Source of the DNA: Synechococcus sp. 1G10
GTDB lineage: Bacteria > Cyanobacteriota > Cyanobacteriia > PCC-6307 > Cyanobiaceae
Length of the DNA stretch: 64,000 bases
Direction of reading: 5' to 3'
Assembly (NCBI RefSeq): GCF_002252625.1
Contig: NZ_NQKW01000009.1
Span: 1 to 64,000 of the forward strand
Part shown: piece after piece, positions 1-64,000 of the stretch
Position numbering within the stretch: the first letter of the stretch is position 1
Layout: the number at the start of each line of letters is the position of its first letter
Made by a program: the position numbers and the translations under genes
The notes under the pieces: model-generated
What the model was told of the DNA's origin: nothing
What the model saw: only the letters and a program-made list of their open reading frames with translations
The model's database searches: none

Positions 1-88
1 TGGCCTGATGGCCGTGGCGCATGACATCAACCAAATGCTCGGCTGGGTTGGTGTCAAATCCGCGCAGACGGGATGAATTGACTTTCAG
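1..88 (-). other. Possible 5' piece of an unidentified gene running off the left edge
   Basis: The minus strand is open from a TGA at 90-92 to the left edge and reads LRGFDTNPAEHLVDVM in the middle, which looks protein-like. I do not recognise the family. No ATG precedes this part; CTG at 86-88 directly follows the stop. The plus strand is also open from base 2 to a TGA at 74-76 (24 codons), so the strand assignment is uncertain. Confidence 0.2.
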
Positions 89-191
89 TCAGCCCTGGGA
101 GTGCTCCTGCATCGGCTAGCGAATTGTGCCCCTGATTCCTCAGCCAGCCAGCAATCCGCTTAACCCAGGAGTGATTCTTACTGCTTCAGAA

Positions 192-210
192 GGGCAGCCG
201 TGTTCTGCCC
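192..210 (-). terminator. Hairpin directly after the patatin gene
   Basis: GGGCAG at 192-197 and CTGCCC at 205-210 form a perfect 6-bp stem with a 7-base loop, two bases past the patatin stop codon. On the minus strand it is followed by TTCTG rather than a long U tract, so it is a weak intrinsic terminator or a 3' stabilising hairpin. Confidence 0.45.
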
Positions 211-211
211 A

Positions 212-1423
212 TCACGCAAAGCCAACCAGGTGATCGAGGCTCACATACTTCTCGCCGTAAGCCGATCCCACACGCTGCAGCTCGGGAATCAGAGATACGT
301 CATCCATACGGGCCATAGCTTCGTCACTCACATCCGTGAGGCCCAGATCATCCAGCCCTCCCCGGCTGGTGAGGGGGTCATAGCGCACATAGGCAAACTG
401 CTTGGCGCCTTTCCAGTTACTCTTTTCCGCCGGCGTATGTGGCGCCTCGATCATGGCGCCGAACTCGCTGTCCACCTCGCCGCCGAAACGGCACTCGCCT
501 AAAACACGGCACACCATGTCCCAGCCCGCCGTGGCGGCGTTCATCAGTGCGGAGGGAATCGTCTTGGCATGGTCGAGTAGCCAGAGCTCCTCTGGGCGCA
601 GATCCGGGCGGGCCGCAGGAGCATTGCCTGTACCCACCGAAACAATCAGCAACTGATCGACTCCTGTTGCCCAACTTATCTTATATGGGCTGGCGGTGGC
701 CATCTGGAAGGCCAGGTAGGCCGGGTTGTTGTAGGTGGTCACGCCTCCGTCCACGAACACGAACTGGTATTCCCTGTCGGTGCGAGGCGCAAAGGTAACC
801 ACTTCCGGCGGGAAGAACGTGGGCGCCGCTGTGCTCGCGCGTACCAGCTGCCACAGCGGCAGATGCAGGTTGCAATCCTCGCGATCCAACTGATTGTATT
901 TTGCTAGCGGGTTGTTGCAAACCGGCCAGGGGGAGTCCGTGCTGTGATTACGCAGCATGAGCATCAGCAGCCCCCGCAGCCTGGTATCACCGAGTTCAAC
1001 GGGGGGATCGCTCTCGTTGAAGATGGAACCAACGCCGGTGAGTTGGCAGCTCAAGGCTTCCTGCAGCAGCAGGGCCAAGGGTTCGGCTTCGTATTTCTGG
1101 TGCAATTTCATATACCACTCAGCCCGTTGGAACATGCTGGCGCCGTTGTTCAAGTAGAAGTCGCGAACTTGGCTCACCGACATACCACAGGACAGGCAAG
1201 CGGCGATGATGCCACCCGTGCTGGTGCCACAGATGAAGTCGAAATAGTCGCCCAGTAGCAGATCGGGCTGCCCAAGCTTTGCGCGAAGATCCGCCTCCAG
1301 CCTGGCGAGGATCTCCACGCTGATCAGCCCGCGAATTCCGCCACCATCGCAGGTGAGAATCTTCTTGGGCCCTGGCATGCTCATCCGAGCCAAGATGGGG
1401 TGATCCGCGGGGATATCAGGCAT
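212..1423 (-). CDS. Patatin-like phospholipase, likely effector of a nucleotide-signalling defence operon
   Basis: This 403-residue protein is predicted to hydrolyse phospholipid acyl esters. The oxyanion-hole motif DGGGIRG lies at residues 26-32, the nucleophile elbow GTSTGG at 66-71 (Ser68), and the catalytic Asp in DGG at 225-227, so the Ser/Asp dyad is complete. It has no signal peptide or membrane segment, as expected for a cytosolic enzyme acting on the inner membrane. It lies 31 bases downstream of the TIR-like/TPR/SLOG-like gene on the same strand, which suggests one transcript. Patatins of this type are known effectors (CapV/CapE) in CBASS immunity. No CD-NTase is visible here, so the immune role is inference; a housekeeping lipase is the alternative. 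Confidence 0.85.
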   Translation of the reverse strand: MPDIPADHPILARMSMPGPKKILTCDGGGIRGLISVEILARLEADLRAKLGQPDLLLGDYFDFICGTSTGGIIAACLSCGMSVSQVRDFYLNNGASMFQRAEWYMKLHQKYEAEPLALLLQEALSCQLTGVGSIFNESDPPVELGDTRLRGLLMLMLRNHSTDSPWPVCNNPLAKYNQLDREDCNLHLPLWQLVRASTAAPTFFPPEVVTFAPRTDREYQFVFVDGGVTTYNNPAYLAFQMATASPYKISWATGVDQLLIVSVGTGNAPAARPDLRPEELWLLDHAKTIPSALMNAATAGWDMVCRVLGECRFGGEVDSEFGAMIEAPHTPAEKSNWKGAKQFAYVRYDPLTSRGGLDDLGLTDVSDEAMARMDDVSLIPELQRVGSAYGEKYVSLDHLVGFA

Positions 1424-1454
1424 GATGGGTGAATCGGTAGTGCAATCAGCTGGC

Positions 1455-3452
1455 CTATGCGCAAGGTAGTGAGCGTGTATCGATCCAACTCACCCTTCCG
1501 GTGCGGCGTTGCACTTCTTGATGCAGATGAGCTGTACCACCAGGGCCATCGCCCCCGGCACCGTTCCAGAGAGCGATGAACCGCACACGAGCAATCCCAC
1601 AAGCCAGAGTGGAGTTGAGGAGCCAGAGATTGCAGCGCTCATAAGCATTCGCCTGCGCTGGTGTTGGTCCCAGTTCGTCTGGCATCAGGCGAATGGGCAG
1701 GGTGAGTCTGTCCTTCATGGCGAAATAGCGATCACGCCATGCTTCTCCATGCACTGATGGAAGCACGGAGCGCTGCAGAAATGTTGCCTCATCGAAGGGC
1801 AGCAGAATCTGGCAGCGCACTTGCCTCTGCTGGGCAGCCTCCAGAAAGATCAGATCACCACCGGCGGCAGCCTGGCAGTAGGCGATGTCCTCGGCTCCGG
1901 CGCCCAGGGCATCGAGTGCAGCACCGATCCTCTCGGTGGCTGCCGCTTCCATGGCGGCAGGGAACCTGGGCTGGGTGCGATCGGGCGCGTCCATGATGTG
2001 GCCGCTGAACAGTATGGCCTGGCGGGGCTGCCAGCGAACACTAAGGGGTGTTGTTGTCTCGATGGCGCGATCCAGAAGAGCGATCGCGGTACTCACCGGT
2101 TCCGGCCGAAAGCCCAGTTCCTGCAGAAGCTGGAGCTGGGAGCGGGTGGATTCGAGCGCAAAACGATCTTTGTCGTTGCGGGCGATCGCCTTTTGATAGG
2201 CAACCTTCACTGTTTCGGGGTTCCCCACCAGAACCTCCAGATCCGCAAGCGTGGTCAGCGCCCAGTACTGTGCGCCCTCGTCTTCTTCGCACTCGGCAGC
2301 AAAGCGCACTGCCCCCGCCATCACCTCCATCGTGTGATCGCGGCTTGGATCATCCGTGAGATGCCGGTTGAGATACATCAGCGTGAGGGCGTTAATGCCG
2401 CTGTAGTAGTGAGCCGGAACAGCGCGGAACCCTTTGCTGTACTGCTCCATTGCCAGGGTCAGCAGCTCGATCGCTTCGGAGGCGGTATCCCGATTCTGCT
2501 CAGGCGTGTTGCCGGGCCGGCGCCATTCCTCCACCCAGGCGTCCTTGTCCACTCGGGCGGCAAGGGCCAGGGTTTCCGCGTCCTTCGGGTGCGCCTCTAA
2601 TGTTTTCCTATAGTGGTCACGAGCACGATCGAGGCTGAAGCCCTGCTCCCCGGCGATCGCCAGTCGCTGCAGGCAGATGCCCTCCTCCTGAAGCGCCTTG
2701 AGGTCGGTGGGCTCGATGGACAGGCCCTTCTCGAGCTGCTCGAGGGCAAAGCGGAATCGTTCGGCGTTGCGCAGAGCGATGCCAGCCGCAATCCAGGCCT
2801 CGCCGCGGAACGCTGCCACAGGGGCTTCATCGGCGAGCACGAGCATGTCCCCGATCTGGCCGGCACGGCGGGCGCGATCGATTCGATCCAGCCAGGCCTC
2901 ATGCTTTTCCCAGAACTCCCGCACGTCACCGATGCGCAGGGTTTTCCAGTCGGGCTCCTGCAGATTGGGCAGCAGGGAGTACACAGGACTGATGCTTCGC
3001 CCCTGCCAGCTCTCCATGGTGGCCTGCACCATGCTGCTGAGGGCCTCGATGTCGCTGGCCAGCGTGGCGGGATCGGGAAGACCATCAAGCAGGCCATAGC
3101 GCAACTTGCGATCGGTGTAGAGATCAAAGGCCGTGGTGACCCTGCCACCGCAGATCAGCACCACTCCACGAGCGCGCAGCGCATGGCGCACTCCGAGTTC
3201 ATACCAGACGTTGGGATTGTCGATGCTGAGGTCGGCCACCACCAGATCGGCGATCAGCAGTTCCTGGAACATATCGGTTCGGATATCGCCAGCACGCTCT
3301 TCCTGGTCGGCGCGGAAAGGCTCCAGGCCAGCTTTTGTGAGGGCGGGCTGAATCAGATCTGCATAGATACGATTGAAGTCGATCAGTCCCCCATCGCCGC
3401 TTGGCTTGCGACCAAAGGGCATAACCACAAAAGCGTGGGGACGTGCAGCCAT
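1455..3452 (-). CDS. TIR/deoxyribosyltransferase-like, TPR and SLOG-like multidomain protein
   Basis: The protein has 665 residues and three parts. Residues 6-105 carry FVVMPFG and NPNVWYELG (Glu85), typical of the TIR-like/nucleoside 2-deoxyribosyltransferase fold that acts on nucleotides such as NAD. Residues about 180-460 are helical with TPR-like repeats and resemble the TRAFs-binding/TPR-S sensor families. From about residue 465 an alpha/beta domain with LFSGHIMDAP, a later GGDLIFLEAA and a C-terminal GPGGTA resembles SLOG nucleotide-ligand domains. It is the promoter-proximal gene of the operon with the patatin gene. Inference: it senses or makes a nucleotide signal that controls the lipase. 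The start is the first ATG; the divergent DUF4062 gene begins 361 bases upstream. Confidence 0.75.
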   Translation of the reverse strand: MAARPHAFVVMPFGRKPSGDGGLIDFNRIYADLIQPALTKAGLEPFRADQEERAGDIRTDMFQELLIADLVVADLSIDNPNVWYELGVRHALRARGVVLICGGRVTTAFDLYTDRKLRYGLLDGLPDPATLASDIEALSSMVQATMESWQGRSISPVYSLLPNLQEPDWKTLRIGDVREFWEKHEAWLDRIDRARRAGQIGDMLVLADEAPVAAFRGEAWIAAGIALRNAERFRFALEQLEKGLSIEPTDLKALQEEGICLQRLAIAGEQGFSLDRARDHYRKTLEAHPKDAETLALAARVDKDAWVEEWRRPGNTPEQNRDTASEAIELLTLAMEQYSKGFRAVPAHYYSGINALTLMYLNRHLTDDPSRDHTMEVMAGAVRFAAECEEDEGAQYWALTTLADLEVLVGNPETVKVAYQKAIARNDKDRFALESTRSQLQLLQELGFRPEPVSTAIALLDRAIETTTPLSVRWQPRQAILFSGHIMDAPDRTQPRFPAAMEAAATERIGAALDALGAGAEDIAYCQAAAGGDLIFLEAAQQRQVRCQILLPFDEATFLQRSVLPSVHGEAWRDRYFAMKDRLTLPIRLMPDELGPTPAQANAYERCNLWLLNSTLACGIARVRFIALWNGAGGDGPGGTAHLHQEVQRRTGRVSWIDTRSLPCA

Positions 3453-3813
3453 AAAGAAAAGTGTGTCCAGTGCTTATAGAATAACCAGATCCGTCATGAG
3501 AAACAAGACTTGGCAATCTGAACAGAGAATGAATCATGCAGAGGCCAAGACCTACAGCATGAGGATGGTATGGATTCCAACACTATCGAGAGCGAGGATC
3601 CGTTGTTGTCCGAAGCTTGGAAGCGATTGGCGAGAGGATCAAGCATCGGGCCGGTTGGCGTTGGCGCAAGATCAGCTATAGAAGGTCTACCTGAGAGACG
3701 TCTTCAGATCAACAATTTGGCCCATACTCCTAGCCGGTGTTGACCAACGTAACGCCTGACCAAATCATCGGCAATCGGACTATGGTGATTGAGACAGTAA
3801 CGGAGTGCAGTGA
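3453..3813. promoter_or_regulatory. Divergent intergenic region of the defence-like locus
   Basis: These 361 bases separate the two outward-facing genes and should hold both promoters. They are clearly more AT-rich than the flanking core genes, consistent with foreign DNA. I see no convincing operator repeat. The only coding candidate is the short plus-strand frame at 3570-3743, listed separately. Confidence 0.45.
3570..3743 (+). CDS. Possible 57-residue protein inside the defence-like locus
   Basis: An ATG at 3570 is preceded by GAGG at a plausible Shine-Dalgarno distance and opens a 57-codon frame ending at TGA 3741-3743. The product begins MDSNTIESEDPLLSEAW, is acidic at the N-terminus and basic later, and matches no family I know. 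It sits between the divergent genes. It could be a small regulator or partner, or a chance frame. Confidence 0.3.
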   Translation: MDSNTIESEDPLLSEAWKRLARGSSIGPVGVGARSAIEGLPERRLQINNLAHTPSRC

Positions 3814-4752
3814 ATGACTGGGCATGGATCTGTCGGCGGTTCACGAGTCTTCATCAGTTCTGTAATGCGTGATTATTCAGACCGGCGTACCGCGGCCGAA
3901 CAGGCGGTGCGTTTTCTTGGCATGGAACCCGTTCTCGCTGAAGATCTGGTGGCATCTGGGGGTGCGCCGAGGGAGGTTATCCTCAACGATGTTATCCCAG
4001 ATTGCGATGCGTTCTTGGGGATCTATGGGTCCCGCTACGGCTGGACTGGTGCAAAAAGCAGCCATTCACCCACTGAGGAGGAATATGATCGGGCCCGTGA
4101 ACTGTTCAAGCCTATCTACGCCTTCATTGACCGCACCGATAACGAAGACATTGAGCCGCGTCAGCAAGATTTTCTTCAGAAAGTGCAAAACTGGGATGTG
4201 GGGGTTCTACGGAGAGAGTTCACCACCACTCGTGAGTTGCAAGAGATGGTGGCTGAAGCCCTTAGCAAGAGCCGCCTCTCACCTTGCTATCGGCACTTTC
4301 TTCGCCGACTCATCAAAGAGATACATAACATCAATGGATTGGTGTTTCACGAGAAAGACCAGCCATTCTCTCCTTGTTTTGATCTTATCCTCCACTGTCC
4401 GTCCAGCCAATTGACCGGCAATGATGACTTTTTTGTTGCCGTAGTTTCCGGCGACGAATATAATCGTCAGCAGATCTCCCAGGCGAGACATTCCTGGTTT
4501 GAAGATGTAAATAGACAGATCGGAGCAGGCTTCTGGAAGGCACGTGGCGCCTACCTTCAATTGCTCATTGTTGCCGAGAGGAATCCTTTTGCCCTAACCA
4601 AGGCGGATCTAGAGAAAGACAAACGCATCGGATCTTCCACAAACTTCGAAGAAGTCTTTGTCAATCTTTCCGCCTCATCGATGGATCTTGCTCCAGGCAT
4701 CCCTTCGTGGGTGCATCCTTTGAGGGATGCAATTAAGCGATGCCTGGAGTAG
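3814..4752 (+). CDS. DUF4062 (TIR-like) domain protein with unknown C-terminal domain
   Basis: The 312-residue product starts with a DUF4062 domain at about residues 10-100, marked by RVFISSVMRDYSDRR, a central VIPDCDAFLGIYGSRYGW block and the SPTEEEYDRA block. DUF4062 belongs to the wider TIR-like/SLOG-associated fold group found in prokaryotic conflict systems and NTPase-linked sensors. Residues about 155-312 form a second domain that I do not recognise. Codon and base use are more AT-rich than in the neighbours, which suggests horizontal transfer. The gene is divergent from the TIR-like/patatin operon and ends 73 bases before an IS5-group transposase. Its role in immunity is inferred from context only. 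Confidence 0.7.
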   Translation: MTGHGSVGGSRVFISSVMRDYSDRRTAAEQAVRFLGMEPVLAEDLVASGGAPREVILNDVIPDCDAFLGIYGSRYGWTGAKSSHSPTEEEYDRARELFKPIYAFIDRTDNEDIEPRQQDFLQKVQNWDVGVLRREFTTTRELQEMVAEALSKSRLSPCYRHFLRRLIKEIHNINGLVFHEKDQPFSPCFDLILHCPSSQLTGNDDFFVAVVSGDEYNRQQISQARHSWFEDVNRQIGAGFWKARGAYLQLLIVAERNPFALTKADLEKDKRIGSSTNFEEVFVNLSASSMDLAPGIPSWVHPLRDAIKRCLE

Positions 4753-4824
4753 CGAAGGAAACCCTTGAAAACCCAGCTAATCCACGCAACAATTCCCCTG
4801 TGATCACAGCACTCATCGCGGTTC

Positions 4825-5967
4825 ATGGGCGGCAAGCAGCTCGGTCACCGCTTCGCGGAAGTCTTCGCCTACGGTGATTACGAGCAAACCACGGCTAGGA
4901 AGCGCACCAAACGCGAGCGATTTCTTGCTCAGATGGAGGCGGTTGTTCCCTGGAAGCCGCTGATTGAGCTGATCGAGTCTTACTACCCCAAGGCCAGCGC
5001 CAAAGGAGGCCGTCCTCCTTACCCATTGGAGACCATGCTGCGGATTCACCTGATGCAGCAGTGGTACGACCTCAGTTATCCAGCCATGGAGGATGCGCTG
5101 ATTGAAGTACCGATGATGCTGCGGTTCGCTGACATCGAACTGATCAGCGACAGGATCCCGGACGAGACCACGATCCTCAGCTTCCGCCACCTGCTGGAGA
5201 AGCACGATCTCGGCAAGCAGATCTTTGAGGCGGTGAAAGCCCACCTCAAGGCCAACGGCATGGCCATGAAGCAGGGCACGATCATCGATGCCACCTTGAT
5301 CGCTGCGCCCAGCCCCACCAAGAACAAGAAGGGTGAGAGGGATCCCGAGATGCACCAGACCTGCAAGGGCAAGCAGTGGCATCACCGCTTCGCGGAAGGC
5401 TTTGCCTACGGCATGAAAGTCCACATCGGTGTGGACAAGGACAATGGCCTCATCCACTCGGTGGAGACGACGGCTGCCAACGTGCATGACCTCACGCCAG
5501 CACCAGACCTCCTTCACGGCGAAGAGACGGTGGTGTATGCCGACGCTGGCTACCAGGGAATCGAGAAGCGCCCAGAGATGGAGGGCAAGGGCATCGGCTT
5601 CCGAGTTGCGATGCGGCCGGGGAAGCGGCGCGCCCTACCCGATACCCCGGAAGGAAGGCTGGATGATCTGATCGAGAAAGCCAAGGCCCACATCCGCTCG
5701 AAAGGTGAGCATCCGTTTCGCGTGATCAAGCCCCAGTTCGGCTTCCAGAAGACCCGGCTGCGGGGCATGCTCAAGAACCGCTGCAAGGTGAATGTGTTGG
5801 CAGCCCTAGCGAACCTATTCATGGCCCGCTATCAGTTGCTAGCTAGCAATCCAGTTCCACCACCCGCTGCAGCGTGGCCTCGAACGCCAGCTGGATCGTC
5901 AGGCAGCTCTGCTGCAGCTCCAGCCACTCGATCGCACCATCACGCCAGTGGAGCCACTGCTCACTGA
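4825..5967 (+). CDS. IS5-group (IS5 family) DDE transposase with two in-frame 24-bp insertions
   Basis: The frame closely follows the E. coli IS5 transposase as I remember it: an RPPYPLETMLRIHLMQQWY block, the first Asp in IIDATLI, the second in YADAGYQG and the Glu in GEHPFRVIKPQFG, so the DDE triad is present. Two decapeptides, HRFAEVFAYG (residues 8-17) and HRFAEGFAYG (187-196), interrupt otherwise conserved stretches; each adds eight residues. After LFMARYQLLASN (about 5846) the frame runs into unrelated proline/alanine-rich sequence, so the native C-terminus and right end appear lost. It could still be catalytically competent, but movement without a right inverted repeat is doubtful. Confidence 0.88.
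   Translation: MGGKQLGHRFAEVFAYGDYEQTTARKRTKRERFLAQMEAVVPWKPLIELIESYYPKASAKGGRPPYPLETMLRIHLMQQWYDLSYPAMEDALIEVPMMLRFADIELISDRIPDETTILSFRHLLEKHDLGKQIFEAVKAHLKANGMAMKQGTIIDATLIAAPSPTKNKKGERDPEMHQTCKGKQWHHRFAEGFAYGMKVHIGVDKDNGLIHSVETTAANVHDLTPAPDLLHGEETVVYADAGYQGIEKRPEMEGKGIGFRVAMRPGKRRALPDTPEGRLDDLIEKAKAHIRSKGEHPFRVIKPQFGFQKTRLRGMLKNRCKVNVLAALANLFMARYQLLASNPVPPPAAAWPRTPAGSSGSSAAAPATRSHHHASGATAH
4845..4874 (+). repeat. Small palindromic repeat copy 1, in frame in the transposase
   Basis: This 30-base stretch matches 5382-5411 at 28 of 30 positions. It contains CCGCTTCGCGG, a CCGC/GCGG mini-hairpin, and adds eight codons to the N-terminus of the transposase. It looks like a mobile mini-repeat that inserted without breaking the reading frame. 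Confidence 0.65.
5382..5411 (+). repeat. Small palindromic repeat copy 2, in frame in the transposase
   Basis: This second copy carries two tandem mini-hairpins, CCGC-TTC-GCGG and AGGC-TTT-GCCT. It splits the conserved transposase segment KQWH / GMKVHIGVD. The two differences from copy 1 lie in the second hairpin. Confidence 0.7.
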
Positions 5968-5986
5968 TCTGGTCTTGAATGTTCAC
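5843..5986 (-). pseudogene. Possible remnant frame antisense to the transposase tail
   Basis: A GTG at 5984-5986, directly after an in-frame TAA, opens 47 codons (VNIQDQISEQWLHWRDGAIE at the N-terminus) ending at TAG 5843-5845. It covers exactly the stretch where the transposase loses homology. I do not recognise it; it may be the C-terminal piece of a gene disrupted when the island formed. Confidence 0.25.
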
Positions 5987-6217
5987 TTACTCAACAAAGC
6001 ATGCCGCACTTAGGTGGACATTTTTGTATAAGAATAGACGCTGGCTTGTACGTCTGAATGTTTGCGCTACTACTGCAGAGTATCTAGAGAATCCAGCTCA
6101 ACTGCATACTTGTGACACTTTGAATATCAGGTCAATTCTGAACAAACAAGTTTAACCTATTCGAAGTCTCCCTACGGCATCGTGGCCTGTGATTGGCCAG
6201 CCAGGTCGACCCCCAGA

Positions 6218-7483
6218 TCAGCCCCGACCCCGGGGCCGGCTTTCGCGCGAAATGGGCTGGCTGCGGGGGGAACCGCTGCGGGAACTGTTGCGTCTGGGGG
6301 CTGGGGAGCCAGAGCCACGGCGGCCACCCTTACCCCGACCACCACTGAGGTCGAGGGGGGGAGCTGAAAGGATGGTGGGCTCGAAGCCGGGGATCTCCGC
6401 CCGGGGCAGAGCGTTGCCGATCACTTTCTCGATCGCCCGCAGCAGTTCGTGTTCCTCGGCAGCCACCAGGGAGAGGGCATGGCCGCTCTGGCCGGCCCGC
6501 CCGGTGCGTCCGATGCGGTGCACGTAGTCCTCGGCCACGTTGGGCAGATCCAGGTTCACCACATGGGGCAGTTGCTCGATGTCGAGGCCGCGAGCGGCCA
6601 GGTCGGTGGCCACCAGCACCCGCAGCTCACCGCTCTTGAAGCTGGCCAGGGCCCGGGTGCGGGCACCCTGGCTCTTGTTGCCATGGATGGCCATGGCGGC
6701 CACACCCTCATGGCTCAGGCGTTCCGCCAGGCGGTTGGCGCCGTGCTTGGTGCGGGAAAACACCAACACCTGCTGCCAGTTGTTGCTGCGGATCAGGTGG
6801 GAGAGCAGATCGCCCTTGCGCGCCATGTCACAGGGGTGCATCACCTGCTCCACCAAGGGGGCCGCCCTGTTCTCGGGTGTGGCCTGCAGCTGCACGGGCT
6901 GGTGGAGCAGGCCGTGGGCCAGCTTGCGGATCGAGGGGTTAAAGGTGGCGGAGAACAGCAGGTTCTGGCGCTTGGGCGGCAGCAGGGCCAGGATTTTCTG
7001 GATGTCGCGGATGAAGCCCATGTCGAGCATGCGATCGGCTTCATCAAGCACCAGGATCTCGAGCCGGTCGAAGCGGATCGCGTTCTGCTGGTAGAGGTCC
7101 ATCAGGCGGCCGGGAGTGGCCACCAGCACATCAGCGCCGCGGCGCAGCCGCTGCATCTGGGGGTTGACCTTGACGCCACCGAACACCACATCGCCGCGCA
7201 GGTCGAGGAAGCGGCCATAGGCCTGGACGCTCTCCGCCACCTGGGCCGCCAGCTCGCGAGTGGGAGTGAGCACAAGGGCGCGCACCTGATTGTTGCGGGC
7301 ATGGGGCCCGTGGCGCAGGCGCTCCAGCATCGGCAACGTGAAACCGGCTGTCTTGCCGGTGCCGGTCTGGGCGGCGGCCATCACATCACGGCCGCTGAGC
7401 ACGGCCGGAATCGACTGCACCTGGATCGGCGACGGACAGGTGTAGCCCTTAAGCGCGATGGCCTTCAGCAGTGGCTCGGACAA
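6218..7483 (-). CDS. rhlE: RhlE-type DEAD-box RNA helicase
   Basis: The product is an ATP-dependent RNA helicase with the Q motif ([11 protein letters not shown]), [22 protein letters not shown] and [10 protein letters not shown]. It ends in an Arg/Gly/Ser-rich basic tail typical of RhlE proteins that bind rRNA or mRNA. The only canonical start is TTG at 7483. However, the frame stays open upstream and encodes VQDFASFG, the usual RhlE N-terminal block, without any ATG/GTG/TTG before a TAG about 45 codons upstream. The true start is therefore probably a rare codon a little upstream. It is the first core gene after the island and is transcribed alone. Confidence 0.9.
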
Positions 7484-7637
7484 CCCGAAGGAGGCGAAAT
7501 CCTGGACCGGGCTTCCGGAGGCGGCTGGATCGGCCCCTGAAATGGTCGGGCTGATCTGCTCCTCTCCCGGAGCTGGGTGGGTCAGGCGGGAAATCGGAGC
7601 AGTCCTCAGAAGACACCTACCCTAAGAGAACGGGGCT

Positions 7638-8129
7638 GTGACGATGGGAACAGCGGCCAGGCCCTTGGATCCATGTCTTGATGCGGCGATGATTCCCACC
7701 TTCTCCAGCCGTGGTCGTCGAGGCGCTGCAGAGGCGGCCTACTGGCGGCGGCATCCACCAACGTCCTGGAAAGCCAGCCAGGCCCTGCTCACCACAGGGG
7801 TGGTGATTGAAGCGGGAGCAGAGATTTCGGCGGTTCCTCAACCAGTTGAGGACTCAGCAGTTCAGGACTCAGAAGTTCAGGCGACAGCTGTTCTGCCGAC
7901 ACCCGCACAGGCCAGGCAGCCACAGCTGAGCGAAGACACCCGCAGAGAGTGGCTGATGCTGCTGGTCTGGGCAGCGGTCGTGCTGATCGATGCGGCCATG
8001 GCCCTGAGGGAACTGGCTGCGCCATTGGCAGCACTCCTGCACGAAAAAGCCCCGTGGAGCCGCCGCCAAAGGCGTACCCACAGGGCCATCAGAGGGAGCT
8101 GGCAGGCCCAAGCGGCCGGCCTGCCTTGA
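7638..8129 (+). CDS. Hypothetical protein with one membrane segment
   Basis: The product has 163 residues from GTG 7638 (ATG at 7644 and 7689 are alternatives). A Glu/Val/Gln-rich middle is followed by a single hydrophobic segment, WLMLLVWAAVVLIDAAMAL, at about residues 105-124 and a basic, Arg-rich tail, so the C-terminus should be cytoplasmic. I recognise no family. It converges with pntB, separated by a nested hairpin. Confidence 0.5.
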   Translation: MTMGTAARPLDPCLDAAMIPTFSSRGRRGAAEAAYWRRHPPTSWKASQALLTTGVVIEAGAEISAVPQPVEDSAVQDSEVQATAVLPTPAQARQPQLSEDTRREWLMLLVWAAVVLIDAAMALRELAAPLAALLHEKAPWSRRQRRTHRAIRGSWQAQAAGLP

Positions 8130-8165
8130 AGAAGTAGGGATGCCGCGGAGCGCGGAGGTCTTCTT
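8129..8165. terminator. Nested stem-loop between convergent genes
   Basis: AAGAAG (8129-8134) pairs with CTTCTT (8160-8165), and inside it CCGCG (8143-8147) pairs with CGCGG (8151-8155). Its position between the stop codons of the convergent hypothetical gene and pntB fits a bidirectional terminator. On the minus strand it is not followed by a strong U tract. Confidence 0.5.
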
Positions 8166-8167
8166 GC

Positions 8168-9583
8168 TCAGCGGGTGTTGCCGGCGCCTACGGCGACCTT
8201 ACCCACGCCCAGGGAACGCAGCTCCTGGAGCAGGCTCTGCAGCACCTGCTTGGCGTCTCCGAAGACCATCGAGGTCTGGGGCAGCTCGAAGAGATCGTTG
8301 CGGATGCCGGCGTATCCGGAGCCGAGGCTGCGCTTGACCACAAACACAGTGCGGGCCTGATCAACCTCCAGCACCGGCATGCCGTAGAGAGGGCTGGCCG
8401 GGTCGCTCTTGGCTCGCGGGTTGACCACATCATTGGCCCCCAGGACGATCACCACATCGGTGCGCGGGAAGTCGGGGTTGATGTCATCCATCTCGACGAG
8501 CTGGTCGTAAGGCACATCGGCCTCAGCGAGAAGCACGTTCATGTGCCCGGGCATCCTGCCGGCCACCGGGTGGATGGCGTAGCGCACCTCGATACCGTGC
8601 TGCTCGAGCAGGCGGGCGAGCTCCTTAAGGCTGTGCTGGGCCTGGGCTACGGCCAGTCCATAGCCGGGCACGAAGATCACGCGCTCAGCAGCCTCCAGGG
8701 TGAGGGCACATTCCTCCGGGCTGCAGGACGTGACGTTGGTGTACTCCTCGCGTCCGCCGGCGCCATCGCCGGGCTCGCTCGAGCCAGCGCCTAGGGCGCC
8801 GCCGAACAGCACAGATGTGAGCGAGCGGTTCATGGCCGTGCACATCACCTGGGTGAGAATCAAGCCGGCTGCTCCCACCATGGCGCCCGCAACGATCAGC
8901 AGTTCACTGCCCACCACGAAACCAGCGGCAGCCGCAGCCACCCCCGAATAGGAATTGAGCAGGGAGATCACAACCGGCATGTCGGCGCCGCCAACGGGAA
9001 GGGTGAGACCCACGCCGAGGAGCAGCGACAGCACGGTGAGGAGGATCAGGGCCACCGCCATGCCCTTGAGCACCAGCACGCAGCAGACCAGGCAGGCCAC
9101 TGCCAGCAGGATGTTCACCGCATGACGCTGAGGCCTCAGGGTCCAGCCGGGCGTGCCCAGCCACTCCTGCAGCTTGCCCATCGCCACCAGCGAGCCGCTG
9201 AAGGTGATCGCACCCACCAGGACCGACACCAGCACCGATACCTGGCCCACCAGGTTCAGCGGCGTGGGCAGTTGCACCGCACCGATCGCCACCAGCAGCG
9301 ACGACATGCCGCCGCAGCCATTGAAAAGTGCCACCGTTTCAGGCATGGAGGTCATTGCCACCCTCAGGGCAAGCACGGCCCCGAGGCCTCCACCGATGCC
9401 CAGCCCCAGCAGCATCCAGGGCCAGCCGCCCAGACCCTGCTGCAGCAGCAATCCCACCACCGCCAGGCAAATAGCCAGGGCCGCCAGGCCGTTGGCGGTG
9501 CGGGCTGTACGGATCTTGGCCAGACCCTTCAGCCCGAAGGCCAGCAGCAGTACCGAGCCCAGTTCGATCGAAAGTTCAACCAT
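8168..9583 (-). CDS. pntB: NAD(P) transhydrogenase subunit beta (PntB)
   Basis: This 471-residue integral membrane protein is the beta subunit of the proton-translocating transhydrogenase, which drives NADH plus NADP+ to NAD+ plus NADPH. The N-terminal half has about nine hydrophobic helices. The C-terminal NADP-binding domain (dIII) contains VIFVPGYGLAVAQAQH and the GANDVVNP motif. The start ATG overlaps the stop of the middle subunit by one base, so translation is coupled. Length and motifs are normal. Confidence 0.97.
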   Translation of the reverse strand: MVELSIELGSVLLLAFGLKGLAKIRTARTANGLAALAICLAVVGLLLQQGLGGWPWMLLGLGIGGGLGAVLALRVAMTSMPETVALFNGCGGMSSLLVAIGAVQLPTPLNLVGQVSVLVSVLVGAITFSGSLVAMGKLQEWLGTPGWTLRPQRHAVNILLAVACLVCCVLVLKGMAVALILLTVLSLLLGVGLTLPVGGADMPVVISLLNSYSGVAAAAAGFVVGSELLIVAGAMVGAAGLILTQVMCTAMNRSLTSVLFGGALGAGSSEPGDGAGGREEYTNVTSCSPEECALTLEAAERVIFVPGYGLAVAQAQHSLKELARLLEQHGIEVRYAIHPVAGRMPGHMNVLLAEADVPYDQLVEMDDINPDFPRTDVVIVLGANDVVNPRAKSDPASPLYGMPVLEVDQARTVFVVKRSLGSGYAGIRNDLFELPQTSMVFGDAKQVLQSLLQELRSLGVGKVAVGAGNTR

Positions 9584-9879
9584 CAGTTCGCCTCCCTGCG
9601 GCGGAACATCGCCAGCATCCGGTCCGTCACGAGAAAGCCGCCCACCACATTGAAGAGGGCAAAACCCAGGGCCACCGCACCGATCAGCTTCAGGGCCGGG
9701 GTGGGGGCCTCACCGATCAGAGCCAGGGCCGCTAGCAGGGTGATGCCGCTGATGGCATTTGCTCCAGACATCAACGGGGTGTGCAAGGTGGGAGGCACCT
9801 TGCCGATCAGTTCAAGCCCCAGCAGGCTGCCGAGCACCAGCACCCAGAGGGCGGAGGTGCCGCTGAGAGGAACGCTCAT
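9583..9879 (-). CDS. pntAB: NAD(P) transhydrogenase alpha subunit, membrane part (PntAB)
   Basis: The 98-residue product from ATG 9877-9879 has three hydrophobic segments (LWVLVLGSLLGLELIG, the NAISGITLLAALALIG region and the VALGFALFNVVGGFLV region) and the TLHTPLMSGANAISG motif of the short membrane alpha subunit. The split alpha subunit is typical of cyanobacteria and alphaproteobacteria. Its start overlaps the pntA stop in ATGA and its stop overlaps the pntB start, so all three subunits are translationally coupled. Confidence 0.95.
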   Translation of the reverse strand: MSVPLSGTSALWVLVLGSLLGLELIGKVPPTLHTPLMSGANAISGITLLAALALIGEAPTPALKLIGAVALGFALFNVVGGFLVTDRMLAMFRRREAN

Positions 9880-11045
9880 GCCGTCACCTCTTCGAGGCTG
9901 GGCCACAGTTCGGGCCTACGGCAGGCGCCCTGATGGGAAATCAGGCAGGGGTCAAGCAATGGATCCTCGGGGTTGAGTTGAAGGCCGTCGTCGGAGAACA
10001 GGGGCTCAAGGAAAGCCGCCAGGTTGCGCGCGTAGAGGGCGCTGGCGTGGTGGGGAACCGAAGCGGGCAGGTTGGAGGAGCCGATGATGCGCACCCCGCC
10101 GATCTCGACGGTGCGATCCGGCTGGCTGCCGGCGCAGTTGCCTCCAGTTGACACGGCCAGATCGACCACCACCGATCCTGGGCGCAGCGCCTTGAGCATC
10201 TCCTCGGTGATCAGCAGTGGCGCGGGCCGCCCAGGCACCTGGGCGGTGGTGATCACCGCATCGGCTTCGCACAGGTGTGTGGTGAGCTGCTGGCGCTGTG
10301 CCTCCAGGAAGGCGGCGCCGGCCTCGCGGGCATAGCCGCCGGTTTCACCCGGGGCCTCACGACTGGGGGGATCGATGAAGCGCGCCCCCAGGGATTCCAC
10401 CTGTTCCTTCGCGGCCGGCCGCACATCGCTCACCTTCACCATCGCGCCGAGACGGCGGGCGGTGGCGACGGCCTGCAGACCGGCCACACCGGCCCCGAGC
10501 ACCAACACCTTGGCGGGCTGAACCGTGCCGGCGGCGGTCATCAGCATCGGGAAGAAGCGATCCAGTTCAGCGGCCGCCAGCAGCACTGCCTTGTAGCCGG
10601 CGATGTTGGCCTGGGAGGAGAGCACATCCATCGACTGGGCGCGGCTGATGCGCGGCAGCAACTCCAGGGCCAGGGTCGAGAGCCCACGGCTGTTGAGGCG
10701 CTCGATCAGAGCCCGGTTCAGGTAGGGATCCAGCAGACCCACCAGCAGGGAGCCGGAAGCCAGCCGCTCAAGCCCGCCACTGCCACCTTCATGGTCCTGA
10801 AGGGGCGGTTGCACGCAGAGCACCACTTCGGCAGCGCTCCAGGTGTCGGAGCAGCCCTTGACCACGATCGAGGCACCAGCTTCGATGAAAACCTCGTCGT
10901 TGAATCCGGCCTCCAGACCAGCGCCCGATTCGATGAATACCTCGGAGTTCTTCGCTACCAGGCGACGCACCGTTTCCGGTGTGGCGGCGACACGCCGCTC
11001 CCCTCCCCGGCTTTCGGCAGGAACCAAGACCCTGACCACAGACAA
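9876..11045 (-). CDS. pntA: NAD(P) transhydrogenase alpha subunit, NAD-binding part (PntAA)
   Basis: This 389-residue soluble subunit binds NAD(H). It has the AlaDH/PNT N-terminal block (VPAESRGGERRVAATPETV), the dinucleotide-binding VLVLGAGVAGLQAVATARRL and the AMVKVSDVRP acidic strand end. The start is a TTG at 11043-11045, placed where family members begin (SVVRVLVPAE). It is the first gene of the pnt operon; no strong promoter could be picked by eye in the 204 bases shared with divergent petF. Confidence 0.95.
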   Translation of the reverse strand: MSVVRVLVPAESRGGERRVAATPETVRRLVAKNSEVFIESGAGLEAGFNDEVFIEAGASIVVKGCSDTWSAAEVVLCVQPPLQDHEGGSGGLERLASGSLLVGLLDPYLNRALIERLNSRGLSTLALELLPRISRAQSMDVLSSQANIAGYKAVLLAAAELDRFFPMLMTAAGTVQPAKVLVLGAGVAGLQAVATARRLGAMVKVSDVRPAAKEQVESLGARFIDPPSREAPGETGGYAREAGAAFLEAQRQQLTTHLCEADAVITTAQVPGRPAPLLITEEMLKALRPGSVVVDLAVSTGGNCAGSQPDRTVEIGGVRIIGSSNLPASVPHHASALYARNLAAFLEPLFSDDGLQLNPEDPLLDPCLISHQGACRRPELWPSLEEVTA

Positions 11046-11249
11046 CTCCGACGATCGTCACATCCTCCTATTGATGGACAGAGCGCGGGAGGGGCGCAAG
11101 TCAGCATTGAACGTTGTGTTCAAGCCACCACACAGGGGCGGGTTCGCACCCGTCTGCCGTGGCGATGGCAGCCCAATGTCACGAGGGCTACCCCAAAGCG
11201 GGCATCCGTTGCCTAGCAAGTGTGGGCAATCCTGCGCTGATCCCCAGCC

Positions 11250-11531
11250 ATGGCCTCCTTCACCATCACCCTGGAAGACGGCAAGTCGTTCAGCTGCCCC
11301 GACGATCAGTACATCCTCGATGCCGCCGAGGAGCAGTCAATCGATCTGCCCTACTCCTGCCGCGCCGGTGCCTGCAGCACCTGCGCCGGCAAGATCCTCT
11401 CCGGCAGCGTTGATCAATCCGACCAGAGCTTCCTCGATGACGAGCAGATCGCCGAAGGCTTCGCCCTGCTCTGCGTCAGCTACCCCCTCGCCGACTGCAC
11501 GATCAAGCCCAACGTCGAAGACGACCTCTGA
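11250..11531 (+). CDS. petF: Plant-type [2Fe-2S] ferredoxin
   Basis: The 93-residue soluble electron carrier accepts electrons from photosystem I and passes them to FNR and other enzymes. The cluster ligands are in [12 protein letters not shown] and the distal LLCVSYP. The stretch [14 protein letters not shown], conserved in photosynthetic ferredoxins, is intact. It ends in an acidic NVEDDL, slightly shorter than the usual 97-99 residues. It is monocistronic and followed by a strong GC hairpin. Confidence 0.95.
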
Positions 11532-11540
11532 AGCCGGCAC

Positions 11541-11555
11541 GGGGGCGCGGCCCCC
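11541..11555. terminator. GC hairpin between convergent petF and malic enzyme genes
   Basis: GGGGGC (11541-11546) and GCCCCC (11550-11555) form a perfect 6-bp stem with a GCG loop, 10 bases after the petF stop and 7 before the malic enzyme stop. It is placed to act in both directions, though neither side has a good U tract. Confidence 0.55.
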
Positions 11556-11561
11556 AAGCCC

Positions 11562-13115
11562 TCAGATCGCTTCCAGCTCCCGGTAGGCCGCCGCCCAGGT
11601 GGCCTGATCGAGCCGCTCGATCGCCTCCTCGGCGCTCGCGGCTCGGCTGGCAAGGCCTTCGTGCACCGCCGCCAGTGCCACCGCTTCCGCCACCGCCCGA
11701 GACACCGACTGCACCTGGGTGAGCTCAGGCATCAAGGGAGCATCCGGATCCCGGTAAGCCGGAATTCGGTCGGCCAGGGCATCGAGCCCCGCATCGATCA
11801 TTCCCTCGCTCACCTGGGTGGCTCCCACCGCCACGCTGGCGAAGCCCAGGCCGGGGAAAAGGAAGCAGTTGTTGCACTGCCCGATGCGGCGAAGGCTGCC
11901 CTGCCAGCTCACCGGCTCAAACGGGCTACCGCTGGCCACCAGGGCCTTACCGCCGGTCCAGGCATAGAGATCGACCGGAGTGGCCTCCGCCAGACTTGTT
12001 GGATTGGAGAGGGGCAGGATGATCGGCCGCTCCACCGCCGCAGCCATCGTTTCCACCACCTCGCGGCTGAAGGCCCCCGCCACGGTGGAGGTGCCGATCA
12101 GCACGGTGGGTTGCACAATCCGCACCACCTCCAGCAGGCCGATCCGGCCCTGCCCTTCGTGCTTGAACGACGAGCGCTCGGAAGGATCCCTGGCCAGGGC
12201 CTGGGCCATGGGGGAAAGATCGGGCTGATCGGTCAGCACCAGGCCCTCCCGATCGATCGCCCAGATACGGCGGCGCGCCTCTGGCTCGCTCAAGCCTGCC
12301 CTGGTGAGCAGGCGCACCAGACCCTCGGCGATGCCGCAACCCGCGGTGCCCGCCCCGAACACCACGATGCGGTGGTCTTCCAGAGGCAGGCCGGCGCCGT
12401 GGGAGGCAGCCTGCACCACCGCGCAAGCCACTCCGCGAGTGCCCTGGATGTCGTCGTTGAAGCTGGGCACCCGCTCGCGGTACTCCTCCAGCAGCTGGTG
12501 GGCATGGCCGGTGCCGAAGTCTTCCCAGTGCAGCAGCGCTCCCGGGAACTGGCGCTGCAGGGCCTCCACGGTGCGGGCCAGGAAGCGGTCGTAGTCGGGG
12601 CCATCGAGGCGCGGGTGGCGCCAACCGGGGTAGAGAGGGTCGTCCAGCAGCTGCAGGCGGTCGGTGCCCACATCCAGCACCAAGGGCAGCACCCGGGAGG
12701 GATCAAGCCCGGCGCAGAGGGTGTACACAGCCAGCTTGCCAAGACAGATCTCAATTCCGCCGATGCCCTGATCGCCGATGCCGAGGATTCCCTGAGAATC
12801 AGTGATCAGGATCAGATCCACCGGCCCTGGCGCCGCCTGGCTCAGCACCGAATCGATCCGCTCCAGATCCGGTGCCGCCAGGAACACCCCGCCGGAGGGG
12901 GTGCGGTAATCGAGGCTGAAACGCTGGATCGCTGCTCCCACGGTGGGGGTGTACACGATCGGCATCACCGCCTCGATGTGATCGGCCAGGAAGCGATGGA
13001 ACAGGGTGAGATTTGCCTGGCGCAGGGCCACAGCGAAGCGGAACTTCTCCAGGTCGCTCCCCAGAGTGAGGAATGCCTGCCAGTGGCGCTCCACCTGGAT
13101 ATCCAGGCTCTCCAC
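11562..13115 (-). CDS. NAD-dependent malic enzyme (N-terminus probably extends to about 13259)
   Basis: The enzyme decarboxylates malate to pyruvate with NAD(P)+ reduction. Visible motifs are the MPVIYTPTVG block with the catalytic Tyr, GILGIGDQGIGG, FNDDIQGT, VFGAGTAGCGIAEG and PLSNPTSLAEATP. The first canonical start is GTG 13113-13115, but the frame remains open upstream to a TGA at 13260-13262. It encodes LNKGTAFSRQERQTFGLDGL there, the conserved malic enzyme N-terminus. Using the full frame gives 565 residues, equal to the remembered length of E. coli SfcA, yet no ATG/GTG/TTG exists there. A rare start codon or a sequence error must be considered. Confidence 0.93.
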   Translation of the reverse strand: MESLDIQVERHWQAFLTLGSDLEKFRFAVALRQANLTLFHRFLADHIEAVMPIVYTPTVGAAIQRFSLDYRTPSGGVFLAAPDLERIDSVLSQAAPGPVDLILITDSQGILGIGDQGIGGIEICLGKLAVYTLCAGLDPSRVLPLVLDVGTDRLQLLDDPLYPGWRHPRLDGPDYDRFLARTVEALQRQFPGALLHWEDFGTGHAHQLLEEYRERVPSFNDDIQGTRGVACAVVQAASHGAGLPLEDHRIVVFGAGTAGCGIAEGLVRLLTRAGLSEPEARRRIWAIDREGLVLTDQPDLSPMAQALARDPSERSSFKHEGQGRIGLLEVVRIVQPTVLIGTSTVAGAFSREVVETMAAAVERPIILPLSNPTSLAEATPVDLYAWTGGKALVASGSPFEPVSWQGSLRRIGQCNNCFLFPGLGFASVAVGATQVSEGMIDAGLDALADRIPAYRDPDAPLMPELTQVQSVSRAVAEAVALAAVHEGLASRAASAEEAIERLDQATWAAAYRELEAI

Positions 13116-13293
13116 GGCGTGGGGCAGAAGGCCATCGAGCCCGAACGTCTGGCGTTCCTGGCGGCTGAAGGCCGTGCCCTTGTTGAGACAGGGATCAGCT
13201 AGAAGATCGCGGCCCCGCAGGCGGGTGCTCTGGGGAAACGTTGGGCGGGCCAGGAGGATTCAGCAACCTGGCAGCGGAGCGTAGGCCAGGGGC

Positions 13294-13686
13294 TCAGAGC
13301 AGGAGCATCACGCTGCCCACCAGGGCCATCACCAGCAGCACTGTCGTAGCGATGAAGCTGATGGCGAATCCCAATCCCCGCTGCTCCGGAGCCCGCAGAT
13401 AGCCGACCGCATAAAGCACCCGACCCAGCACCCAGACAGCCCCCAGCACCGAGGCCGCGGTGGCGTTGGAGAACAGCACTGCCAGCCAGAAGGCTGGCAG
13501 GAACACCACAATCTGCTCCAGGGTGTTCTGCTGCACCCGCATGGCCCGCTCAAAGGCGGGCGGACCGCTCATCAGCGGTGGCTTCACCCCATGGCGCATG
13601 CGCGCCCGACCCACCTGCATGGCGGTGGCCTGAAAGGTGATCACAGCCAGCAGGGTGATGAGCGCGGGAAGGGGGGCGATCGTCAT
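13294..13686 (-). CDS. MAPEG-family membrane protein
   Basis: This 130-residue protein has four predicted membrane helices (start, about 55-75, 80-95 and the C-terminal 108-128). Between helices 1 and 2 it has the MAPEG-type ERAMRVQQNTLEQIVVFLPA block. Eukaryotic MAPEG proteins act on eicosanoids and glutathione; the bacterial substrate is unknown. It lies 6 bases downstream of a small membrane-protein gene on the same strand and probably shares its transcript. Confidence 0.85.
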   Translation of the reverse strand: MTIAPLPALITLLAVITFQATAMQVGRARMRHGVKPPLMSGPPAFERAMRVQQNTLEQIVVFLPAFWLAVLFSNATAASVLGAVWVLGRVLYAVGYLRAPEQRGLGFAISFIATTVLLVMALVGSVMLLL

Positions 13687-13692
13687 GGGAAG

Positions 13693-13884
13693 TCAGCCCA
13701 ATGGACCACCATGACCCATGGCAGCGACCCCACCCAGAATGCCCATGGCGGCCATCAGGGCTGCAATCGCCCAGAAGGCATGGTCATGGGCCTCCAGCTC
13801 CGGTTCACGGCCATGAATCGGCACCTCCTGGGCATAGAGGTTGTCGTGGTTTTCGAGATCATGGGTATGCATGAGGGGCTCCAT
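13693..13884 (-). CDS. Small His-rich membrane protein
   Basis: From ATG 13884 the product is 63 residues and begins MEPLMHTHDLENHD. The N-terminal half is acidic and histidine-rich. It is followed by one hydrophobic segment (HAFWAIAALMAAMGILGGVAAM). A longer form from 13920 is possible but its extra residues are Arg-rich and unlikely. No family is recognised. The histidines could bind metal, but that is speculation. Confidence 0.5.
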   Translation of the reverse strand: MEPLMHTHDLENHDNLYAQEVPIHGREPELEAHDHAFWAIAALMAAMGILGGVAAMGHGGPLG

Positions 13885-14000
13885 CGGCTGTCTCCAGCGT
13901 GGCCGCGGCCGACGGGTCACGCCTCAGGCAGCAGGCAGATGTGACAGAGCTTCGCCAATGTTGACCTGCACGACATCAACCCGAGATCAAGAAAGTTGCC

Positions 14001-14156
14001 TCAGCGCAGGGTGCTGATCAGCCCGCGACGCCGCAGTTCCTGGGCGAACTCACTGGCGAGTCGGTTCCTGGCCCTAAAGCCATGCCAACGGCCGTACCAG
14101 TCGAGGCAACGGAACAGCACCCAGGTGAGGAACAGAACCTGCAGGAAGGGTTTCAG
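14001..14156 (-). CDS. Small basic membrane-anchored protein, CTG start likely
   Basis: The frame ending at TGA 14001-14003 encodes a protein-like product: a hydrophobic FLQVLFLTWVLFRCLDWYG segment, then a basic helical stretch (RARNRLASEFAQELRRRG) and the end LISTLR. There is no ATG, GTG or TTG upstream before a stop. CTG at 14154-14156 would give 51 residues starting KPFLQVLF after the initiator. Coding character is convincing but the start is not. Confidence 0.4.
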   Translation of the reverse strand: MKPFLQVLFLTWVLFRCLDWYGRWHGFRARNRLASEFAQELRRRGLISTLR

Positions 14157-14185
14157 GGTCGGGAGGACCGGGCTCTGAATTGAAC

Positions 14186-14728
14186 TTAGGCAGCCCCATG
14201 GGCTCTGTCATCAGCGGGATCGAGGGTCCAGAGCGCCAGACCGCCGCCACGGCCCCTGGCTGCCAACCAGCCCTGTTTGGCCCCGCCACCGATCAGGGCG
14301 AAGAAGGGCAGCACCCCGGCCCGTTGCTGTGCAAACGGAAGTGGCTGGGGGAGTGGGCGATCGAGGGGCCGCCAGGGGCCCAGCGCCAGACACAGACGCT
14401 CAAAACGAAACAGCAGCAGGGGCCGCTTGCCCTCGAGCCTGGCCTGGCCCGCAAATGTGAGCCCAAGTCCCCCCAGCTGCACGCTGTTGCGGATCACCAG
14501 CTCCTCGCCCTCCCCGCCAGGGGCTTCGATCACCAGCCTTGCGCCCAGGGCCCGCAGGAGTCCACTGACCAGATCAGCCGGCCGCTCTGATCCCCGCGGC
14601 CAGGTGCGCTGCAGACGCCAGCTGCCGATCAGCTGGGCAGCCTCAACAGCACCTCCTTGCTTGCGGCTGATTGCCTCCATCCGGAGCAGGTCCGCCCCGT
14701 CGGGAGTGCCAGCGAGTGTCGGGTCCAT
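14186..14728 (-). CDS. Conserved hypothetical protein, possibly PAP/fibrillin-like
   Basis: The 180-residue product has the pattern LIGSWRLQRTWPRG, LVIRNSVQLGGLGLTFAGQ and LLLFRFERLCLALG, beta-rich with a GxW near the start. This recalls lipid-binding PAP/fibrillin proteins of cyanobacteria and plastids, but the match is only by pattern. It has no signal peptide. It is 42 bases downstream of the PfkB kinase gene on the same strand. The 20 or so Gly/Leu-rich C-terminal residues look poorly conserved in type. Confidence 0.6.
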   Translation of the reverse strand: MDPTLAGTPDGADLLRMEAISRKQGGAVEAAQLIGSWRLQRTWPRGSERPADLVSGLLRALGARLVIEAPGGEGEELVIRNSVQLGGLGLTFAGQARLEGKRPLLLFRFERLCLALGPWRPLDRPLPQPLPFAQQRAGVLPFFALIGGGAKQGWLAARGRGGGLALWTLDPADDRAHGAA

Positions 14729-14770
14729 CTGAAAGCGTTGTGCGGGGACTGGAGCGGAACCCAGCCTGGC

Positions 14771-15649
14771 TCAGAGGGGCCGGGACTCGCCCCACTGGGA
14801 GGCATAGGCGCCGCGGCCATCGAGGGCAGCGGCGCCGCAGCGGACAGCCAGCGCCAGCGCTTCTGGCCGCTCCCAGCCGGCCGCCAGGCCCGCAGTGAAA
14901 CCCGCAGCAAAGCAGTCGCCAGCCCCGTAAGCATCCACCGGGGGATGGCGTCGCTCGATCGCTCTGAAGCGACCTCCAGGGACAGTGAATCCCCCTTGCT
15001 CGGCCTCGGTGGCCACATAGATGCGAGGTGCGGGGCAGAGATCCCCGTCCTGGTAGCTCTCTCCGGGATCGCGGGCACTGCCGATCAGTGCGTCGAGCTC
15101 GACGGCGGCCGCCTGCAGAACCGGCAAACGGACCCGGGGTGTAGCCGCAAGCACCCGCGCCCGACGGGCCAGCCGCAGGGCGGCTTCATCGGCGGCGGTC
15201 ACGAACACCCCGTCGCAGCCAGCCAGCTCGGCCCAGGGCAGGGGATCGCTGGCGACTGGAGCGAGCCTCTCGCCAATCACCGTGATGGTGCGCTCCCCGC
15301 TGGCCTCCACGAAGGTGATCGCCCGACGGGTGGGGCTCTCCCTCCAGGCCACATGCAGTTCCAGCCCCATGGCCCTCAGCTCGGCGGCCGCCCGCTCTCC
15401 GAGGGCATCTCGGCCCAGGGCGGTGTAGAAGGCCACCGGTTGATTCGTGAGTCGGCTGAACTGGGCAGCCACCACAGCGCCTCCACCGGCGGGCTGCTCC
15501 AGCGTTTCGAGCGCGTGCTGGATCTGACCGGCAGACGGCAGCCGCTCCACCATCACGAAGCTGACCCACTCCACGTGACCCACCACTGCCAGGCGCAGCG
15601 GAGGTAAGGGAGGCGGGTGCGGCAGCTCAGCTGGGGCGGCAGCAGACAT
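14771..15649 (-). CDS. PfkB-family carbohydrate kinase
   Basis: From ATG 15649 the protein has 292 residues. It shows the PfkB fold: an LAVVGHVEWVSF start, a GGGAVVAAQFSRL sugar-binding segment, an ALGRDALGERAAAEL block and the C-terminal signature DAYGAGDCFAAGF with the catalytic Asp. It phosphorylates a sugar or nucleoside that cannot be named from sequence. It is divergent from a small membrane-protein gene 23 bases away. Confidence 0.85.
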   Translation of the reverse strand: MSAAAPAELPHPPPLPPLRLAVVGHVEWVSFVMVERLPSAGQIQHALETLEQPAGGGAVVAAQFSRLTNQPVAFYTALGRDALGERAAAELRAMGLELHVAWRESPTRRAITFVEASGERTITVIGERLAPVASDPLPWAELAGCDGVFVTAADEAALRLARRARVLAATPRVRLPVLQAAAVELDALIGSARDPGESYQDGDLCPAPRIYVATEAEQGGFTVPGGRFRAIERRHPPVDAYGAGDCFAAGFTAGLAAGWERPEALALAVRCGAAALDGRGAYASQWGESRPL

Positions 15650-15702
15650 CCAGGCTGAGCGGGTGCTCCAGGATGACGGCTCACCCCGGCGTAGCCGCTG
15701 CC

Positions 15703-15834
15703 ATGGCACCCAAGGAACGGTCCGCCACCACCGTGAAACTCCAGATCGCCGGTGGGGTGTTGCTGCCGCTGCTGCTTCTGGGGCTGTGGCTGAATTCGCT
15801 TGGATTCTTCAGTGCGCCGCCGCCGCCAGGCTGA
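15703..15834 (+). CDS. Small single-membrane-segment protein
   Basis: From ATG 15703 the product has 43 residues; an in-frame ATG at 15673 would give 53. A Lys/Arg-rich start (MAPKERSATTVKLQ) precedes one hydrophobic helix (GVLLPLLLLGLWLNSLGFF) and a proline-rich end. The design resembles small photosynthetic-membrane subunits, but I cannot name it. Confidence 0.45.
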   Translation: MAPKERSATTVKLQIAGGVLLPLLLLGLWLNSLGFFSAPPPPG

Positions 15835-15852
15835 GGAAGCGGGCCTTAGGCC

Positions 15853-16020
15853 TCAGCTCTCTGGATCAGTCGCATCAAGGGAGGCGAGGTATCGCTTCCG
15901 TTGAGCAGAGGCGCCGGGCTCCTCGCGGCGACGGGGGGATGTGCTGCCCGGTTGAGGGGGTTCCTGCAGCGGGTGGGTGAGCTGGGTGCGGGATTGGGGG
16001 TGGGGCTGGGACTCGGGCAT
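15853..16020 (-). CDS. Small hydrophilic protein
   Basis: ATG 16018-16020 opens 55 codons ending at TGA 15853-15855. The product begins MPESQPHPQSRTQLTHPLQE and ends YLASLDATDPES, proline- and Arg-rich in the middle with no hydrophobic segment. It is likely disordered. It fills the gap between two convergently and divergently placed membrane-protein genes. No family is recognised. Confidence 0.45.
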   Translation of the reverse strand: MPESQPHPQSRTQLTHPLQEPPQPGSTSPRRREEPGASAQRKRYLASLDATDPES

Positions 16021-16102
16021 GGCCGGATCGTATCGGGACCGGCAGCACAGACCGAGGCAGCCGTTGCCCGTAAGTTCTGTTCCTGACCATCGCCATCGAT
16101 CC

Positions 16103-16651
16103 GTGAGCCAGTCCCGCAAGGGTTCCCTCAAGCGCTGGGAGCAACGGTTCGAGCGACTGCTCTGGAAGCTTCGGCTGGTGGCGATCCTGCCCGTGATCAT
16201 GAGCCTGGCGAGCACGGTGGTCACCTTCACCCTGGGCACGATGGAAATCGGCAACTCAATCCTGCAGTTGCTCGCTGGCAGCACCAGCAAGGGATTCGTC
16301 GCGCACCTGCTCGGGGGCGTGGTCTCCGGAATCGACCTCTACCTGATCGGCATTGCCCTGTTGATCTTCGGTTATGGGGTCTATGAGCTGCTGATTTCTC
16401 CGATCGATGCCGCCAGGAGGGACGAGTACGCCGGCAATGGACTGCTGGACATCCGTGACCTGGACCAACTCAAGGAGAAGCTGGTGAAGGTGCTGGTAGT
16501 GGCGCTGATCGTTGCGGCCTTCAAGGCGATGCTCACCCTGCCGATCACGGATGGAGCCTCTCTGGCCTTCTTCTGCCTGAGCGTTCTGCTCCTCGCCCTC
16601 AGCGGATATCTGGTGGCAGGCCAGGGCATCCATCGGCCTCCCCATAGTTGA
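16103..16651 (+). CDS. YqhA/UPF0114 family membrane protein
   Basis: From GTG 16103 the protein has 182 residues and matches the UPF0114 pattern: WEQRFERLLWKLRLVAILPV, a GIDLYLIGIALLIFGYGVYEL helix and LDQLKEKLVKVLVVALIVAAF. Four membrane helices are expected. A longer frame from 15977 adds Arg/Trp-rich residues that look non-native. The molecular function of the family is not established. Confidence 0.85.
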   Translation: MSQSRKGSLKRWEQRFERLLWKLRLVAILPVIMSLASTVVTFTLGTMEIGNSILQLLAGSTSKGFVAHLLGGVVSGIDLYLIGIALLIFGYGVYELLISPIDAARRDEYAGNGLLDIRDLDQLKEKLVKVLVVALIVAAFKAMLTLPITDGASLAFFCLSVLLLALSGYLVAGQGIHRPPHS

Positions 16652-16818
16652 GGGCCAGGGATTGACCGATGGCTTCCGTTGATGCACTCATCTATTCATG
16701 AAGTTTTCAGCGCTATTTCTGCGGCCAGGCGGTGAACCCACTGGTACGTTGAGGGAAGGTCGATTGAGGCACCGTGCCGCCTTTTACCCTGATGTCACCA
16801 CGACGGCAATCGCGCTTC

Positions 16819-17313
16819 ATGTCATTACGTCACCATCTGTTGCGCGGCTGCCTTGCCATGGCGGCAGTCACCTCCACGGCAGTGTTGAGTGCCGGTGAAG
16901 GGAAGAGCGAGGTTCTCTACACCCTCAAAACCCAGTGCAGCCTCAAGGGCGAGCCCGCAAAAGCCTGCGTCGTCGAAGCGGTCAATCAGGGCGAATCCAC
17001 CCTCTACCGCCACAAGATCGGCGACGATGTGATGACGATCCGGGTGCGCGATCAACCCGTACGGATGGATCTCTGGTCGAAGGACCTCAAGGCCTGGACC
17101 TCTCTCAAGCGGGCTGAAGCCCGCTTGTCCACCAACACAATGTGTTTCAACGGCATGGATCTGTGTGCCGTCAACCCCAATTATCTCAACAGCATTCTCC
17201 AGAACCATGCCCAGGTCATGAAGGGGCGTGACCACGTGATGGTCCACTTCGGCAGCGACGGCCGTGTCGATGCCAGCTGCTACGACGATGGCTGCGATGT
17301 GGTGCGCAAATGA
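16819..17313 (+). CDS. Secreted cysteine-containing hypothetical protein
   Basis: From ATG 16819 the 164-residue product has a signal peptide (RHHLLRGCLAMAAVTSTAVLSAG). The mature part contains six cysteines (for example TQCSLKG, KACVVEA, NTMCFNGMDLCAVNP and ASCYDDGCDVV), which suggests disulfides in the periplasm. It is the first gene of a pair: its stop overlaps the start of the Gly-rich secreted protein in ATGA. No family is recognised. Confidence 0.65.
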   Translation: MSLRHHLLRGCLAMAAVTSTAVLSAGEGKSEVLYTLKTQCSLKGEPAKACVVEAVNQGESTLYRHKIGDDVMTIRVRDQPVRMDLWSKDLKAWTSLKRAEARLSTNTMCFNGMDLCAVNPNYLNSILQNHAQVMKGRDHVMVHFGSDGRVDASCYDDGCDVVRK

Positions 17314-18332
17314 AAAGAATCGCTGGCTTCAGCCTGTTGCTCTCCGGCGTGCTCGCCTTCCCGGCAGGCTCAGCGCTGGCGCTGGAGAATTCCCCGGGAG
17401 GCCTTCAGGGACCCATCAGTTCTGAGTTGCTGGCCCGTGGAGGAGGCGGCGGCCGTGGCGGCGGCGGCGGGAGTCGTGGTGGAGGTGGCAGTCGTGGCGG
17501 TGGTGGTGGCAGCCGTGGTGGTGGCGCTGTCAACCGGGGTGGCGGTGGCGGCGGTCACCGGGCTGGCGGTGGTGGCAGCCGTGAGCGCACAGGCATGGGC
17601 GGCGGCGGCGCCAGCCTGAACCGTGGCAACAGCCGACCAAGTGGCGGCTGGAGCAACAACGTGTCGTCACCATCGGCGCGGCCATCCATGCAACGGCCCT
17701 CCGGATCCAACAACATCAGCCGTGACCTCAACCGCGGCGGCAGCCGTGACCTCAATCGAAGCGGCAACCGTGACTTCAATCGCAGCGGAAATCTCGACAG
17801 CAACAGATCCATCAACCGGGACGTGAATCGGGACGTGAACCGGAACATCAGTCGGGACGTGAATAGGAATATCAACCGAAACGTGAATTGGGACACGAAT
17901 CGGCGCGTCAACATCGGCAATGTGAATGTCAACCCCGGGTGGGCTCGCCCGGGCTGGGGCGTGGCCCGGCCTTGGAATGCCGGCTGGTATGGCGGCTGGT
18001 CCTCTCCCTCCTGGGGATGGTGGGGGGCAAGAGCCGCAACATGGGGTGTGGCCTCCCTGGCCACTGCAGCCCTCATCAACAATGCTGTCGACAATGCCGT
18101 CAGCAGCAACGCCACTTACATCGTTGTTCCCAACACCGACTACCAGCTGCTCTATGGCTCGGTTCAGCCCTCCAGCTCCCAGGGAGTCAGCTTCGCCGTC
18201 ACTGCCGATGGCAGCACTTACCAGCTCTCGGCCGATTGCAACCAGGGCCTTCTGGATGGCCGCGAACCGAGCAATGCTGCCGAAGCAGAGCTGCTCAATG
18301 CAGCCTGTCAGGTGGCCTTCGGCTCCGTCTGA
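17310..18332 (+). CDS. Secreted Gly-rich and Asn/Arg-repeat protein
   Basis: The 340-residue product has a signal peptide ending near SALALENSPGG. Residues about 45-110 are RGGGG and SRGGGG repeats. Residues about 140-205 are short DVNRNISRDVNRNINRNV-type repeats with a period of four to eight residues. Next comes an aromatic stretch (GWGVARPWNAGWYGGWSSPS), a hydrophobic segment and a folded-looking C-terminus ending CNQGLLDGREPSNAAEAELL and so on. It is probably surface-exposed or membrane-tethered. The DNA repeats are prone to slippage. Confidence 0.7.
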   Translation: MKRIAGFSLLLSGVLAFPAGSALALENSPGGLQGPISSELLARGGGGGRGGGGGSRGGGGSRGGGGGSRGGGAVNRGGGGGGHRAGGGGSRERTGMGGGGASLNRGNSRPSGGWSNNVSSPSARPSMQRPSGSNNISRDLNRGGSRDLNRSGNRDFNRSGNLDSNRSINRDVNRDVNRNISRDVNRNINRNVNWDTNRRVNIGNVNVNPGWARPGWGVARPWNAGWYGGWSSPSWGWWGARAATWGVASLATAALINNAVDNAVSSNATYIVVPNTDYQLLYGSVQPSSSQGVSFAVTADGSTYQLSADCNQGLLDGREPSNAAEAELLNAACQVAFGSV

Positions 18333-18336
18333 ACTC

Positions 18337-18537
18337 CACAGCGTGGGGTAGCCCCAGAAGGAAGCTCAGCCCGGTGTGATCATCGAGCAACAGCTGGAAC
18401 AGATCAGGCTGTTCCAGCCGTTTGCGGGTGGTGACAAAGGCGGCCTTCCGCATCAGAGCGGTCGATGGCGTCATTACAACCAGGTGATCACGGCGCATCA
18501 TCTTCAGTGTCAAACGGGCATTCGCCCCAAGAAACAA
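18337..18537 (-). CDS. Doubtful small frame convergent with the Gly-rich gene
   Basis: A minus-strand frame in 18295-18537 contains a protein-like middle (RKRLEQPDLFQLLLDDHTGL). Its 3' end overlaps the Gly-rich gene, and no family or ribosome-binding site supports it. The coordinates exclude most of that overlap and are approximate. Confidence 0.2.
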
Positions 18538-18570
18538 CGACCGTCCATAGAGATTCCCCCTTCAACTCGG

Positions 18571-18777
18571 TCAGGGTTCTGTCTCGGAGAGCGTGGCGTC
18601 AATCCGCTCCGCCAGCAGCAGACAGGCGTCCATCTCGGCCCAGAGCAACTGCCGCCTCTGCGCATCTACAGCGTAGGAACGCCGGTGTAGATCCCTACCC
18701 AGATAGCGCAGGGCATCACGGATCCGTCGCAAGTCCTCGTTGCTGCAGTTGGGCGCCTGAGGGAAGCTGTCATCCAT
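18571..18777 (-). CDS. Small helical hypothetical protein
   Basis: From ATG 18777 the 68-residue product is soluble and mostly helical: NEDLRRIRDALRYLGRDLHR, then QRRQLLWAEMDACLLLAERI. A start at 18822 or 18807 is possible but adds unlike residues. It is divergent from the secreted protein gene at 18867. No family recognised. Confidence 0.5.
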   Translation of the reverse strand: MDDSFPQAPNCSNEDLRRIRDALRYLGRDLHRRSYAVDAQRRQLLWAEMDACLLLAERIDATLSETEP

Positions 18778-18866
18778 GGAGGCCGAGTGAGCCAAGGGTT
18801 CAGCCATGCAGCATGAAATCAATGCAGTTTCCGACTGTACCGTTGAGTTTCAGACGCCATTCAGTC

Positions 18867-19298
18867 ATGGGAAACTCAGCTGCGTTGCGCAGATGGTTCT
18901 GCTGGACCGCAGCTTCGTCGCTGGTACTGGCCAAACTGCTGCTGGCTGACCTGGCCATGGCTGCACCCTTCAGCTACGACCCTGTCTCGTTCACAAGCTT
19001 TGCCAACAGCCGCATGAAAGCCCAGGGCAAGGATGTGGTCTTCCGCAACCTCGCCCTGTGCCGGCGTGATGGGGCAAGTGGCTATCGATGCCTGGAGGGA
19101 GAAGTGCTTCGGCGTGAAGCCGGCAAGCCAGGGCGCGAGCTCTGCAGATTGCGCTCAGTTGGCTATCATCCGGCCACGCGCAGCATCAACTACCTGGCCA
19201 AGGATTGCGTCAGAAAAACAGACCAGCAACGGCTGCGCGAGCAGTCAGAAAAGCTGTTGCGAAAGGGACTGGATGCGCTGGAAAACATCAATCCATGA
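18867..19298 (+). CDS. Secreted cysteine-containing hypothetical protein
   Basis: ATG 18867 places a signal peptide (WTAASSLVLAKLLLADLAMA) at the N-terminus of a 143-residue protein; upstream ATGs at 18813 and 18822 are alternatives. The mature part includes LCRRDGASGYRCLEGEVLR and KDCVRKTDQQRL, with four cysteines spaced for disulfides. Its stop overlaps the start of a tiny Cys-containing frame in ATGA. Confidence 0.6.
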   Translation: MGNSAALRRWFCWTAASSLVLAKLLLADLAMAAPFSYDPVSFTSFANSRMKAQGKDVVFRNLALCRRDGASGYRCLEGEVLRREAGKPGRELCRLRSVGYHPATRSINYLAKDCVRKTDQQRLREQSEKLLRKGLDALENINP

Positions 19299-19393
19299 TC
19301 AGCTCTTCCGAGCCTGCCGATCCGCCGCTGGATCAGCTCAATCGTGCCTGCCTCAGCCGGCAGGGGTGTGGCGTCTGCCAGCTGGATCATTGA
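19295..19393 (+). CDS. Tiny cysteine-containing peptide coupled to the upstream gene
   Basis: ATG 19295 overlaps the preceding stop in ATGA and opens 32 codons ending at TGA 19391-19393. The C-terminal half reads CLSRQGCGVCQLDH. The ATGA junction is the main support; the length allows a chance frame. Confidence 0.35.
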   Translation: MISSSEPADPPLDQLNRACLSRQGCGVCQLDH

Positions 19394-19398
19394 GGATA

Positions 19399-19470
19399 TG
19401 GGTCGCCTGAGATTCGAACTCAGGACCAATCGGTTAAAAGCCGAGTGCTCTACCGCTGAGCTAGCGACCC
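19399..19470 (-). tRNA. tRNA-Lys (anticodon UUU)
   Basis: Read on the minus strand the sequence starts GGGTCGC, ends GCGACCC plus discriminator A, and has a D arm with TAGCTCAGC, an anticodon loop CTTTTAA and a T arm with GTTCGAATC. The anticodon TTT gives lysine. CCA is not encoded. Confidence 0.96.
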
Positions 19471-19589
19471 GCCCTGGTGGGCTGCCCTCGCGGGCACCCT
19501 TGGAACGTATCACCCAGGGGGCACCTCCTCCAAGAGAGCATGGTCGAGCCATCAGGGGGTGCTGATCCCCCGGTTGCCCGCGAGCTGCC

Positions 19590-20093
19590 ATGTCCTCCTC
19601 CCCCTGGCCCGAGCCCAGCGTTCACCCCGAAGCCTGGGTGGCCCCCTCGGCGGTGGTGATCGGGGATGTGGCCATCAGCGCCGGAGCGAGCATCTGGCCG
19701 CTGGCTGTGGCCCGGGGCGACCTCTGCAGCATCCAGATCGGGGTCAACAGCAACGTCCAGGACGGGGCCGTGCTGCACGGGGATCCAGGCCAGCCGGTAC
19801 TGATCGGCGCGGGGGTGACCATCGGCCACCGGGCTGTGGTGCATGGCGCCACCCTTGAGGATGGCTGCCTGATCGGCATCGGCGCCATCGTTCTCAATGG
19901 GGTGCGGGTTGGGGAGGGCGCCCTGGTGGCCGCGGGGGCGGTGGTGACCCGGGACGTACCGGCCCGCACTCTGGTGGCTGGCATCCCGGCCAAGGAGAAG
20001 CGCACGCTCAGTGAGGGCGAGGCTGCTGAGCAGCTCCAGCACGCCCTGCGCTACAGCGAGCTGGCCGCCGCCCATGCCGGCCGCGCTGGCTGA
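19590..20093 (+). CDS. Gamma-carbonic anhydrase-like hexapeptide-repeat protein
   Basis: The 167-residue product is a left-handed beta-helix of the gamma-carbonic anhydrase family: [51 protein letters not shown] and the closing [11 protein letters not shown]. The three zinc-ligand histidines of the family appear as AVLH and the two in GHRAVVHG. It could be an active carbonic anhydrase or a transferase-like relative; sequence alone does not decide. It lies upstream of psbY on the same strand, 87 bases away. Confidence 0.88.
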
Positions 20094-20180
20094 ATGCTGC
20101 GATTTGGATCAACCGGCTCGGGAGCCCGTATGGGCAGGCGGTGGGTGTCCGTAAGATTGGAGAACGATGATTTCTCTTCG

Positions 20181-20303
20181 ATGGACGCTCGGCTGCTGCT
20201 GGTTACCGCCCCTATCCTGCTCGCCGTGGCCTGGGCTGTGTTCAACATCGGCCGGGCGGCCGTCGGTCAGTTGCAACTGATGCTCAAGCGTTCCCGCGCC
20301 TGA
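20181..20303 (+). CDS. psbY: Photosystem II protein Y (PsbY)
   Basis: The 40-residue peptide starts [20 protein letters not shown] and continues with [19 protein letters not shown]-like residues, the PsbY pattern. It has one thylakoid membrane helix and a basic end. It is a peripheral small subunit of photosystem II near cytochrome b559. The stop shares a base with the trmFO start (TGATG), so the two are translationally coupled, which is an unusual pairing. Confidence 0.9.
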
Positions 20304-21664
20304 TGGTCCTGGTGATCGGTGCCGGCCTGGCCGGCACTGAAGCGGCCTGGCAGATAGCCCAGGCAGGCCTCCCGGTGCGGCTGGTGGAGATGCGGCCAGT
20401 GCGGCGCTCCCCCGCTCACCACAGCGCCGAATTCGCTGAGCTCGTCTGCAGCAACAGCTTCGGTGCACTCTCCAGTGATCGGGCGGCCGGTCTGCTGCAG
20501 GAGGAACTGCGCCAGCTGGGTTCACTGGTGATCAGCACAGCCGACGGCCACGCGGTTCCGGCCGGCGGCGCGCTGGCGGTGGATCGCGGCCAGTTCAGCG
20601 CCACACTCACCCGCACCCTTGAAACTCATCCTCTGATCCAGGTGGAGCGGGCGGAGCAGCTGCGTCTGCCAGAGCCAGGGGAGATCACCGTTCTCGCCAC
20701 TGGACCCCTCACCAGTGATGACCTGGCTGAGGATCTACGCCGCTTCACCGGCCGCGACGACTGCCATTTCTTTGATGCCGCCAGTCCGATCGTGGCGGGC
20801 GAGAGCATCGACCTGCAGGTGGCCTTCCGCGCCAGCCGCTACGACAAGGGCGACGCCGACTACATCAACTGCCCCATGAACCGGGAGCAGTACGAACTGT
20901 TCCGGGAGGCCCTGCTGGCGGCGGAGCAGGCCGAGCTCAAGGATTTCGAGCGGGAGAGCGCCAGCTTCTTCGAGGGCTGCCTGCCGATCGAGGAGCTGGC
21001 CCGTCGCGGCGAAGACACCATGCGCTACGGCCCGCTCAAACCGATCGGCCTCTGGGATCCGCGCTGGGGCGACCTCCAGGACCGCGACGTGCGCCGCGCC
21101 AGGAGGGCCCATGCCGTGGTGCAGCTGCGCCAGGAAGACAAAGGCGGCCGTCTCTGGAACCTGGTGGGCTTCCAGACCAACCTCAGGTGGAGTGAGCAGA
21201 AACGGGTGCTGCGTCTGATTCCAGGCCTGGAGAGCGCCGAGTTCGTGCGCTTCGGTGTGATGCACCGCAACACCTTCCTGCAGTCGCCACAGCTGCTGGA
21301 TCCCACCCTGCAGTTCCGGGCGCGGCCCAGCCTGCTGGCGGCGGGGCAGATCACCGGCACCGAGGGTTATGCCGCCGCCGTAGCCGGGGGCTGGCTGGCG
21401 GGCACCAACGCCGCCCGCCTCGCCCATGGTCAGAGCCCGATAGCCCTGCCGCCCACCACCATGATCGGCGCCCTCACCCACTTCATCGCCGAAGCCCCCA
21501 GCGCGAAGTTCCAGCCGATGCCCCCCAACTTCGGCCTGATGCCGGAGCTGAGCGTGCGGGTCCGGGAGAAGCGGGCCCGCTACGGCGCCTACCGCGACCG
21601 TGCCCTGGCTGATCTGGCACCGTTCAGGCCTGCAGCCCGCGGTGCTGCCCTGACCTTTGCCTAG
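20303..21664 (+). CDS. trmFO: Folate-dependent tRNA (uracil-54-C5)-methyltransferase TrmFO
   Basis: The 453-residue flavoprotein makes 5-methyluridine-54 in tRNA from methylenetetrahydrofolate and NAD(P)H. It has the N-terminal FAD motif [19 protein letters not shown], the [12 protein letters not shown] block, [10 protein letters not shown] with the active-site Cys and the [18 protein letters not shown]-terminal motif. Length is normal. Confidence 0.97.
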
Positions 21665-21692
21665 GGTCAAACCTGCCAGCAGGCCCACCCCC

Positions 21693-23258
21693 GTGAGCGT
21701 CATCTCCAGCCCAGCCAGTGCGGCAGCCACCAGCCCGGCGCCCTCCCAGGACTGGGATGCCGTGGTGATCGGCTCCGGCATCGGCGGCCTGGTGACGGCC
21801 ACCCAGCTTGCCGCCAAGGGGGCGCGGGTGCTGGTGCTGGAGCGCTACCTGATCCCGGGCGGTTCGGGCGGCAGCTTCAAGCGTGAGGGTTACACCTTCG
21901 ACGTGGGCGCTTCGATGATCTTCGGCTTCGGCGAGAAGGGGCACACCAACCTGCTGACCCGCGCCCTGGCCGATGTGGGCGAGCGCCAGGAGACCATCCC
22001 CGACCCAGCCCAGCTCGAGTACCACCTTCCCGGCGGGCTGAACGTTGCGGTCGATCGTGACTACGACAGCTTCATCAACCGGCTTTCGGCTCTGTTCCCC
22101 CATGAGGCCAGCGGCATCCGCCGCTTTTACGACACCTGCTGGAGCGTCTTTCGCTGTCTCGACGCGATGCCCCTGCTCTCGCTCGAGGATCCGGCCTACC
22201 TGGCCAAGGTGTTTGTGCGGGCACCGCTGGCCTGCCTTGGCCTGGCCCGCTGGCTGCCGGTGAATGTGGGCGATGTGGCGCGCCGGCACATCAAGGATCC
22301 AGAGCTGCTGAAGTTCATCGACATGGAGTGCTTCTGCTGGTCGGTGATGCCGGCGGACCTGACGCCGATGATCAACGCCGGCATGGTTTTCTCCGACCGT
22401 CATGCCGGCGGGATCAACTACCCCCGCGGCGGTGTGGGCTCAATCGCGCGCCACCTGGTGCGGGGCCTGGAGCGCCACGGCGGCGCGATCCGCTACCGCT
22501 CCCGGGTGACCCGGGTGCTGATCGAAGGCGGAAAGGCTGTGGGGGTCGAGCTGGCGGGCGGCGACACGATCCGTGCCACCCGGGTGATCTCCAACGCCAC
22601 CCGTTGGGACACCTTCGGCAGGCTGGTGGCGGAGGCCCAGGTGCCGGCCGCCGAGCAGACCTGGCGGCGGCGCTACAAGCCCTCGCCCTCGTTCCTTTCA
22701 CTGCATCTGGGAGTGAAGGCTGAGGCGATTCCTGCCGGCAGCAACTGTCACCACCTGCTGCTGGAGGAGTGGAGTGCCATGGAGGCGGAGCAGGGCACGG
22801 TTTTCGTCTCGATTCCCACCCTGCTCGATCCGGACCTGGCGCCGGAGGGCAGGCACATCGTCCATGCCTTCACCCCATCGAACCTGGAGGCCTGGCAGGG
22901 GCTCTCCCCCAGCGACTACCGCACGACAAAGCAAGCCGCAGCCGATCGCCTGATCCACCGGCTGGAGCAGATTCTGCCCGGCCTGAGTGGAGCGATCGTC
23001 CATCGGGAGGTGGGCACCCCCCGCAGTCATCGGCGCTTCCTCGGCCGTCACCAGGGCAGCTATGGCCCGGTGCCGACCATGCGCCTGCCGGGGCTGCTGC
23101 CGATGCCCTTCAACCGCAGCGGCATCCCCGGGCTGTACCTCGTGGGTGATTCCTGCTTCCCGGGTCAGGGGCTGAACGCGGTTGCCTTCAGCGGCTTCGC
23201 CTGCGCCCATCGGGTGGGTGCCGACCTGGGCCTCAACCCCTGGGCCCTGCCCGCCTGA
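21693..23258 (+). CDS. crtH: Carotene cis-trans isomerase CrtH (prolycopene isomerase)
   Basis: This FAD-dependent enzyme converts poly-cis lycopene to all-trans lycopene. It shows AVVIGSGIGGLVTATQLA, the LIPGGSGGSFKREGYTFDVG block, an FSDRHAGGINYPRGGVG region and the C-terminal PGLYLVGDSCFPGQGLNAV. The GTG at 21693 is chosen because the longer TTG start at 21657 overlaps trmFO. Length is about 521 residues. It is probably co-transcribed with trmFO. Confidence 0.93.
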   Translation: MSVISSPASAAATSPAPSQDWDAVVIGSGIGGLVTATQLAAKGARVLVLERYLIPGGSGGSFKREGYTFDVGASMIFGFGEKGHTNLLTRALADVGERQETIPDPAQLEYHLPGGLNVAVDRDYDSFINRLSALFPHEASGIRRFYDTCWSVFRCLDAMPLLSLEDPAYLAKVFVRAPLACLGLARWLPVNVGDVARRHIKDPELLKFIDMECFCWSVMPADLTPMINAGMVFSDRHAGGINYPRGGVGSIARHLVRGLERHGGAIRYRSRVTRVLIEGGKAVGVELAGGDTIRATRVISNATRWDTFGRLVAEAQVPAAEQTWRRRYKPSPSFLSLHLGVKAEAIPAGSNCHHLLLEEWSAMEAEQGTVFVSIPTLLDPDLAPEGRHIVHAFTPSNLEAWQGLSPSDYRTTKQAAADRLIHRLEQILPGLSGAIVHREVGTPRSHRRFLGRHQGSYGPVPTMRLPGLLPMPFNRSGIPGLYLVGDSCFPGQGLNAVAFSGFACAHRVGADLGLNPWALPA

Positions 23259-23343
23259 GCCGCCAAGCCGGAAACCCGACCCCGGCACGCTCGCGCCCAT
23301 CGCTCACGCTCCATAGGGTGATCGCCATTGATGGTCATGCTCG

Positions 23344-23577
23344 ATGGGTTTCGTCCCGACCCCAAGCCACGAGGATTTAGCCCGCTATCTGGAGCAGAAC
23401 GACGCCCTCACCAAGCCCTGGCTGCTGCTGCAATTGCGTCTGAGTCGTCTCAAGGAAGAGAAGGATTCGCTTGGGGCCGATGAGTATCTGCGCCGGGTAC
23501 AGGATGCCCACAACGACCTGATGCGACTGGGCAACTTCTGGCGTGGCCGCGAAGCCGAACTGTTCGGCCTGGGCTGA
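23344..23577 (+). CDS. Small conserved helical protein
   Basis: The 77-residue product is soluble and helical, with LEQNDALTKPWLLLQLRLSR and EYLRRVQDAHNDLMRLGNFW. Its composition and isolated ATG with clean boundaries suggest a real cyanobacterial hypothetical. It lies 5 bases upstream of a membrane-protein gene, so both should share a transcript. Confidence 0.65.
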   Translation: MGFVPTPSHEDLARYLEQNDALTKPWLLLQLRLSRLKEEKDSLGADEYLRRVQDAHNDLMRLGNFWRGREAELFGLG

Positions 23578-23582
23578 GTTCC

Positions 23583-24152
23583 ATGGCCTCCAACCCGCCA
23601 GGAGCGGCGCCGGATCAATCCCAGACCTACCCGGTGACCCCGTTGATTCGCTTCACCCTGCTTGGGCTTTATCTCGCGCTTGTGCTGCCCCTGCCACTTC
23701 TGGCCACCCCAACCCTGCGTCCGTGGCTGATCGCTGCTCTGCCGGTCGGATTCGTGCTGGTGTCCGCCTTGCTGAGTGAGCGGGTCAGGCTCGATCAGGA
23801 AGGCATCACGGTGGGGCATCCGCGCTGGTGCGCCTGGCTGCTGCGACGGGGCTGGCAGCTTCGCTGGAAGCAGGTGGAGGGTCTCACCAGCCTGGGCACG
23901 AGCCAGGGCGGGCGGGTTTACTACCTTCGGGCAGAGGATGGCCGCCGACTGCTGCTGCCGCAGCGGGTGGATCGCTTCCCCGCATTCCTGCTGCAGGTGC
24001 AACGCACCACCGGCCTGGATCTATCAGCAGTGGGCCGTCTCACCCCGCCATGGACCTACTGGGCCCTGGCGGCTCTCACCCTGGCCATGCTTCTGGGGGA
24101 GCTGGTCGTGCTCGCGGCCTTGCCCACAGCCAGTGTCCCAGGGTTGAGCTGA
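23583..24152 (+). CDS. Membrane protein, PH-domain-like layout
   Basis: The 189-residue product has two close membrane helices at about residues 22-65, a beta-rich middle (SERVRLDQEGITVGHPRW and GWQLRWKQVEGLTSLG) and one C-terminal helix. This layout recalls bacterial membrane proteins with PH-like domains, but I cannot name a family. It converges with the OmpR-type regulator 15 bases away. Confidence 0.6.
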   Translation: MASNPPGAAPDQSQTYPVTPLIRFTLLGLYLALVLPLPLLATPTLRPWLIAALPVGFVLVSALLSERVRLDQEGITVGHPRWCAWLLRRGWQLRWKQVEGLTSLGTSQGGRVYYLRAEDGRRLLLPQRVDRFPAFLLQVQRTTGLDLSAVGRLTPPWTYWALAALTLAMLLGELVVLAALPTASVPGLS

Positions 24153-24166
24153 GCAGAACCGGTTCT

Positions 24167-24985
24167 TCAGCTGGCGCTAGCGCTCTGGGGACGGACACCA
24201 CCAGCCGGGCTGAGGGAAGCCTCAGGCGCTTCAGGAAGAGTTTCCAGGCTGAAGCGGTATCCCTGCTGGCGCACCGTTTCGATGCCACCGCCCTCGCCAA
24301 GGCCAGCCAGTTCAAGCTTGCGGCGCAGGGTGAGCACCTGGGTGTCGACCGAGCGGGGACCCCCACTGAACGGAGGCCAGGCCATGCGCAGCAGTTCCTG
24401 GCGACTGCGGACCATCCCCGGTGGCATCAGCAAGGCACAGAGCAGGGCGAATTCACGGGGGCTGAGCTCCACTGGCTGATCGCGCAGGGTCACCTGGCGC
24501 AGCAGCAGGTGCACCTCCAGCGGACCAACGCAGACCCGCTCCTGCAGGCCGGTACCGCTGCGACGCAGCAGGCTGCGACAGCGGGCCGCCAGTTCCTCAA
24601 GACCGAAGGGCTTACGCAGGACGTCGTCGGCGCCAGCATCGAGCAGCGCCACCAACGAATCAGCGCCGGTGCGGGCCGTGAGCACCATCACCGGGGAACG
24701 CAGATGGGCCGCCAGGCGCAGAGCAGTGCTCTCCTCGAGCAGTTCGGCGCTCACCAGCAGATCAGGAGTCTGGTCGTCGCAGAGCTGGAGGGCTTCAGCA
24801 GCCGTGGCCACGGCTGCTGCCAGATATCCATCCTGACGGAGGCGCTGGGCCAGAACCGTTCGCAGGGTCGGATGGGGGTCGACGACCAGAACCCGCTTCA
24901 ACGTGGAGGCCCCGCCGGTACGTGGCTCAAGCGTCAGCTTGACGGGGCTTGGATCGATGGAATCAGGCTTGGGTGTGAGCTCCAC
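24167..24985 (-). CDS. OmpR-family response regulator with atypical receiver
   Basis: From GTG 24985 the protein has about 272 residues. The receiver begins KRVLVVDPHPTLR, has VMVLTARTG and LRKPFGLEE, and is followed by a winged-helix DNA-binding domain (LSPREFALLCALL, RSVDTQVLTLRRKLE, VRQQGYRF). The usual phospho-acceptor block PDLxxxD reads PDLLVSAEL, so the Asp is missing, and the second acidic residue near the start is Pro. It may work without phosphorylation, like other pseudo-receivers. ATG 25045 is an alternative start. No partner kinase is adjacent. Confidence 0.82.
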   Translation of the reverse strand: MELTPKPDSIDPSPVKLTLEPRTGGASTLKRVLVVDPHPTLRTVLAQRLRQDGYLAAAVATAAEALQLCDDQTPDLLVSAELLEESTALRLAAHLRSPVMVLTARTGADSLVALLDAGADDVLRKPFGLEELAARCRSLLRRSGTGLQERVCVGPLEVHLLLRQVTLRDQPVELSPREFALLCALLMPPGMVRSRQELLRMAWPPFSGGPRSVDTQVLTLRRKLELAGLGEGGGIETVRQQGYRFSLETLPEAPEASLSPAGGVRPQSASAS

Positions 24986-25078
24986 ACGCGGCCACGGGTG
25001 AGTCCCTAGGCTACCTGATACACGCAGTGAGCAGTCGATACCCATCGATGCCACGCCCGCCCAGACAGCCTGTGCCCC

Positions 25079-25345
25079 ATGACCTCGCTGCAGAATCCTG
25101 ACGCCATCCGTCACTTCCAGTCAATCTGTGACGCCTGCCAGGACCTGGCCAGCCGCTACCACAGCCCCTCGGAACTCAGGCTTTACGCCGATGGCTACCT
25201 CCATGCCCTACGCCGCGGCTCCGTGCTGCAACCTCTGGATCAACGGCGCCTTGAAGACGTGATCGAGCGTTGGATCATGGATCCCTCCAGCTTCATCGGC
25301 CCCGACGGCAATGTCAGCACCCTGTTCGAGAACAGCCGCAACTGA
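25079..25345 (+). CDS. Conserved cyanobacterial hypothetical protein
   Basis: The 88-residue soluble product has the pattern IRHFQSICDACQDLASRYHS, LRLYADGYLHALRRG and LEDVIERWIMDPSSFIGPDG, which I associate with a small cyanobacterial family (possibly DUF6761). It is divergent from the OmpR-type gene, so the two may share a control region. Function unknown. Confidence 0.7.
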   Translation: MTSLQNPDAIRHFQSICDACQDLASRYHSPSELRLYADGYLHALRRGSVLQPLDQRRLEDVIERWIMDPSSFIGPDGNVSTLFENSRN

Positions 25346-25429
25346 CGTCGAAACCAGCCGTAACTGATCAGGAAAAACGGCTGGACATCGCCTGGATGGA
25401 AGAACTGAAGTCGGCCTTCCTCTCGGTTC

Positions 25430-25753
25430 CTAGCTGGCCAAGGCAACAGTGAGGGTTTCGCGCAGCTCACCGGAGTTGTACATCTCAATCAGGATGTCTG
25501 AGCCACCGATGAACTCGCCGTTCACATACACCTGGGGAATGGTGGGCCATTCCGAGAACTCCTTGATGCCCTGACGAATCTCGGGATCGGAGAGAACATC
25601 AAACGTTTCGAACGGCATGCCCAGAGAATTGAGGATCTGAACCACGTTGTTGGAAAACCCGCACTGGGGCATCAGCTTCGAGCCCTTCATGAACACCACG
25701 ATCGGGCTGCTGCTCAAGAGGCTGTCGATGCGTTGCTTGACGGCGCTGTCCAT
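25430..25753 (-). CDS. grxD: Monothiol CGFS glutaredoxin (Grx4 type)
   Basis: The 107-residue protein from ATG 25753 has FMKGSKLMPQCGFSNNVVQI with the CGFS motif and WPTIPQVYVNGEFIGGSDI. CGFS glutaredoxins carry [2Fe-2S] clusters and deliver them in iron homeostasis. The longer open frame upstream is antisense-like to bolA and is not used. It lies 43 bases downstream of bolA on the same strand, matching the known BolA-Grx partnership. Confidence 0.95.
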   Translation of the reverse strand: MDSAVKQRIDSLLSSSPIVVFMKGSKLMPQCGFSNNVVQILNSLGMPFETFDVLSDPEIRQGIKEFSEWPTIPQVYVNGEFIGGSDILIEMYNSGELRETLTVALAS

Positions 25754-25796
25754 GGAGGCGAGGGGTAAAACGATTGAAGGGGGAAGGAAGGGAAAA

Positions 25797-26039
25797 TCAG
25801 CCCACACCAACGGGGGTTGTGGTCTGCAAGGCAAGGGCGTGGATGGCCTCGCTGGCCAGCTCACGGCGCAGGGCCGCGTAAACCAACTGGTGCTGCTTGA
25901 TCCTCGAGAGACCGGCAAAGGCGGAGGACACCACTTTCACCTGGAGATGGTCGCCACCACCAGTGAGGTCCTCTACCTCCACCTCGGCATCGGGAAGACT
26001 GGCGCAGATCGCTTCTTTCACCTGCTCCGATTGCACCAT
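25797..26039 (-). CDS. bolA: BolA-family protein
   Basis: The product has about 80 residues from ATG 26039 and shows [32 protein letters not shown] and the helix with the conserved His in [11 protein letters not shown]. BolA proteins bind CGFS glutaredoxins and share an Fe-S cluster. The next gene is such a glutaredoxin, which supports the assignment. Confidence 0.93.
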
Positions 26040-26094
26040 GACCGAGATTCCATCCACTCCGGACGGAATCTAGAAGCCGGAGAGACCAGCTGCC

Positions 26095-26643
26095 TTACCG
26101 GGTTGCCGGGGCGTCGCTGACGGCGGTGTAAGGGATGGTGGCGAAGCCGAGTTCCACCAGAGTCTGGTAAGCACGGCGCCCTTCCTCACGGGCTGGGGTC
26201 ATCACCTTGACCACCTCGACCAGCAGGGGCACGGCCACCTCGGGCTGGTTCTGGCGGCGAAGCAGGGCAGCCAGACGAAGATTGGACTGGGCCAGCAGTT
26301 CCAGCGACTCGCGGCCTTTCTGATCCATCTCCCGGGGAATGCGCGCATCGAGGCCGCGGAAGGACCCACTCAGATCCCGGTAGAAGCCGAGCAGACGCAG
26401 GCTGGCCTCCCTGGCCTGGTCGTAGTCCTTGCGGGCGGCAGCCAGGTCACCGCGGGCAACGGCCGCATCACCTCGGCTCAGCAGATCCTTGACGGCCTGG
26501 AGGTTGAAGGTTCCAGCCGAACCCTCGAGCACCTTCGGAGGCTCACCCTGAGCCTGAAGGGGCAGGATCGGAGCAGCAGACAGCAGGGTTGCAGCCAGGG
26601 CAAGCCCGAGTGCAAGGTGGGGCCGGCGCACGGAGGACAACAC
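26095..26643 (-). CDS. Secreted or periplasmic helical hypothetical protein
   Basis: The 182-residue product has a signal peptide (LALGLALAATLLSAAPILPL, ending LQAQG). The rest is helical with TPR-like character (LSRGDAAVARGDLAAARKDY). A conserved-looking GSFRGLDARIPREMDQKG follows. It belongs to a cyanobacterial hypothetical family by look. It is 17 bases downstream of plsC. Confidence 0.65.
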   Translation of the reverse strand: MLSSVRRPHLALGLALAATLLSAAPILPLQAQGEPPKVLEGSAGTFNLQAVKDLLSRGDAAVARGDLAAARKDYDQAREASLRLLGFYRDLSGSFRGLDARIPREMDQKGRESLELLAQSNLRLAALLRRQNQPEVAVPLLVEVVKVMTPAREEGRRAYQTLVELGFATIPYTAVSDAPATR

Positions 26644-26660
26644 CGAAAGGCAGTTGGACT

Positions 26661-27428
26661 CTACGGGGGAGTGATGGGACGGCCCACGGCGAGGCGGGCC
26701 GCTTCCTCAGCTGATTGCATCGCCACCGCCAGCCGGTCGTTGAGCGCCCGGACCTCTGAGCGGCCGCCAGCTCCATCCACGGCCAGGGCGGGGGCAAAGA
26801 CCAGGGCAGCCCGGCCCCGGCAGCGCGGGGGGGCCTGGCTGTAGCCGATCCCGATCGGAACCACACGCACATCGACACCCTGGCTGGCGGCCAGGACCGC
26901 CAGCCGTCCCAGGCCCTGATGCACCCGGATCGGACCATCCTGACGGCGGATCTGGCCCTCCGGAAACACCACCAGCTGCTCTGAGGCGGCCAGCAGATCA
27001 ACGGCGTAGCGAAGTGAACTGGTGCCAGGCCGTCTCTGGTCGATCGGGAAGCAGCCGAGGCGGTCGAGGAACCAGCCCTGGATCCCCCTCATCTCCGTGA
27101 CGGTGACCATGAAGCGGCAATCGCGGCCACTGATCCGGCGGCCAGCGGCGTGGGGCAGCAGCAGGGCATCCCAGCGGGCCCGGTGGGTGGGGGCAAGCAG
27201 CACCGGCCCCTGCAGAGGCAGGTGCTGCTGGCCCAGCACCTCGATCGAGCTGAAGAAGCCGGGCAGGGCGAGGTCCTGGGTCACCAGCATCGCCAGCGGG
27301 GACAGGACGGGACTGATGCCGCGACAGACGCTGCTCTCCCGGGCCACCAGGTTGGAGCTGGGCTTCGGCTCGGTCCTTGCTGGTCCCTCGATCACTTGCG
27401 TCGTCTCGGCCGTCACCTGAAGCCGCAT
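26661..27428 (-). CDS. PlsC-family 1-acyl-glycerol-3-phosphate acyltransferase
   Basis: The 255-residue product has the acyltransferase motifs HRARWD (HX4D, residues about 82-87), FPIDQRRPG and VFPEGQIRR (EGxxxR-like). It would acylate lysophosphatidate or a related lipid at the membrane. The first 45 residues are not part of the domain and the start is uncertain. Substrate cannot be read from sequence. Confidence 0.85.
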   Translation of the reverse strand: MRLQVTAETTQVIEGPARTEPKPSSNLVARESSVCRGISPVLSPLAMLVTQDLALPGFFSSIEVLGQQHLPLQGPVLLAPTHRARWDALLLPHAAGRRISGRDCRFMVTVTEMRGIQGWFLDRLGCFPIDQRRPGTSSLRYAVDLLAASEQLVVFPEGQIRRQDGPIRVHQGLGRLAVLAASQGVDVRVVPIGIGYSQAPPRCRGRAALVFAPALAVDGAGGRSEVRALNDRLAVAMQSAEEAARLAVGRPITPP

Positions 27429-27577
27429 TCGCCAATCGATGCAAGCTATAGGGCGCCGCAGTGCTTCGTTTCAGGTCACGGGCAGTTGCCTCTGCGGTTG
27501 GGCTCGACCCTGCCAAGGCCCCTGTTGGGCCTGAGCTGATCCATAGGATCAAAGGCCAACGAGTCCCTGCGCGAGCC

Positions 27578-28324
27578 ATGGCCAGCCTTGGCGTGAATAT
27601 CGATCACATCGCCAACGTGCGCCAGGCCCGCAGGGCCCTTGAGCCCGATCCGGTCACCTTGGCGCTGCTGGCTGAGCTGGGGGGCGCCGATGGAATCACC
27701 GTGCACCTGCGCGAGGACCGGCGCCACATCCAGGAGCGTGACGTGGAGTTACTGCGAGCCACCGTGCGCAGCCGCCTCAACCTGGAGATGGCGGCCACCT
27801 CTGAGATGGAGGCGATCGCCCTGCGGATTCGCCCGGACATGGTGACCCTGGTGCCTGAACATCGCCAGGAGGTCACCACCGAAGGAGGGCTCGACGTGGT
27901 GAGCCAGCTCGGCACGCTGCAGGGACTGGTGGGCCGACTGCAGGACTCAGGCATTCCCGTCAGCCTGTTCGTGGATCCGGAGGTCTCCCAGCTGGAGGCC
28001 AGCCGTGCCAGCGGCGCCCGCTGGGTGGAGCTGCACACCGGCGCCTACGCCGAAGCCCACTGGGATGAGCAACCACGGGAACTGGCCCGACTCGAGGAAG
28101 GCAGCTTCGTGGCCCGCTCCCTGGGGCTGAGGGTCAATGCCGGCCATGGCCTCACGTATCAGAACGTGGAGCCGATCGCCGCGATCGAGGGGATGGAGGA
28201 ACTGAACATCGGCCACACGATCGTGGCCCGAGCCCTTGCGGTGGGATTGCAGAGCGCGGTGAGAGAGATGCGCGCCCTGATTCAGAATCCACGTCACGAA
28301 CCCTTGTTCAGCAGCACCCCATGA
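27578..28324 (+). CDS. pdxJ: Pyridoxine 5'-phosphate synthase PdxJ
   Basis: The 248-residue TIM-barrel enzyme condenses 1-deoxyxylulose 5-phosphate with 3-amino-2-oxopropyl phosphate in vitamin B6 synthesis. Visible motifs are [55 protein letters not shown] and [15 protein letters not shown] 27578 is chosen since family members start there; the 39 codons before it are unlike the family. Its stop overlaps the ycf54 start in ATGA. Confidence 0.97.
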
Positions 28325-28659
28325 GCGCCTCCCCGTCCACCACGTATCACTTCATCGCCGCCAGTGAGCAATTTCTGACAGTGGAGGAACCCCTTGAGGA
28401 GGTTCTGCGCGAACGGGTGCGCAACTACGGCGAGGTGGGCAAGGCGATCGATTTCTGGCTGCTCAAGCGCCCGGCCTTTCTGAACGCTCCCGAGCTCTCG
28501 ACCCTGGCCACCACGGTGCCCAACCCAGCAGCGGCAGTGGTGTCGACCGACCCGAAATTCATCGATTTTCTGAAACTGCGGCTGGAATTCGTCGCCAAGG
28601 GCAGCTTTCAAGCCCCCAGTTCAACCATTCAGGACCCCCTGGCTCAGCAAACGATCTGA
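28321..28659 (+). CDS. ycf54: Ycf54 family, Mg-protoporphyrin ester cyclase auxiliary protein
   Basis: The 112-residue protein matches Ycf54: [20 protein letters not shown], then [36 protein letters not shown] and [12 protein letters not shown]. It supports the oxidative cyclase AcsF that makes ring E of chlorophyll. The ATGA overlap with pdxJ indicates translational coupling. Confidence 0.92.
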
Positions 28660-28686
28660 ACGGATCAGGCCGCCTTCGCTTGCTTG

Positions 28687-28878
28687 TCAGGCCGCCTGCT
28701 TCTGCTTGGTGAGCATCCAGCCATCCAGCAGCTGAACCTGCAGTGGGTTGAGGGCGGCATCGGCGAGAAGCCGCTCCCTCAGACGAGCAAGATCCTCAGG
28801 ATGCAGCTCTCCATTTTTTTGCCAGTGGAGATCCGTGGTCATCAAGGTGTTGAGGTGCTGACGTCTTTGTGGGTCCAT
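28687..28878 (-). CDS. Small helical hypothetical protein
   Basis: From ATG 28878 (28893 is an alternative) the product has 63 residues, soluble and helical: RRQHLNTLMTTDLHWQKNG and PEDLARLRERLLADAALNPL. Clean coding pattern, no known family. Confidence 0.5.
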   Translation of the reverse strand: MDPQRRQHLNTLMTTDLHWQKNGELHPEDLARLRERLLADAALNPLQVQLLDGWMLTKQKQAA

Positions 28879-29010
28879 GGTGTCAGTTGGCACCCGCCCT
28901 AACCCGGCTGAAATCCGATGATTTCCTTGAGAGATCCCTGGACAGACACTGCAGATCGCTTGTGCTTCCGCGTCTGGCCGGGCGATTTCGACCTGCCAGG
29001 GAGGCCTGGC

Positions 29011-29352
29011 TCAGAACAGGCCAAGAAAGCGGCGGCGGGGTTGGGTTTCACCATCGCTGGACTTCGGGGCACGGCCCCGGCCTCCGTCCTGGTGATAGCG
29101 GGGAACGTTGTCACCGACGGTGAGCAGCGCTTCCTTGTTCTTCCACCAGATCCAGTCGCGGATGGGTGGTGTCGCCAGCAGATCATCGCGGCTGAGCCCC
29201 AGACCCAGCTTGCGCGAGGCATCCACCAGCACGTCGATCATCGCCTCACCGTCACTACAGCGAGCGAGCGCTTCATTGGTGCGCTTTGCCCCGTTCAGGG
29301 CCTTCACCAGCGCCTGAACTCTCTGGGACACCGGAAGGGAAGCAGGATTCAT
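29011..29352 (-). CDS. Hypothetical protein, weakly Nif11-like
   Basis: From ATG 29352 the product has 113 residues. The N-terminal part (VSQRVQALVKALNGAKRTNE, then EAMIDVLVDASRKLGLGLSR) is helical and recalls Nif11-type domains of cyanobacterial peptides, but no leader cleavage motif is seen. The C-terminus is basic and Arg-rich (GRGRAPKSSDGETQPRRRFL). The assignment is tentative. Confidence 0.55.
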   Translation of the reverse strand: MNPASLPVSQRVQALVKALNGAKRTNEALARCSDGEAMIDVLVDASRKLGLGLSRDDLLATPPIRDWIWWKNKEALLTVGDNVPRYHQDGGRGRAPKSSDGETQPRRRFLGLF

Positions 29353-29499
29353 CAGACCCCAGCCGCATGAGTCGGACCGTACCAGTGTGGGGCTGCAGGT
29401 GAACGATCTTCGCCAGGACTGATCGCGATCGGGCTGACAGAAGTGGAGATCAGAGGCCACACTGGTCGTAGCGCAGTTCCACTTCGGCGCATCCTTTGC

Positions 29500-30186
29500 A
29501 TGGCGTCCACACCGCAGTCCCCCCGTCACTGGGTGATCGGTGACGTCCATGGCTGCGCCACGGCTCTCCAGGACCTGATCACCCGACTGCCGCTGGGCGA
29601 CCGTCTGATCTTCTGTGGTGATCTGATCAATCGAGGGCCCCAGATCGAGCGCACCTTGATCCTGGCCTGGGATCTGGTGGTAGAAGGTCGGGCCGTATGG
29701 CTTCGGGGCAACCACGAGCAGAGCCTGCTCAAGGCTCTCAGCAGGCAGCGCGTCAACAGCACCAGCGACCCTGCCCTGGCGGGTTCCGACACCTACCGAC
29801 AGCTGGGCAGCCGTCAATGCCGCCTCTGGCGGGAGCGCCTGGAGGGCCTGCCCCTGGCCTACTGGAGCGGAGGCTGGGTTGCCACCCATGCTGGCTTCGA
29901 TCCCAGCACCTGGTTGCCCCACCTCTCCATCCGCCAGCCCTTCTGGAGCCAGTACGACGGCCGCTTCGGGGATGTGATCATCGGGCACACCCCCGTGGCC
30001 CGGGTCGAGCGCAGTGCCAACGGCATCGTCAAGATCGATACCGGTGCCTGCTACGGCGGTCGGCTCAGTGCCTACTGCCCGGAAACCGCCGAGTTGATCA
30101 GCGTGCCCGGCCTGCGCAGCATCCAGTCCCAGCTGCCGGCCCTGGGCCGACGGCGTTCTGGCAAAGCGGTGGCCGGCTCCTGCTGA
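29500..30186 (+). CDS. Metallophosphoesterase (serine/threonine phosphatase-like)
   Basis: The 228-residue product has the calcineurin-like motifs GDVHG, GDLINRGP, RGNHE, THAGF and IIGHTPV, so all metal-binding blocks are present. Such proteins act on phosphoproteins or Ap4A; the substrate is open. ATG 29500 fits the family; a longer frame from 29443 adds unlike residues. It lies 10 bases upstream of recC and may be co-transcribed. Confidence 0.88.
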   Translation: MASTPQSPRHWVIGDVHGCATALQDLITRLPLGDRLIFCGDLINRGPQIERTLILAWDLVVEGRAVWLRGNHEQSLLKALSRQRVNSTSDPALAGSDTYRQLGSRQCRLWRERLEGLPLAYWSGGWVATHAGFDPSTWLPHLSIRQPFWSQYDGRFGDVIIGHTPVARVERSANGIVKIDTGACYGGRLSAYCPETAELISVPGLRSIQSQLPALGRRRSGKAVAGSC

Positions 30187-30196
30187 GAGCGGCTCG

Positions 30197-33100
30197 ATGC
30201 TGACGGTCTATCGCAGCAACCGGGCCGACCTGCTCGCCCAGCTCCTGGGACAACACCTGCTTCTTGCCCCTCCCGACCCCTTTGAAACGGTGTCGGTGGT
30301 GGTCAACACCTGGCCCACCAGCCGCTGGCTGGGGGAGCAGCTGGCCCTCGAGCTGGGGGGCATCGCCGCCAACATCCGCTTCCCCTTTCCCGGCAGCCAG
30401 CTGCGGACCATTGTTCAGCAGCTGCTGGGAGACAGCAGCGAGGAGAGCGACCCTTGGCGAGCCAGCGACCTGGTCTGGCCGGTGCTGGAGTTGCTGCCCC
30501 AGCTGGTGGAGGCCCCGGAAGCCGCGCCGCTGCGGCGCTGGCTGGAACATCGCAACGACGCGGGCGAGTTGGATGCCCCTCTCTGGCAACTGGCCCGCGC
30601 CATCGCCGATGGCCTCGACGACCTCTGCCTGTACAGGCCCGCCATGGCCCTGGCCTGGTGGCAGGGGGGCTGCGGCGACAACCGCGGCGACTCCCTGCCG
30701 GAGTCGCTGGCCTGGCAGCCCCTGCTGTTTCAGCGCCTGCGGGATCGACTGGGGCAGAAACCCTTCGGGCTCCAGGCCCTGGAGTTGATCGAGCGTCTGC
30801 GTCAGGGCCGCATCAGCGGCGAAGCCATCTCCTCCCCCCTGCGCCTCTTCGGCCTCAGCAGCGCCCCGCCCGTGCAGGTGCAGCTGCTCCAGGCCCTGGC
30901 CCTGGTGGTCCCCGTGGACCTTTACCTGCTCACCCCCTGCGCCGACCTCTGGCAGCGCTGCATCGAGCGCCGCCGCGAGCTTCAGGACGCTCTGGCCGTG
31001 GAGCAGCCCTTCGGCCTCGACTGGTTGCTGCAGACCCCTGGGCTCGAGGCTCGCTTCGGCCGCCTGGGCGGGGAATTCCAGCAGTTGCTGGAGGGCACCG
31101 GGGAGTCGGAGCTGGGCAACGCCCAGGAGCGGGATCTATTCCTGTTACCGGCCACGGCGGCATCCTCCAGCCAGCGCAGCCCCAGCCTGCTGGAGCAGCT
31201 CCAGGAGCAACTTGCCCAGCCGGCGGAAGGCCATCCCCTGCAGCGCGCTCCGGAGGACCACTCCCTGGAGTTCCACCCCTGTCCGGGAAAGCTGCGGCAA
31301 GTGCAGATCGTGCGTGATCGCTTGCTGCAGCTGCTGGCCGCTGACTCCAGTCTTGAGCCACGCCACATCCTGGTGATGACTCCCCAGGTGGACCAGCTGG
31401 CACCCCTGCTGGCCTCGGTCTTCTCCGACAGCGACGCCACAGGAGTTGAGCTGCCGTGGCGGCTCACCGACCGCAGTCAGCTCGATGACGCCGGCATTGC
31501 CCAGTCCCTGCTGCAGTTGCTGCGCCTGGCCGGAGAGCGCCTGACGGCCTCGGGACTGGAGGGCCTGCTCGAGAGCACTGTCCTGCAGGAGCACCATCAA
31601 CTGGAGCCCCAGGAGGCTGCCGCCATCACCAGGGCGCTCCAGACCAGTGGCTTCCGCTGGGGGCTGGACGGGGCCGAGCGGGGCGGCAGCGAGCAACACA
31701 GCCTGAGCTGGGCGATCGACCGACTGTTGCTGGGCCTGGTGCTCCCCGACCAGCCCGGACTGGCCATCGGCGCCTGCGCGCCCCATCCCCTTTCCGGCAC
31801 GCCCGAGAGCCAGGGGCGCTGGATCTTGCTGCTCACCCGCATCAAGCGGTGGTTGATCCAGCTACGCCGCAGCCGCCGTGCCGAGGACTGGGGCCCGTGC
31901 CTCAGAGACCTGCTCGAGGATCTGTTCGGCGACGGCGGCGAGAGGGCCTGGGAGCTGATCTCGATTCACCAGGCCATCGCCGAGTGGACCGCCGGTGCCG
32001 CCGGGTGCACCCTGACGATCCCGGCCGCGGTGCTGGCAGCGGTGCTGCAGGAGCGGCTGGCCGCTGACAGCGGTCGCTTCGGCCACCGCAGCGGCGCCCT
32101 GACGATCAGTGCCCTCGAGCCGATGCGGGCCATCCCCTACCGGGTGATCGTGCTGATGGGCCTCGATGCGGAGGTGTTCCCGCGCCGGCGCCAGCGGCCC
32201 GACTTCCATCCCATGGAGCACCAGCGCCTGCTGGGGGACCCCGATCCAGCCGACCAGGACCGCTACGTGCTGCTTGAGGCCCTGCTCTCGGCCCGCGATC
32301 ATCTGCTGATCAGCTGGAGCAGCCGGGACGAGCGCAGGGGCGACCCCCTGCCGCCACCGGCCCCGGTGCGCCAGTGGCTGGATCAGCTCCAGGCGGAGCT
32401 CGGCGCGGAGGGCTTCAAGGGGCTGGTGGTGGACCACCCCGTCAGTCCGCTCGATCGCCGCAATTTTCTGCCGGCAGGTCAGCGACCGCCCGCCAGCTGT
32501 GACCAGCGCCTGCGCCAGGCCCGCCAGCGCCTCGAGGATCCGGCCATGGCAGCGCGACCCCTTCAACCCCTTGCCCGACGGGAGCCAGCTGAGCCGGGGG
32601 CTGCGTCCGGCACCACCGGACCAGCGCAGGAGCCACATAACGATCCCTTTGAGGATCTGCGCCGCTGGTTGATGGCGCCCCAGGAGAGCTGGCTGCAGCA
32701 ACTGGGCCTGAGGCCGCGGGAATGGTCCGAGCCGGTCGAGGACCTCGAAGCCCTCAGCCTCGATGAGCTGCGGCGCTCCCGCCTGCTGCGGGATCAGCTC
32801 GCCCGCGGCGGCCATGAGCCCGCCCCGCCCGACTGGCCCTGGCTGTGGCGGGGGCGGGGCCTGGCGCCTCCTCTGACTGCTGGGGAGCTGGAGGCTGACG
32901 CCCTCAGCCAGCGCTGGTCGTCGCTGCAGCAGCTCCTCGAGCGGCTGGGGGAACCCCGGCGTCAGCGGCACCGGTGGCAGGAGCGGCAGGATCCAGGTCT
33001 GGGCTGGGACCTGGAGGCTGATCTCGACTGGCGCGACGATCTGCTGGTGCTGGTGCACACCGCCCGGGCCCGCCTCCCCCACCGTCTCGATCTCTGGCTG

Positions 33101-33529
33101 CGGCTGTTGCTGGCGGCTGCCAGCGGCCAGTCCCCGCGGCAGGCCGTCCTGATCGCCCGCGACAAGAACCATTTCGTGGTGGCCCAGCGGCTGCAGGCGA
33201 TCGCAGCGGGGGCCGCGGCAGAGCAGCTCCAGCAGTTGCTCCGCTGGCGGCAGAGCCACCGCCACCACTGCTGGCCGGTGCCCCCTGAAACCGGCTGGGC
33301 CTATGCCCAGGCCGAGCACAATCGCCCCGGCGATGGCGCCACCAAGGCGTTGCAGTGCTGGGAGGGGGCTCCCCCCTGGACCGATGGTGAACGGGAGCAG
33401 GAGGCAATGGCCCTCTGCTTCGGTCGCGACTGCCCGGCTGAATCCCTCCTCCGGGGCGATTTCGGAGCGTTCTCTGCCCTGGCCATGGCCCTGCATGAAC
33501 CGCTGCTGCTTCAGCAGCTGAAGCCATGA
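30197..33529 (+). CDS. recC: Exodeoxyribonuclease V gamma subunit RecC
   Basis: The 1110-residue protein is the Chi-scanning, inactive helicase-like subunit of RecBCD. It starts with the RecC pattern VYRSNRADLLAQLLGQHLL, followed by NTWPTSRWLGEQLALELGG, NIRFPFPGSQL and HFHPMEHQRLL-type blocks near residue 670. The ATP-binding Walker A is absent, as expected. Its stop overlaps the recB start in ATGA. Length is close to E. coli RecC (about 1120). Confidence 0.95.
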   Translation: MLTVYRSNRADLLAQLLGQHLLLAPPDPFETVSVVVNTWPTSRWLGEQLALELGGIAANIRFPFPGSQLRTIVQQLLGDSSEESDPWRASDLVWPVLELLPQLVEAPEAAPLRRWLEHRNDAGELDAPLWQLARAIADGLDDLCLYRPAMALAWWQGGCGDNRGDSLPESLAWQPLLFQRLRDRLGQKPFGLQALELIERLRQGRISGEAISSPLRLFGLSSAPPVQVQLLQALALVVPVDLYLLTPCADLWQRCIERRRELQDALAVEQPFGLDWLLQTPGLEARFGRLGGEFQQLLEGTGESELGNAQERDLFLLPATAASSSQRSPSLLEQLQEQLAQPAEGHPLQRAPEDHSLEFHPCPGKLRQVQIVRDRLLQLLAADSSLEPRHILVMTPQVDQLAPLLASVFSDSDATGVELPWRLTDRSQLDDAGIAQSLLQLLRLAGERLTASGLEGLLESTVLQEHHQLEPQEAAAITRALQTSGFRWGLDGAERGGSEQHSLSWAIDRLLLGLVLPDQPGLAIGACAPHPLSGTPESQGRWILLLTRIKRWLIQLRRSRRAEDWGPCLRDLLEDLFGDGGERAWELISIHQAIAEWTAGAAGCTLTIPAAVLAAVLQERLAADSGRFGHRSGALTISALEPMRAIPYRVIVLMGLDAEVFPRRRQRPDFHPMEHQRLLGDPDPADQDRYVLLEALLSARDHLLISWSSRDERRGDPLPPPAPVRQWLDQLQAELGAEGFKGLVVDHPVSPLDRRNFLPAGQRPPASCDQRLRQARQRLEDPAMAARPLQPLARREPAEPGAASGTTGPAQEPHNDPFEDLRRWLMAPQESWLQQLGLRPREWSEPVEDLEALSLDELRRSRLLRDQLARGGHEPAPPDWPWLWRGRGLAPPLTAGELEADALSQRWSSLQQLLERLGEPRRQRHRWQERQDPGLGWDLEADLDWRDDLLVLVHTARARLPHRLDLWLRLLLAAASGQSPRQAVLIARDKNHFVVAQRLQAIAAGAAAEQLQQLLRWRQSHRHHCWPVPPETGWAYAQAEHNRPGDGATKALQCWEGAPPWTDGEREQEAMALCFGRDCPAESLLRGDFGAFSALAMALHEPLLLQQLKP

Positions 33530-36500
33530 GCGTCGCCGAAACCCATTCAGCGGCAGCGCCTGGGGAGCTGGCGGCCAACGGATTCCCGCTGGATCCAGGG
33601 GTGCACCTGATCGAAGCCAGTGCCGGCACCGGCAAGACCTTCACCCTTGCCCATCTGGTGCTGCGGCTGGTGGGGGAGCGGCAGCTGTCGCTGCGGTCGC
33701 TGCTGGTGGTCACCTTCACCAAGGCTGCGGCCGCCGAGCTCAGGGACCGGATCGGCCGGCGGCTGCAGCAGGCCCAGCAGTTGCTGCAGACCCCTGATCC
33801 GGCGGGCCATGGGGGACTTGATCAGGAACTGAAGGATTGGCTCGGGAGCATCGCCAGTGAGGACTACGAACAGTTGCGCGCCCAACTGCTGCTGGCCCTT
33901 GAGGAGCTCGATGCCGCCGACATCACCACGATCCACGGGTTCTGCCACCGCAGCCTGCAGCGTCAGGCCCTGGAAGCGGGACTGGCCCCTGAGGTGGAAC
34001 TCGAGGATGACGGGGCGCTGCTGCAGGAGCAGGTGGTGCACGACTACTGGCAGCAGCAGGTGCTGCCCCTGCCGGCCCATGCCCTGCGGGGACTGATCAG
34101 CCGGGGTGTCGAGATCAAAGGGCTGCAAACCCTGCTGGCCACGCTGGAGGGGGATCCGACCCTGGCCAGCCCTGATCTGCCGCCGGGCTGGGACCCTGAG
34201 CAGCCCCTGCCCCCCCAGTGGCTTGGCCAGTGGGAGTCCGACTGGCTCCGTTTCCAGGCCCTCTGGGAGCAGGAGGGTGAGGAGCTGGAACAGGCTCTCT
34301 GCGCGGCAGCGGCAGAACGCAAGCAGGCAGGAATCAAGAGCAAGGGGCCCTACAGCGCCAAGCCCCGCCTCAAACGCGCCCAGCTGCTCAGCGCCTGGCT
34401 GCAGGCACAGCCGTGCCCGGGCTCCTACGCCGAGCTGCTGCAGGACAAGACCAGCTGGATTTCCGACTACTTCCACCCAGGACCGATCAGCCAGGCGGCG
34501 GCACTGGCTGGACCGGTGCTGCGGCTGCCCCGTCCCCGATTGCTGGCAGCGGCAGCGGCCCTGGTGGACGCTCCAGCTGAGGCGGTGCTCAGCCATTTCT
34601 GCCACTGGGCCCGGGCGGAACTGGCGCGGCGACGGCAGCGCGGAGGACGCATGAGCTACGGCGACCTGCTGAGCAGCCTTGATCCCGGTGCCGACGGCAG
34701 CCAGCGTCCAACACTGATCGAGGCCCTCTCAGAGCGCTACGAGGCCGCGCTGATCGATGAGTTCCAGGACACCGATCCTCTGCAGTGGCGCATCCTTCAG
34801 CGGGTCTTTGCGGCAGGGGATGCCCGGCCCCGGCAGCTTTTGGTGCTGGTGGGAGATCCCAAGCAGGCCATCTACCGCTTCCGGGGCGGCGATCTCGACA
34901 CCTACCGCGCCGCCAGCAGGACCGCCGCAGCCAGCCACCGGCTCATGCGCAACTTCCGCTCCTCACCTCCCCTGCTGGAGGCGCTGAACCGACTGATGGC
35001 CCCGGGCCTGCCCCGCTCAGCCCTGCCGGTGCCGCCCCTGCGGGCCGCCCGGCTGGATGGGGGGGAGTTGTTGATCCTGCCGGCGAGCCAGCAGCCCCTG
35101 CAGCTGCTCTGGCTTGGAAACGATCGAAGCGCTGGCGAAGCGCCCCCCAGTCGCAGCGAGCTGGAGAGCCGAACGGCTGATCGGGTGGCGGCCCTGGTCC
35201 TGGATCTGCTGCTGAGCGGATGGCGGATGGGCGAAGCAGAGCTGAGCCGGCCCCTGCGACCCTCCGACATCTGCCTGTTGGTGGACCGGCACCAGCAAGC
35301 CGAAGACCTGAGGGAGGCCCTGGAGCGCCGTGGGCTGCCCAGCCGCCTGCTCAGTCAGGGGGATGTGTTCGCCGGTGAGGGGGCCGCCCTGCTGCAGCGG
35401 TTGCTCGATGCCCTGGCGGAGCCCGGCAGCGACGCACGCCTGCGGCTGCTGGCCGCCTCCCCCCTGATGGGCTGGAGTCCGCGCCAGCTGGCGGCAGCCG
35501 GCAGCCAGGAGTGGGATCGCCTGTCCGGCCAGCTGGCCCGCCTGGCCGAGCGCCTGCCCAGCGACGGCTTGCTCGCCACCCTGGGGCAGATGCTGCGCAG
35601 TGAGGAGCTGGCACAGCTCTCCCTGCAAGGTCGCTGGCTGGCCGACCTGCAGCAGTGCGCGGAGCTGGTGCAGGAGCGGCTGCACCAGCAACGGCTCGGT
35701 GCGGCCGCCAGCGCCGACTGGTTGCGGCGGCGGCGATTGCACCCGCCCGAAACGGTGCCGGAGAACCAGCTGCCCCACAGCGACGCGGTGACTTCCGCCG
35801 TGGGGGTGGTGACGGTGCACCGCAGCAAGGGACTGGAATTCCCCGTGGTGATCTGCCCCTATTTCTGGCAGGGGGTGAACAGCGCCAGTCGCCGGGGCAA
35901 CCGCCGCATCGGGCGTCGCTGGACCCCGGAGCAGGCCAGCGGGCCCCAGCTGGATGTGCATCTCGATCAGCGCTGGGGGCCGGGCCAGATGGCGGCGGAG
36001 CAGGAGCAGGCCGCGCTGGCGGCGGAGCGGGAACGGCTGGCCTACGTGGCCCTCACCCGCGCGCGGGACCTGTTGGTGCTCGGCTTCGGTCCGGCCCTGG
36101 ACCAGGGGAGCAATCCCCTGATCCCCTGGCTGTTCAGCGGGCACCCCCTTCCGCCCCTTGGCCCCAACGACGACGACGTCTACACCTGTCGCTCCGATCA
36201 GGAGTGGCTCGACCTTCTCGACGAAGCGATCCAGCAGCGAGCCCTGCCGATCAGCCTGATCAGCGGCGAGCCCAGCCAGCAGAACTCCGTGCGCTGGCAA
36301 GCCCCTGCAGAGGCCGGAGAACTGGGCACCGGACCGGTGCCCCGCTGGCCCCTGCTCTCGGGCTGGGGCCGCAGCAGCTACTCCAGCTGGACCCATGGGG
36401 CCCACGGGGGACCCCTGGCGCCGGAGGCGATGGAGGAGGGCCGCGAAACCGATGGCATCGATCGTGCCGCCACCGATGCGACAGGCCCGGATCCTCAGGC

Positions 36501-37407
36501 CAATGGGCCCGTCAGCCCGGAGCGGGGACCAGATGCCTGGGGTCCCCGCAGCGGACCGCTGGCGATGTTTCCCCGCGGCGCCGCTGCCGGTGATTGCCTG
36601 CACCGCATCCTGGAGCGGATCGATCACAGCCAGCCCGGCGACGACCCGCTCCACCGGACGCTGGTGGAGCGAGAGCTGGAGCGGGCTGGACTGGATCAAG
36701 AGCATGTCTCGGCCACCCTGAAGTTCCTCGAGCAGCTGCGTCACACACCGATGGGCGGGGCACTGGGGACTGTGTGTCTGGCCCAGCTGAATCCGCGGCG
36801 GCAGCTGCGCGAAATGCCCTTCGACCTGCCCCTGGCCCTGGGAGCGGAGACCTCAACTGGCCGTGCCCTGGTGCGCGCCCAGGGGTTGGCCGAGGTGTTC
36901 AGCCGGCATCCGGAGGGGTGCTTCAGCGGGGCTTACGCCCAACGGCTGGCGGAACTGAACGTGGCCAGCCGCGGGTTCCTCACCGGCTCGATCGATCTGG
37001 TCTTCACCGCACCGGGGCCGGATGGGCGGGAGCGCTGGTGGGTGGCCGACTGGAAAAGCAACTGGCTGGGACAGCGCGACCCCCAGGGCCAGCCCCTCGC
37101 CTGCGGCCCTCTCGACTACGGACGGGCCGAGATGGCAGCACTGATGGAAAGCCACCACTACCCGCTCCAGGCCCACCTCTATCTGGTGGCCCTGCACCGC
37201 TATCTGGGCTGGCGTCTGCCGGGCTACAACCCCCAGCGAGATCTCGGCGGTTACCTGTATGTGTTCCTGCGGGGCGTCCCCGGTGCCGTCAGCCCACCAC
37301 CGGGCCAGGCCATCGCGGAGCAGTCGGTGCCAGGGATGTTCGTGGAGCCTGCACCGCTGAATCGCCTCCTGGCCCTTGATGCTCTGCTGCGGGAAGGCCA
37401 GCGATGA
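33526..37407 (+). CDS. recB: Exodeoxyribonuclease V beta subunit RecB
   Basis: The 1293-residue helicase-nuclease has Walker A in EASAGTGKTFTLAHL (about residues 28-42), motif II DEFQDTDPLQW, VVTVHRSKGLEFPVV, and a C-terminal nuclease domain with GSIDLVF and VADWKSNWLG supplying the catalytic Asp, Asp and Lys. It degrades duplex ends and loads RecA. ATGA overlaps at both ends couple it to recC and recD. It is complete for the family. Confidence 0.97.
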   Translation: MSVAETHSAAAPGELAANGFPLDPGVHLIEASAGTGKTFTLAHLVLRLVGERQLSLRSLLVVTFTKAAAAELRDRIGRRLQQAQQLLQTPDPAGHGGLDQELKDWLGSIASEDYEQLRAQLLLALEELDAADITTIHGFCHRSLQRQALEAGLAPEVELEDDGALLQEQVVHDYWQQQVLPLPAHALRGLISRGVEIKGLQTLLATLEGDPTLASPDLPPGWDPEQPLPPQWLGQWESDWLRFQALWEQEGEELEQALCAAAAERKQAGIKSKGPYSAKPRLKRAQLLSAWLQAQPCPGSYAELLQDKTSWISDYFHPGPISQAAALAGPVLRLPRPRLLAAAAALVDAPAEAVLSHFCHWARAELARRRQRGGRMSYGDLLSSLDPGADGSQRPTLIEALSERYEAALIDEFQDTDPLQWRILQRVFAAGDARPRQLLVLVGDPKQAIYRFRGGDLDTYRAASRTAAASHRLMRNFRSSPPLLEALNRLMAPGLPRSALPVPPLRAARLDGGELLILPASQQPLQLLWLGNDRSAGEAPPSRSELESRTADRVAALVLDLLLSGWRMGEAELSRPLRPSDICLLVDRHQQAEDLREALERRGLPSRLLSQGDVFAGEGAALLQRLLDALAEPGSDARLRLLAASPLMGWSPRQLAAAGSQEWDRLSGQLARLAERLPSDGLLATLGQMLRSEELAQLSLQGRWLADLQQCAELVQERLHQQRLGAAASADWLRRRRLHPPETVPENQLPHSDAVTSAVGVVTVHRSKGLEFPVVICPYFWQGVNSASRRGNRRIGRRWTPEQASGPQLDVHLDQRWGPGQMAAEQEQAALAAERERLAYVALTRARDLLVLGFGPALDQGSNPLIPWLFSGHPLPPLGPNDDDVYTCRSDQEWLDLLDEAIQQRALPISLISGEPSQQNSVRWQAPAEAGELGTGPVPRWPLLSGWGRSSYSSWTHGAHGGPLAPEAMEEGRETDGIDRAATDATGPDPQANGPVSPERGPDAWGPRSGPLAMFPRGAAAGDCLHRILERIDHSQPGDDPLHRTLVERELERAGLDQEHVSATLKFLEQLRHTPMGGALGTVCLAQLNPRRQLREMPFDLPLALGAETSTGRALVRAQGLAEVFSRHPEGCFSGAYAQRLAELNVASRGFLTGSIDLVFTAPGPDGRERWWVADWKSNWLGQRDPQGQPLACGPLDYGRAEMAALMESHHYPLQAHLYLVALHRYLGWRLPGYNPQRDLGGYLYVFLRGVPGAVSPPPGQAIAEQSVPGMFVEPAPLNRLLALDALLREGQR

Positions 37408-39128
37408 CTCCACAGATGACTCAACAGCCGCCGACCCTCGGCCCCCTGGGGCCAGCCCTGGCTGAAGCCCTGCCCAGGCTCTACGGCATCAAGAGCGATC
37501 CATTGCTGGCTGAGCTGATCGTGGCTCTGAGTGCGGCCCTGGTGCGCGGTGAGTTGCACCTGCCCCTGGACGGAGCGGCCCCCGAGGGCATCGTCAGCGT
37601 GGAGCACTGGCCTGAAGGCCACCGCCAGGCCCTGGTGCGCTGCGGCTGGATCCAGAGCCCGCAGCAGCCTGAGCCGCCAGCTGACGACTCCCCGCCACCG
37701 CTGATGCTCAGCGAACGGGGTGTGGGCTGGCGGCGCTGGCTGTTGCTGCTGGAGAGCACGATGGCGGAACTGGAGCAGCGGGCCGCAGCCTGCGTGCAGC
37801 CGCCCCTGAGCTCAAAGCGCCTGCAGACCGCCGCGCAGCGGGCCCAGCGGCGGGGTGGCCTGGATTCCCATCAACAGGCGGCGGTGGTGGCCTTGCTCAG
37901 TCAGGGCCTGGTGCTGCTCGGAGGCGGACCCGGCACCGGCAAAACCAGCACGATCGTGCAGATGCTCGCAGCGGTGCTGGAGGAACGCCCTGGCTGGCGG
38001 CTGCACCTGGCGGCGCCCACCGGCAAAGCCGCCGCCCGCCTGCGCCAGGCCATCGCCGCCGGAGGATCCACTCTGCCGCCGGATCTGGCCACTCAGCTGA
38101 CGGCCAGTCCCTGCACCACCCTGCATCGCCTGCTTGAGAGCCGCGGCGAGGGGTTCGGACGCAACCGGGAGCGGCCCCTGGCACTGGATCTGCTGGTGGT
38201 GGATGAGGTGTCGATGCTGGATCTCCCCCTGATGGCCGCCCTGCTGGAGGCCTTGCCAGCCGAGGCCCAGCTGCTGCTGGTTGGGGATCCCGATCAGCTG
38301 GCCCCGGTGGGCCCAGGGGCGGTGCTGCAGGAACTGCAGCTCCCGGCCAGGCGCCAGGCTTTGGGGGACGCGTCGATTGAGCTGAGCACCACCTATCGCA
38401 ATGACGGGGCCCTGGCCCTGGCTGCCGGCCGGTTGCGGCGAGGAGACACCCCTGGATTTCTGCAACAGCTCAGCCTGCTTGAGGCCTCCGACAACCTCAG
38501 CTGGTGGCGCTGCGCATCAGGCCGATTACCCGCCGAGTTACTGGAGCGGCTCAGGGCCCATCAGCTGCAGCTGGCTCAGCTGGCCGCCCGCTGGAGTGGG
38601 GATCCAGAGGGCCTGACCCAGGAGCTGCTGGAAGAGGTGGAGCGCTGCGTGGTGCTGGCCCCCACCCGGCGCGGGCGCTGGGGCGTGGAATCCCTGAACC
38701 AGCGGCTGCTCGGAGCCGACTGGAGCCGGGGACCCGCCGGCTGGCCTCCGGGCACTCCCGTGCTGTGTGGGCGCAACCTGCCGGAGCAGGGCCTCGCCAA
38801 TGGCGATGTGGGGGTGGTGGTGATGGCGGAGGGCCAGCGCAGGCTGCTGTTCTGGGGAAGCCAGGATCCTGGCGAGGAAAGCAATGGCGGCAGCGGCGGT
38901 GCTGGCGAAAGATTGCGGCTGGTCCACCCCAGCCGCATGGCCGCGGCGGAGGCGGCTTTCGCGATCACCATCCACAAGTCGCAAGGCAGTCAGTACCAAC
39001 AGGTGCTGGTCCTGATGCCGGAGAGGGAAGGCCGCTGGGACCAGCGGCTTCTCTACACAGCATTGACAAGGGCCCGGCAGCAAGCGGTGCTGATCACCCC
39101 CGAAGGCCAGGGGTGGCTGCCCGCCTGA
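37404..39128 (+). CDS. recD: Exodeoxyribonuclease V alpha subunit RecD
   Basis: The 574-residue 5'-3' helicase has Walker A GGGPGTGKTSTIVQML (about residues 172-187), VVDEVSMLDLPLMAALL, and the UvrD-like C-terminal AFAITIHKSQGSQY. The N-terminal region is less conserved, as usual. The start overlaps the recB stop in ATGA. It completes a RecBCD complex in one operon. Confidence 0.96.
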   Translation: MTPQMTQQPPTLGPLGPALAEALPRLYGIKSDPLLAELIVALSAALVRGELHLPLDGAAPEGIVSVEHWPEGHRQALVRCGWIQSPQQPEPPADDSPPPLMLSERGVGWRRWLLLLESTMAELEQRAAACVQPPLSSKRLQTAAQRAQRRGGLDSHQQAAVVALLSQGLVLLGGGPGTGKTSTIVQMLAAVLEERPGWRLHLAAPTGKAAARLRQAIAAGGSTLPPDLATQLTASPCTTLHRLLESRGEGFGRNRERPLALDLLVVDEVSMLDLPLMAALLEALPAEAQLLLVGDPDQLAPVGPGAVLQELQLPARRQALGDASIELSTTYRNDGALALAAGRLRRGDTPGFLQQLSLLEASDNLSWWRCASGRLPAELLERLRAHQLQLAQLAARWSGDPEGLTQELLEEVERCVVLAPTRRGRWGVESLNQRLLGADWSRGPAGWPPGTPVLCGRNLPEQGLANGDVGVVVMAEGQRRLLFWGSQDPGEESNGGSGGAGERLRLVHPSRMAAAEAAFAITIHKSQGSQYQQVLVLMPEREGRWDQRLLYTALTRARQQAVLITPEGQGWLPA

Positions 39129-39144
39129 TGACTGCCGCACAGAC

Positions 39145-41313
39145 TCAGCGGACGAAGAGCATCTCCTGGTAAGTGGGCAGCGGCCAGGTTTTGTCATCCA
39201 CCAGGGTCTCCAGTCCGTCGACAGCCTCACGGATCTTGTGCATCAGTGGCAGCAGGGTGTCAGCGCAGTGGCGCATGTGGTCCACGGGGCCGTGGGGTGG
39301 ATTCTTGACGGCCGCCTCCAGTGCCGTGCAGTTGGCCAGGAGCTCCTGGTTGAGGCTGGCGATACGGCCAGCCATGGCGCGATCGGGAGGTAGGCCCAGA
39401 TCTTCCTGGTAGCGCAGGGAATTGGCCAGACCGCCGAGATAGTCCATGACCGCGGGATAAATCTGGGTGCGGGCGATCTGAAGGGCCAGCTTGGCCTCCA
39501 CTTCCACCGCAAGCACGTACTGCTCCGCATACACCTCAAAGCGGCTCTGCAGTTCCACCGGGGTGAGCACCCCCGTGCGCGCGAACAGGTCCTTGACGTT
39601 GTCCCTCTCGAGCACGAGCAGGGCATCGGCGGTGGTGGGCAGGTTCTCCAGGCCCCGCTCGTTGACGGCCATCTGGTGCCACTCGCTGGAGTAACCGTCT
39701 CCGCCGAAGACGACATCACCGTGCTGCTCCATGATCACCTTGAGCACAGCCGTGGCGGCGTCCTGGAGGCTGGCTCCGGCAGCCATCTTCGCCTCCATCT
39801 CATCACAGATGTATTGGAGCGAGTCCGCCATCATCGTGTTCATGGCCACAAGCGGGCCAGCCACAGACTGGTTCGAGCCCACAGCCCTGAACTCGAAGCG
39901 GTTGCCGGTGAAGGCAAAGGGGGAGGTGCGGTTGCGATCACCTGGATCCTTGGGGAACTCCGGCAGGGTGTCGACACCCAGCTGCATCAGGCCACCGTGA
40001 TCGGTGCTGCCCAGGTTGCCGTTCTTGATCATCGTGTACACCTCTTCCAGCTGGCTGCCGAGGTACACGGAGATGATCGCCGGAGGTGCTTCGTTGGCGC
40101 CCAGGCGGTGATCGTTGCCGGCCGTGGCCACAACGGCACGCAGCAGCGGCCCGTAGAGATGGACGCCACGGATCACAGCTCCGCAGAACAGCAGGAACTG
40201 CATGTTCTCCTCGGGGCTGCTGCCTGGATCCAGCAGGTTGCCCTGGGTGGAGTTACCCACCGACCAGTTCACGTGCTTCCCGGAGCCGTTGATGCCCTCG
40301 AAGGGCTTCTCATGCAGCAGGCAATTCATGCCGTGCTTGCGAGCCGTGTTCTTGAGCAGCGTCATGGTGAGCTGCTGGTGATCGGTGGCCACGTTGGCCG
40401 CCTCGAAGAAGGGAGCGATCTCGAACTGGCCGGGCGCCACTTCGTTGTGACGGGTCTTGGCGGGAATGCCCAGTCGGTACATCTGGTATTCCACGTCCTG
40501 CATGAAGACCTGGACCCGCTGGGGGATGGCACCGAAATAGTGGTCGTCGAACTGCTGGCCCTTGGGCGAGGGATTGCCGAAGAGGGTGCGGCCTGTAAGT
40601 AGCAGGTCGGGGCGCAGGCTCACGAAAGCGCTGTCCACCAGGAAGTACTCCTGCTCAGCCCCGCAGCTGGAGTTCACCGGGGCAACTTCGGTGTTGCCTA
40701 GGAGCTTCAGCAGACGCTGGGCCTGCTTGTTCATGGCCGCGTTGGAGCGCAGCAGAGGCGTTTTCTTGTCGAGGGCCTCGCCTGTCCACGAGACGAACAC
40801 CGTGGGGATGCAGAGGGTGACGCCGTTGGGCGTCGACATCAGGAAGGCCGGGCTGGTGATGTCCCAGGCGGTGTAGCCGCGAGCCTCGAAGGTGGAGCGG
40901 ATGCCGCCGTTGGGGAATGAGGAACCATCAGGTTCACCCTGGACCAGCACCTTGCCGGTGAATTCGCAGATGGCTGAGCCGTCGCTCTGGGTGGAGATGA
41001 AGCCGTCGTGCTTCTCGGCGGTGGAATTGGTGAGCGGGTAGAAGACGTGTGCGTAATAGAGGGCACCGCGGCCGACGGCCCAGTCCTTCATCGCCTGAGC
41101 CACCACGTTGGCAACGGTGACGTCGAGCTTGCCGCCCTGCTGAATGGTTTTCTGAACCGACTTGAAGATGTCCTTGGGCAAGGACGACTTCATCTTGGAG
41201 AGGTTGAAGACGTCAACGGCCCAGATCTCATCAAGGGAGGAGATGGGGGCGGTGACCGCCGCTGGGCGTTCCTGGGTGCGCTGAATGGCGGCGAGACGGT
41301 TGGGGCTGGGCAT
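39145..41313 (-). CDS. glnN: Type III glutamine synthetase GlnN
   Basis: The 722-residue enzyme makes glutamine from glutamate, ammonia and ATP. Its length and blocks ([73 protein letters not shown]) are those of the GSIII class, distinct from the ~470-residue GlnA. In cyanobacteria GlnN is usually nitrogen-regulated by NtcA. I looked for a GTA-N8-TAC box upstream and found only a poor one (see rejected). Confidence 0.96.
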
Positions 41314-41482
41314 GAAGAACCGTGTTTCTGGCTGCCATCCAAGTAGGCAGGCATCCCCTTAGATGAAGCCGTTGCTACAGAGGCGCCGAGCGTCTGTTGC
41401 TGCGGAGCATTGAGCCAGGCGGCTCGGCACTGACACCCCCGCCGCCATGAGACAGACTGGAAGAGTCCCCAGCCCGGCCCGG

Positions 41483-41704
41483 ATGATCCGCTACTACCTT
41501 CTGTTGCCGGGACCCCAAGGCGAGGAGCCGACGCTGGGCCGGATGCTGGATGACCGCAGCGAAGCCTGCTTCGACGCCAGCACCACCCCACCCACTTGGC
41601 AGGGCTGCACCAACCAGATTCAGCGCCGTCTGCACGCCCACGACAAGATCGCCGAAATCAGCCAGGCAAGAGCTCAGGCCTGGAAACCAGCCGCCTTCGG
41701 CTGA
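41483..41704 (+). CDS. Small hypothetical protein
   Basis: From ATG 41483 the product has 73 residues and begins MIRYYLLLPGPQGEEPTLGR, soluble with a helical C-terminus (KIAEISQARAQAW). It lies 6 bases upstream of the cupin gene and is probably co-transcribed. A start at 41447 is possible. No family recognised. Confidence 0.55.
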   Translation: MIRYYLLLPGPQGEEPTLGRMLDDRSEACFDASTTPPTWQGCTNQIQRRLHAHDKIAEISQARAQAWKPAAFG

Positions 41705-41710
41705 TCATCC

Positions 41711-42106
41711 ATGACCGAATCCGGCGCAGGTGGCGTGATCCGCAGTGAACGCCCCTGGGGCTGGTTCGAAACCATCGCCACTGCGCAGGGTTACCTGATC
41801 AAGCGACTGTGGCTGAACCCCTCCAGCCGCATCAGCCTTCAACGCCATCACCACCGCAGCGAGCACTGGGTGGTTGTGGAAGGCAACGGAATCCTGGAAT
41901 GCGATGGCGCTCAGCTGAACGCAGCTCCGGGTGTCACCCTGACGATCCCCACCCTGGCCATGCACCGTGCCAGCGCCGGAGACCTGGGGCTGATGATCGT
42001 GGAAGTGCAACGGGGCGACGACCTCACTGACGAGGACATCGAGCGCTTCGCCGACGACTACGGGCGATCGGCTGATCTGCTGGTGGACCACCCGCCTCAA
42101 AGCTGA
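41711..42106 (+). CDS. Cupin protein, type II mannose-6-phosphate isomerase-like
   Basis: The 131-residue product is a single cupin domain: RPWGWFETIATAQGYLIKRL, SLQRHHHRSEHWVVVEGNGI with the metal-binding His/Glu set, and a final VQRGDDLTDEDIERFADDYG. It resembles the C-terminal isomerase domain of mannose-1-phosphate guanylyltransferase proteins. It may interconvert mannose and fructose 6-phosphate. Confidence 0.88.
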   Translation: MTESGAGGVIRSERPWGWFETIATAQGYLIKRLWLNPSSRISLQRHHHRSEHWVVVEGNGILECDGAQLNAAPGVTLTIPTLAMHRASAGDLGLMIVEVQRGDDLTDEDIERFADDYGRSADLLVDHPPQS

Positions 42107-42117
42107 GCATCAACGGG

Positions 42118-42249
42118 TGGTGTTACGATGACTACTCACCCTTTGATAAAGGGCAAGGCAGTCTTTTTTCAGGCCATGTGGCCGCGAGATACGGGTACCT
42201 GCCGGCCTGCGTTGAAGGAACTCCCAGGCCAAGGCCCCATCAACTCACC
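42118..42249 (+). promoter_or_regulatory. Structured 5' leader with short upstream frame before the DeaD-type helicase gene
   Basis: The leader has a perfect hairpin CCCTTT-GAT-AAAGGG at 42139-42153, a T6 run at 42164-42169 and GGCCATGTGGCC at 42172-42183, whose two halves can pair. ATG 42175 inside it opens a 25-codon frame (MWPRDTGTCRPALKELPG at the start). Its stop TGA overlaps GTG 42250 of the helicase in GTGA. Hairpin plus T run resembles an attenuator; translation coupling is also possible. Confidence 0.5.
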
Positions 42250-44193
42250 GTGACCCAGTCCTACGCGAGCGAGAGCTTTGCGTGCTCGATCGACCTGAGC
42301 AACAATCCCGCCCAATCCCCAATCCAACCCATCGCGAGCGATCCCATCACAACCACCCCTTCCATCCAGCCCAGCCAACTCTCCAGCTGCGTCGATCTGA
42401 GTGCCCTTGAGGGGCAACCGTCGGCCGAAGCCACTGCCGTCGAATCAACCTTGATCGGCCCGCTCGATCAACCCGGCGAAGCTGCTGAGGAGGCACCGGC
42501 CACTGGTGGATTCGCAGGGTTTGGTCTGGGAGCTGAGCTTCTGAGTGCCATCGCCGAGTGCGGCTACAGCACCCCGTCTCCCATTCAGAAGGCCGCGATT
42601 CCCGAGCTGATGCTCGGCCGCGACCTAGTGGGCCAGGCCCAGACCGGCACCGGCAAGACCGCAGCTTTCGCCCTGCCTCTGCTGGCGCGTCTCGATCCCC
42701 AGCAGCGCACCCCTCAGGTGCTGGTGCTCACACCCACCCGTGAACTGGCGCTTCAGGTGGCAGAAGCCTTCAACGGTTACTCCGCCAAGCTCCCCCAGGT
42801 ACGGGTGCTGCCGATCTACGGCGGTGCTGATTTCCGTGACCAGATCGTTCGCCTCAAGCGGGGCGTGCAGATCGTGGTGGGCACCCCGGGGAGGGTGATG
42901 GACCACATGCGCCAGGGAACACTGGATCTCTCCGGACTGCGCTGCCTGGTGCTCGATGAGGCCGACGAAATGCTGCGCATGGGCTTCATCGATGACGTCG
43001 AGTGGGTGCTTGAACAACTGCCTGAGCAGCGGCAGGTTGTGCTCTTCTCAGCCACCATGCCTTCTGAGATCCGCAGGCTCTCGCGTAAGTATCTGCAGAA
43101 CCCTGCTGAAGTCACCATCCAGCAGAAAGGTGCAGAAAACAGCACCATCCGCCAGCGCCATCTGGTGGTCCACGGTGCCCAGAAGCTGGAGGCCCTGACG
43201 CGAGTGCTGGAGGCCGAGAGCAGCGAAGGGGTGATCATCTTCGCCCGCACCAAAGCAATCACCCTCACCGTCTCCGAGGCCCTCGAGCAACAGGGTTACG
43301 ACGTGGCCGTGCTCAACGGCGATGTGCCTCAGAACCAGCGGGAGCGCACGGTGGAGCGACTGCGCAGCGGTCAGGTGAACGTGCTCGTGGCCACCGACGT
43401 GGCCGCCCGGGGGCTGGATGTGGATCGGATCACTCTGGTGATCAACTACGACATCCCCTTTGACAGCGAAGCTTATGTCCACCGCATCGGCCGCACCGGC
43501 CGTGCGGGCCGCAAAGGGGACGCGATCCTCTTCCTCACCCCCCGGGAGCGCCGTTTCCTGGGCGGACTGGAGCGGGCCGTGGGCAAAGCCATCACCCCGA
43601 TGGAAGTGCCCACCAACTCCGACATCAACCAGAGCCGGCTCGATCGCCTGCGCGAGCGCCTTACCGCGCTGGTCGGAACACCTCGCTCCGAGGAGCAGGA
43701 ACTGGCCCTGCTCAGCGAAATCCTGCAGCGGGTGGGCAACGAGATCAGCGCCACCCCCGAGCAACTGGCCTTGGCCGCCCTCCAACTTGCCGTGGGCGAC
43801 CGCCCCTTGCTGGTGCAAGGCACCGAAACCTGGCGCCAACCCGCCCCCAGCCGGGAACGTCAGCGCAGCGGCGACGACGACCGCCGCGGCGGAGATCGCC
43901 GCTCACCATCCCGTGCTGGCGGCAGCCGCCTGGAAGCCTCCACACCTCCTGATGCCGACATGGAAAGGTTCCGGATTGAGGTGGGCTGGCAAGACAGGGT
44001 CAAGCCCGGCAACATTGTCGGTGCCATCGCCAACGAAGCCGGCCTGAACGGACGCAGCATCGGACGCATCCAGATCTTCGACACGCACAGCACTGTGGAT
44101 CTTCCCAGTGGGATGCCCGAAGATGTTTTCAAGGCTCTGCGCTGCCTGCGTGTGATGAACAAAGAGCTTCAGATCACCCGGCACAACGCCTGA
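42250..44193 (+). CDS. DeaD/CsdA-like DEAD-box RNA helicase
   Basis: The product has 647 residues from GTG 42250 (671 from GTG 42178). A low-complexity N-terminus is followed by the Q motif [39 protein letters not shown], the [13 protein letters not shown] block and a C-terminal DbpA-like RNA-binding domain (GWQDRVKPGNIVGAIANEAG). Cyanobacterial relatives (CrhR type) respond to cold and redox. The GTG at 42250 is preferred since an upstream short frame ends on it. Confidence 0.92.
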   Translation: MTQSYASESFACSIDLSNNPAQSPIQPIASDPITTTPSIQPSQLSSCVDLSALEGQPSAEATAVESTLIGPLDQPGEAAEEAPATGGFAGFGLGAELLSAIAECGYSTPSPIQKAAIPELMLGRDLVGQAQTGTGKTAAFALPLLARLDPQQRTPQVLVLTPTRELALQVAEAFNGYSAKLPQVRVLPIYGGADFRDQIVRLKRGVQIVVGTPGRVMDHMRQGTLDLSGLRCLVLDEADEMLRMGFIDDVEWVLEQLPEQRQVVLFSATMPSEIRRLSRKYLQNPAEVTIQQKGAENSTIRQRHLVVHGAQKLEALTRVLEAESSEGVIIFARTKAITLTVSEALEQQGYDVAVLNGDVPQNQRERTVERLRSGQVNVLVATDVAARGLDVDRITLVINYDIPFDSEAYVHRIGRTGRAGRKGDAILFLTPRERRFLGGLERAVGKAITPMEVPTNSDINQSRLDRLRERLTALVGTPRSEEQELALLSEILQRVGNEISATPEQLALAALQLAVGDRPLLVQGTETWRQPAPSRERQRSGDDDRRGGDRRSPSRAGGSRLEASTPPDADMERFRIEVGWQDRVKPGNIVGAIANEAGLNGRSIGRIQIFDTHSTVDLPSGMPEDVFKALRCLRVMNKELQITRHNA

Positions 44194-44235
44194 GTCAGGC
44201 CTGCACGCCGATCCGGCGCTCTCTTCAGCTCCTCC

Positions 44236-44595
44236 ATGTCCTCAATCTCCAGCACAGCGGCGAACGGCCAGCGCACTTTCTCCATCCCCATCGGGATGAT
44301 CTCGCGTCTGGCCAGCCTCGCTCTCGTAGGTCTGGCCGATCTCATGCTTGCGGGAGCCGTGGAGGCCGAGGCGCTGCTCAAGGCCTCGGCCAGTTCAGGC
44401 CAGAGGGATGAGCACGTCAGCAAGTTCTGTCTTGCCACCGTCAGTGCTGCCTTTCAGGCCGCACGCAAAGTTCCCCCGCCGGGGCTTGGCACTTTCGCCT
44501 GCTCCTGTTTCGTGGATCAGGTGAACCAGGGTGCTGGCCTTGATGTGGCCCAGAGCACCTGCCGCCAGCGGACCATGGCTCGCTACAGCCTCTGA
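44236..44595 (+). CDS. Secreted cysteine-containing hypothetical protein
   Basis: The 119-residue product has a long basic N-terminus and a hydrophobic segment (ISRLASLALVGLADLMLAGAV) that looks like a signal peptide. The mature part has cysteines in SKFCLATVSAAF, GTFACSCFVDQV and QSTCRQRT. It is similar in style to the other secreted Cys proteins at 16819 and 18867 but not obviously homologous. Confidence 0.55.
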   Translation: MSSISSTAANGQRTFSIPIGMISRLASLALVGLADLMLAGAVEAEALLKASASSGQRDEHVSKFCLATVSAAFQAARKVPPPGLGTFACSCFVDQVNQGAGLDVAQSTCRQRTMARYSL

Positions 44596-44635
44596 GCTCC
44601 GGTCCAGATCCAGCCTCAGGAATCAGGTTCCAGTC

Positions 44636-44866
44636 TCAGGAGCACAGACCGGTGACATCATCGGTACCCATGACACTCACCTGCCGCAGGGAGAGCTTCT
44701 CAATGGCGCCGATCAGACTGAGTTGAACCTCCGGGGTCTCGCAGAGCACCAGGGTCTGCAGGAGATCGAAGCGATCTTGATGAGCGAGCTCACCGTCCTC
44801 ACACCAGGCGAGGCTCCAGGGAATGGGGGCAGCCATTGCTTCGGGATCATTTCGTCTTGGTTTCAT
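44636..44866 (-). CDS. Small conserved-looking hypothetical protein
   Basis: The 76-residue soluble product contains WSLAWCEDGELAHQDRFDLL and VQLSLIGAIEKLSLRQVSVM. ATG 44866 is the first start; ATG 44836 is an alternative. It converges with the secreted protein gene. Function unknown. Confidence 0.55.
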   Translation of the reverse strand: MKPRRNDPEAMAAPIPWSLAWCEDGELAHQDRFDLLQTLVLCETPEVQLSLIGAIEKLSLRQVSVMGTDDVTGLCS

Positions 44867-45170
44867 GACATTGGGTCATCCCGCCATGGTCGCCTCCATC
44901 CCTTGGATTTGCTTCCACTTCACTTCACGCTTCGCCATCAATCCCTGATCGCTCCTCGCCAAGCCAAAGGGCCTGTGGCGCAAGCGTCACACCGTGTCCT
45001 GGATCACAGCACAGCAATGGAGACAGCGTCTGTGCGTGTCTCACCCCTGTATCATCACCGCCCCTTCGAGGCTTCAAGGCCACTCCACAGCTCCGTGGGA
45101 CCCGAGCCGCTTCAGAGTGGCAGTCTTGAAAAAGCCAAAGCATTGACGTCGGCAAGTCCCGCCTGAGTTC
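44867..45170 (+). other. 304-base region before the ABC transporter gene
   Basis: This should hold the promoters of the divergent small gene and the ABC transporter gene. A 49-codon plus-strand frame from ATG 45017 (METASVRVSPLYHHRPFE) ends at TGA 45164-45166, just before the ABC start, but it has no recognisable family and no clear ribosome-binding site. I see no repeat or strong hairpin. Confidence 0.3.
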
Positions 45171-46967
45171 ATGGCCCACCAGACTGCGCGCCCACCGATC
45201 AGCCGCCTTCTACAGGCCCTGAGGCCCCACCGCCGGCTCATCTGGCTGGCCTCGAGCTGTTCGGTGCTGAACAAACTGTTCGATCTGGCCCCACCGGTGC
45301 TGATCGGCCTGGCGGTGGATGTGGTGGTACGTCAGCAGACCTCCTGGCTGGCGGATCTGGGGTTCAGGACGGTCCCCTCCCAGCTCACGGCGCTGGCGGT
45401 GGCCTCCTTTGTGATCTGGAGCGCCGAATCTCTGTTCGAGTACCTCTACGGGGTGCTCTGGCGCAACCTTGCCCAGACCATGCAGCACGAGCTGAGGTTG
45501 GAGACCTATGGCCACCTGCAGCAGTTGGAGATGGCGTTCTTCGAGGCCGGCAGCAGCGGCCGGCTGATGGCAGTCCTGAACGACGACATCAATCAACTCG
45601 AGCGTTTTCTCGACCACGGCGCCAACGAACTGCTGCAGCTGATCACCACGGTGCTGGCCGTTGGTGGTGTGATGACGGCCATCTCTCCTGGTGTGGCAGG
45701 TTTGGCCTTTCTGCCCATTCCAGTGATTCTCTGGGGCTCGATTCTGTTCCAGAAACGGTTGGCTCCCCGCTACCGCGACGTCCGCGAGCGCGCTGGCGAT
45801 CTCAACAGCAGCCTCTCGAACAATCTCGGCGGCATGCTCACGATCAAGAGTTATGCCGCCGAGGCCTGGGAACTGGAGAGAATCCGGGGCCAGAGTTCGG
45901 CCTACAGAACAAGCAACCAGCGGGCCATCCGTCTGTCAGCTGCCTTCATTCCCCTGATCCGATTCGCCATCCTTTTCGCCTTCCTGGCGATCCTGGTGAT
46001 CGGTGGACTTCAGGCCTGGCGAGGCACAATCGCCGTAGGTTCATACAGCTTTCTGGTGTTCATCACCCAGCGGCTGTTGTGGCCCCTCACCACCCTGGGC
46101 CGCACGCTTGACGATTACCAGCGGGCCATGGCCTCAAGCAACCGGGTGCTGGATCTGCTGGAAACGCCGATCACGATCCCCGGCGGCGAGCGGCCCCTCC
46201 CCCTCTCCGGCGTGCGCGGCGCCATCGAGTTCCGCTCGGTGAGCTTTGGCTACGCGGAACGGGAGCCCCTGCTGGTCAACTTCTCCCTGGTGGTTCCAGC
46301 TGGACACACGGTGGGCATCGTCGGTGCCACCGGCTCCGGGAAGAGCACCCTGGTGAAACTGCTGCTGCGGCTCTATGCCGTGCAACAGGGAGAGATCCTG
46401 CTGGATGACCAGCCGATTCAGGAGCTGCAGCTGGGCGACCTGCGCCATGCCATCGGCCTGGTGAGTCAGGAGGTGTTCCTCTTTCACGGCACGGTGAAAG
46501 AGAACATCGCCTACGGAAGTTTTGCGGCCAGCCAGACCTCGATTGCCCGAGCCGCAGCCCTGGCCGAAGCCAGTGGCTTCATCGAAGCGCTTCCCCAGGG
46601 GTACGACACCGTGGTGGGGGAGCGGGGGCAGAGGCTCTCGGGCGGTCAACGTCAGCGCATCGCCCTGGCACGGGCCATTCTCAAGAATCCGCCGGTCCTG
46701 ATCCTCGATGAAGCCACCGCCGCCGTCGACAACGAAACGGAGGCGGCGATCCAGCGCTCACTCGACCTGATCACCGCCGAGCGCACCACCCTGGTGATCG
46801 CCCACCGGCTCAGCACCGTGCGTCACGCCGATCAAATCGTGGTGATGGAGCAGGGCCGGATCGTCGAGCAAGGCCGCCACGACGAGCTGCTGCGCCGCGG
46901 CGGGGCCTACGCCCGGCTCTGGCGAGTACAGGCCGGCCTGCGCGAAGACGAGGCACTCCTGGCCTGA
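45171..46967 (+). CDS. ABC exporter, fused permease and ATPase (MsbA-like)
   Basis: The 598-residue half-transporter has six membrane helices in residues about 20-310 and an ATPase domain with [14 protein letters not shown] (Walker A), the signature [22 protein letters not shown] (Walker B) and the H-loop [13 protein letters not shown]. It should work as a homodimer, exporting lipids or drugs. Substrate cannot be named. Confidence 0.93.
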
Positions 46968-47024
46968 ATGCACCAGCATGGAGTGAATTGATTTCAGGTC
47001 GCCAGCGGCGGCGGGCCCTCGCCC

Positions 47025-47666
47025 ATGGCCCAGACATCCGGTCCCTTCGAGTTGCCGCCGCTCGCCCGGCTGGATCTGCTGGAGCTGCCGATCAGCAGGC
47101 TTCAGCCCACCCAGCTCTGCCTTGGACTGGCGGAAGTCCGCTCCAGGGCTATGGATTTCGCCAGGGAAACGGCTGCGGAGCGGGTCCGCTACCTGCGCAC
47201 CCGGCCAGTGCCAGTGGCGGTGAGCAGTGCCGGGGAGTACTGGATGATCGATCGTCACCACCGGCTGCGGGCCCTGGTTGAAGTGGATTCCAGCTCAACG
47301 GCCTTCTGCTCGGTCGTGCTGGAACTGGAGGGAGCCAGTCGCACCCACTGCCTGGAGGAACTGAACCGCCGCGGTTGGCTCTACCTGCGTGATGGCGAAG
47401 GCCGGGGGCCCTTCCCGCCCGAGCGCCTGCCGATGGACCTGGGCGGCCTGCAGGACGATCCCTTCCGCAGCCTGGTCTGGAAACTGAAACAGGAGGGCCT
47501 GATCCGCGCCCAGCCCCAGGTGCCCTTCCTCGAGTTCCATTGGGGCAGCTGGTTGCGTCGCCAGAACCTGCCCGCCTTCGCTTCCATGGATCTCAGCCCC
47601 GCCCTGCCCGAGGCAAGGCGTCTTGTGCGCGGCCAGACGGGCCAGGGGGGACCGCCCGCGACCTGA
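47025..47666 (+). CDS. ParB-like/Srx-fold nuclease-family protein
   Basis: The 213-residue product has ELPISRLQPTQLCLGLAEVR, RPVPVAVSSAGEYWMIDRHH and RLRALVEVDSS, the pattern of the putative ParB-like nuclease family. The DRHHR motif sits where ParB-fold proteins bind phosphate. It has no helix-turn-helix of a true chromosome-partitioning ParB. Its role is unknown; it follows the ABC exporter gene by 57 bases. Confidence 0.72.
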   Translation: MAQTSGPFELPPLARLDLLELPISRLQPTQLCLGLAEVRSRAMDFARETAAERVRYLRTRPVPVAVSSAGEYWMIDRHHRLRALVEVDSSSTAFCSVVLELEGASRTHCLEELNRRGWLYLRDGEGRGPFPPERLPMDLGGLQDDPFRSLVWKLKQEGLIRAQPQVPFLEFHWGSWLRRQNLPAFASMDLSPALPEARRLVRGQTGQGGPPAT

Positions 47667-47727
47667 GCCAGTCCGGCCAGGGAACTGGAACAAGCCGCCC
47701 TGGGGCGGAAGAGATCCGATCGGCGAG

Positions 47728-47746
47728 GATGAAATAAGGTTTCATC
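47728..47746. repeat. Perfect inverted repeat in the intergenic region before the LCP gene
   Basis: GATGAAA (47728-47734) and TTTCATC (47740-47746) are separated by TAAGG. It may be an operator or a small hairpin. A second small hairpin, AGGGG-TCTT-CCCCT, follows about ten bases later. Confidence 0.4.
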
Positions 47747-47882
47747 AACGTGACAAGGGGTCTTCCCCTCTGTCGCCATCGATCATGCCCAGCGTTTCAG
47801 TCCACGCCCTCAACCGGCTTCAAGTCGTCGCAACGACAGTTTCGGCGCAGCGCTCCTGAAGCTCCAAAACCCTACGGTCCCG

Positions 47883-48797
47883 ATGACCTCCAGCCAACGA
47901 TCCCGCCCCCTGCCCATCGTCCTGGCGATGCTGCTGGGTCTGGGAGGAGGTCTGGCCCTCTCCGGCCCTTTGGCTTCATTCCTGCCCGATGACTGGGCCT
48001 CACATGCTGCCAGGCTCACCGGCAAGCTCAGCAATCCCTTCGTCGCCTGGGGGGCACCGGGAACCGATGTTCTGGTGCTTGGCAGCGACGTGGGAGGCGG
48101 CAACACCGATGTGATGTTCTCGATCCGCATCGAGAACGGCGTCACCCATGTCACCCAGGTGCCGAGAGACACCTACATCGACTCAGCTCGTTACGGCGGC
48201 ATCAAAGCCAACGCCCTTTATGCCTACGGGGGAGCCGATGCGGTCAAGCAGGAACTCTCTGAGCGCCTGGGCCGTCCAATCAACCATCACCTGCTGGTGA
48301 ATCTGGGGGCGATCCGCCGCATGGGAGATGTGCTCGGCGGTGTCGAGGTGAACGTGCCCAAGCGCATGTACTACGTCGACAACAGCCAGGGCCTCTACAT
48401 CGATCTTCAGCCAGGCCTGCAGACCCTCAAGGGCCGTGATCTGGAAGGCTTCCTGCGCTGGCGCCACGATGAAGAGGGTGACATCGGCCGGATCGATCGC
48501 CAGAAGCTCGTGCTGACCGCCCTGTTCAGCAAACTGACGCGACCCGAGAACCTGGTGCGTCTGCCCAGCCTGATCGCAGCTGCCGGAGAGGACCTCCAAA
48601 CGGATCTGGGGCCGATGGAAATCGGCGGACTGATCACGGCCATGGCCACCACCCGCTTCGATGCGGAGCGCCTGAGCGGCCGACCCTTCGATCTGAACGG
48701 CATCAGCTACTGGGAAGCCGACTGGCCACCCAGCCATGTGGAAGCCAGCCACGCCACACCGGGTGAAAGCAAGGGCCGCCAGCGCTTCCTGTTCTGA
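47883..48797 (+). CDS. LytR-CpsA-Psr (LCP) family protein
   Basis: The 304-residue membrane-anchored enzyme has an N-terminal hydrophobic segment (LPIVLAMLLGLGGGLALSGP) and the LCP domain: DVLVLGSDVGGGNTDVMFSI, THVTQVPRDTYID, the GGVEVNVPKRMYYVD strand and WRHDEEGDIGRIDRQ. LCP proteins attach glycopolymers to peptidoglycan. The substrate in cyanobacteria is not known. Confidence 0.93.
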   Translation: MTSSQRSRPLPIVLAMLLGLGGGLALSGPLASFLPDDWASHAARLTGKLSNPFVAWGAPGTDVLVLGSDVGGGNTDVMFSIRIENGVTHVTQVPRDTYIDSARYGGIKANALYAYGGADAVKQELSERLGRPINHHLLVNLGAIRRMGDVLGGVEVNVPKRMYYVDNSQGLYIDLQPGLQTLKGRDLEGFLRWRHDEEGDIGRIDRQKLVLTALFSKLTRPENLVRLPSLIAAAGEDLQTDLGPMEIGGLITAMATTRFDAERLSGRPFDLNGISYWEADWPPSHVEASHATPGESKGRQRFLF

Positions 48798-48800
48798 GTT

Positions 48801-49991
48801 TCAGGCCCAGCCAGGATTGGGTTCCTCTGTGGCCCCCGGTAGCCGCTCAAGCGCCCCAGGCGCGCCGCTGATGGCTTCCGCCAGCAGCACAGCCAGGCCA
48901 GGTGCCAGGGCGAAGGGGCTGCTCAGTCCGGCGAACAGCCACAGACCAGGCGCCCCAGCCACTGGCCCCGCCAGCGGCGTGCCACTGCTGCTGAAGCTCA
49001 CTGGCACCTGCTGGAAGCTGGCGGGCACCTGGCCAAGTCGGGGATCGATGCGTTTCAGAGCTTGGCGCAGCTCCAGCTCCAGTGCTGCGGCCTGAGGCGA
49101 GGCACCACAGGCCGTTCCCGGCCTGATCAGGCTGGTCTGCCCCAGCAGCAGGCCCTCACCCCAGGGGGCCAGGCCCGCATCGACGACCCACTCCGGCTGC
49201 TCGATCTGATCAGCCCGTTGCTCGAGACCCTGACGCTGGGCGAAGAGCGGCATGAGGATGTCGTTGGGCTGGGTGAGCGCGGAGGTATTCAGCAGCTCGC
49301 GGCTGAGCGAGCCGTCCTCCAGCCGCAGCACCCCGGCCCAGCTCACCCTCAGCCGATCCGGCAAGGCCGACCAGAGCTCACGGCAGCCTGCCCCGGCGGC
49401 CAGCACCACCTGCCGGCCGGGCAGCGCTCCGGCCTGCAGGGGGGAGCAACGGCCCCACCGCCGCCGCACACCGGCGCGCTCCAAGGCCTGGGGCAGGGCG
49501 AGCGAGAGCTGGCGGCAGTCGATGCGGCCGTAGTCCAGCCGCAGCACCCGCCGCCCCCCCGGGCCAGGCGAGGCCTCCAGCCGCTCCACCTGGTCGGGCC
49601 CAAGGTGGCGGCGCGCCAGAGCCTCCACCCGGGCCAGGGTCTGATCCAGCCCTGAATGACCGAAAGCCACTTGCCCTGCAGCTGCAGCTACTTCGGTTTC
49701 GGCTTCGGCTTCGGCTTCGGCATCGCTCCAGTGCAGCCGCAGGGAACAAGGGCTCCAGCCCAGGGGACCATGGCGCTGCTCCAGGTGGCTCCAGGCCGCC
49801 GGGGCTGAGGCCATCAGCTGGTCCATCGGGCCTGGGGCTCCGGCCCACCAGGGCACTCCGCCGTAGCTCAGGCCGGTGGCAGAACACCCCTGGCCCGGAT
49901 CCAGCAGCTCCACAACTGCGCCTCGCTCGGCCAGGGCCAGGGCCAGCAGGGAGCCGGCCAGACCAGCACCGATCACCAGCACATCGGCCAA
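48801..49991 (-). CDS. FAD-dependent oxidoreductase (DAO family)
   Basis: The 396-residue product starts [20 protein letters not shown], a Rossmann FAD motif, followed by the Glu-containing VVELLD. A later APGLWLFAGLSSPFALAPG matches the DAO C-terminus. The start is TTG 49989-49991, directly before the Rossmann fold. It lies 4 bases downstream of the psbP-like gene and shares its transcript. Substrate is probably an amine or amino acid but is unnamed. Confidence 0.87.
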   Translation of the reverse strand: MADVLVIGAGLAGSLLALALAERGAVVELLDPGQGCSATGLSYGGVPWWAGAPGPMDQLMASAPAAWSHLEQRHGPLGWSPCSLRLHWSDAEAEAEAETEVAAAAGQVAFGHSGLDQTLARVEALARRHLGPDQVERLEASPGPGGRRVLRLDYGRIDCRQLSLALPQALERAGVRRRWGRCSPLQAGALPGRQVVLAAGAGCRELWSALPDRLRVSWAGVLRLEDGSLSRELLNTSALTQPNDILMPLFAQRQGLEQRADQIEQPEWVVDAGLAPWGEGLLLGQTSLIRPGTACGASPQAAALELELRQALKRIDPRLGQVPASFQQVPVSFSSSGTPLAGPVAGAPGLWLFAGLSSPFALAPGLAVLLAEAISGAPGALERLPGATEEPNPGWA

Positions 49992-49995
49992 GGCG

Positions 49996-50580
49996 TCAGA
50001 TCTGCAGGGTGAAGGAGGTGATCACATTGCGGAACAGGTCCTTCACTTTCGGCCAGCGCAGTTCATTGGTGCTTGCCGCCAGGGTGTAGAGGCGGCCGCG
50101 GTCGACCACCACAGTGGCCAGCTCATGGCGATCGCGGTCGGAGAGGTGAACCGCATATTCGAGGTCATAGAAGGTGTGGCCGCCGTCCTCGCGCTCGCTT
50201 GCCTCCACCAACTCAGCCTCACGGCCGCTGCCCTCCGGGGCGATCACGATGCGGCCGAGTTTTTCGCCCACTGCCACAGCGCTGCCGAGGGATTCCAGTT
50301 CGTTGGTGGCGTTCACGTCCGAGATCACCAGGCTGAGGGTCTCATCGCTGTTGATCAGATCGTGAAACACGACCTGGGGGCCGTTGCTCACTGCCACCCG
50401 GGTCCAGCCGGTGGGATAGAGGAAGGCATAGCGGCCGTCCGGGCTCTGAAAGGAGTTCAGCCCGGCCGCCGCCGCGCTGCAACCGCTCAGGCCACCCAGC
50501 GCCAGCAGGGTTCCCAGCAGCAGGCCGAGCACGCCCCGTTGCGCCGAGAGAAGCCAGGAGAACAAAGGTCGCTGCGCCAT
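49996..50580 (-). CDS. psbP: PsbP-family photosystem II lipoprotein (CyanoP)
   Basis: From ATG 50580 the protein has 194 residues with a lipoprotein signal (LLGTLLALGGLSGCS; lipobox Cys). The PsbP domain shows FQSPDGRYAFLYPTGWTRV, VVFHDLINSDETLSLVISD and a final LFRNVITSFTLQI. It associates with the lumenal side of photosystem II during assembly. It precedes an FAD oxidoreductase gene on the same transcript. Confidence 0.92.
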   Translation of the reverse strand: MAQRPLFSWLLSAQRGVLGLLLGTLLALGGLSGCSAAAAGLNSFQSPDGRYAFLYPTGWTRVAVSNGPQVVFHDLINSDETLSLVISDVNATNELESLGSAVAVGEKLGRIVIAPEGSGREAELVEASEREDGGHTFYDLEYAVHLSDRDRHELATVVVDRGRLYTLAASTNELRWPKVKDLFRNVITSFTLQI

Positions 50581-50672
50581 GGGGTACCGAGCAAGCGGGA
50601 AGGGTGGGATCACACCACAACCATTGTTGCCGGTGGCCTCGCTCCTAGATTGCGCTGACTTGCGGCGGATTC

Positions 50673-51272
50673 CTGAGCGGCTTCACCAGGCCCCTGGCGC
50701 GGCTGATCGATCAGTTCGAGCGCCTGCCTGGGATCGGTCCGCGCACCGCCCAGCGCCTGGCCCTGCATCTGCTGCGCCAGCCCGAAGAACAGGTGCACGC
50801 CTTCGCCGACGCCCTGATCGCGGCCCGCCGCCAGGTGGGTCAATGCAGCCGCTGCTTCCACCTTTCGGCCGAGCCGCTCTGTGACATCTGCAGCAATGAG
50901 GAACGGCGCAATGGCCAGCTCTGTGTGGTGTCCGACTCCCGCGACCTGCTTGCCCTGGAGCGCACCCGCGAATACAAGGGGAGCTACCACGTTCTCGGCG
51001 GGCTGATTTCGCCGATGGATGGCATCGGACCTGAACTGCTGCAGATCCAACCGCTGGTGAACCGGGTGGACCAGGAGACAACGACGGAGGTGATCCTGGC
51101 CCTGCCGCCGAGCGTGGAAGGAGACACCACCAGCCTCTACCTGGCCCGGCTGCTGCGTCCGTTCTGCCTGGTGAGCCGCATCGCCTATGGGCTGCCGGTG
51201 GGCAGCGAGCTGGAGTACGCCGATGAAGTCACCCTGGCGCGGGCCCTCGAGGGCCGGCGCCGGATGGAGTGA
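50673..51272 (+). CDS. recR: Recombination mediator RecR, CTG start
   Basis: RecR acts with RecF/RecO to load RecA. The helix-hairpin-helix [17 protein letters not shown], the zinc finger [16 protein letters not shown] and the Toprim segment [20 protein letters not shown] are all present. The frame upstream of the first GTG (50793) encodes the conserved [19 protein letters not shown], so that GTG cannot be the real start. CTG 50673-50675 sits exactly where relatives have the initiator and gives 199 residues, the normal RecR length. No ATG, GTG or TTG is available before the in-frame TAG. The stop overlaps GTG of lipA in GTGA. Confidence 0.93.
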
Positions 51273-52192
51273 GCGCCATGCTTCGCCCGATCAGCCGGTA
51301 CAGCCAGATCGCCCCCGCTGAGCGGCTGCCCGCCTGGTTGCGCCGCCCGATCGGCAGTGCCTCGGCCCTGGAAACGGTGCAGGCCGTGGTCAAGGGGCAG
51401 CGGCTGCACACCATCTGCGAAGAAGGGCGCTGCCCCAACCGAGGTGAGTGCTACGCCGCCGGCACCGCCACCTTTCTGCTGGGCGGACCGGTCTGCACCC
51501 GCAGCTGCGCCTTCTGTCAGGTGGAGAAGGGCCGCGCGCCCGCGCCTCTTGATGCCCAGGAAGCGGAGCGGGTGGCTGAGGCGGTGGAGCAGCTCGGCCT
51601 GCGCTATGTGGTGCTCACAGCTGTGGCTCGCGACGATCTGGCCGACCACGGCGCCGGGCTGTTCACAGCCACCATGGCCGCGATCAGGCGCCGCAATCCC
51701 CTGATCGCGATTGAGGTGCTGACCCCGGATTTCTGGGGTGGCCATGCCCTCCGCACTCAGGGCGAAGCCGCCCAGCGCCATAGGCTCGCCGCCGTGCTGG
51801 CCGCCGAGCCGGTCTGCTTCAACCACAACCTCGAGACGGTGCAACGGCTGCAGGGGGAGGTGCGGCGGGGCGCCACCTATGAACACTCGCTGGCTCTGCT
51901 GGCGGCGGCCCGGGAGCTGGCCCCCCATATCCCGACCAAATCCGGGCTGATGCTGGGGCTGGGCGAAACCGTTGAGGAGGTGGTGGCGGCCCTGGCAGAC
52001 CTGCGGCGGGCCGACTGCCAGCGCCTCACCCTGGGCCAGTACATGCGCCCATCTCTGGCCCACCTGCCGGTGGCCCGCTATTGGGAACCCGCCGAGTTCG
52101 AGCGTCTCGGGGCGATCGCGAGGGAACTCGGCTTCCAGCAGGTGCGCAGTGGCCCCCTGGTGCGCAGCAGTTATCACGCCGCAGAGGAGTGA
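51269..52192 (+). CDS. lipA: Lipoyl synthase LipA
   Basis: This radical SAM enzyme inserts sulfur into octanoyl chains. The auxiliary cluster motif is [12 protein letters not shown] and the radical SAM motif CTRSCAFC. The C-terminal [10 protein letters not shown] ends as in the family. GTG 51269 overlaps the recR stop; ATG 51278 is an equally good start (304 residues). It is translationally coupled to recR. Confidence 0.97.
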
Positions 52193-52198
52193 TAACCA

Positions 52199-52215
52199 GG
52201 CAGGCTGGTCCTGCC
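52199..52215 (+). terminator. Hairpin after lipA
   Basis: GGCAGG (52199-52204) and CCTGCC (52210-52215) pair perfectly around a CTGGT loop, 6 bases after the lipA stop. No U run follows, so it may be a weak terminator. Confidence 0.45.
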
Positions 52216-52613
52216 CTCACCAGGGAATCAACTCAAGCTCCGTGGAGCGGTGGCGATAGCAGAAAAGCAGGTTTTGGCTATACATTCCCTCATCAACATA
52301 CAATTATCCTGGACCTGAGAAGTTCAGCCTTGATGCCCCGAAAGAGGTGATCAATCTGGTCAGACCGATGGATTGCAGCAACCCGCCAGAGCTGATGCGG
52401 AGCGATGGCCACAGGCCACTCCATATCGTGAAGAGATCTTGCGATGGTTGAAGGCTTATGGAGTAATGCGCGGAAACGCTAACTCAGCGTAGAGTCTGCC
52501 AGGCACCAAGAACGAAGGGCTCGTCATTCAAGCCTCGATTCCCAGCATGTCGACTGGCTTCGGTTTCTACTGGTCGCCCTTCTCTTCCTCCCGTCCCACT
52601 CGAATTCCTACCC
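52216..52613 (+). promoter_or_regulatory. Intergenic leader before the phycobilisome linker gene
   Basis: About 400 bases without a convincing gene, more AT-rich than the flanks. It should hold the linker promoter. The 40 bases before ATG 52614 are pyrimidine-rich (CTTCTCTTCCTCCC), with no purine-rich Shine-Dalgarno sequence, so initiation may be S1-dependent or control may act on the leader. No clear hairpin or repeat was seen. Confidence 0.35.
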
Positions 52614-53549
52614 ATGGCACTGGTCCAGGCGTCCGCCTTAGGTATTGATCGCTTCGCCAATGATCGCAACAGGGAAAGCTGGTCATACGGCTCCGAACAG
52701 GACACCAAAGCGATCCTTCGGGCTGTTTATCAGCAGGTGCTCGGTCAGCAGTATGTGATGGCCAGTGAGCGGCTCAATGGGGCTGAGTCCCTGTTCCGTA
52801 ACGGCGTTCTCAACGTGCGGGAACTGGTGCGGACCGTGGCCAAGAGTGGCCTGTATCGATCCAGATTCTTTGAGAACTGCAATCCCTATCGCTTCATTGA
52901 ACTGAACCACAAGCATCTGCTGGGTCGGGCACCCCAGAACAAGGCGGAGATGCTGCATCACTTCACGATCCTGCAGGACCAGGGTTATGACGCAGAGATC
53001 GATTCCTACATCGACAGCGACGAATACCAGGAGCGCTTCGGTCTTGACACTGTGCCCTACCTGCACGGCTGGGATTACTCCAAAGGGCATGAGGGACGTC
53101 AGTTCTCCTGGTTGATGCAGCTCGCTCGCGGAGCTGCAGCCTCAGTGAAGGGAGATTCCAGCGGCACCCAGTTCCGCCTGGGCAAGGCGCTCCACCAGGA
53201 CAAAGCGGTGCCGGTGCGTGGTGCCGGTGGCCGGGTGGTGATCGTCTCGACCGAAGGACCGTTCAAGGCGCTGGTGAGCAACGAGACGGGAATTTCCTCC
53301 GAGTTCGCCCCGGAGGCCCCCCTGCGCGCTCCCTCCCAGGAGCACCGCGTCGAAGCCCTGCGGGTATCGGCCGGCGAGAGCAGCAGCGGCAGTGGCCGGG
53401 TGGTCACCATCTCCGCCACGGGCCTGGTCAACAACGACTACGTCCGCAGCGGCGCCTATGTGATGCGCGTGCCCTTCAGCCGCATGAATGAGGCACTGCA
53501 ACGGGTCAACCGCCTCGGCGGACGGGTCACGAACGTGGTCGTGAGCTGA
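52614..53549 (+). CDS. Phycobilisome rod linker with CpcD-like tail
   Basis: The 311-residue protein has the PBS linker domain (residues about 20-150; YQQVLGQQYVMASERLNGAE, ELVRTVAKSGLYRSRFFENC and FIELNHKHLLGRAP) and a CpcD-like domain at 255-311 (YVMRVPFSRMNEALQRVNRL). It joins phycocyanin or phycoerythrin hexamers in rods, like CpcC. No phycobiliprotein gene lies nearby, so it is a solitary linker; which hexamer it binds cannot be read from sequence. Confidence 0.92.
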   Translation: MALVQASALGIDRFANDRNRESWSYGSEQDTKAILRAVYQQVLGQQYVMASERLNGAESLFRNGVLNVRELVRTVAKSGLYRSRFFENCNPYRFIELNHKHLLGRAPQNKAEMLHHFTILQDQGYDAEIDSYIDSDEYQERFGLDTVPYLHGWDYSKGHEGRQFSWLMQLARGAAASVKGDSSGTQFRLGKALHQDKAVPVRGAGGRVVIVSTEGPFKALVSNETGISSEFAPEAPLRAPSQEHRVEALRVSAGESSSGSGRVVTISATGLVNNDYVRSGAYVMRVPFSRMNEALQRVNRLGGRVTNVVVS

Positions 53550-53687
53550 AGGCTCCCAGAAGAGGGTTCCCCTGGCCATCCCATCAATCTTCAGAAAGAT
53601 GGAAATCCTGGGGGACCCCCCTGCTCTTCACATAGTTTTAGTATCTGGTTGATGGGGTGACGTGTTTTTTGTTGTCAGAGGAAGTGC

Positions 53688-54017
53688 ATGGCGGTGAGGA
53701 TCGATCGCGAAACCTTCCTGAAGCGGGCGATGGAACGGTTTGGCAATCACTACAGCTACGAGGAGATTGATTACCGCAGTTATCGCACCCCGGTGAAGAT
53801 CCGCTGCCTGGAACATCCCGTTCGCGTGATCATGATCACGCCAGAGCGTCATCTGCAGACCACTGGCGGCTGCAAATACTGCCTGCGTCGCTATCGCCAG
53901 CAGGCCATTGAGGCGTCAGTGACAGTGGCTTCTGTGACGGTGGCTGCAGGCCAGAGGGCCCAGCAGCCGAGTTCAGTTCAGGGTGAAGGTTCGGTGGCAG
54001 CAACCGGGGCCTGGTAA
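53688..54017 (+). CDS. Small DUF723-like zinc-ribbon protein
   Basis: The 109-residue product has FLKRAMERFGNHYSYEEIDY, then KIRCLEHP and GGCKYC, a treble-clef-like CxxH/CxxC arrangement known from DUF723 and homing-endonuclease-associated DNA-binding modules. A good ribosome-binding site (AGAGGAAG) precedes the ATG. The C-terminal 35 residues are low-complexity. The 3' end overlaps the convergent desaturase gene by 40 bases, unusual for core genes here. Confidence 0.6.
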   Translation: MAVRIDRETFLKRAMERFGNHYSYEEIDYRSYRTPVKIRCLEHPVRVIMITPERHLQTTGGCKYCLRRYRQQAIEASVTVASVTVAAGQRAQQPSSVQGEGSVAATGAW

Positions 54018-55174
54018 TAGAACCCTGCCCCTGAGCCCTCCTGGCTCACGACGGCACAGCCGCTGGCGATGCGCCACAGCGCCCGGTGGATGGGTGTGGG
54101 ATCGAAACGGACCAGCTCGGGGTAGTGGCGGCTGAGCAACGCCGTGCCACGCCAGGCGTTGTAGTGGGGAATCCTGGGGTTGACGTGATGGCAGACGTGG
54201 GTGGAGCCGATGCCATGGTGAAGCAGGTTGAGCAGGGGTCCGTAGGGCCGGTCGACCGTCTGCAGAGCACCTTTGGCCCAGGTCCACTCAGCCGTTGAAA
54301 AGTGGGGAATCGTGGTGTCGGTGTGCTGCAGCCAGGTGTAACCCACCAGCCAGGCGTTGATCACCAGATAGGGCAACCCGTAGACGGCAAGTACCCGGGC
54401 CAGGGAGGTGTGATGCGCGGCCAGGGCAAGGGCCAGCAGCATCAGCACCAGGCCGAGATTGGAGTGCAGCATCCCGCGGCGGCTGGAGTCGGGGAACAGG
54501 AGCCGGCGACCGTTGCGGAAAGGGGCACCGTGCCAGAAGTGGGAGGTAGGGGCGCCATGCTCCTCCCCACCGGATACGCCGAAGAGCAGATAAAGCGGCC
54601 AGCCCAGGAGCAGGTGGCTGACCATGGAGAACACCCCGTAAACCATGGGGCCCAAACCAGTGGCCAATAACTGCACCACCTGGCCATCGGCTGAGCCAAC
54701 GCGAGGGGGCACATGGGTTTCACCACCCTCAAGGTGGTTGCAGTTGGCATGGTGAACTGCATGGCTGCGCTGCCAGCTGAAGTAAGGCACCAGCAGCAGG
54801 CTGTGCAACACGAATCCCACCGTTGCCTCCAGCCGCCGGTTGGGGTGAAAGGCCTGGTGGCCGCACTCGTGGGCGATCACCCAACAGCCACCGGCCACAG
54901 TTCCGGTGACCAGGGCGTAGAGCAACCAGAGCGGGGCCGCGTTCAGCTGCAGAGGAAGCTGGGTGCCAACCGCGTAGGCCAGCAGAGAGAGGCCGAGGGA
55001 GAAGGCGAGGCTGCCCCAGGCCTTGGTGGTGTCGATCCTGAGCAGCTCAGGCGGCAGGCAGGCCAGCAGCTCGGCTTTGGACGGATAAACGGGCTGTTGC
55101 GGGGAAACCGTCTCCAGAGGACGGTCGGGATTCGGGGCGAGGGGGAGGGGCTGGAGGGAGATGGAACGGATCAA
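53978..55174 (-). CDS. Acyl-lipid desaturase (DesA-like, omega-6/delta-12 type)
   Basis: The 398-residue membrane enzyme has the three histidine boxes HECGH (about residue 103), HAVHH and HVCHH, with paired membrane helices between them. It introduces double bases into membrane lipids using ferredoxin. The N-terminal 55 residues are a variable extension. Substrate position (delta-12 versus another) is assigned by overall likeness only. Its end overlaps the small DUF723-like gene. Confidence 0.88.
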   Translation of the reverse strand: MIRSISLQPLPLAPNPDRPLETVSPQQPVYPSKAELLACLPPELLRIDTTKAWGSLAFSLGLSLLAYAVGTQLPLQLNAAPLWLLYALVTGTVAGGCWVIAHECGHQAFHPNRRLEATVGFVLHSLLLVPYFSWQRSHAVHHANCNHLEGGETHVPPRVGSADGQVVQLLATGLGPMVYGVFSMVSHLLLGWPLYLLFGVSGGEEHGAPTSHFWHGAPFRNGRRLLFPDSSRRGMLHSNLGLVLMLLALALAAHHTSLARVLAVYGLPYLVINAWLVGYTWLQHTDTTIPHFSTAEWTWAKGALQTVDRPYGPLLNLLHHGIGSTHVCHHVNPRIPHYNAWRGTALLSRHYPELVRFDPTPIHRALWRIASGCAVVSQEGSGAGFYYQAPVAATEPSP

Positions 55175-55263
55175 GGACGCGGACGGACAACAGGAGAGAA
55201 CTGGCCGAGGGCGCCAGAAGCGGCGCGACCCTAACCAGATCGTCCTTGCCAGACGGCGGGCGC

Positions 55264-55518
55264 ATGAGAATGCCGCTGATGTTCCACGGCGCTGCGATGA
55301 CCGGCAACCTCCAGGCCATTGGCTTCATGATCAGCTGGGTGCTGGGTTGGGGGATCGGTGGTTCGCTGATCGATGCTGGCTTCATCCAGGCCGGGGTGTA
55401 CTCGATCGAGACCAACCAGCTGGGCACCCTGGCCACCTTCACGGTCTGGACGCTGCTGTGGGGAGGGCTGGGCTTCCGGCTCTACCAGCGCTTCACCGGC
55501 TCAGGCCAGGACCGCTGA
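55264..55518 (+). CDS. Small membrane protein
   Basis: From ATG 55264 the 84-residue product has two hydrophobic segments (FMISWVLGWGIGGSLIDAGF and TFTVWTLLWGGLGFRLY). It resembles small cyanobacterial hypothetical membrane proteins. Its 3' end overlaps the HAD gene by 26 bases, tail to tail. ATG 55246 is an alternative start. Confidence 0.55.
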   Translation: MRMPLMFHGAAMTGNLQAIGFMISWVLGWGIGGSLIDAGFIQAGVYSIETNQLGTLATFTVWTLLWGGLGFRLYQRFTGSGQDR

Positions 55519-56164
55519 GCTCCAGCTCAGCCAGGGAGCGCAGACAGCGCACCTCCTCGGGGTAATGCTCCCGCCCAAGGCCGTCGGGGAGCAGCACGTG
55601 CACCAGGGAACCCGCCGCCAGAGCGGCCTGGGCGCCGGCGATGGAATCCTCGAAGGCCCAGCAGGCGCTCGCGGCCACCCCCAGCCGGCGGGCCGCCAGC
55701 AGAAAGATGTCAGGGGCTGGCTTGCCGGCCGCCAGCTCGGGATCATCACCGCAGACGATCAGCTCGATCAGCTCCAGCCATGGGTGGGGAGCGCACTTGA
55801 TCCCCACCGAGTCGTGGCTGCTGCTGGTGGCCAGGGCCATGGGGATCGACAGCTCCTGGCAGCGCCGCACCAGCTCTGGCGCCCCGGGCATCGCCCGCGC
55901 GCTGGGCAGGAGCTTTCGGGCGATCGGCTGCTGCACTGCCAGCAACTGCTCGCTGGTGGGGGACTCGTGGCCAGCCGCCACAATCCAGGCAATCACGCGG
56001 CTGGCGTTGTCGAGCCGCCGGCGCCCGCGCAGCGCCAGCAGCTGCTGATCACTGAGCTCGAGGCCGAACTCCCGGGCCGCCTGCCGCCAGGCCCGGCCAT
56101 GCAGAGGCTCGGTGTCCAGCAACAGACCATCGAGGTCGAACAGGCAGGCCGCGGGACGGGACAT
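55493..56164 (-). CDS. HAD-family hydrolase (beta-phosphoglucomutase-like subfamily)
   Basis: The 223-residue product has the nucleophile motif FDLDGLLLDTEP, motif II ALATSSSHDSV and motif IV CWAFEDSIAGAQAALAAG. It should be a phosphatase or mutase for small phosphosugars. Length and motifs are complete. Exact substrate unknown. Confidence 0.9.
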   Translation of the reverse strand: MSRPAACLFDLDGLLLDTEPLHGRAWRQAAREFGLELSDQQLLALRGRRRLDNASRVIAWIVAAGHESPTSEQLLAVQQPIARKLLPSARAMPGAPELVRRCQELSIPMALATSSSHDSVGIKCAPHPWLELIELIVCGDDPELAAGKPAPDIFLLAARRLGVAASACWAFEDSIAGAQAALAAGSLVHVLLPDGLGREHYPEEVRCLRSLAELELSGPGLSR

Positions 56165-56309
56165 TGCCGCATCCTCTCAGCCGGAGGCAACGCCTCACGC
56201 CTAGGGTTGGAATAAGAGGTATTGGGCAGGGTCTGAATGTCGTGCCTGAAGGGTCATCCATGGTGATCAGCAGCGGCCCATGGGCGCAGTTCAATTCCCT
56301 GAACCGGCG

Positions 56310-57329
56310 ATGAGTTCTTATCCCGTTCCAGCGAACGAGGCTGATCGTCAAGATGAGCTTGATTCGTTCCACATTCTCGACTCAGAGCCAGACGAGGACT
56401 TTGATCGCATCACCCGGATCGCGAGCCAGATGCTGGGAATGCCGATCGCGCTGGTCTCTCTCGTCGATCACAGTCGTCAGTGGTTTCTCTCCCGTGTGGG
56501 TCTGCAGGCGAGTGAAACGGCACGGGAGGTGGCTTTCTGTGCGCACACGATCTGTTCCGATCAGGTGATGGTTGTGAGCGATGCCCAGGATGATGATCGC
56601 TTCCGGGACAATCCTCTGGTCAAAGGGGATCCCCACATCCGCTTTTACGCAGGGGCTCCGCTGCGCACCCGGGAAGGACATGCTCTCGGAACGCTCTGTG
56701 TGATCGGTCCAGAGCCCAGGCATCTCCAGGACCATGAGCGCCAGTTGCTTGAGGAACTCGCCGGCATGGTGATCCACACCCTTGAATCACGGCGCGACCG
56801 TTATCTATGCCCTCTTACCGGGCTCCACAACCGACGGCCCTTCTTCGAATCTGGCCAGCGGGAGTTTCAACAGTCACTCCTTCACCAGGAGCCCCTCACG
56901 CTTCTGCTGATCGGGGTCGATGACTTCACAAACCTGAACGAGCGTTTCGGTGATGGCCAAGGGGATCGGCTGGTTCAGGACGTTGCAGTCGCTATCCGGT
57001 CGGAACTCGGGAACAGTGATCTTGCTGCTCGGGTGGCAAGTGCGGAGTTTGCAGTGATGCTGTGCGGACAGGACGTCCAGACCGCTTTGGCGATTGCGGA
57101 GCGGATCCGCTGCCGGATCGCAGACCAGGGGGTGATCGTGGATGGTTCACGTCACGTTCTGAGCATCAGTGCCGGGGTGTCAAGCCGGAATCCGCAGGAC
57201 GCTGGATTCACCGATCTGTACCAGCGTGCCGATGCGGCACTGAAACAAGCCTGGATGTCGGGACGTAATCGGACGGTCGCGAACGATCTATCCGATCTGG
57301 ATCGCTGCGTGGGCCCGCAACAGGACTGA
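56310..57329 (+). CDS. GAF plus degenerate GGDEF signalling protein
   Basis: From ATG 56310 the protein has 339 residues. The GAF domain covers about 25-160 (ITRIASQMLGMPIALVSLVD, YAGAPLRTREGHALGTLCVI). The GGDEF-type domain covers 175-325 (PLTGLHNRRPFFESGQ), but the active-site signature reads ASAEF instead of GGDEF, so diguanylate cyclase activity is unlikely. It may bind GTP or c-di-GMP as a receptor. Its 3' end overlaps the convergent kinase gene by 42 bases. Confidence 0.85.
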   Translation: MSSYPVPANEADRQDELDSFHILDSEPDEDFDRITRIASQMLGMPIALVSLVDHSRQWFLSRVGLQASETAREVAFCAHTICSDQVMVVSDAQDDDRFRDNPLVKGDPHIRFYAGAPLRTREGHALGTLCVIGPEPRHLQDHERQLLEELAGMVIHTLESRRDRYLCPLTGLHNRRPFFESGQREFQQSLLHQEPLTLLLIGVDDFTNLNERFGDGQGDRLVQDVAVAIRSELGNSDLAARVASAEFAVMLCGQDVQTALAIAERIRCRIADQGVIVDGSRHVLSISAGVSSRNPQDAGFTDLYQRADAALKQAWMSGRNRTVANDLSDLDRCVGPQQD

Positions 57330-59231
57330 ACGGAGCCGTTCGACCTGGATTGGCTTGCTGACAAAGTCGTTCATACCACTGGTCAAAGCTGCCTCACGAT
57401 CGCTTTCCCGGACATTGGCGGTGATCGCCACGATCCACGGACGACGTTCATTGCCGCGAACGGCACGGATTCTGCGTGTGGCCTCCAGCCCGTCGAGTTT
57501 CGGCATGCGCAGATCCATCAAGATGAGATCAGGATCGAGGCTCCGCTGCTTGTTAAGGGCATCCTCTCCGTCACAGGCCACACTCACGCCATAGCCAAGG
57601 CGGCGAAGCATCAGCTCGCAGACGCGTACGTTCACGGGATTATCTTCGGCCAGCAGAATACGTAGGGGGTGAAAGGCCGCAAAATCGTCGGTCCTTTCTG
57701 AGGGTGTGGAGGCAGGCGCAAGAGAGCTGGTTTCAGGCTCGGACGAAAGCTCAGTCGAAGGCTCCACCGGGATCATGACCTGGAACGTCGAGCCTTCGCC
57801 GAGCTCGCTCTCCACATGAATAGTGCCTCCCAGAGACGTGACCAGTCCGCGGGAGATGGCCAGACCCAGGCCCAGGCCACCATGGACACTGGTACTGGAG
57901 GAGTCGCCCATTGTGAATGGCTGGAAGAGGTCCTGGATCTGGCTCTCGCTGAGACCGGGGCCCGAATCCCGGACCGTGAAAATCAGGTGAAGCTTCCCAT
58001 CCGGGTCGGGAGTCTGGGACGAAACTGCCACGCTCACATCTCCACTGGAGGTGAACTTGATGGCGTTACCAACCAGATTGATGAGAATCTGCCGGAGGTG
58101 GGATGGGTCGGTAAGCACAATCTCAGGTACGCCGGCAGACAACCCAAATGAAAACCGCAACGATTTCGACTCAGCCAGCATCGCGAACAGATCCACCACC
58201 TCCTGGATCAATTGCCGGATACGAACAGGGGTGTGGTCCACGACAATTGAACCGCTCTCTAGTGCAGCGAAGTCAAGAAGCTGGTTGAGCGAAAGCAGCA
58301 GGGACTCACCAGCATTCTTCACAGTTCGAAGGCACTGAATCTGCTCGGAAGTGAGATTGGTAGTCAATAGAATGTTGGTAAGCCCAATCACACCATTGAG
58401 CGGTGTTCGGATCTCATGGCCCATCGTCGTGAGAAAAGTGCTCTTGGCGCGGCTGGCTGCTTCGGAATCTGCAACCGCACGTTGGGCCAGATCACGGGCT
58501 CGAAGAATCTGCTCAATCGCTCTGGCCTGTGCTCGCTGGGAGCGCCACACGAGGCTGGCGACGAGAGTGGAGAGAAGGCCAGTCCCAGCCAGAGATAGCC
58601 CAAGGCTCAGTCGCAGCGGGAAAAGTTGGCGATTGAGCGAGGCAAGGGAAAGATCCACTCCAACCAGGCCAATGGTCTTGCCATCGACGCCGCGGATGGG
58701 CGCAAAACTGCTGAGAAATGATCCCCATTTGTCGGTATAGGGAGTTTCACTGACAGCGACACGACCAGCTCGAGCAGCCAGAAACGCAGCAGGCGGGGCA
58801 TCAACGTAGCGATCACCAGTGAAGGCAACAACGGTATCATCTCCACGATTCTTGATGTAGTATGAGCTATCCAGAACAAAGTAAAGTTCTCTTTGACGAA
58901 TCCTGAGCGTATAAGCATAAATGATCTCTGGTACTGACTTGCGCAATCGAAGCAGTGGTTCCGAAGCTTGGCGGTAGGCCATGGTGCCCACCTGGCTGGA
59001 GACGGTGATCGTGGAGTGCAGATCAGGGTTCATCTCTGACGCCGTGATCACTGCCACATCCCTGAGCCGATCCCTGATTGTGCTCAGCAACAGATCATGG
59101 GCCGCCCGATAGGTGAAGATCAAGGCCGTGCTGGAGATCGCAAAGACGGCCAATCCGATGACACCCGCATCACGCGTGGCCTTACCAAAGGGAAGTCGGA
59201 CGACCTTGCTCATCGGGCTGCCCTTGGGCAA
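57288..59231 (-). CDS. Membrane hybrid histidine kinase
   Basis: The 647-residue protein has a membrane helix at about 18-36, a periplasmic sensor region, a second helix at about 205-228, a HisKA domain (GHEIRTPLNGVIGL), a HATPase domain (LINLVGNAIKFTSSG, DSGPGLSES, GGLGLGLAISRGL) and a receiver (RILLAEDNPVNVRVCELMLR with Asp in LILMDLRMPKLDG and Lys in VSKPI). The signal is unknown. It is the upstream-most kinase in the signalling island. Confidence 0.92.
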   Translation of the reverse strand: MPKGSPMSKVVRLPFGKATRDAGVIGLAVFAISSTALIFTYRAAHDLLLSTIRDRLRDVAVITASEMNPDLHSTITVSSQVGTMAYRQASEPLLRLRKSVPEIIYAYTLRIRQRELYFVLDSSYYIKNRGDDTVVAFTGDRYVDAPPAAFLAARAGRVAVSETPYTDKWGSFLSSFAPIRGVDGKTIGLVGVDLSLASLNRQLFPLRLSLGLSLAGTGLLSTLVASLVWRSQRAQARAIEQILRARDLAQRAVADSEAASRAKSTFLTTMGHEIRTPLNGVIGLTNILLTTNLTSEQIQCLRTVKNAGESLLLSLNQLLDFAALESGSIVVDHTPVRIRQLIQEVVDLFAMLAESKSLRFSFGLSAGVPEIVLTDPSHLRQILINLVGNAIKFTSSGDVSVAVSSQTPDPDGKLHLIFTVRDSGPGLSESQIQDLFQPFTMGDSSSTSVHGGLGLGLAISRGLVTSLGGTIHVESELGEGSTFQVMIPVEPSTELSSEPETSSLAPASTPSERTDDFAAFHPLRILLAEDNPVNVRVCELMLRRLGYGVSVACDGEDALNKQRSLDPDLILMDLRMPKLDGLEATRRIRAVRGNERRPWIVAITANVRESDREAALTSGMNDFVSKPIQVERLRSVLLRAHAAIQIG

Positions 59232-59490
59232 CTAATCACGTCCATTATAATAAGTGTTTTCGCACTGCGAACTCGCATTTCCCATCGAGAAGCGCTTAGC
59301 TCATTTATGGTCTTTTGCAGAATGCGAAGGTACAAAGTCATCATGTGAGAATCTCGGAATATCGGAGGCGACAATCCCAAAAACGGCTGAGTGCGAAGCA
59401 GAGGTCGTCATGACGAAGCAGCTTAGCGATAAAGTCATTCATCCCAGCGGCCTCACAGTCCTGACAATGTAAACTGTAGGAATAAGCTGT

Positions 59491-59937
59491 CTAAGCGACT
59501 ATGTAAACATCAGGGAAACCACCGGAACGCAGCAGACGTGGCGCCGCAAGTCCGTCAAGCCTAGGCATTTCGACGTCCATAAAGACCAGATCGATTCCGC
59601 CGGACTCGATCCGATCAAGAGCCGCCTGGCCATCTCCCACCAACTCCGCCCTTAGACCCAGCCTAGCCAGCATCAACTCCAGCACCCGTTGATTCACGCG
59701 GCTGTCATCAGCAATGAGAATCTGGGACTCTCCAAGCATGAGAAAACGAGAAAATCCAGGATGGTGGGCGTCTTTGAAGAAATCCGGAAGAATCATGGAA
59801 AGCGACTGGCCTGTCAGGCCGGCCAACATCCACCCATAAACAGACTCAAACAACTCGTTAATCTCTACGAGCAGCCCCTCCGGGTCTACCGCAACGAAGG
59901 GCAACGATCTCTGTCGGAGCTCTTCAATCGTGACCAT
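59491..59937 (-). pseudogene. Decayed PAS-receiver remnant
   Basis: The 148-residue frame joins about 55 residues of a PAS domain (FVAVDPEGLLVEINELFESV) directly to a receiver (ILIADDSRVNQRVLELMLAR, then LVFMDVEMPRLDGL with the phospho-Asp). The frame stops at SGGFPDVYIVA, before the conserved Thr/Ser and Lys segments, so the receiver is incomplete. It looks like an internal deletion plus 3' truncation of a larger kinase gene like its neighbours. Confidence 0.65.
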
Positions 59938-60105
59938 ACACGCAAACCACAGACCACAAACCTAGCGAAGGGCTGGGAGCTGAGCGTTGCCATGTCCGTT
60001 ACACCGGTTCGGCCCGAAAGACCAGCAATGCTCTCAAAACTCACGGATGCAGCTATCGGAGGGCCCTACCAAGTGGTAATATCAGTTGAATTTCAGATAG
60101 TGTTG

Positions 60106-60438
60106 ATGGAAGATCTCTACATCCTCAGGCCCAAAGGCTTCATTGACTCCCAGAACGGTGGAGACTTGAGAGCCCAGATTTGTTCCGTTCTTGCCGAGAA
60201 GCCAAAGGACTTCCTGATTGATTGCCAGGATGTCGAATTCATGGACAGCAGCGGGTTCGGCGCCCTAGTGTCGACGCTTAAGCGAGTAAGAGAACATGGA
60301 AGGCAGCTATACCTGTGCAGCCTGAACAGCCAATTACGGCTGGTTCTTGAACTCACCGGTACCGACCGGGTTTTCAATATCTTTCCCAGTAGCCATGAAT
60401 GTTTTACGTTTATCTCTGAGCGATCGTCAAAAGCCTGA
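60106..60438 (+). CDS. STAS-domain anti-sigma factor antagonist-like protein
   Basis: The 110-residue product is a single STAS domain: LYILRPKGFIDSQNGGDLRA, FLIDCQDVEFMDSSGFGALV and VFNIFPSSHECFTFI. The Ser in DSSG is the usual phosphorylation site in partner-switching proteins. It is convergent with the REC-PP2C gene, 23 bases away. Upstream starts are possible, but family members start near ATG 60106. Confidence 0.85.
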   Translation: MEDLYILRPKGFIDSQNGGDLRAQICSVLAEKPKDFLIDCQDVEFMDSSGFGALVSTLKRVREHGRQLYLCSLNSQLRLVLELTGTDRVFNIFPSSHECFTFISERSSKA

Positions 60439-60461
60439 ATACACAGGCATCATCAGATGGT

Positions 60462-61634
60462 TCATGGAAAAATTGCTCGGATTACCGAGTAGTCATCCGT
60501 GAAACGAACGTCACCATTGGCAGTTTGAATGCGTTCCAGTAGACGATCCAGACCATCGTCGGCACGGAGCAGGTCACGACAGTCCTCAACAAGATCCACG
60601 AACTCAGGCAGTGCCCCCATCGGTGCATCCGACCTTGCCACCTCATAGAGCCCATCGCTGTAGACCAACAGACAGGCTCCATGATCGACAGCATGGCTTT
60701 CAGTGATGTAGGTCGCGTCTTCGAACAGACCAACGGCCATGCCCTGTCCCCTCAGCCAGCTGGTAGGTGTGCCTCCATCTTCCGACCAGATCAGAGCAGG
60801 AGGATGGCCCGCACTGGCGAACCGAAGTGTCCGTGAAGAAGATTGATATACTCCATACCACAGGGTCAGATAACGCCCCTGGTGACGCTCCATCTGAAAT
60901 CCAGAGTTCAGGGCCTTCAGCACCTCGGCAGGATCATGAAGATCAACGCTCAGCGAGCGGGAACGCAGCTGATTGTGGAGTGAGATCGAGGGAAATGCCG
61001 CCGCAAGGCCATGGCCGGAAGCATCGGCAAGATACATCACGAAGTGATCATCGTCCAACCAGAAGTAGTCGAATGAATCTCCACCCAGTTCATGGGAAGG
61101 AACGAAACGCGAATCGACCACCACCGATCCTCTGACTTGCACCGGCAGTAGGGACCGGACATAATCAGCTGCCTCTGCCAACTCCTGATCCATTCGCTCC
61201 TTCTGACTGCGAAGCTCATCGGCTAGAAGTTGAAGACATTCATTGGCCTGGTGCAGGCGAATACCGGAGCGGACGCGTGCCAGTAGCTCGTCGGGATCGA
61301 CCGGCTTGCTGAGAAAATCATCTGCTCCGCAGTCCAGCCCGATCACGCGATCCTCAACCCGGGAGCGTGACGTCAGCAGAATGAAATGGGTTGCTTGGAG
61401 AGCGGAATCCTGCTTGATGGCCCGGCAGACTTCCAGACCATCCATGCCATCCATCAGCCAATCGCAGAGAATCAGCGTAGGAGGGCTTTGGCGCGCTTGC
61501 TCCAGAGCACTTTCACCTGAATTGGCGATCAGGACCTGGTAGCCCTGCCCCTTGAGGCGGGCCTCAAGGATACGGGAATGGATGCGATCGTCATCCACGA
61601 GCAGGATCGTGATCGAGGCGGGAGAAGCGTCCAT
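60462..61634 (-). CDS. Receiver-PP2C (RsbU/SpoIIE-like) phosphatase
   Basis: The 390-residue protein has a receiver (ILLVDDDRIHSRILEARL; Asp in LILCDWLMDGMDG; Lys in LSKPVD), a helical linker and a SpoIIE-type PP2C domain (SHELGGDSFDYFW, LADASGHGLAAAF, LLVYSDGLYEV, FTDDYSVIRAIF). All metal-binding Asp residues are visible. Such proteins dephosphorylate STAS antagonists; the adjacent STAS gene is the obvious partner. The start at ATG 61634 fits the receiver. Confidence 0.92.
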   Translation of the reverse strand: MDASPASITILLVDDDRIHSRILEARLKGQGYQVLIANSGESALEQARQSPPTLILCDWLMDGMDGLEVCRAIKQDSALQATHFILLTSRSRVEDRVIGLDCGADDFLSKPVDPDELLARVRSGIRLHQANECLQLLADELRSQKERMDQELAEAADYVRSLLPVQVRGSVVVDSRFVPSHELGGDSFDYFWLDDDHFVMYLADASGHGLAAAFPSISLHNQLRSRSLSVDLHDPAEVLKALNSGFQMERHQGRYLTLWYGVYQSSSRTLRFASAGHPPALIWSEDGGTPTSWLRGQGMAVGLFEDATYITESHAVDHGACLLVYSDGLYEVARSDAPMGALPEFVDLVEDCRDLLRADDGLDRLLERIQTANGDVRFTDDYSVIRAIFP

Positions 61635-61669
61635 GGCAGATAGCAGAGTGATGCGCAAAAAACCGAGGA

Positions 61670-64000
61670 TCAGGTCTCCAAGGGGCGTCGACGACGCAGG
61701 GCTTCGCTCACCCTGCCCGCCTCAACGAGCAAGCGATCAACCGTGTCCTGGGGCCAATGGAGAGGATTGGATCGCAGAGATTCCTCGACCTGTCCGCAGA
61801 GTGAGGCCAGCAACTGCGCACCGAGGCTGTCACTGGGAGACCGAAGGGCATGGGCTGCCGTGATCATCCCCTGCGAATCCTGGAGCTGATGGGCCATCAC
61901 GATCGACGAGACCAGTCGCATGGCATCCTGCATGTACAGATCGATCAACTCTCTGAGCACTTCATCCCCATCCGCTCCAAGAACCTGCTGGAGCTCCTGC
62001 CAGGCTGCATCATGGATGGGATCGGCACCGCCCCCGAAAGTGGCCTGGCTTGACTGAGGACTCTCACCCATCGGCTCAGCATCAACGTTCGTCTGATTCT
62101 GTCGGGGTTGATAATGCTCCAAGGCATGGACCAAGTCAGATGGAACGATCGGTTTGCCGAGAAAAGCATCCATGCCGGCACTCTTACAGCTCTTCCGGTC
62201 CTCAGGGCTGACATGGGCGGTCATGGCGATGATCCAGGGTTGCAGCACCGGCAGGGGCAACCGGCGGATGGCCCTCGTTGCCTCATACCCGTCGAGTTCG
62301 GGCATCTGAACGTCCATGAAGAGCACGTCGAAGGGCCGCTCCTGAACGGCCCGCACCGCCTCAGCACCGGAAGGAACGGCGTCGGCCCGGTAGCCGAGGC
62401 GATCCAGCAACTTGAGCGCCAGCTTTCGGTTCACTGGGATGTCATCAACCACAAGGATTCGCAGCGGAAGGCGATCGGCCAGGCGGCTAACACCGTCTGC
62501 GGCCGCGGACCGGGGGGGAAGAAGAGGCTTCAGCGCAGAGGAAGGGAGGTTCGCCTCCACCGGATCTGACGGGCCTTGAAGCTGACGTACGAGGGCCGAG
62601 CGGAGCTGATCGAACCTCACTGGCTTGCCGATCACCACAGGGATTCTGTCGGGGAAAAGCCCCGGCTCCAGCTCTTCATGCCTGTAGGCAAGGACGATCC
62701 AGGGATACCGGCTCAGAGGCGGCAGCTGCCAGAGCTGCGGGTGACTCAAAGCACGGGCAGCAGCGAGTAACCGAGCATCGATGACAACCACCACACGGCT
62801 CAACGGATCAAGGCTTGGAAGTTGGGCCCACCAGCCGTCCTGAAAAGCATCAGGGGCAGTCACGTCAAAGCCCAGTTGAGCCAGCTGCCGGGCCAAGACC
62901 TGACGCAGGCTGGCATTGGGGATCAGGAGCAAGATCGACGCAGCCGAGATGGGGAACGAGACAGGCACTGCAGGGGCAGCTGGGTCCAGTCGCAGCAACA
63001 GGGTGAAAGTGAACGCGCTGCCATCCCCTTCGGCGCTGGCCACCTCGATCGTGCCCCCCATCAGTTCGCATAACCGTCGGGTGATCGCCAGACCGAGCCC
63101 AGTGCCTCCAAAGCGTCGAGCCATCGACGGGTCGGCCTGGCGAAAGGGTTCGAAAAGCTGGGAGATCAGCTCAGATGGGATCCCGATACCGGTGTCACGG
63201 ATCTGAATCGTGAATCGGCACGGTGTGGGTAGACCAGGTTCAGAGTCGAGAACCTCGGCGGAGCCCACAACGACGATCTCACCAGCAGAGGTGAACTTGA
63301 CGGCGTTGCTGAGCAGGTTCCAGAGAATCTGACGCAGACGGGTGAGATCACCGATGACCGCGCTGGGAAATCCGGGCTCGAGATCCAGGATCAGATCCAG
63401 ATCCTTTTCAACGATCCTTGACCCGATCAGATCAAGTGCCTCTTCAATGCAGATGCGAAGATCAAAGTGCTGCTCGTCGAGATGCATCGCTCCCGACTCG
63501 ATCTTCGAGAAGTCAAGGATGTCATTGATAATGGTAAGAAGTGAGTCCGTGCTGCTGTTGATGATTTCAACATAGTCCCTCTCAACAGGCCCAAGCTGTG
63601 ATTCCTGAAGGAGTCCGGCCATCCCCATGATGGCGTTCATCGGTGTTCTGATCTCATGACTCATCGTGGCCAGGAAGGTATCCTTGGCGGAATTGGCATC
63701 CTCTGCCGTCCGCTTGGCAGCCTCCAGCTCCTCATTGAGAGAGGACAGGCGCTGGGTGCTTTCCCGCAACTCGCGGCGCTGTGAAATCAGAATTTCATTC
63801 AGCTTCTGACTTTCCTCAAGAGCAACGTTCCGAGCCTGCAACAGAAAAAGATAGTCAACCAGAGAGTCCTGAAAAGGAAAGTCGTTAATCTTCAGACCTA
63901 AGGAGCTGAGATCATCCAGCTTCAGCACCCAGGGTGTCCCCACGACAAGCAGCCGTTCGTGTTCAACCAGACAGCAGATCTGACACTTGAGTTGAAGGGC
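61670..64000 (-). CDS. Hybrid histidine kinase with HNOBA-like input, partial at right edge
   Basis: The frame remains open to the last base, so the N-terminus is missing. The visible start (LVVGTPWVLKLDDLSSLGL, then INDFPFQDSLVDYLFLL) resembles the HNOBA domain that pairs with H-NOX gas sensors. Next are a coiled coil, HisKA (ATMSHEIRTPMNAIMGM), HATPase (LWNLLSNAVKFTSAG, GGTGLGLAITRRL), a degenerate receiver lacking the Asp, a normal receiver (LRILVVDDIPVNRKLALKLL; LFMDVQMPELDG) and an Hpt domain (AHALRSPSDSLGAQLLA). It forms a complete phosphorelay in one chain. It probably co-transcribes with the REC-PP2C gene 36 bases downstream. Confidence 0.88.
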   Translation of the reverse strand, partial: ALQLKCQICCLVEHERLLVVGTPWVLKLDDLSSLGLKINDFPFQDSLVDYLFLLQARNVALEESQKLNEILISQRRELRESTQRLSSLNEELEAAKRTAEDANSAKDTFLATMSHEIRTPMNAIMGMAGLLQESQLGPVERDYVEIINSSTDSLLTIINDILDFSKIESGAMHLDEQHFDLRICIEEALDLIGSRIVEKDLDLILDLEPGFPSAVIGDLTRLRQILWNLLSNAVKFTSAGEIVVVGSAEVLDSEPGLPTPCRFTIQIRDTGIGIPSELISQLFEPFRQADPSMARRFGGTGLGLAITRRLCELMGGTIEVASAEGDGSAFTFTLLLRLDPAAPAVPVSFPISAASILLLIPNASLRQVLARQLAQLGFDVTAPDAFQDGWWAQLPSLDPLSRVVVVIDARLLAAARALSHPQLWQLPPLSRYPWIVLAYRHEELEPGLFPDRIPVVIGKPVRFDQLRSALVRQLQGPSDPVEANLPSSALKPLLPPRSAAADGVSRLADRLPLRILVVDDIPVNRKLALKLLDRLGYRADAVPSGAEAVRAVQERPFDVLFMDVQMPELDGYEATRAIRRLPLPVLQPWIIAMTAHVSPEDRKSCKSAGMDAFLGKPIVPSDLVHALEHYQPRQNQTNVDAEPMGESPQSSQATFGGGADPIHDAAWQELQQVLGADGDEVLRELIDLYMQDAMRLVSSIVMAHQLQDSQGMITAAHALRSPSDSLGAQLLASLCGQVEESLRSNPLHWPQDTVDRLLVEAGRVSEALRRRRPLET

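Follow-up and report, generated by a model that had tools for sequence, protein, structure and literature searches.

The 64,000-nt stretch of Synechococcus sp. 1G10 analysed here (hereafter, the window) contains on its forward strand a 380-aa open frame (positions 4825–5967) for a transposase of the IS5 family, which matches NF033581 (transpos_IS5_4) at 317 bits (cut-off: 140), has detectable DDE_Tnp_1 and DUF772 domains, and ends in about 40 codons without homology to the family. The gene belongs to an IS5-family insertion sequence (4757–5828, forward strand) that is homologous from its left end on to a 1218-bp element of WH 5701, where three identical copies are flanked by CTAG or TTAA duplications. 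Positions 1–1024 of the WH 5701 element align to 4757–5828 at 78% (blastn) and homology stops there; the terminal ~190 bp, which would include the right terminal repeat, were not found, and matches to the IS5 right-end motif in the window (58 at ≤2 mismatches; 56.8 expected) were not above chance. IS5 relatives have terminal repeats at both ends and a target duplication of 4 bp, a combination that the window copy does not show. This copy is a remnant without a recognisable right end and is probably unable to move by itself. When the transposase was compared with plasmids by tblastn, the best 5000 records were all below 60% identity. Directly upstream of the remnant lies a 312-aa open frame (3814–4752) with a DUF4062-type resemblance noted by eye only.

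The transposase gene carries two 27-bp copies of a short element (copy 1, CACCGC...GCCTAC: 4846–4872; copy 2: 5383–5409; both on the forward strand), each standing where relatives have a single codon (TTC or TTT at site 1; TTC, TTT, or TAC at site 2), with a net gain of 24 bp. At the protein level, the nine codons HRFAEVFAY (copy 1) and HRFAEGFAY (copy 2) correspond at both sites to one codon (Phe, rarely Tyr) of the empty version. An earlier sequence-only reading had placed two in-frame copies at 4845–5411, and they lie there as described: 4845–4874 and 5382–5411 share 28 of 30 bases in the same codon phase of one open frame. A 20-bp core at ≤3 mismatches occurs at exactly these two places in the 64-kb window (0.01 expected by shuffling). 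The same reading had seen tandem mini-hairpins in both copies, which holds in full for copy 2, where CCGC-TTC-GCGG (5385–5395) and GGC-TTT-GCC (5398–5406) both fold (−6.3 kcal/mol, z −2.05), but only in part for copy 1, where CCGC-TTC-GCGG (4848–4858; sequence and fold) is intact and the second hairpin, GTC-TTC-GCC (4861–4869), has lost its middle pair (T against C; copy 1 as a whole: −4.4 kcal/mol, z −0.80). In a sequence-free scan, copy 2 was the only perfect 4-bp/3-bp tandem-hairpin motif with TA in the window, and 10 shuffled controls gave 0–3. The AlphaFold model of the transposase (15 alignment rows) was not usable, with a mean pLDDT of 50 and both insert regions below 50.

Comparisons with IS5 relatives show that the HRFAE(V/G)FAY residues are not native to this transposase family, because relatives without them exist at both sites. 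Among 23 aligned nucleotide relatives, site 1 was empty in 18 and filled in five (L051, L061, L063, L068, L071), and the forward insert at site 2 was absent from 17, present in four (L045, L051, L058, L067), and unalignable in two (L068, L071). Three of the 17 copies lacking the forward insert (L059, L064, L065) have a 22-bp reverse insert adjoining site 2. In a protein alignment of 15 sequences, the window transposase was the only one with site 1 filled, and five more shared its filled site 2. The proposal that eight residues had been added at two places of an IS5 transposase is therefore borne out: the alignment returned empty close relatives at both sites, and not the residues in all of them.

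Synechococcus sp. ATX 2A4 (L051; 86% nucleotide identity) has both sites filled, as in the window, so that the doubly filled state is not unique to the window's genome. In the IS5 tree, however, the ATX 2A4 copy groups with L055, in which both sites are empty, and with L045, in which only site 2 is filled, so that the inserts shared by the window and ATX 2A4 may have been inherited together or acquired separately. Four IS5 copies of WH 5701 comprise one with site 2 only (L045) and three with neither insert (L046, L047, L060). The 49-row IS5 tree (5 of 54 rows were dropped beforehand, and three distant loci before that; 13 of 46 branches are open) requires 10 changes at site 2 and two at site 1, which may represent repeated gain, loss, or exchange between copies, three processes that look alike on this tree. 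A second small repeat (~35 nt, two hairpins by eye) was seen in other IS5 transposase copies (L068, 3000–3200; L058, 3000–4100); genus-wide at ≤3 mismatches, it gave 12 matches and its backward control 15, i.e., no excess.

Both inserts belong to a dispersed repeat family with the architecture hp1-GAA-hp2-TA (two mini-hairpins, ~25 nt). Of 300 genomes from the window's family, 37 contain copies at ≤3 mismatches from a 26-nt core (the window's own is among the 37; the family is taken as picocyanobacterial from its named relatives), and the backward pattern gave 0. An open pattern, ACCGCTNCGCG-N(0–12)-CTNCGNCTA, was present in 36 of 41 chosen genomes and, even though 13 gap lengths were allowed, yielded copies of just two lengths, 77 of 25 nt and 15 of 23 nt, i.e., 92 distinct copies after those with <30 nt of flank were dropped. 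This CGC-type pattern fixed most stem positions of the hairpins and left the middle pair of hairpin 2 free. Among the 77 copies of 25 nt, that pair was GC in 33, CG in 26, AT in 16, and TA in one, with a lone mismatch in copy 1 of the window. Covariation thus shows the hairpin structure, with all four Watson-Crick pairs represented and 76 of 77 copies paired. The exact pattern occurs at 16 places in one genome (G265); in a class-wide sample it was found in 4 of 291 genomes, three from the window's family and one from outside (G484, a 28-nt match).

The window's own genome contains three places that match a 29-mer at ≤3 mismatches, two of them in the window; further copies, which the earlier reading had envisaged, do exist in this genome, but they are few and all IS5-derived. 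The third place, on the same contig, is a decayed and more distant IS5 copy with the insert at site 2 (L121; G000:C28:113317-114311). A looser 24-mer gave 13 places in this genome vs 2 for its backward control. Elsewhere in the genome, a repeat-rich region (L172; G000:C19:57500-74500) combines duplicated gene fragments with a tandem array of an 8-bp GGGGCATG-like unit, and a structural scan located four element copies in it. We rejected the C19 copies as independent insertions, since variant copies lie inside the duplicated gene fragments.

Judged against empty sites, the copies are real insertions. The joined flanks could be aligned to a relative for 60 of the 92 distinct copies (the other 32 had no alignable relative), and the net length was +24 in 38, +25 in eight, +22 in four (23-nt form), and another value in 10, mostly from poor alignments. 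The clearest exchange is found in a Mutator/IS256-type transposase gene of G007 and G004 (the latter of the same genus as the window's genome), in which flanks that are 98.6% identical enclose CAT-TTC-GCC in the empty version and CAT-CAC-CGC-TTC-GCG-GAA-GGC-TTC-GCC-TAC-GCC in the filled one (net +24). Likewise, a site inside a group II intron differs by +25 between G308 and G007, with flanks again 98.6% identical. TT is replaced at insertion, and the inspected junctions have no target duplication. The element is followed by C in 72 of 92 copies and by G or T in 20; 19 of the 77 25-nt copies are followed by G or T, and 8 of the 12 such copies with a measured net length are +25, so the TT(C) target rule is not uniform. 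Insertions occur on either strand, in several transposase families and in other genes, in line with the earlier idea of a mini-repeat that enters coding genes. Many of these host contexts are mobile genes, and IS movement or gene conversion inflates the copy counts.

Host genes named by Pfam comprise IS66, Mutator/IS256, and DUF772 transposases, Rad52-like genes, and a DUF4357 gene (a DDE_3 match was below the cut-off); motifs indicate further hosts that are presumably IS1182, ISAs1, IS630, and HNH genes. Host frames were read in the frame judged to be the gene's. The frame remains open at five forward sites that coincide with a Phe codon (the two IS5 sites, Mutator/IS256, the DUF772 transposase, and the gene at L203) and at three reverse sites (two in IS66 and one in the DUF4357 gene). 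Four distinct reverse sites with a net +24 acquired an in-frame TAG (DUF772/IS1182-like, HNH, ISAs1-like, and one other gene), the frame was shifted at the +25 sites that were read, and some elements (+25 or +24 net) lie inside the group II intron itself. Growth by 24 bp that keeps the frame is common without being a rule of the mechanism: the notion of a phase-preserving repeat falls on the +25 and +22 classes and on the in-frame stops, and the expectation that all copies measure 24 bp and keep the frame holds for the +24 majority of net lengths and not for the rest. In the window gene, 17 TT dinucleotides begin at the first codon position, 12 at the second, and four at the third, a modest bias, and the insertion phase seems to follow the placement of TT/AA in codons together with survival.

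The 23-nt form (net +22) stands directly behind an in-frame ATG, creating ATG-TAG, in 10 of 14 copies read. Five of these ten copies have further stops or frame breaks, and five have none in the stretch read. The ATG-TAG insertions are probably disruptive; recoding by translational bypass may occur, but ordinary disruption is sufficient to account for them. The same placement was observed in Rad52-like genes and in another gene family (L216, L217, and L218 of G265; L210, L185, L215).

The repeat is carried along by IS5 transposition. The single-contig genome G216 contains four IS5 copies that are identical in 1234 of 1235 columns, all with the site-2 insert and each flanked by its own 4-bp CTAR duplication (CTAA or CTAG), and these separate duplications show that the insert hitchhikes. 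The transposase with eight extra residues is, therefore, predicted to be functional, which we regard as probable. The ride on a mobile element that had been proposed for the window thus exists in G216, but the window's own copy is probably a stranded passenger.

Several elements are followed directly by CTTGTGCCACGAGTCAAA, the sequence with which a group II intron begins. Intron RNA was recognised as RF01999 in seven of eight loci searched and as RF00029 in the other one, and the intron measures ~1.86 kb in most of the copies for which both ends were located and 0.7–0.8 kb in three. Its protein is a group II reverse transcriptase/maturase (TIGR04416: 414 bits, cut-off 300) that contains, by Pfam, only RVT_1 and GIIM without an endonuclease domain (one 432-aa protein), and its closest solved structure is the GsI-IIC reverse transcriptase (E 1.6e-46). 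One genome (G227; L272, L275, L274, and other loci) has 11 intron starts, including two introns head to tail.

To place the intron relative to the hairpins, junctions were collected by the intron start, and those with <40 nt upstream were dropped. Tandem mini-hairpins were found at 22 of 28 distinct 5′ junctions vs 77 of 12,560 random positions in the same loci, under strict pairing at a fixed distance of five bases and with element-bearing positions left among the random ones; the 28 junctions exceed the number of independent events, as several share host genes. At 21 of the 22 hairpin junctions the upstream sequence ends in TA(C/T)TT, and at the remaining one a second intron stands directly behind the first, to which the hairpin belongs. 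Among the six junctions that failed, L164, L292, L310, and L312 resemble decayed or variant tandem hairpins, and L288 and L300 do not. Hairpin 1 varies at the junctions as CCGC/GCGG, CTGC/GCAG, and CTCC/GGAG. In 24 distinct 27-mers collected only by intron adjacency, 136 of 168 cells pair, compared to a mean of 106 and a maximum of 117 in shuffles. The placement of the intron directly behind the tandem hairpin is thereby shown, and the hairpin repeat looks like a homing motif of the intron. That the intron lands on pre-existing elements follows from near-identical introns behind different hairpin variants and from an IS66 site found in two states, with a bare element at L087 and, at L257, with an intron inserted precisely between CTA and CGGCG. 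All 14 intron ends seen are followed by C (a fifteenth pattern match, L073, has no intron start).

Across the 300 family genomes, the intron was found in nine, the element in 37, and both in six; the element is present in 6 of 9 genomes with the intron vs 31 of 291 without it (Fisher p = 1.5e-4, with kinship and mobile-DNA load ignored). The element is also present in genomes, among them that of the window, where neither the intron nor a reverse transcriptase was detected. RVT_1 was not found in 12 of 19 genomes, again including the window's own, in a search of drafts that can miss multi-copy introns; G007 had no RVT_1 match, yet it has four intron starts.

We consider it probable that these observations reflect a small mobile repeat of picocyanobacteria that inserts at TT and whose hairpin pair is also the 5′-exon motif of a group II intron. 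The element would be a unit of ~25–26 nt, composed of two 3–4-bp mini-hairpins, a GAA linker, and a closing TA(C), that inserts on either strand at a TT dinucleotide, usually before C, and would replace TT without duplicating the target at the junctions inspected. Because the usual element nets 24 bp, a gene struck at a Phe (TTC) codon would gain eight residues and could stay open, whereas other orientations or variants would bring stops or frameshifts. The IS5 transposase of the window carries the repeat at two former Phe codons, in an IS copy that now has no recognisable right end. In its second role, in other genomes of the family, the hairpin pair is the motif directly 5′ of the group II intron, which may recognise the hairpins. 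The repeat itself may be mobilised as a folded RNA or DNA strand, a single-stranded state that the conserved hairpin structure favours.

Four other explanations bear on parts of this account. That HRFAE(V/G)FAY is ancestral to the transposase and was lost in relatives might be argued from the many scattered IS5 lineages in which site 2 is occupied; we rejected this reading, to which we give almost no credence, because the same DNA, down to the same 25-mer, is found in unrelated host genes and on the opposite strand, and because the Mutator/IS256-type gene pair of G007 and G004 differs by the element. A REP element mobilised by a RAYT is very improbable as well. The reverse strand of the repeat starts with GTAG next to a hairpin, a tag that resembles the GTAG REPs described for some cyanobacteria (PMC3733652), which would make a Y1 (TnpA-REP) transposase the mover; among 17 genomes examined, however, a single one, other than the window's own, had Y1_Tnp, on which ground this mover was rejected, and many element copies lie inside genes and consist of two short hairpins instead of one imperfect palindrome. 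Spread of both inserts within IS5 by gene conversion between IS copies, and not by repeated insertion, has a modest chance of being correct, given that diverged IS5 copies are occupied at the same two positions and that site 2 changes so often on the tree. Conversion does not account for the copies outside IS5, in further transposase families and in genes of other kinds, and the loops differ among site-2 copies.

It is also conceivable, if unlikely, that the intron ribonucleoprotein moves the element in trans by joining the hairpin 5′ exon to new C-initial (T|C) sites and copying it into the chromosome. The identity of the element with the 5′ exon of the intron, the C that follows every intron end seen and most elements, and the co-occurrence of the two above expectation would fit such a route. 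Conversely, the two may co-occur simply because each is common where a genome holds much mobile DNA, the statistic ignores kinship, 31 of the 37 genomes with the element lack the intron, and a fifth of the copies are followed by G or T. If it were true, the element would be a non-autonomous passenger, often in frame, that plants new homing sites for the intron, in a bacterial SINE-LINE-like partnership built on exon transfer. The reading that we prefer remains that of a small repeat inserting at TT, onto which the intron subsequently lands.

Several known systems share features with this repeat. The small dispersed repeats (SDR) that Elhai et al. reportedly described in 2008 from Nostoc punctiforme and its relatives are said to be 21–27 nt long, to share a hairpin structure with compensatory changes, and to occur inside other mobile elements. 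One of them, SDR5, is described as inserted precisely in HIP1 (PMC4390886). The present repeat resembles the SDR, as these are described, in its size of 20–30 nt, its dispersal in many contexts of one genome, and its hairpins with compensatory changes, but it targets TT(C), many of its insertions are intragenic, and a group II intron is found at the position that it marks. Group II introns of class C (IIC) are described as inserting at terminators or attC sites, with a hairpin as 5′ exon (PMC4424553). Our intron is like them in its hairpin 5′ exon, its reverse transcriptase and maturase without a further Pfam domain, and its closest solved structure, which make it a putative class C intron; it differs in that its target is a dispersed repeat of tandem mini-hairpins. 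The GTAG REP/RAYT systems share the GTAG beside a hairpin on one strand, whereas the present copies are often intragenic, form two mini-hairpins, and occur in genomes of which 16 of 17 gave no Y1 transposase. Rickettsia palindromic elements (RPE) are mobile palindromic repeats, about 100–150 bp long, that lie in frame in protein genes. Our repeat shares that habit, but RPE are longer, have another sequence, and belong to another phylum.

In the literature searched (titles and abstract openings), we found no account of this repeat or of group II intron homing to small dispersed repeats, and the group II intron standing directly behind a tandem hairpin is the new element of this study. We know of no mover for very small mobile repeats. 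The 25-nt family described here offers numerous insertions for which empty counterparts are available, shows that a transposase gene could take up the repeat in frame and its element still spread, and has a concrete partner in the group II intron located behind its hairpins. The mover of such small repeats thus becomes a directly testable question, and the family reveals a route by which proteins gain short, always similar peptide insertions.
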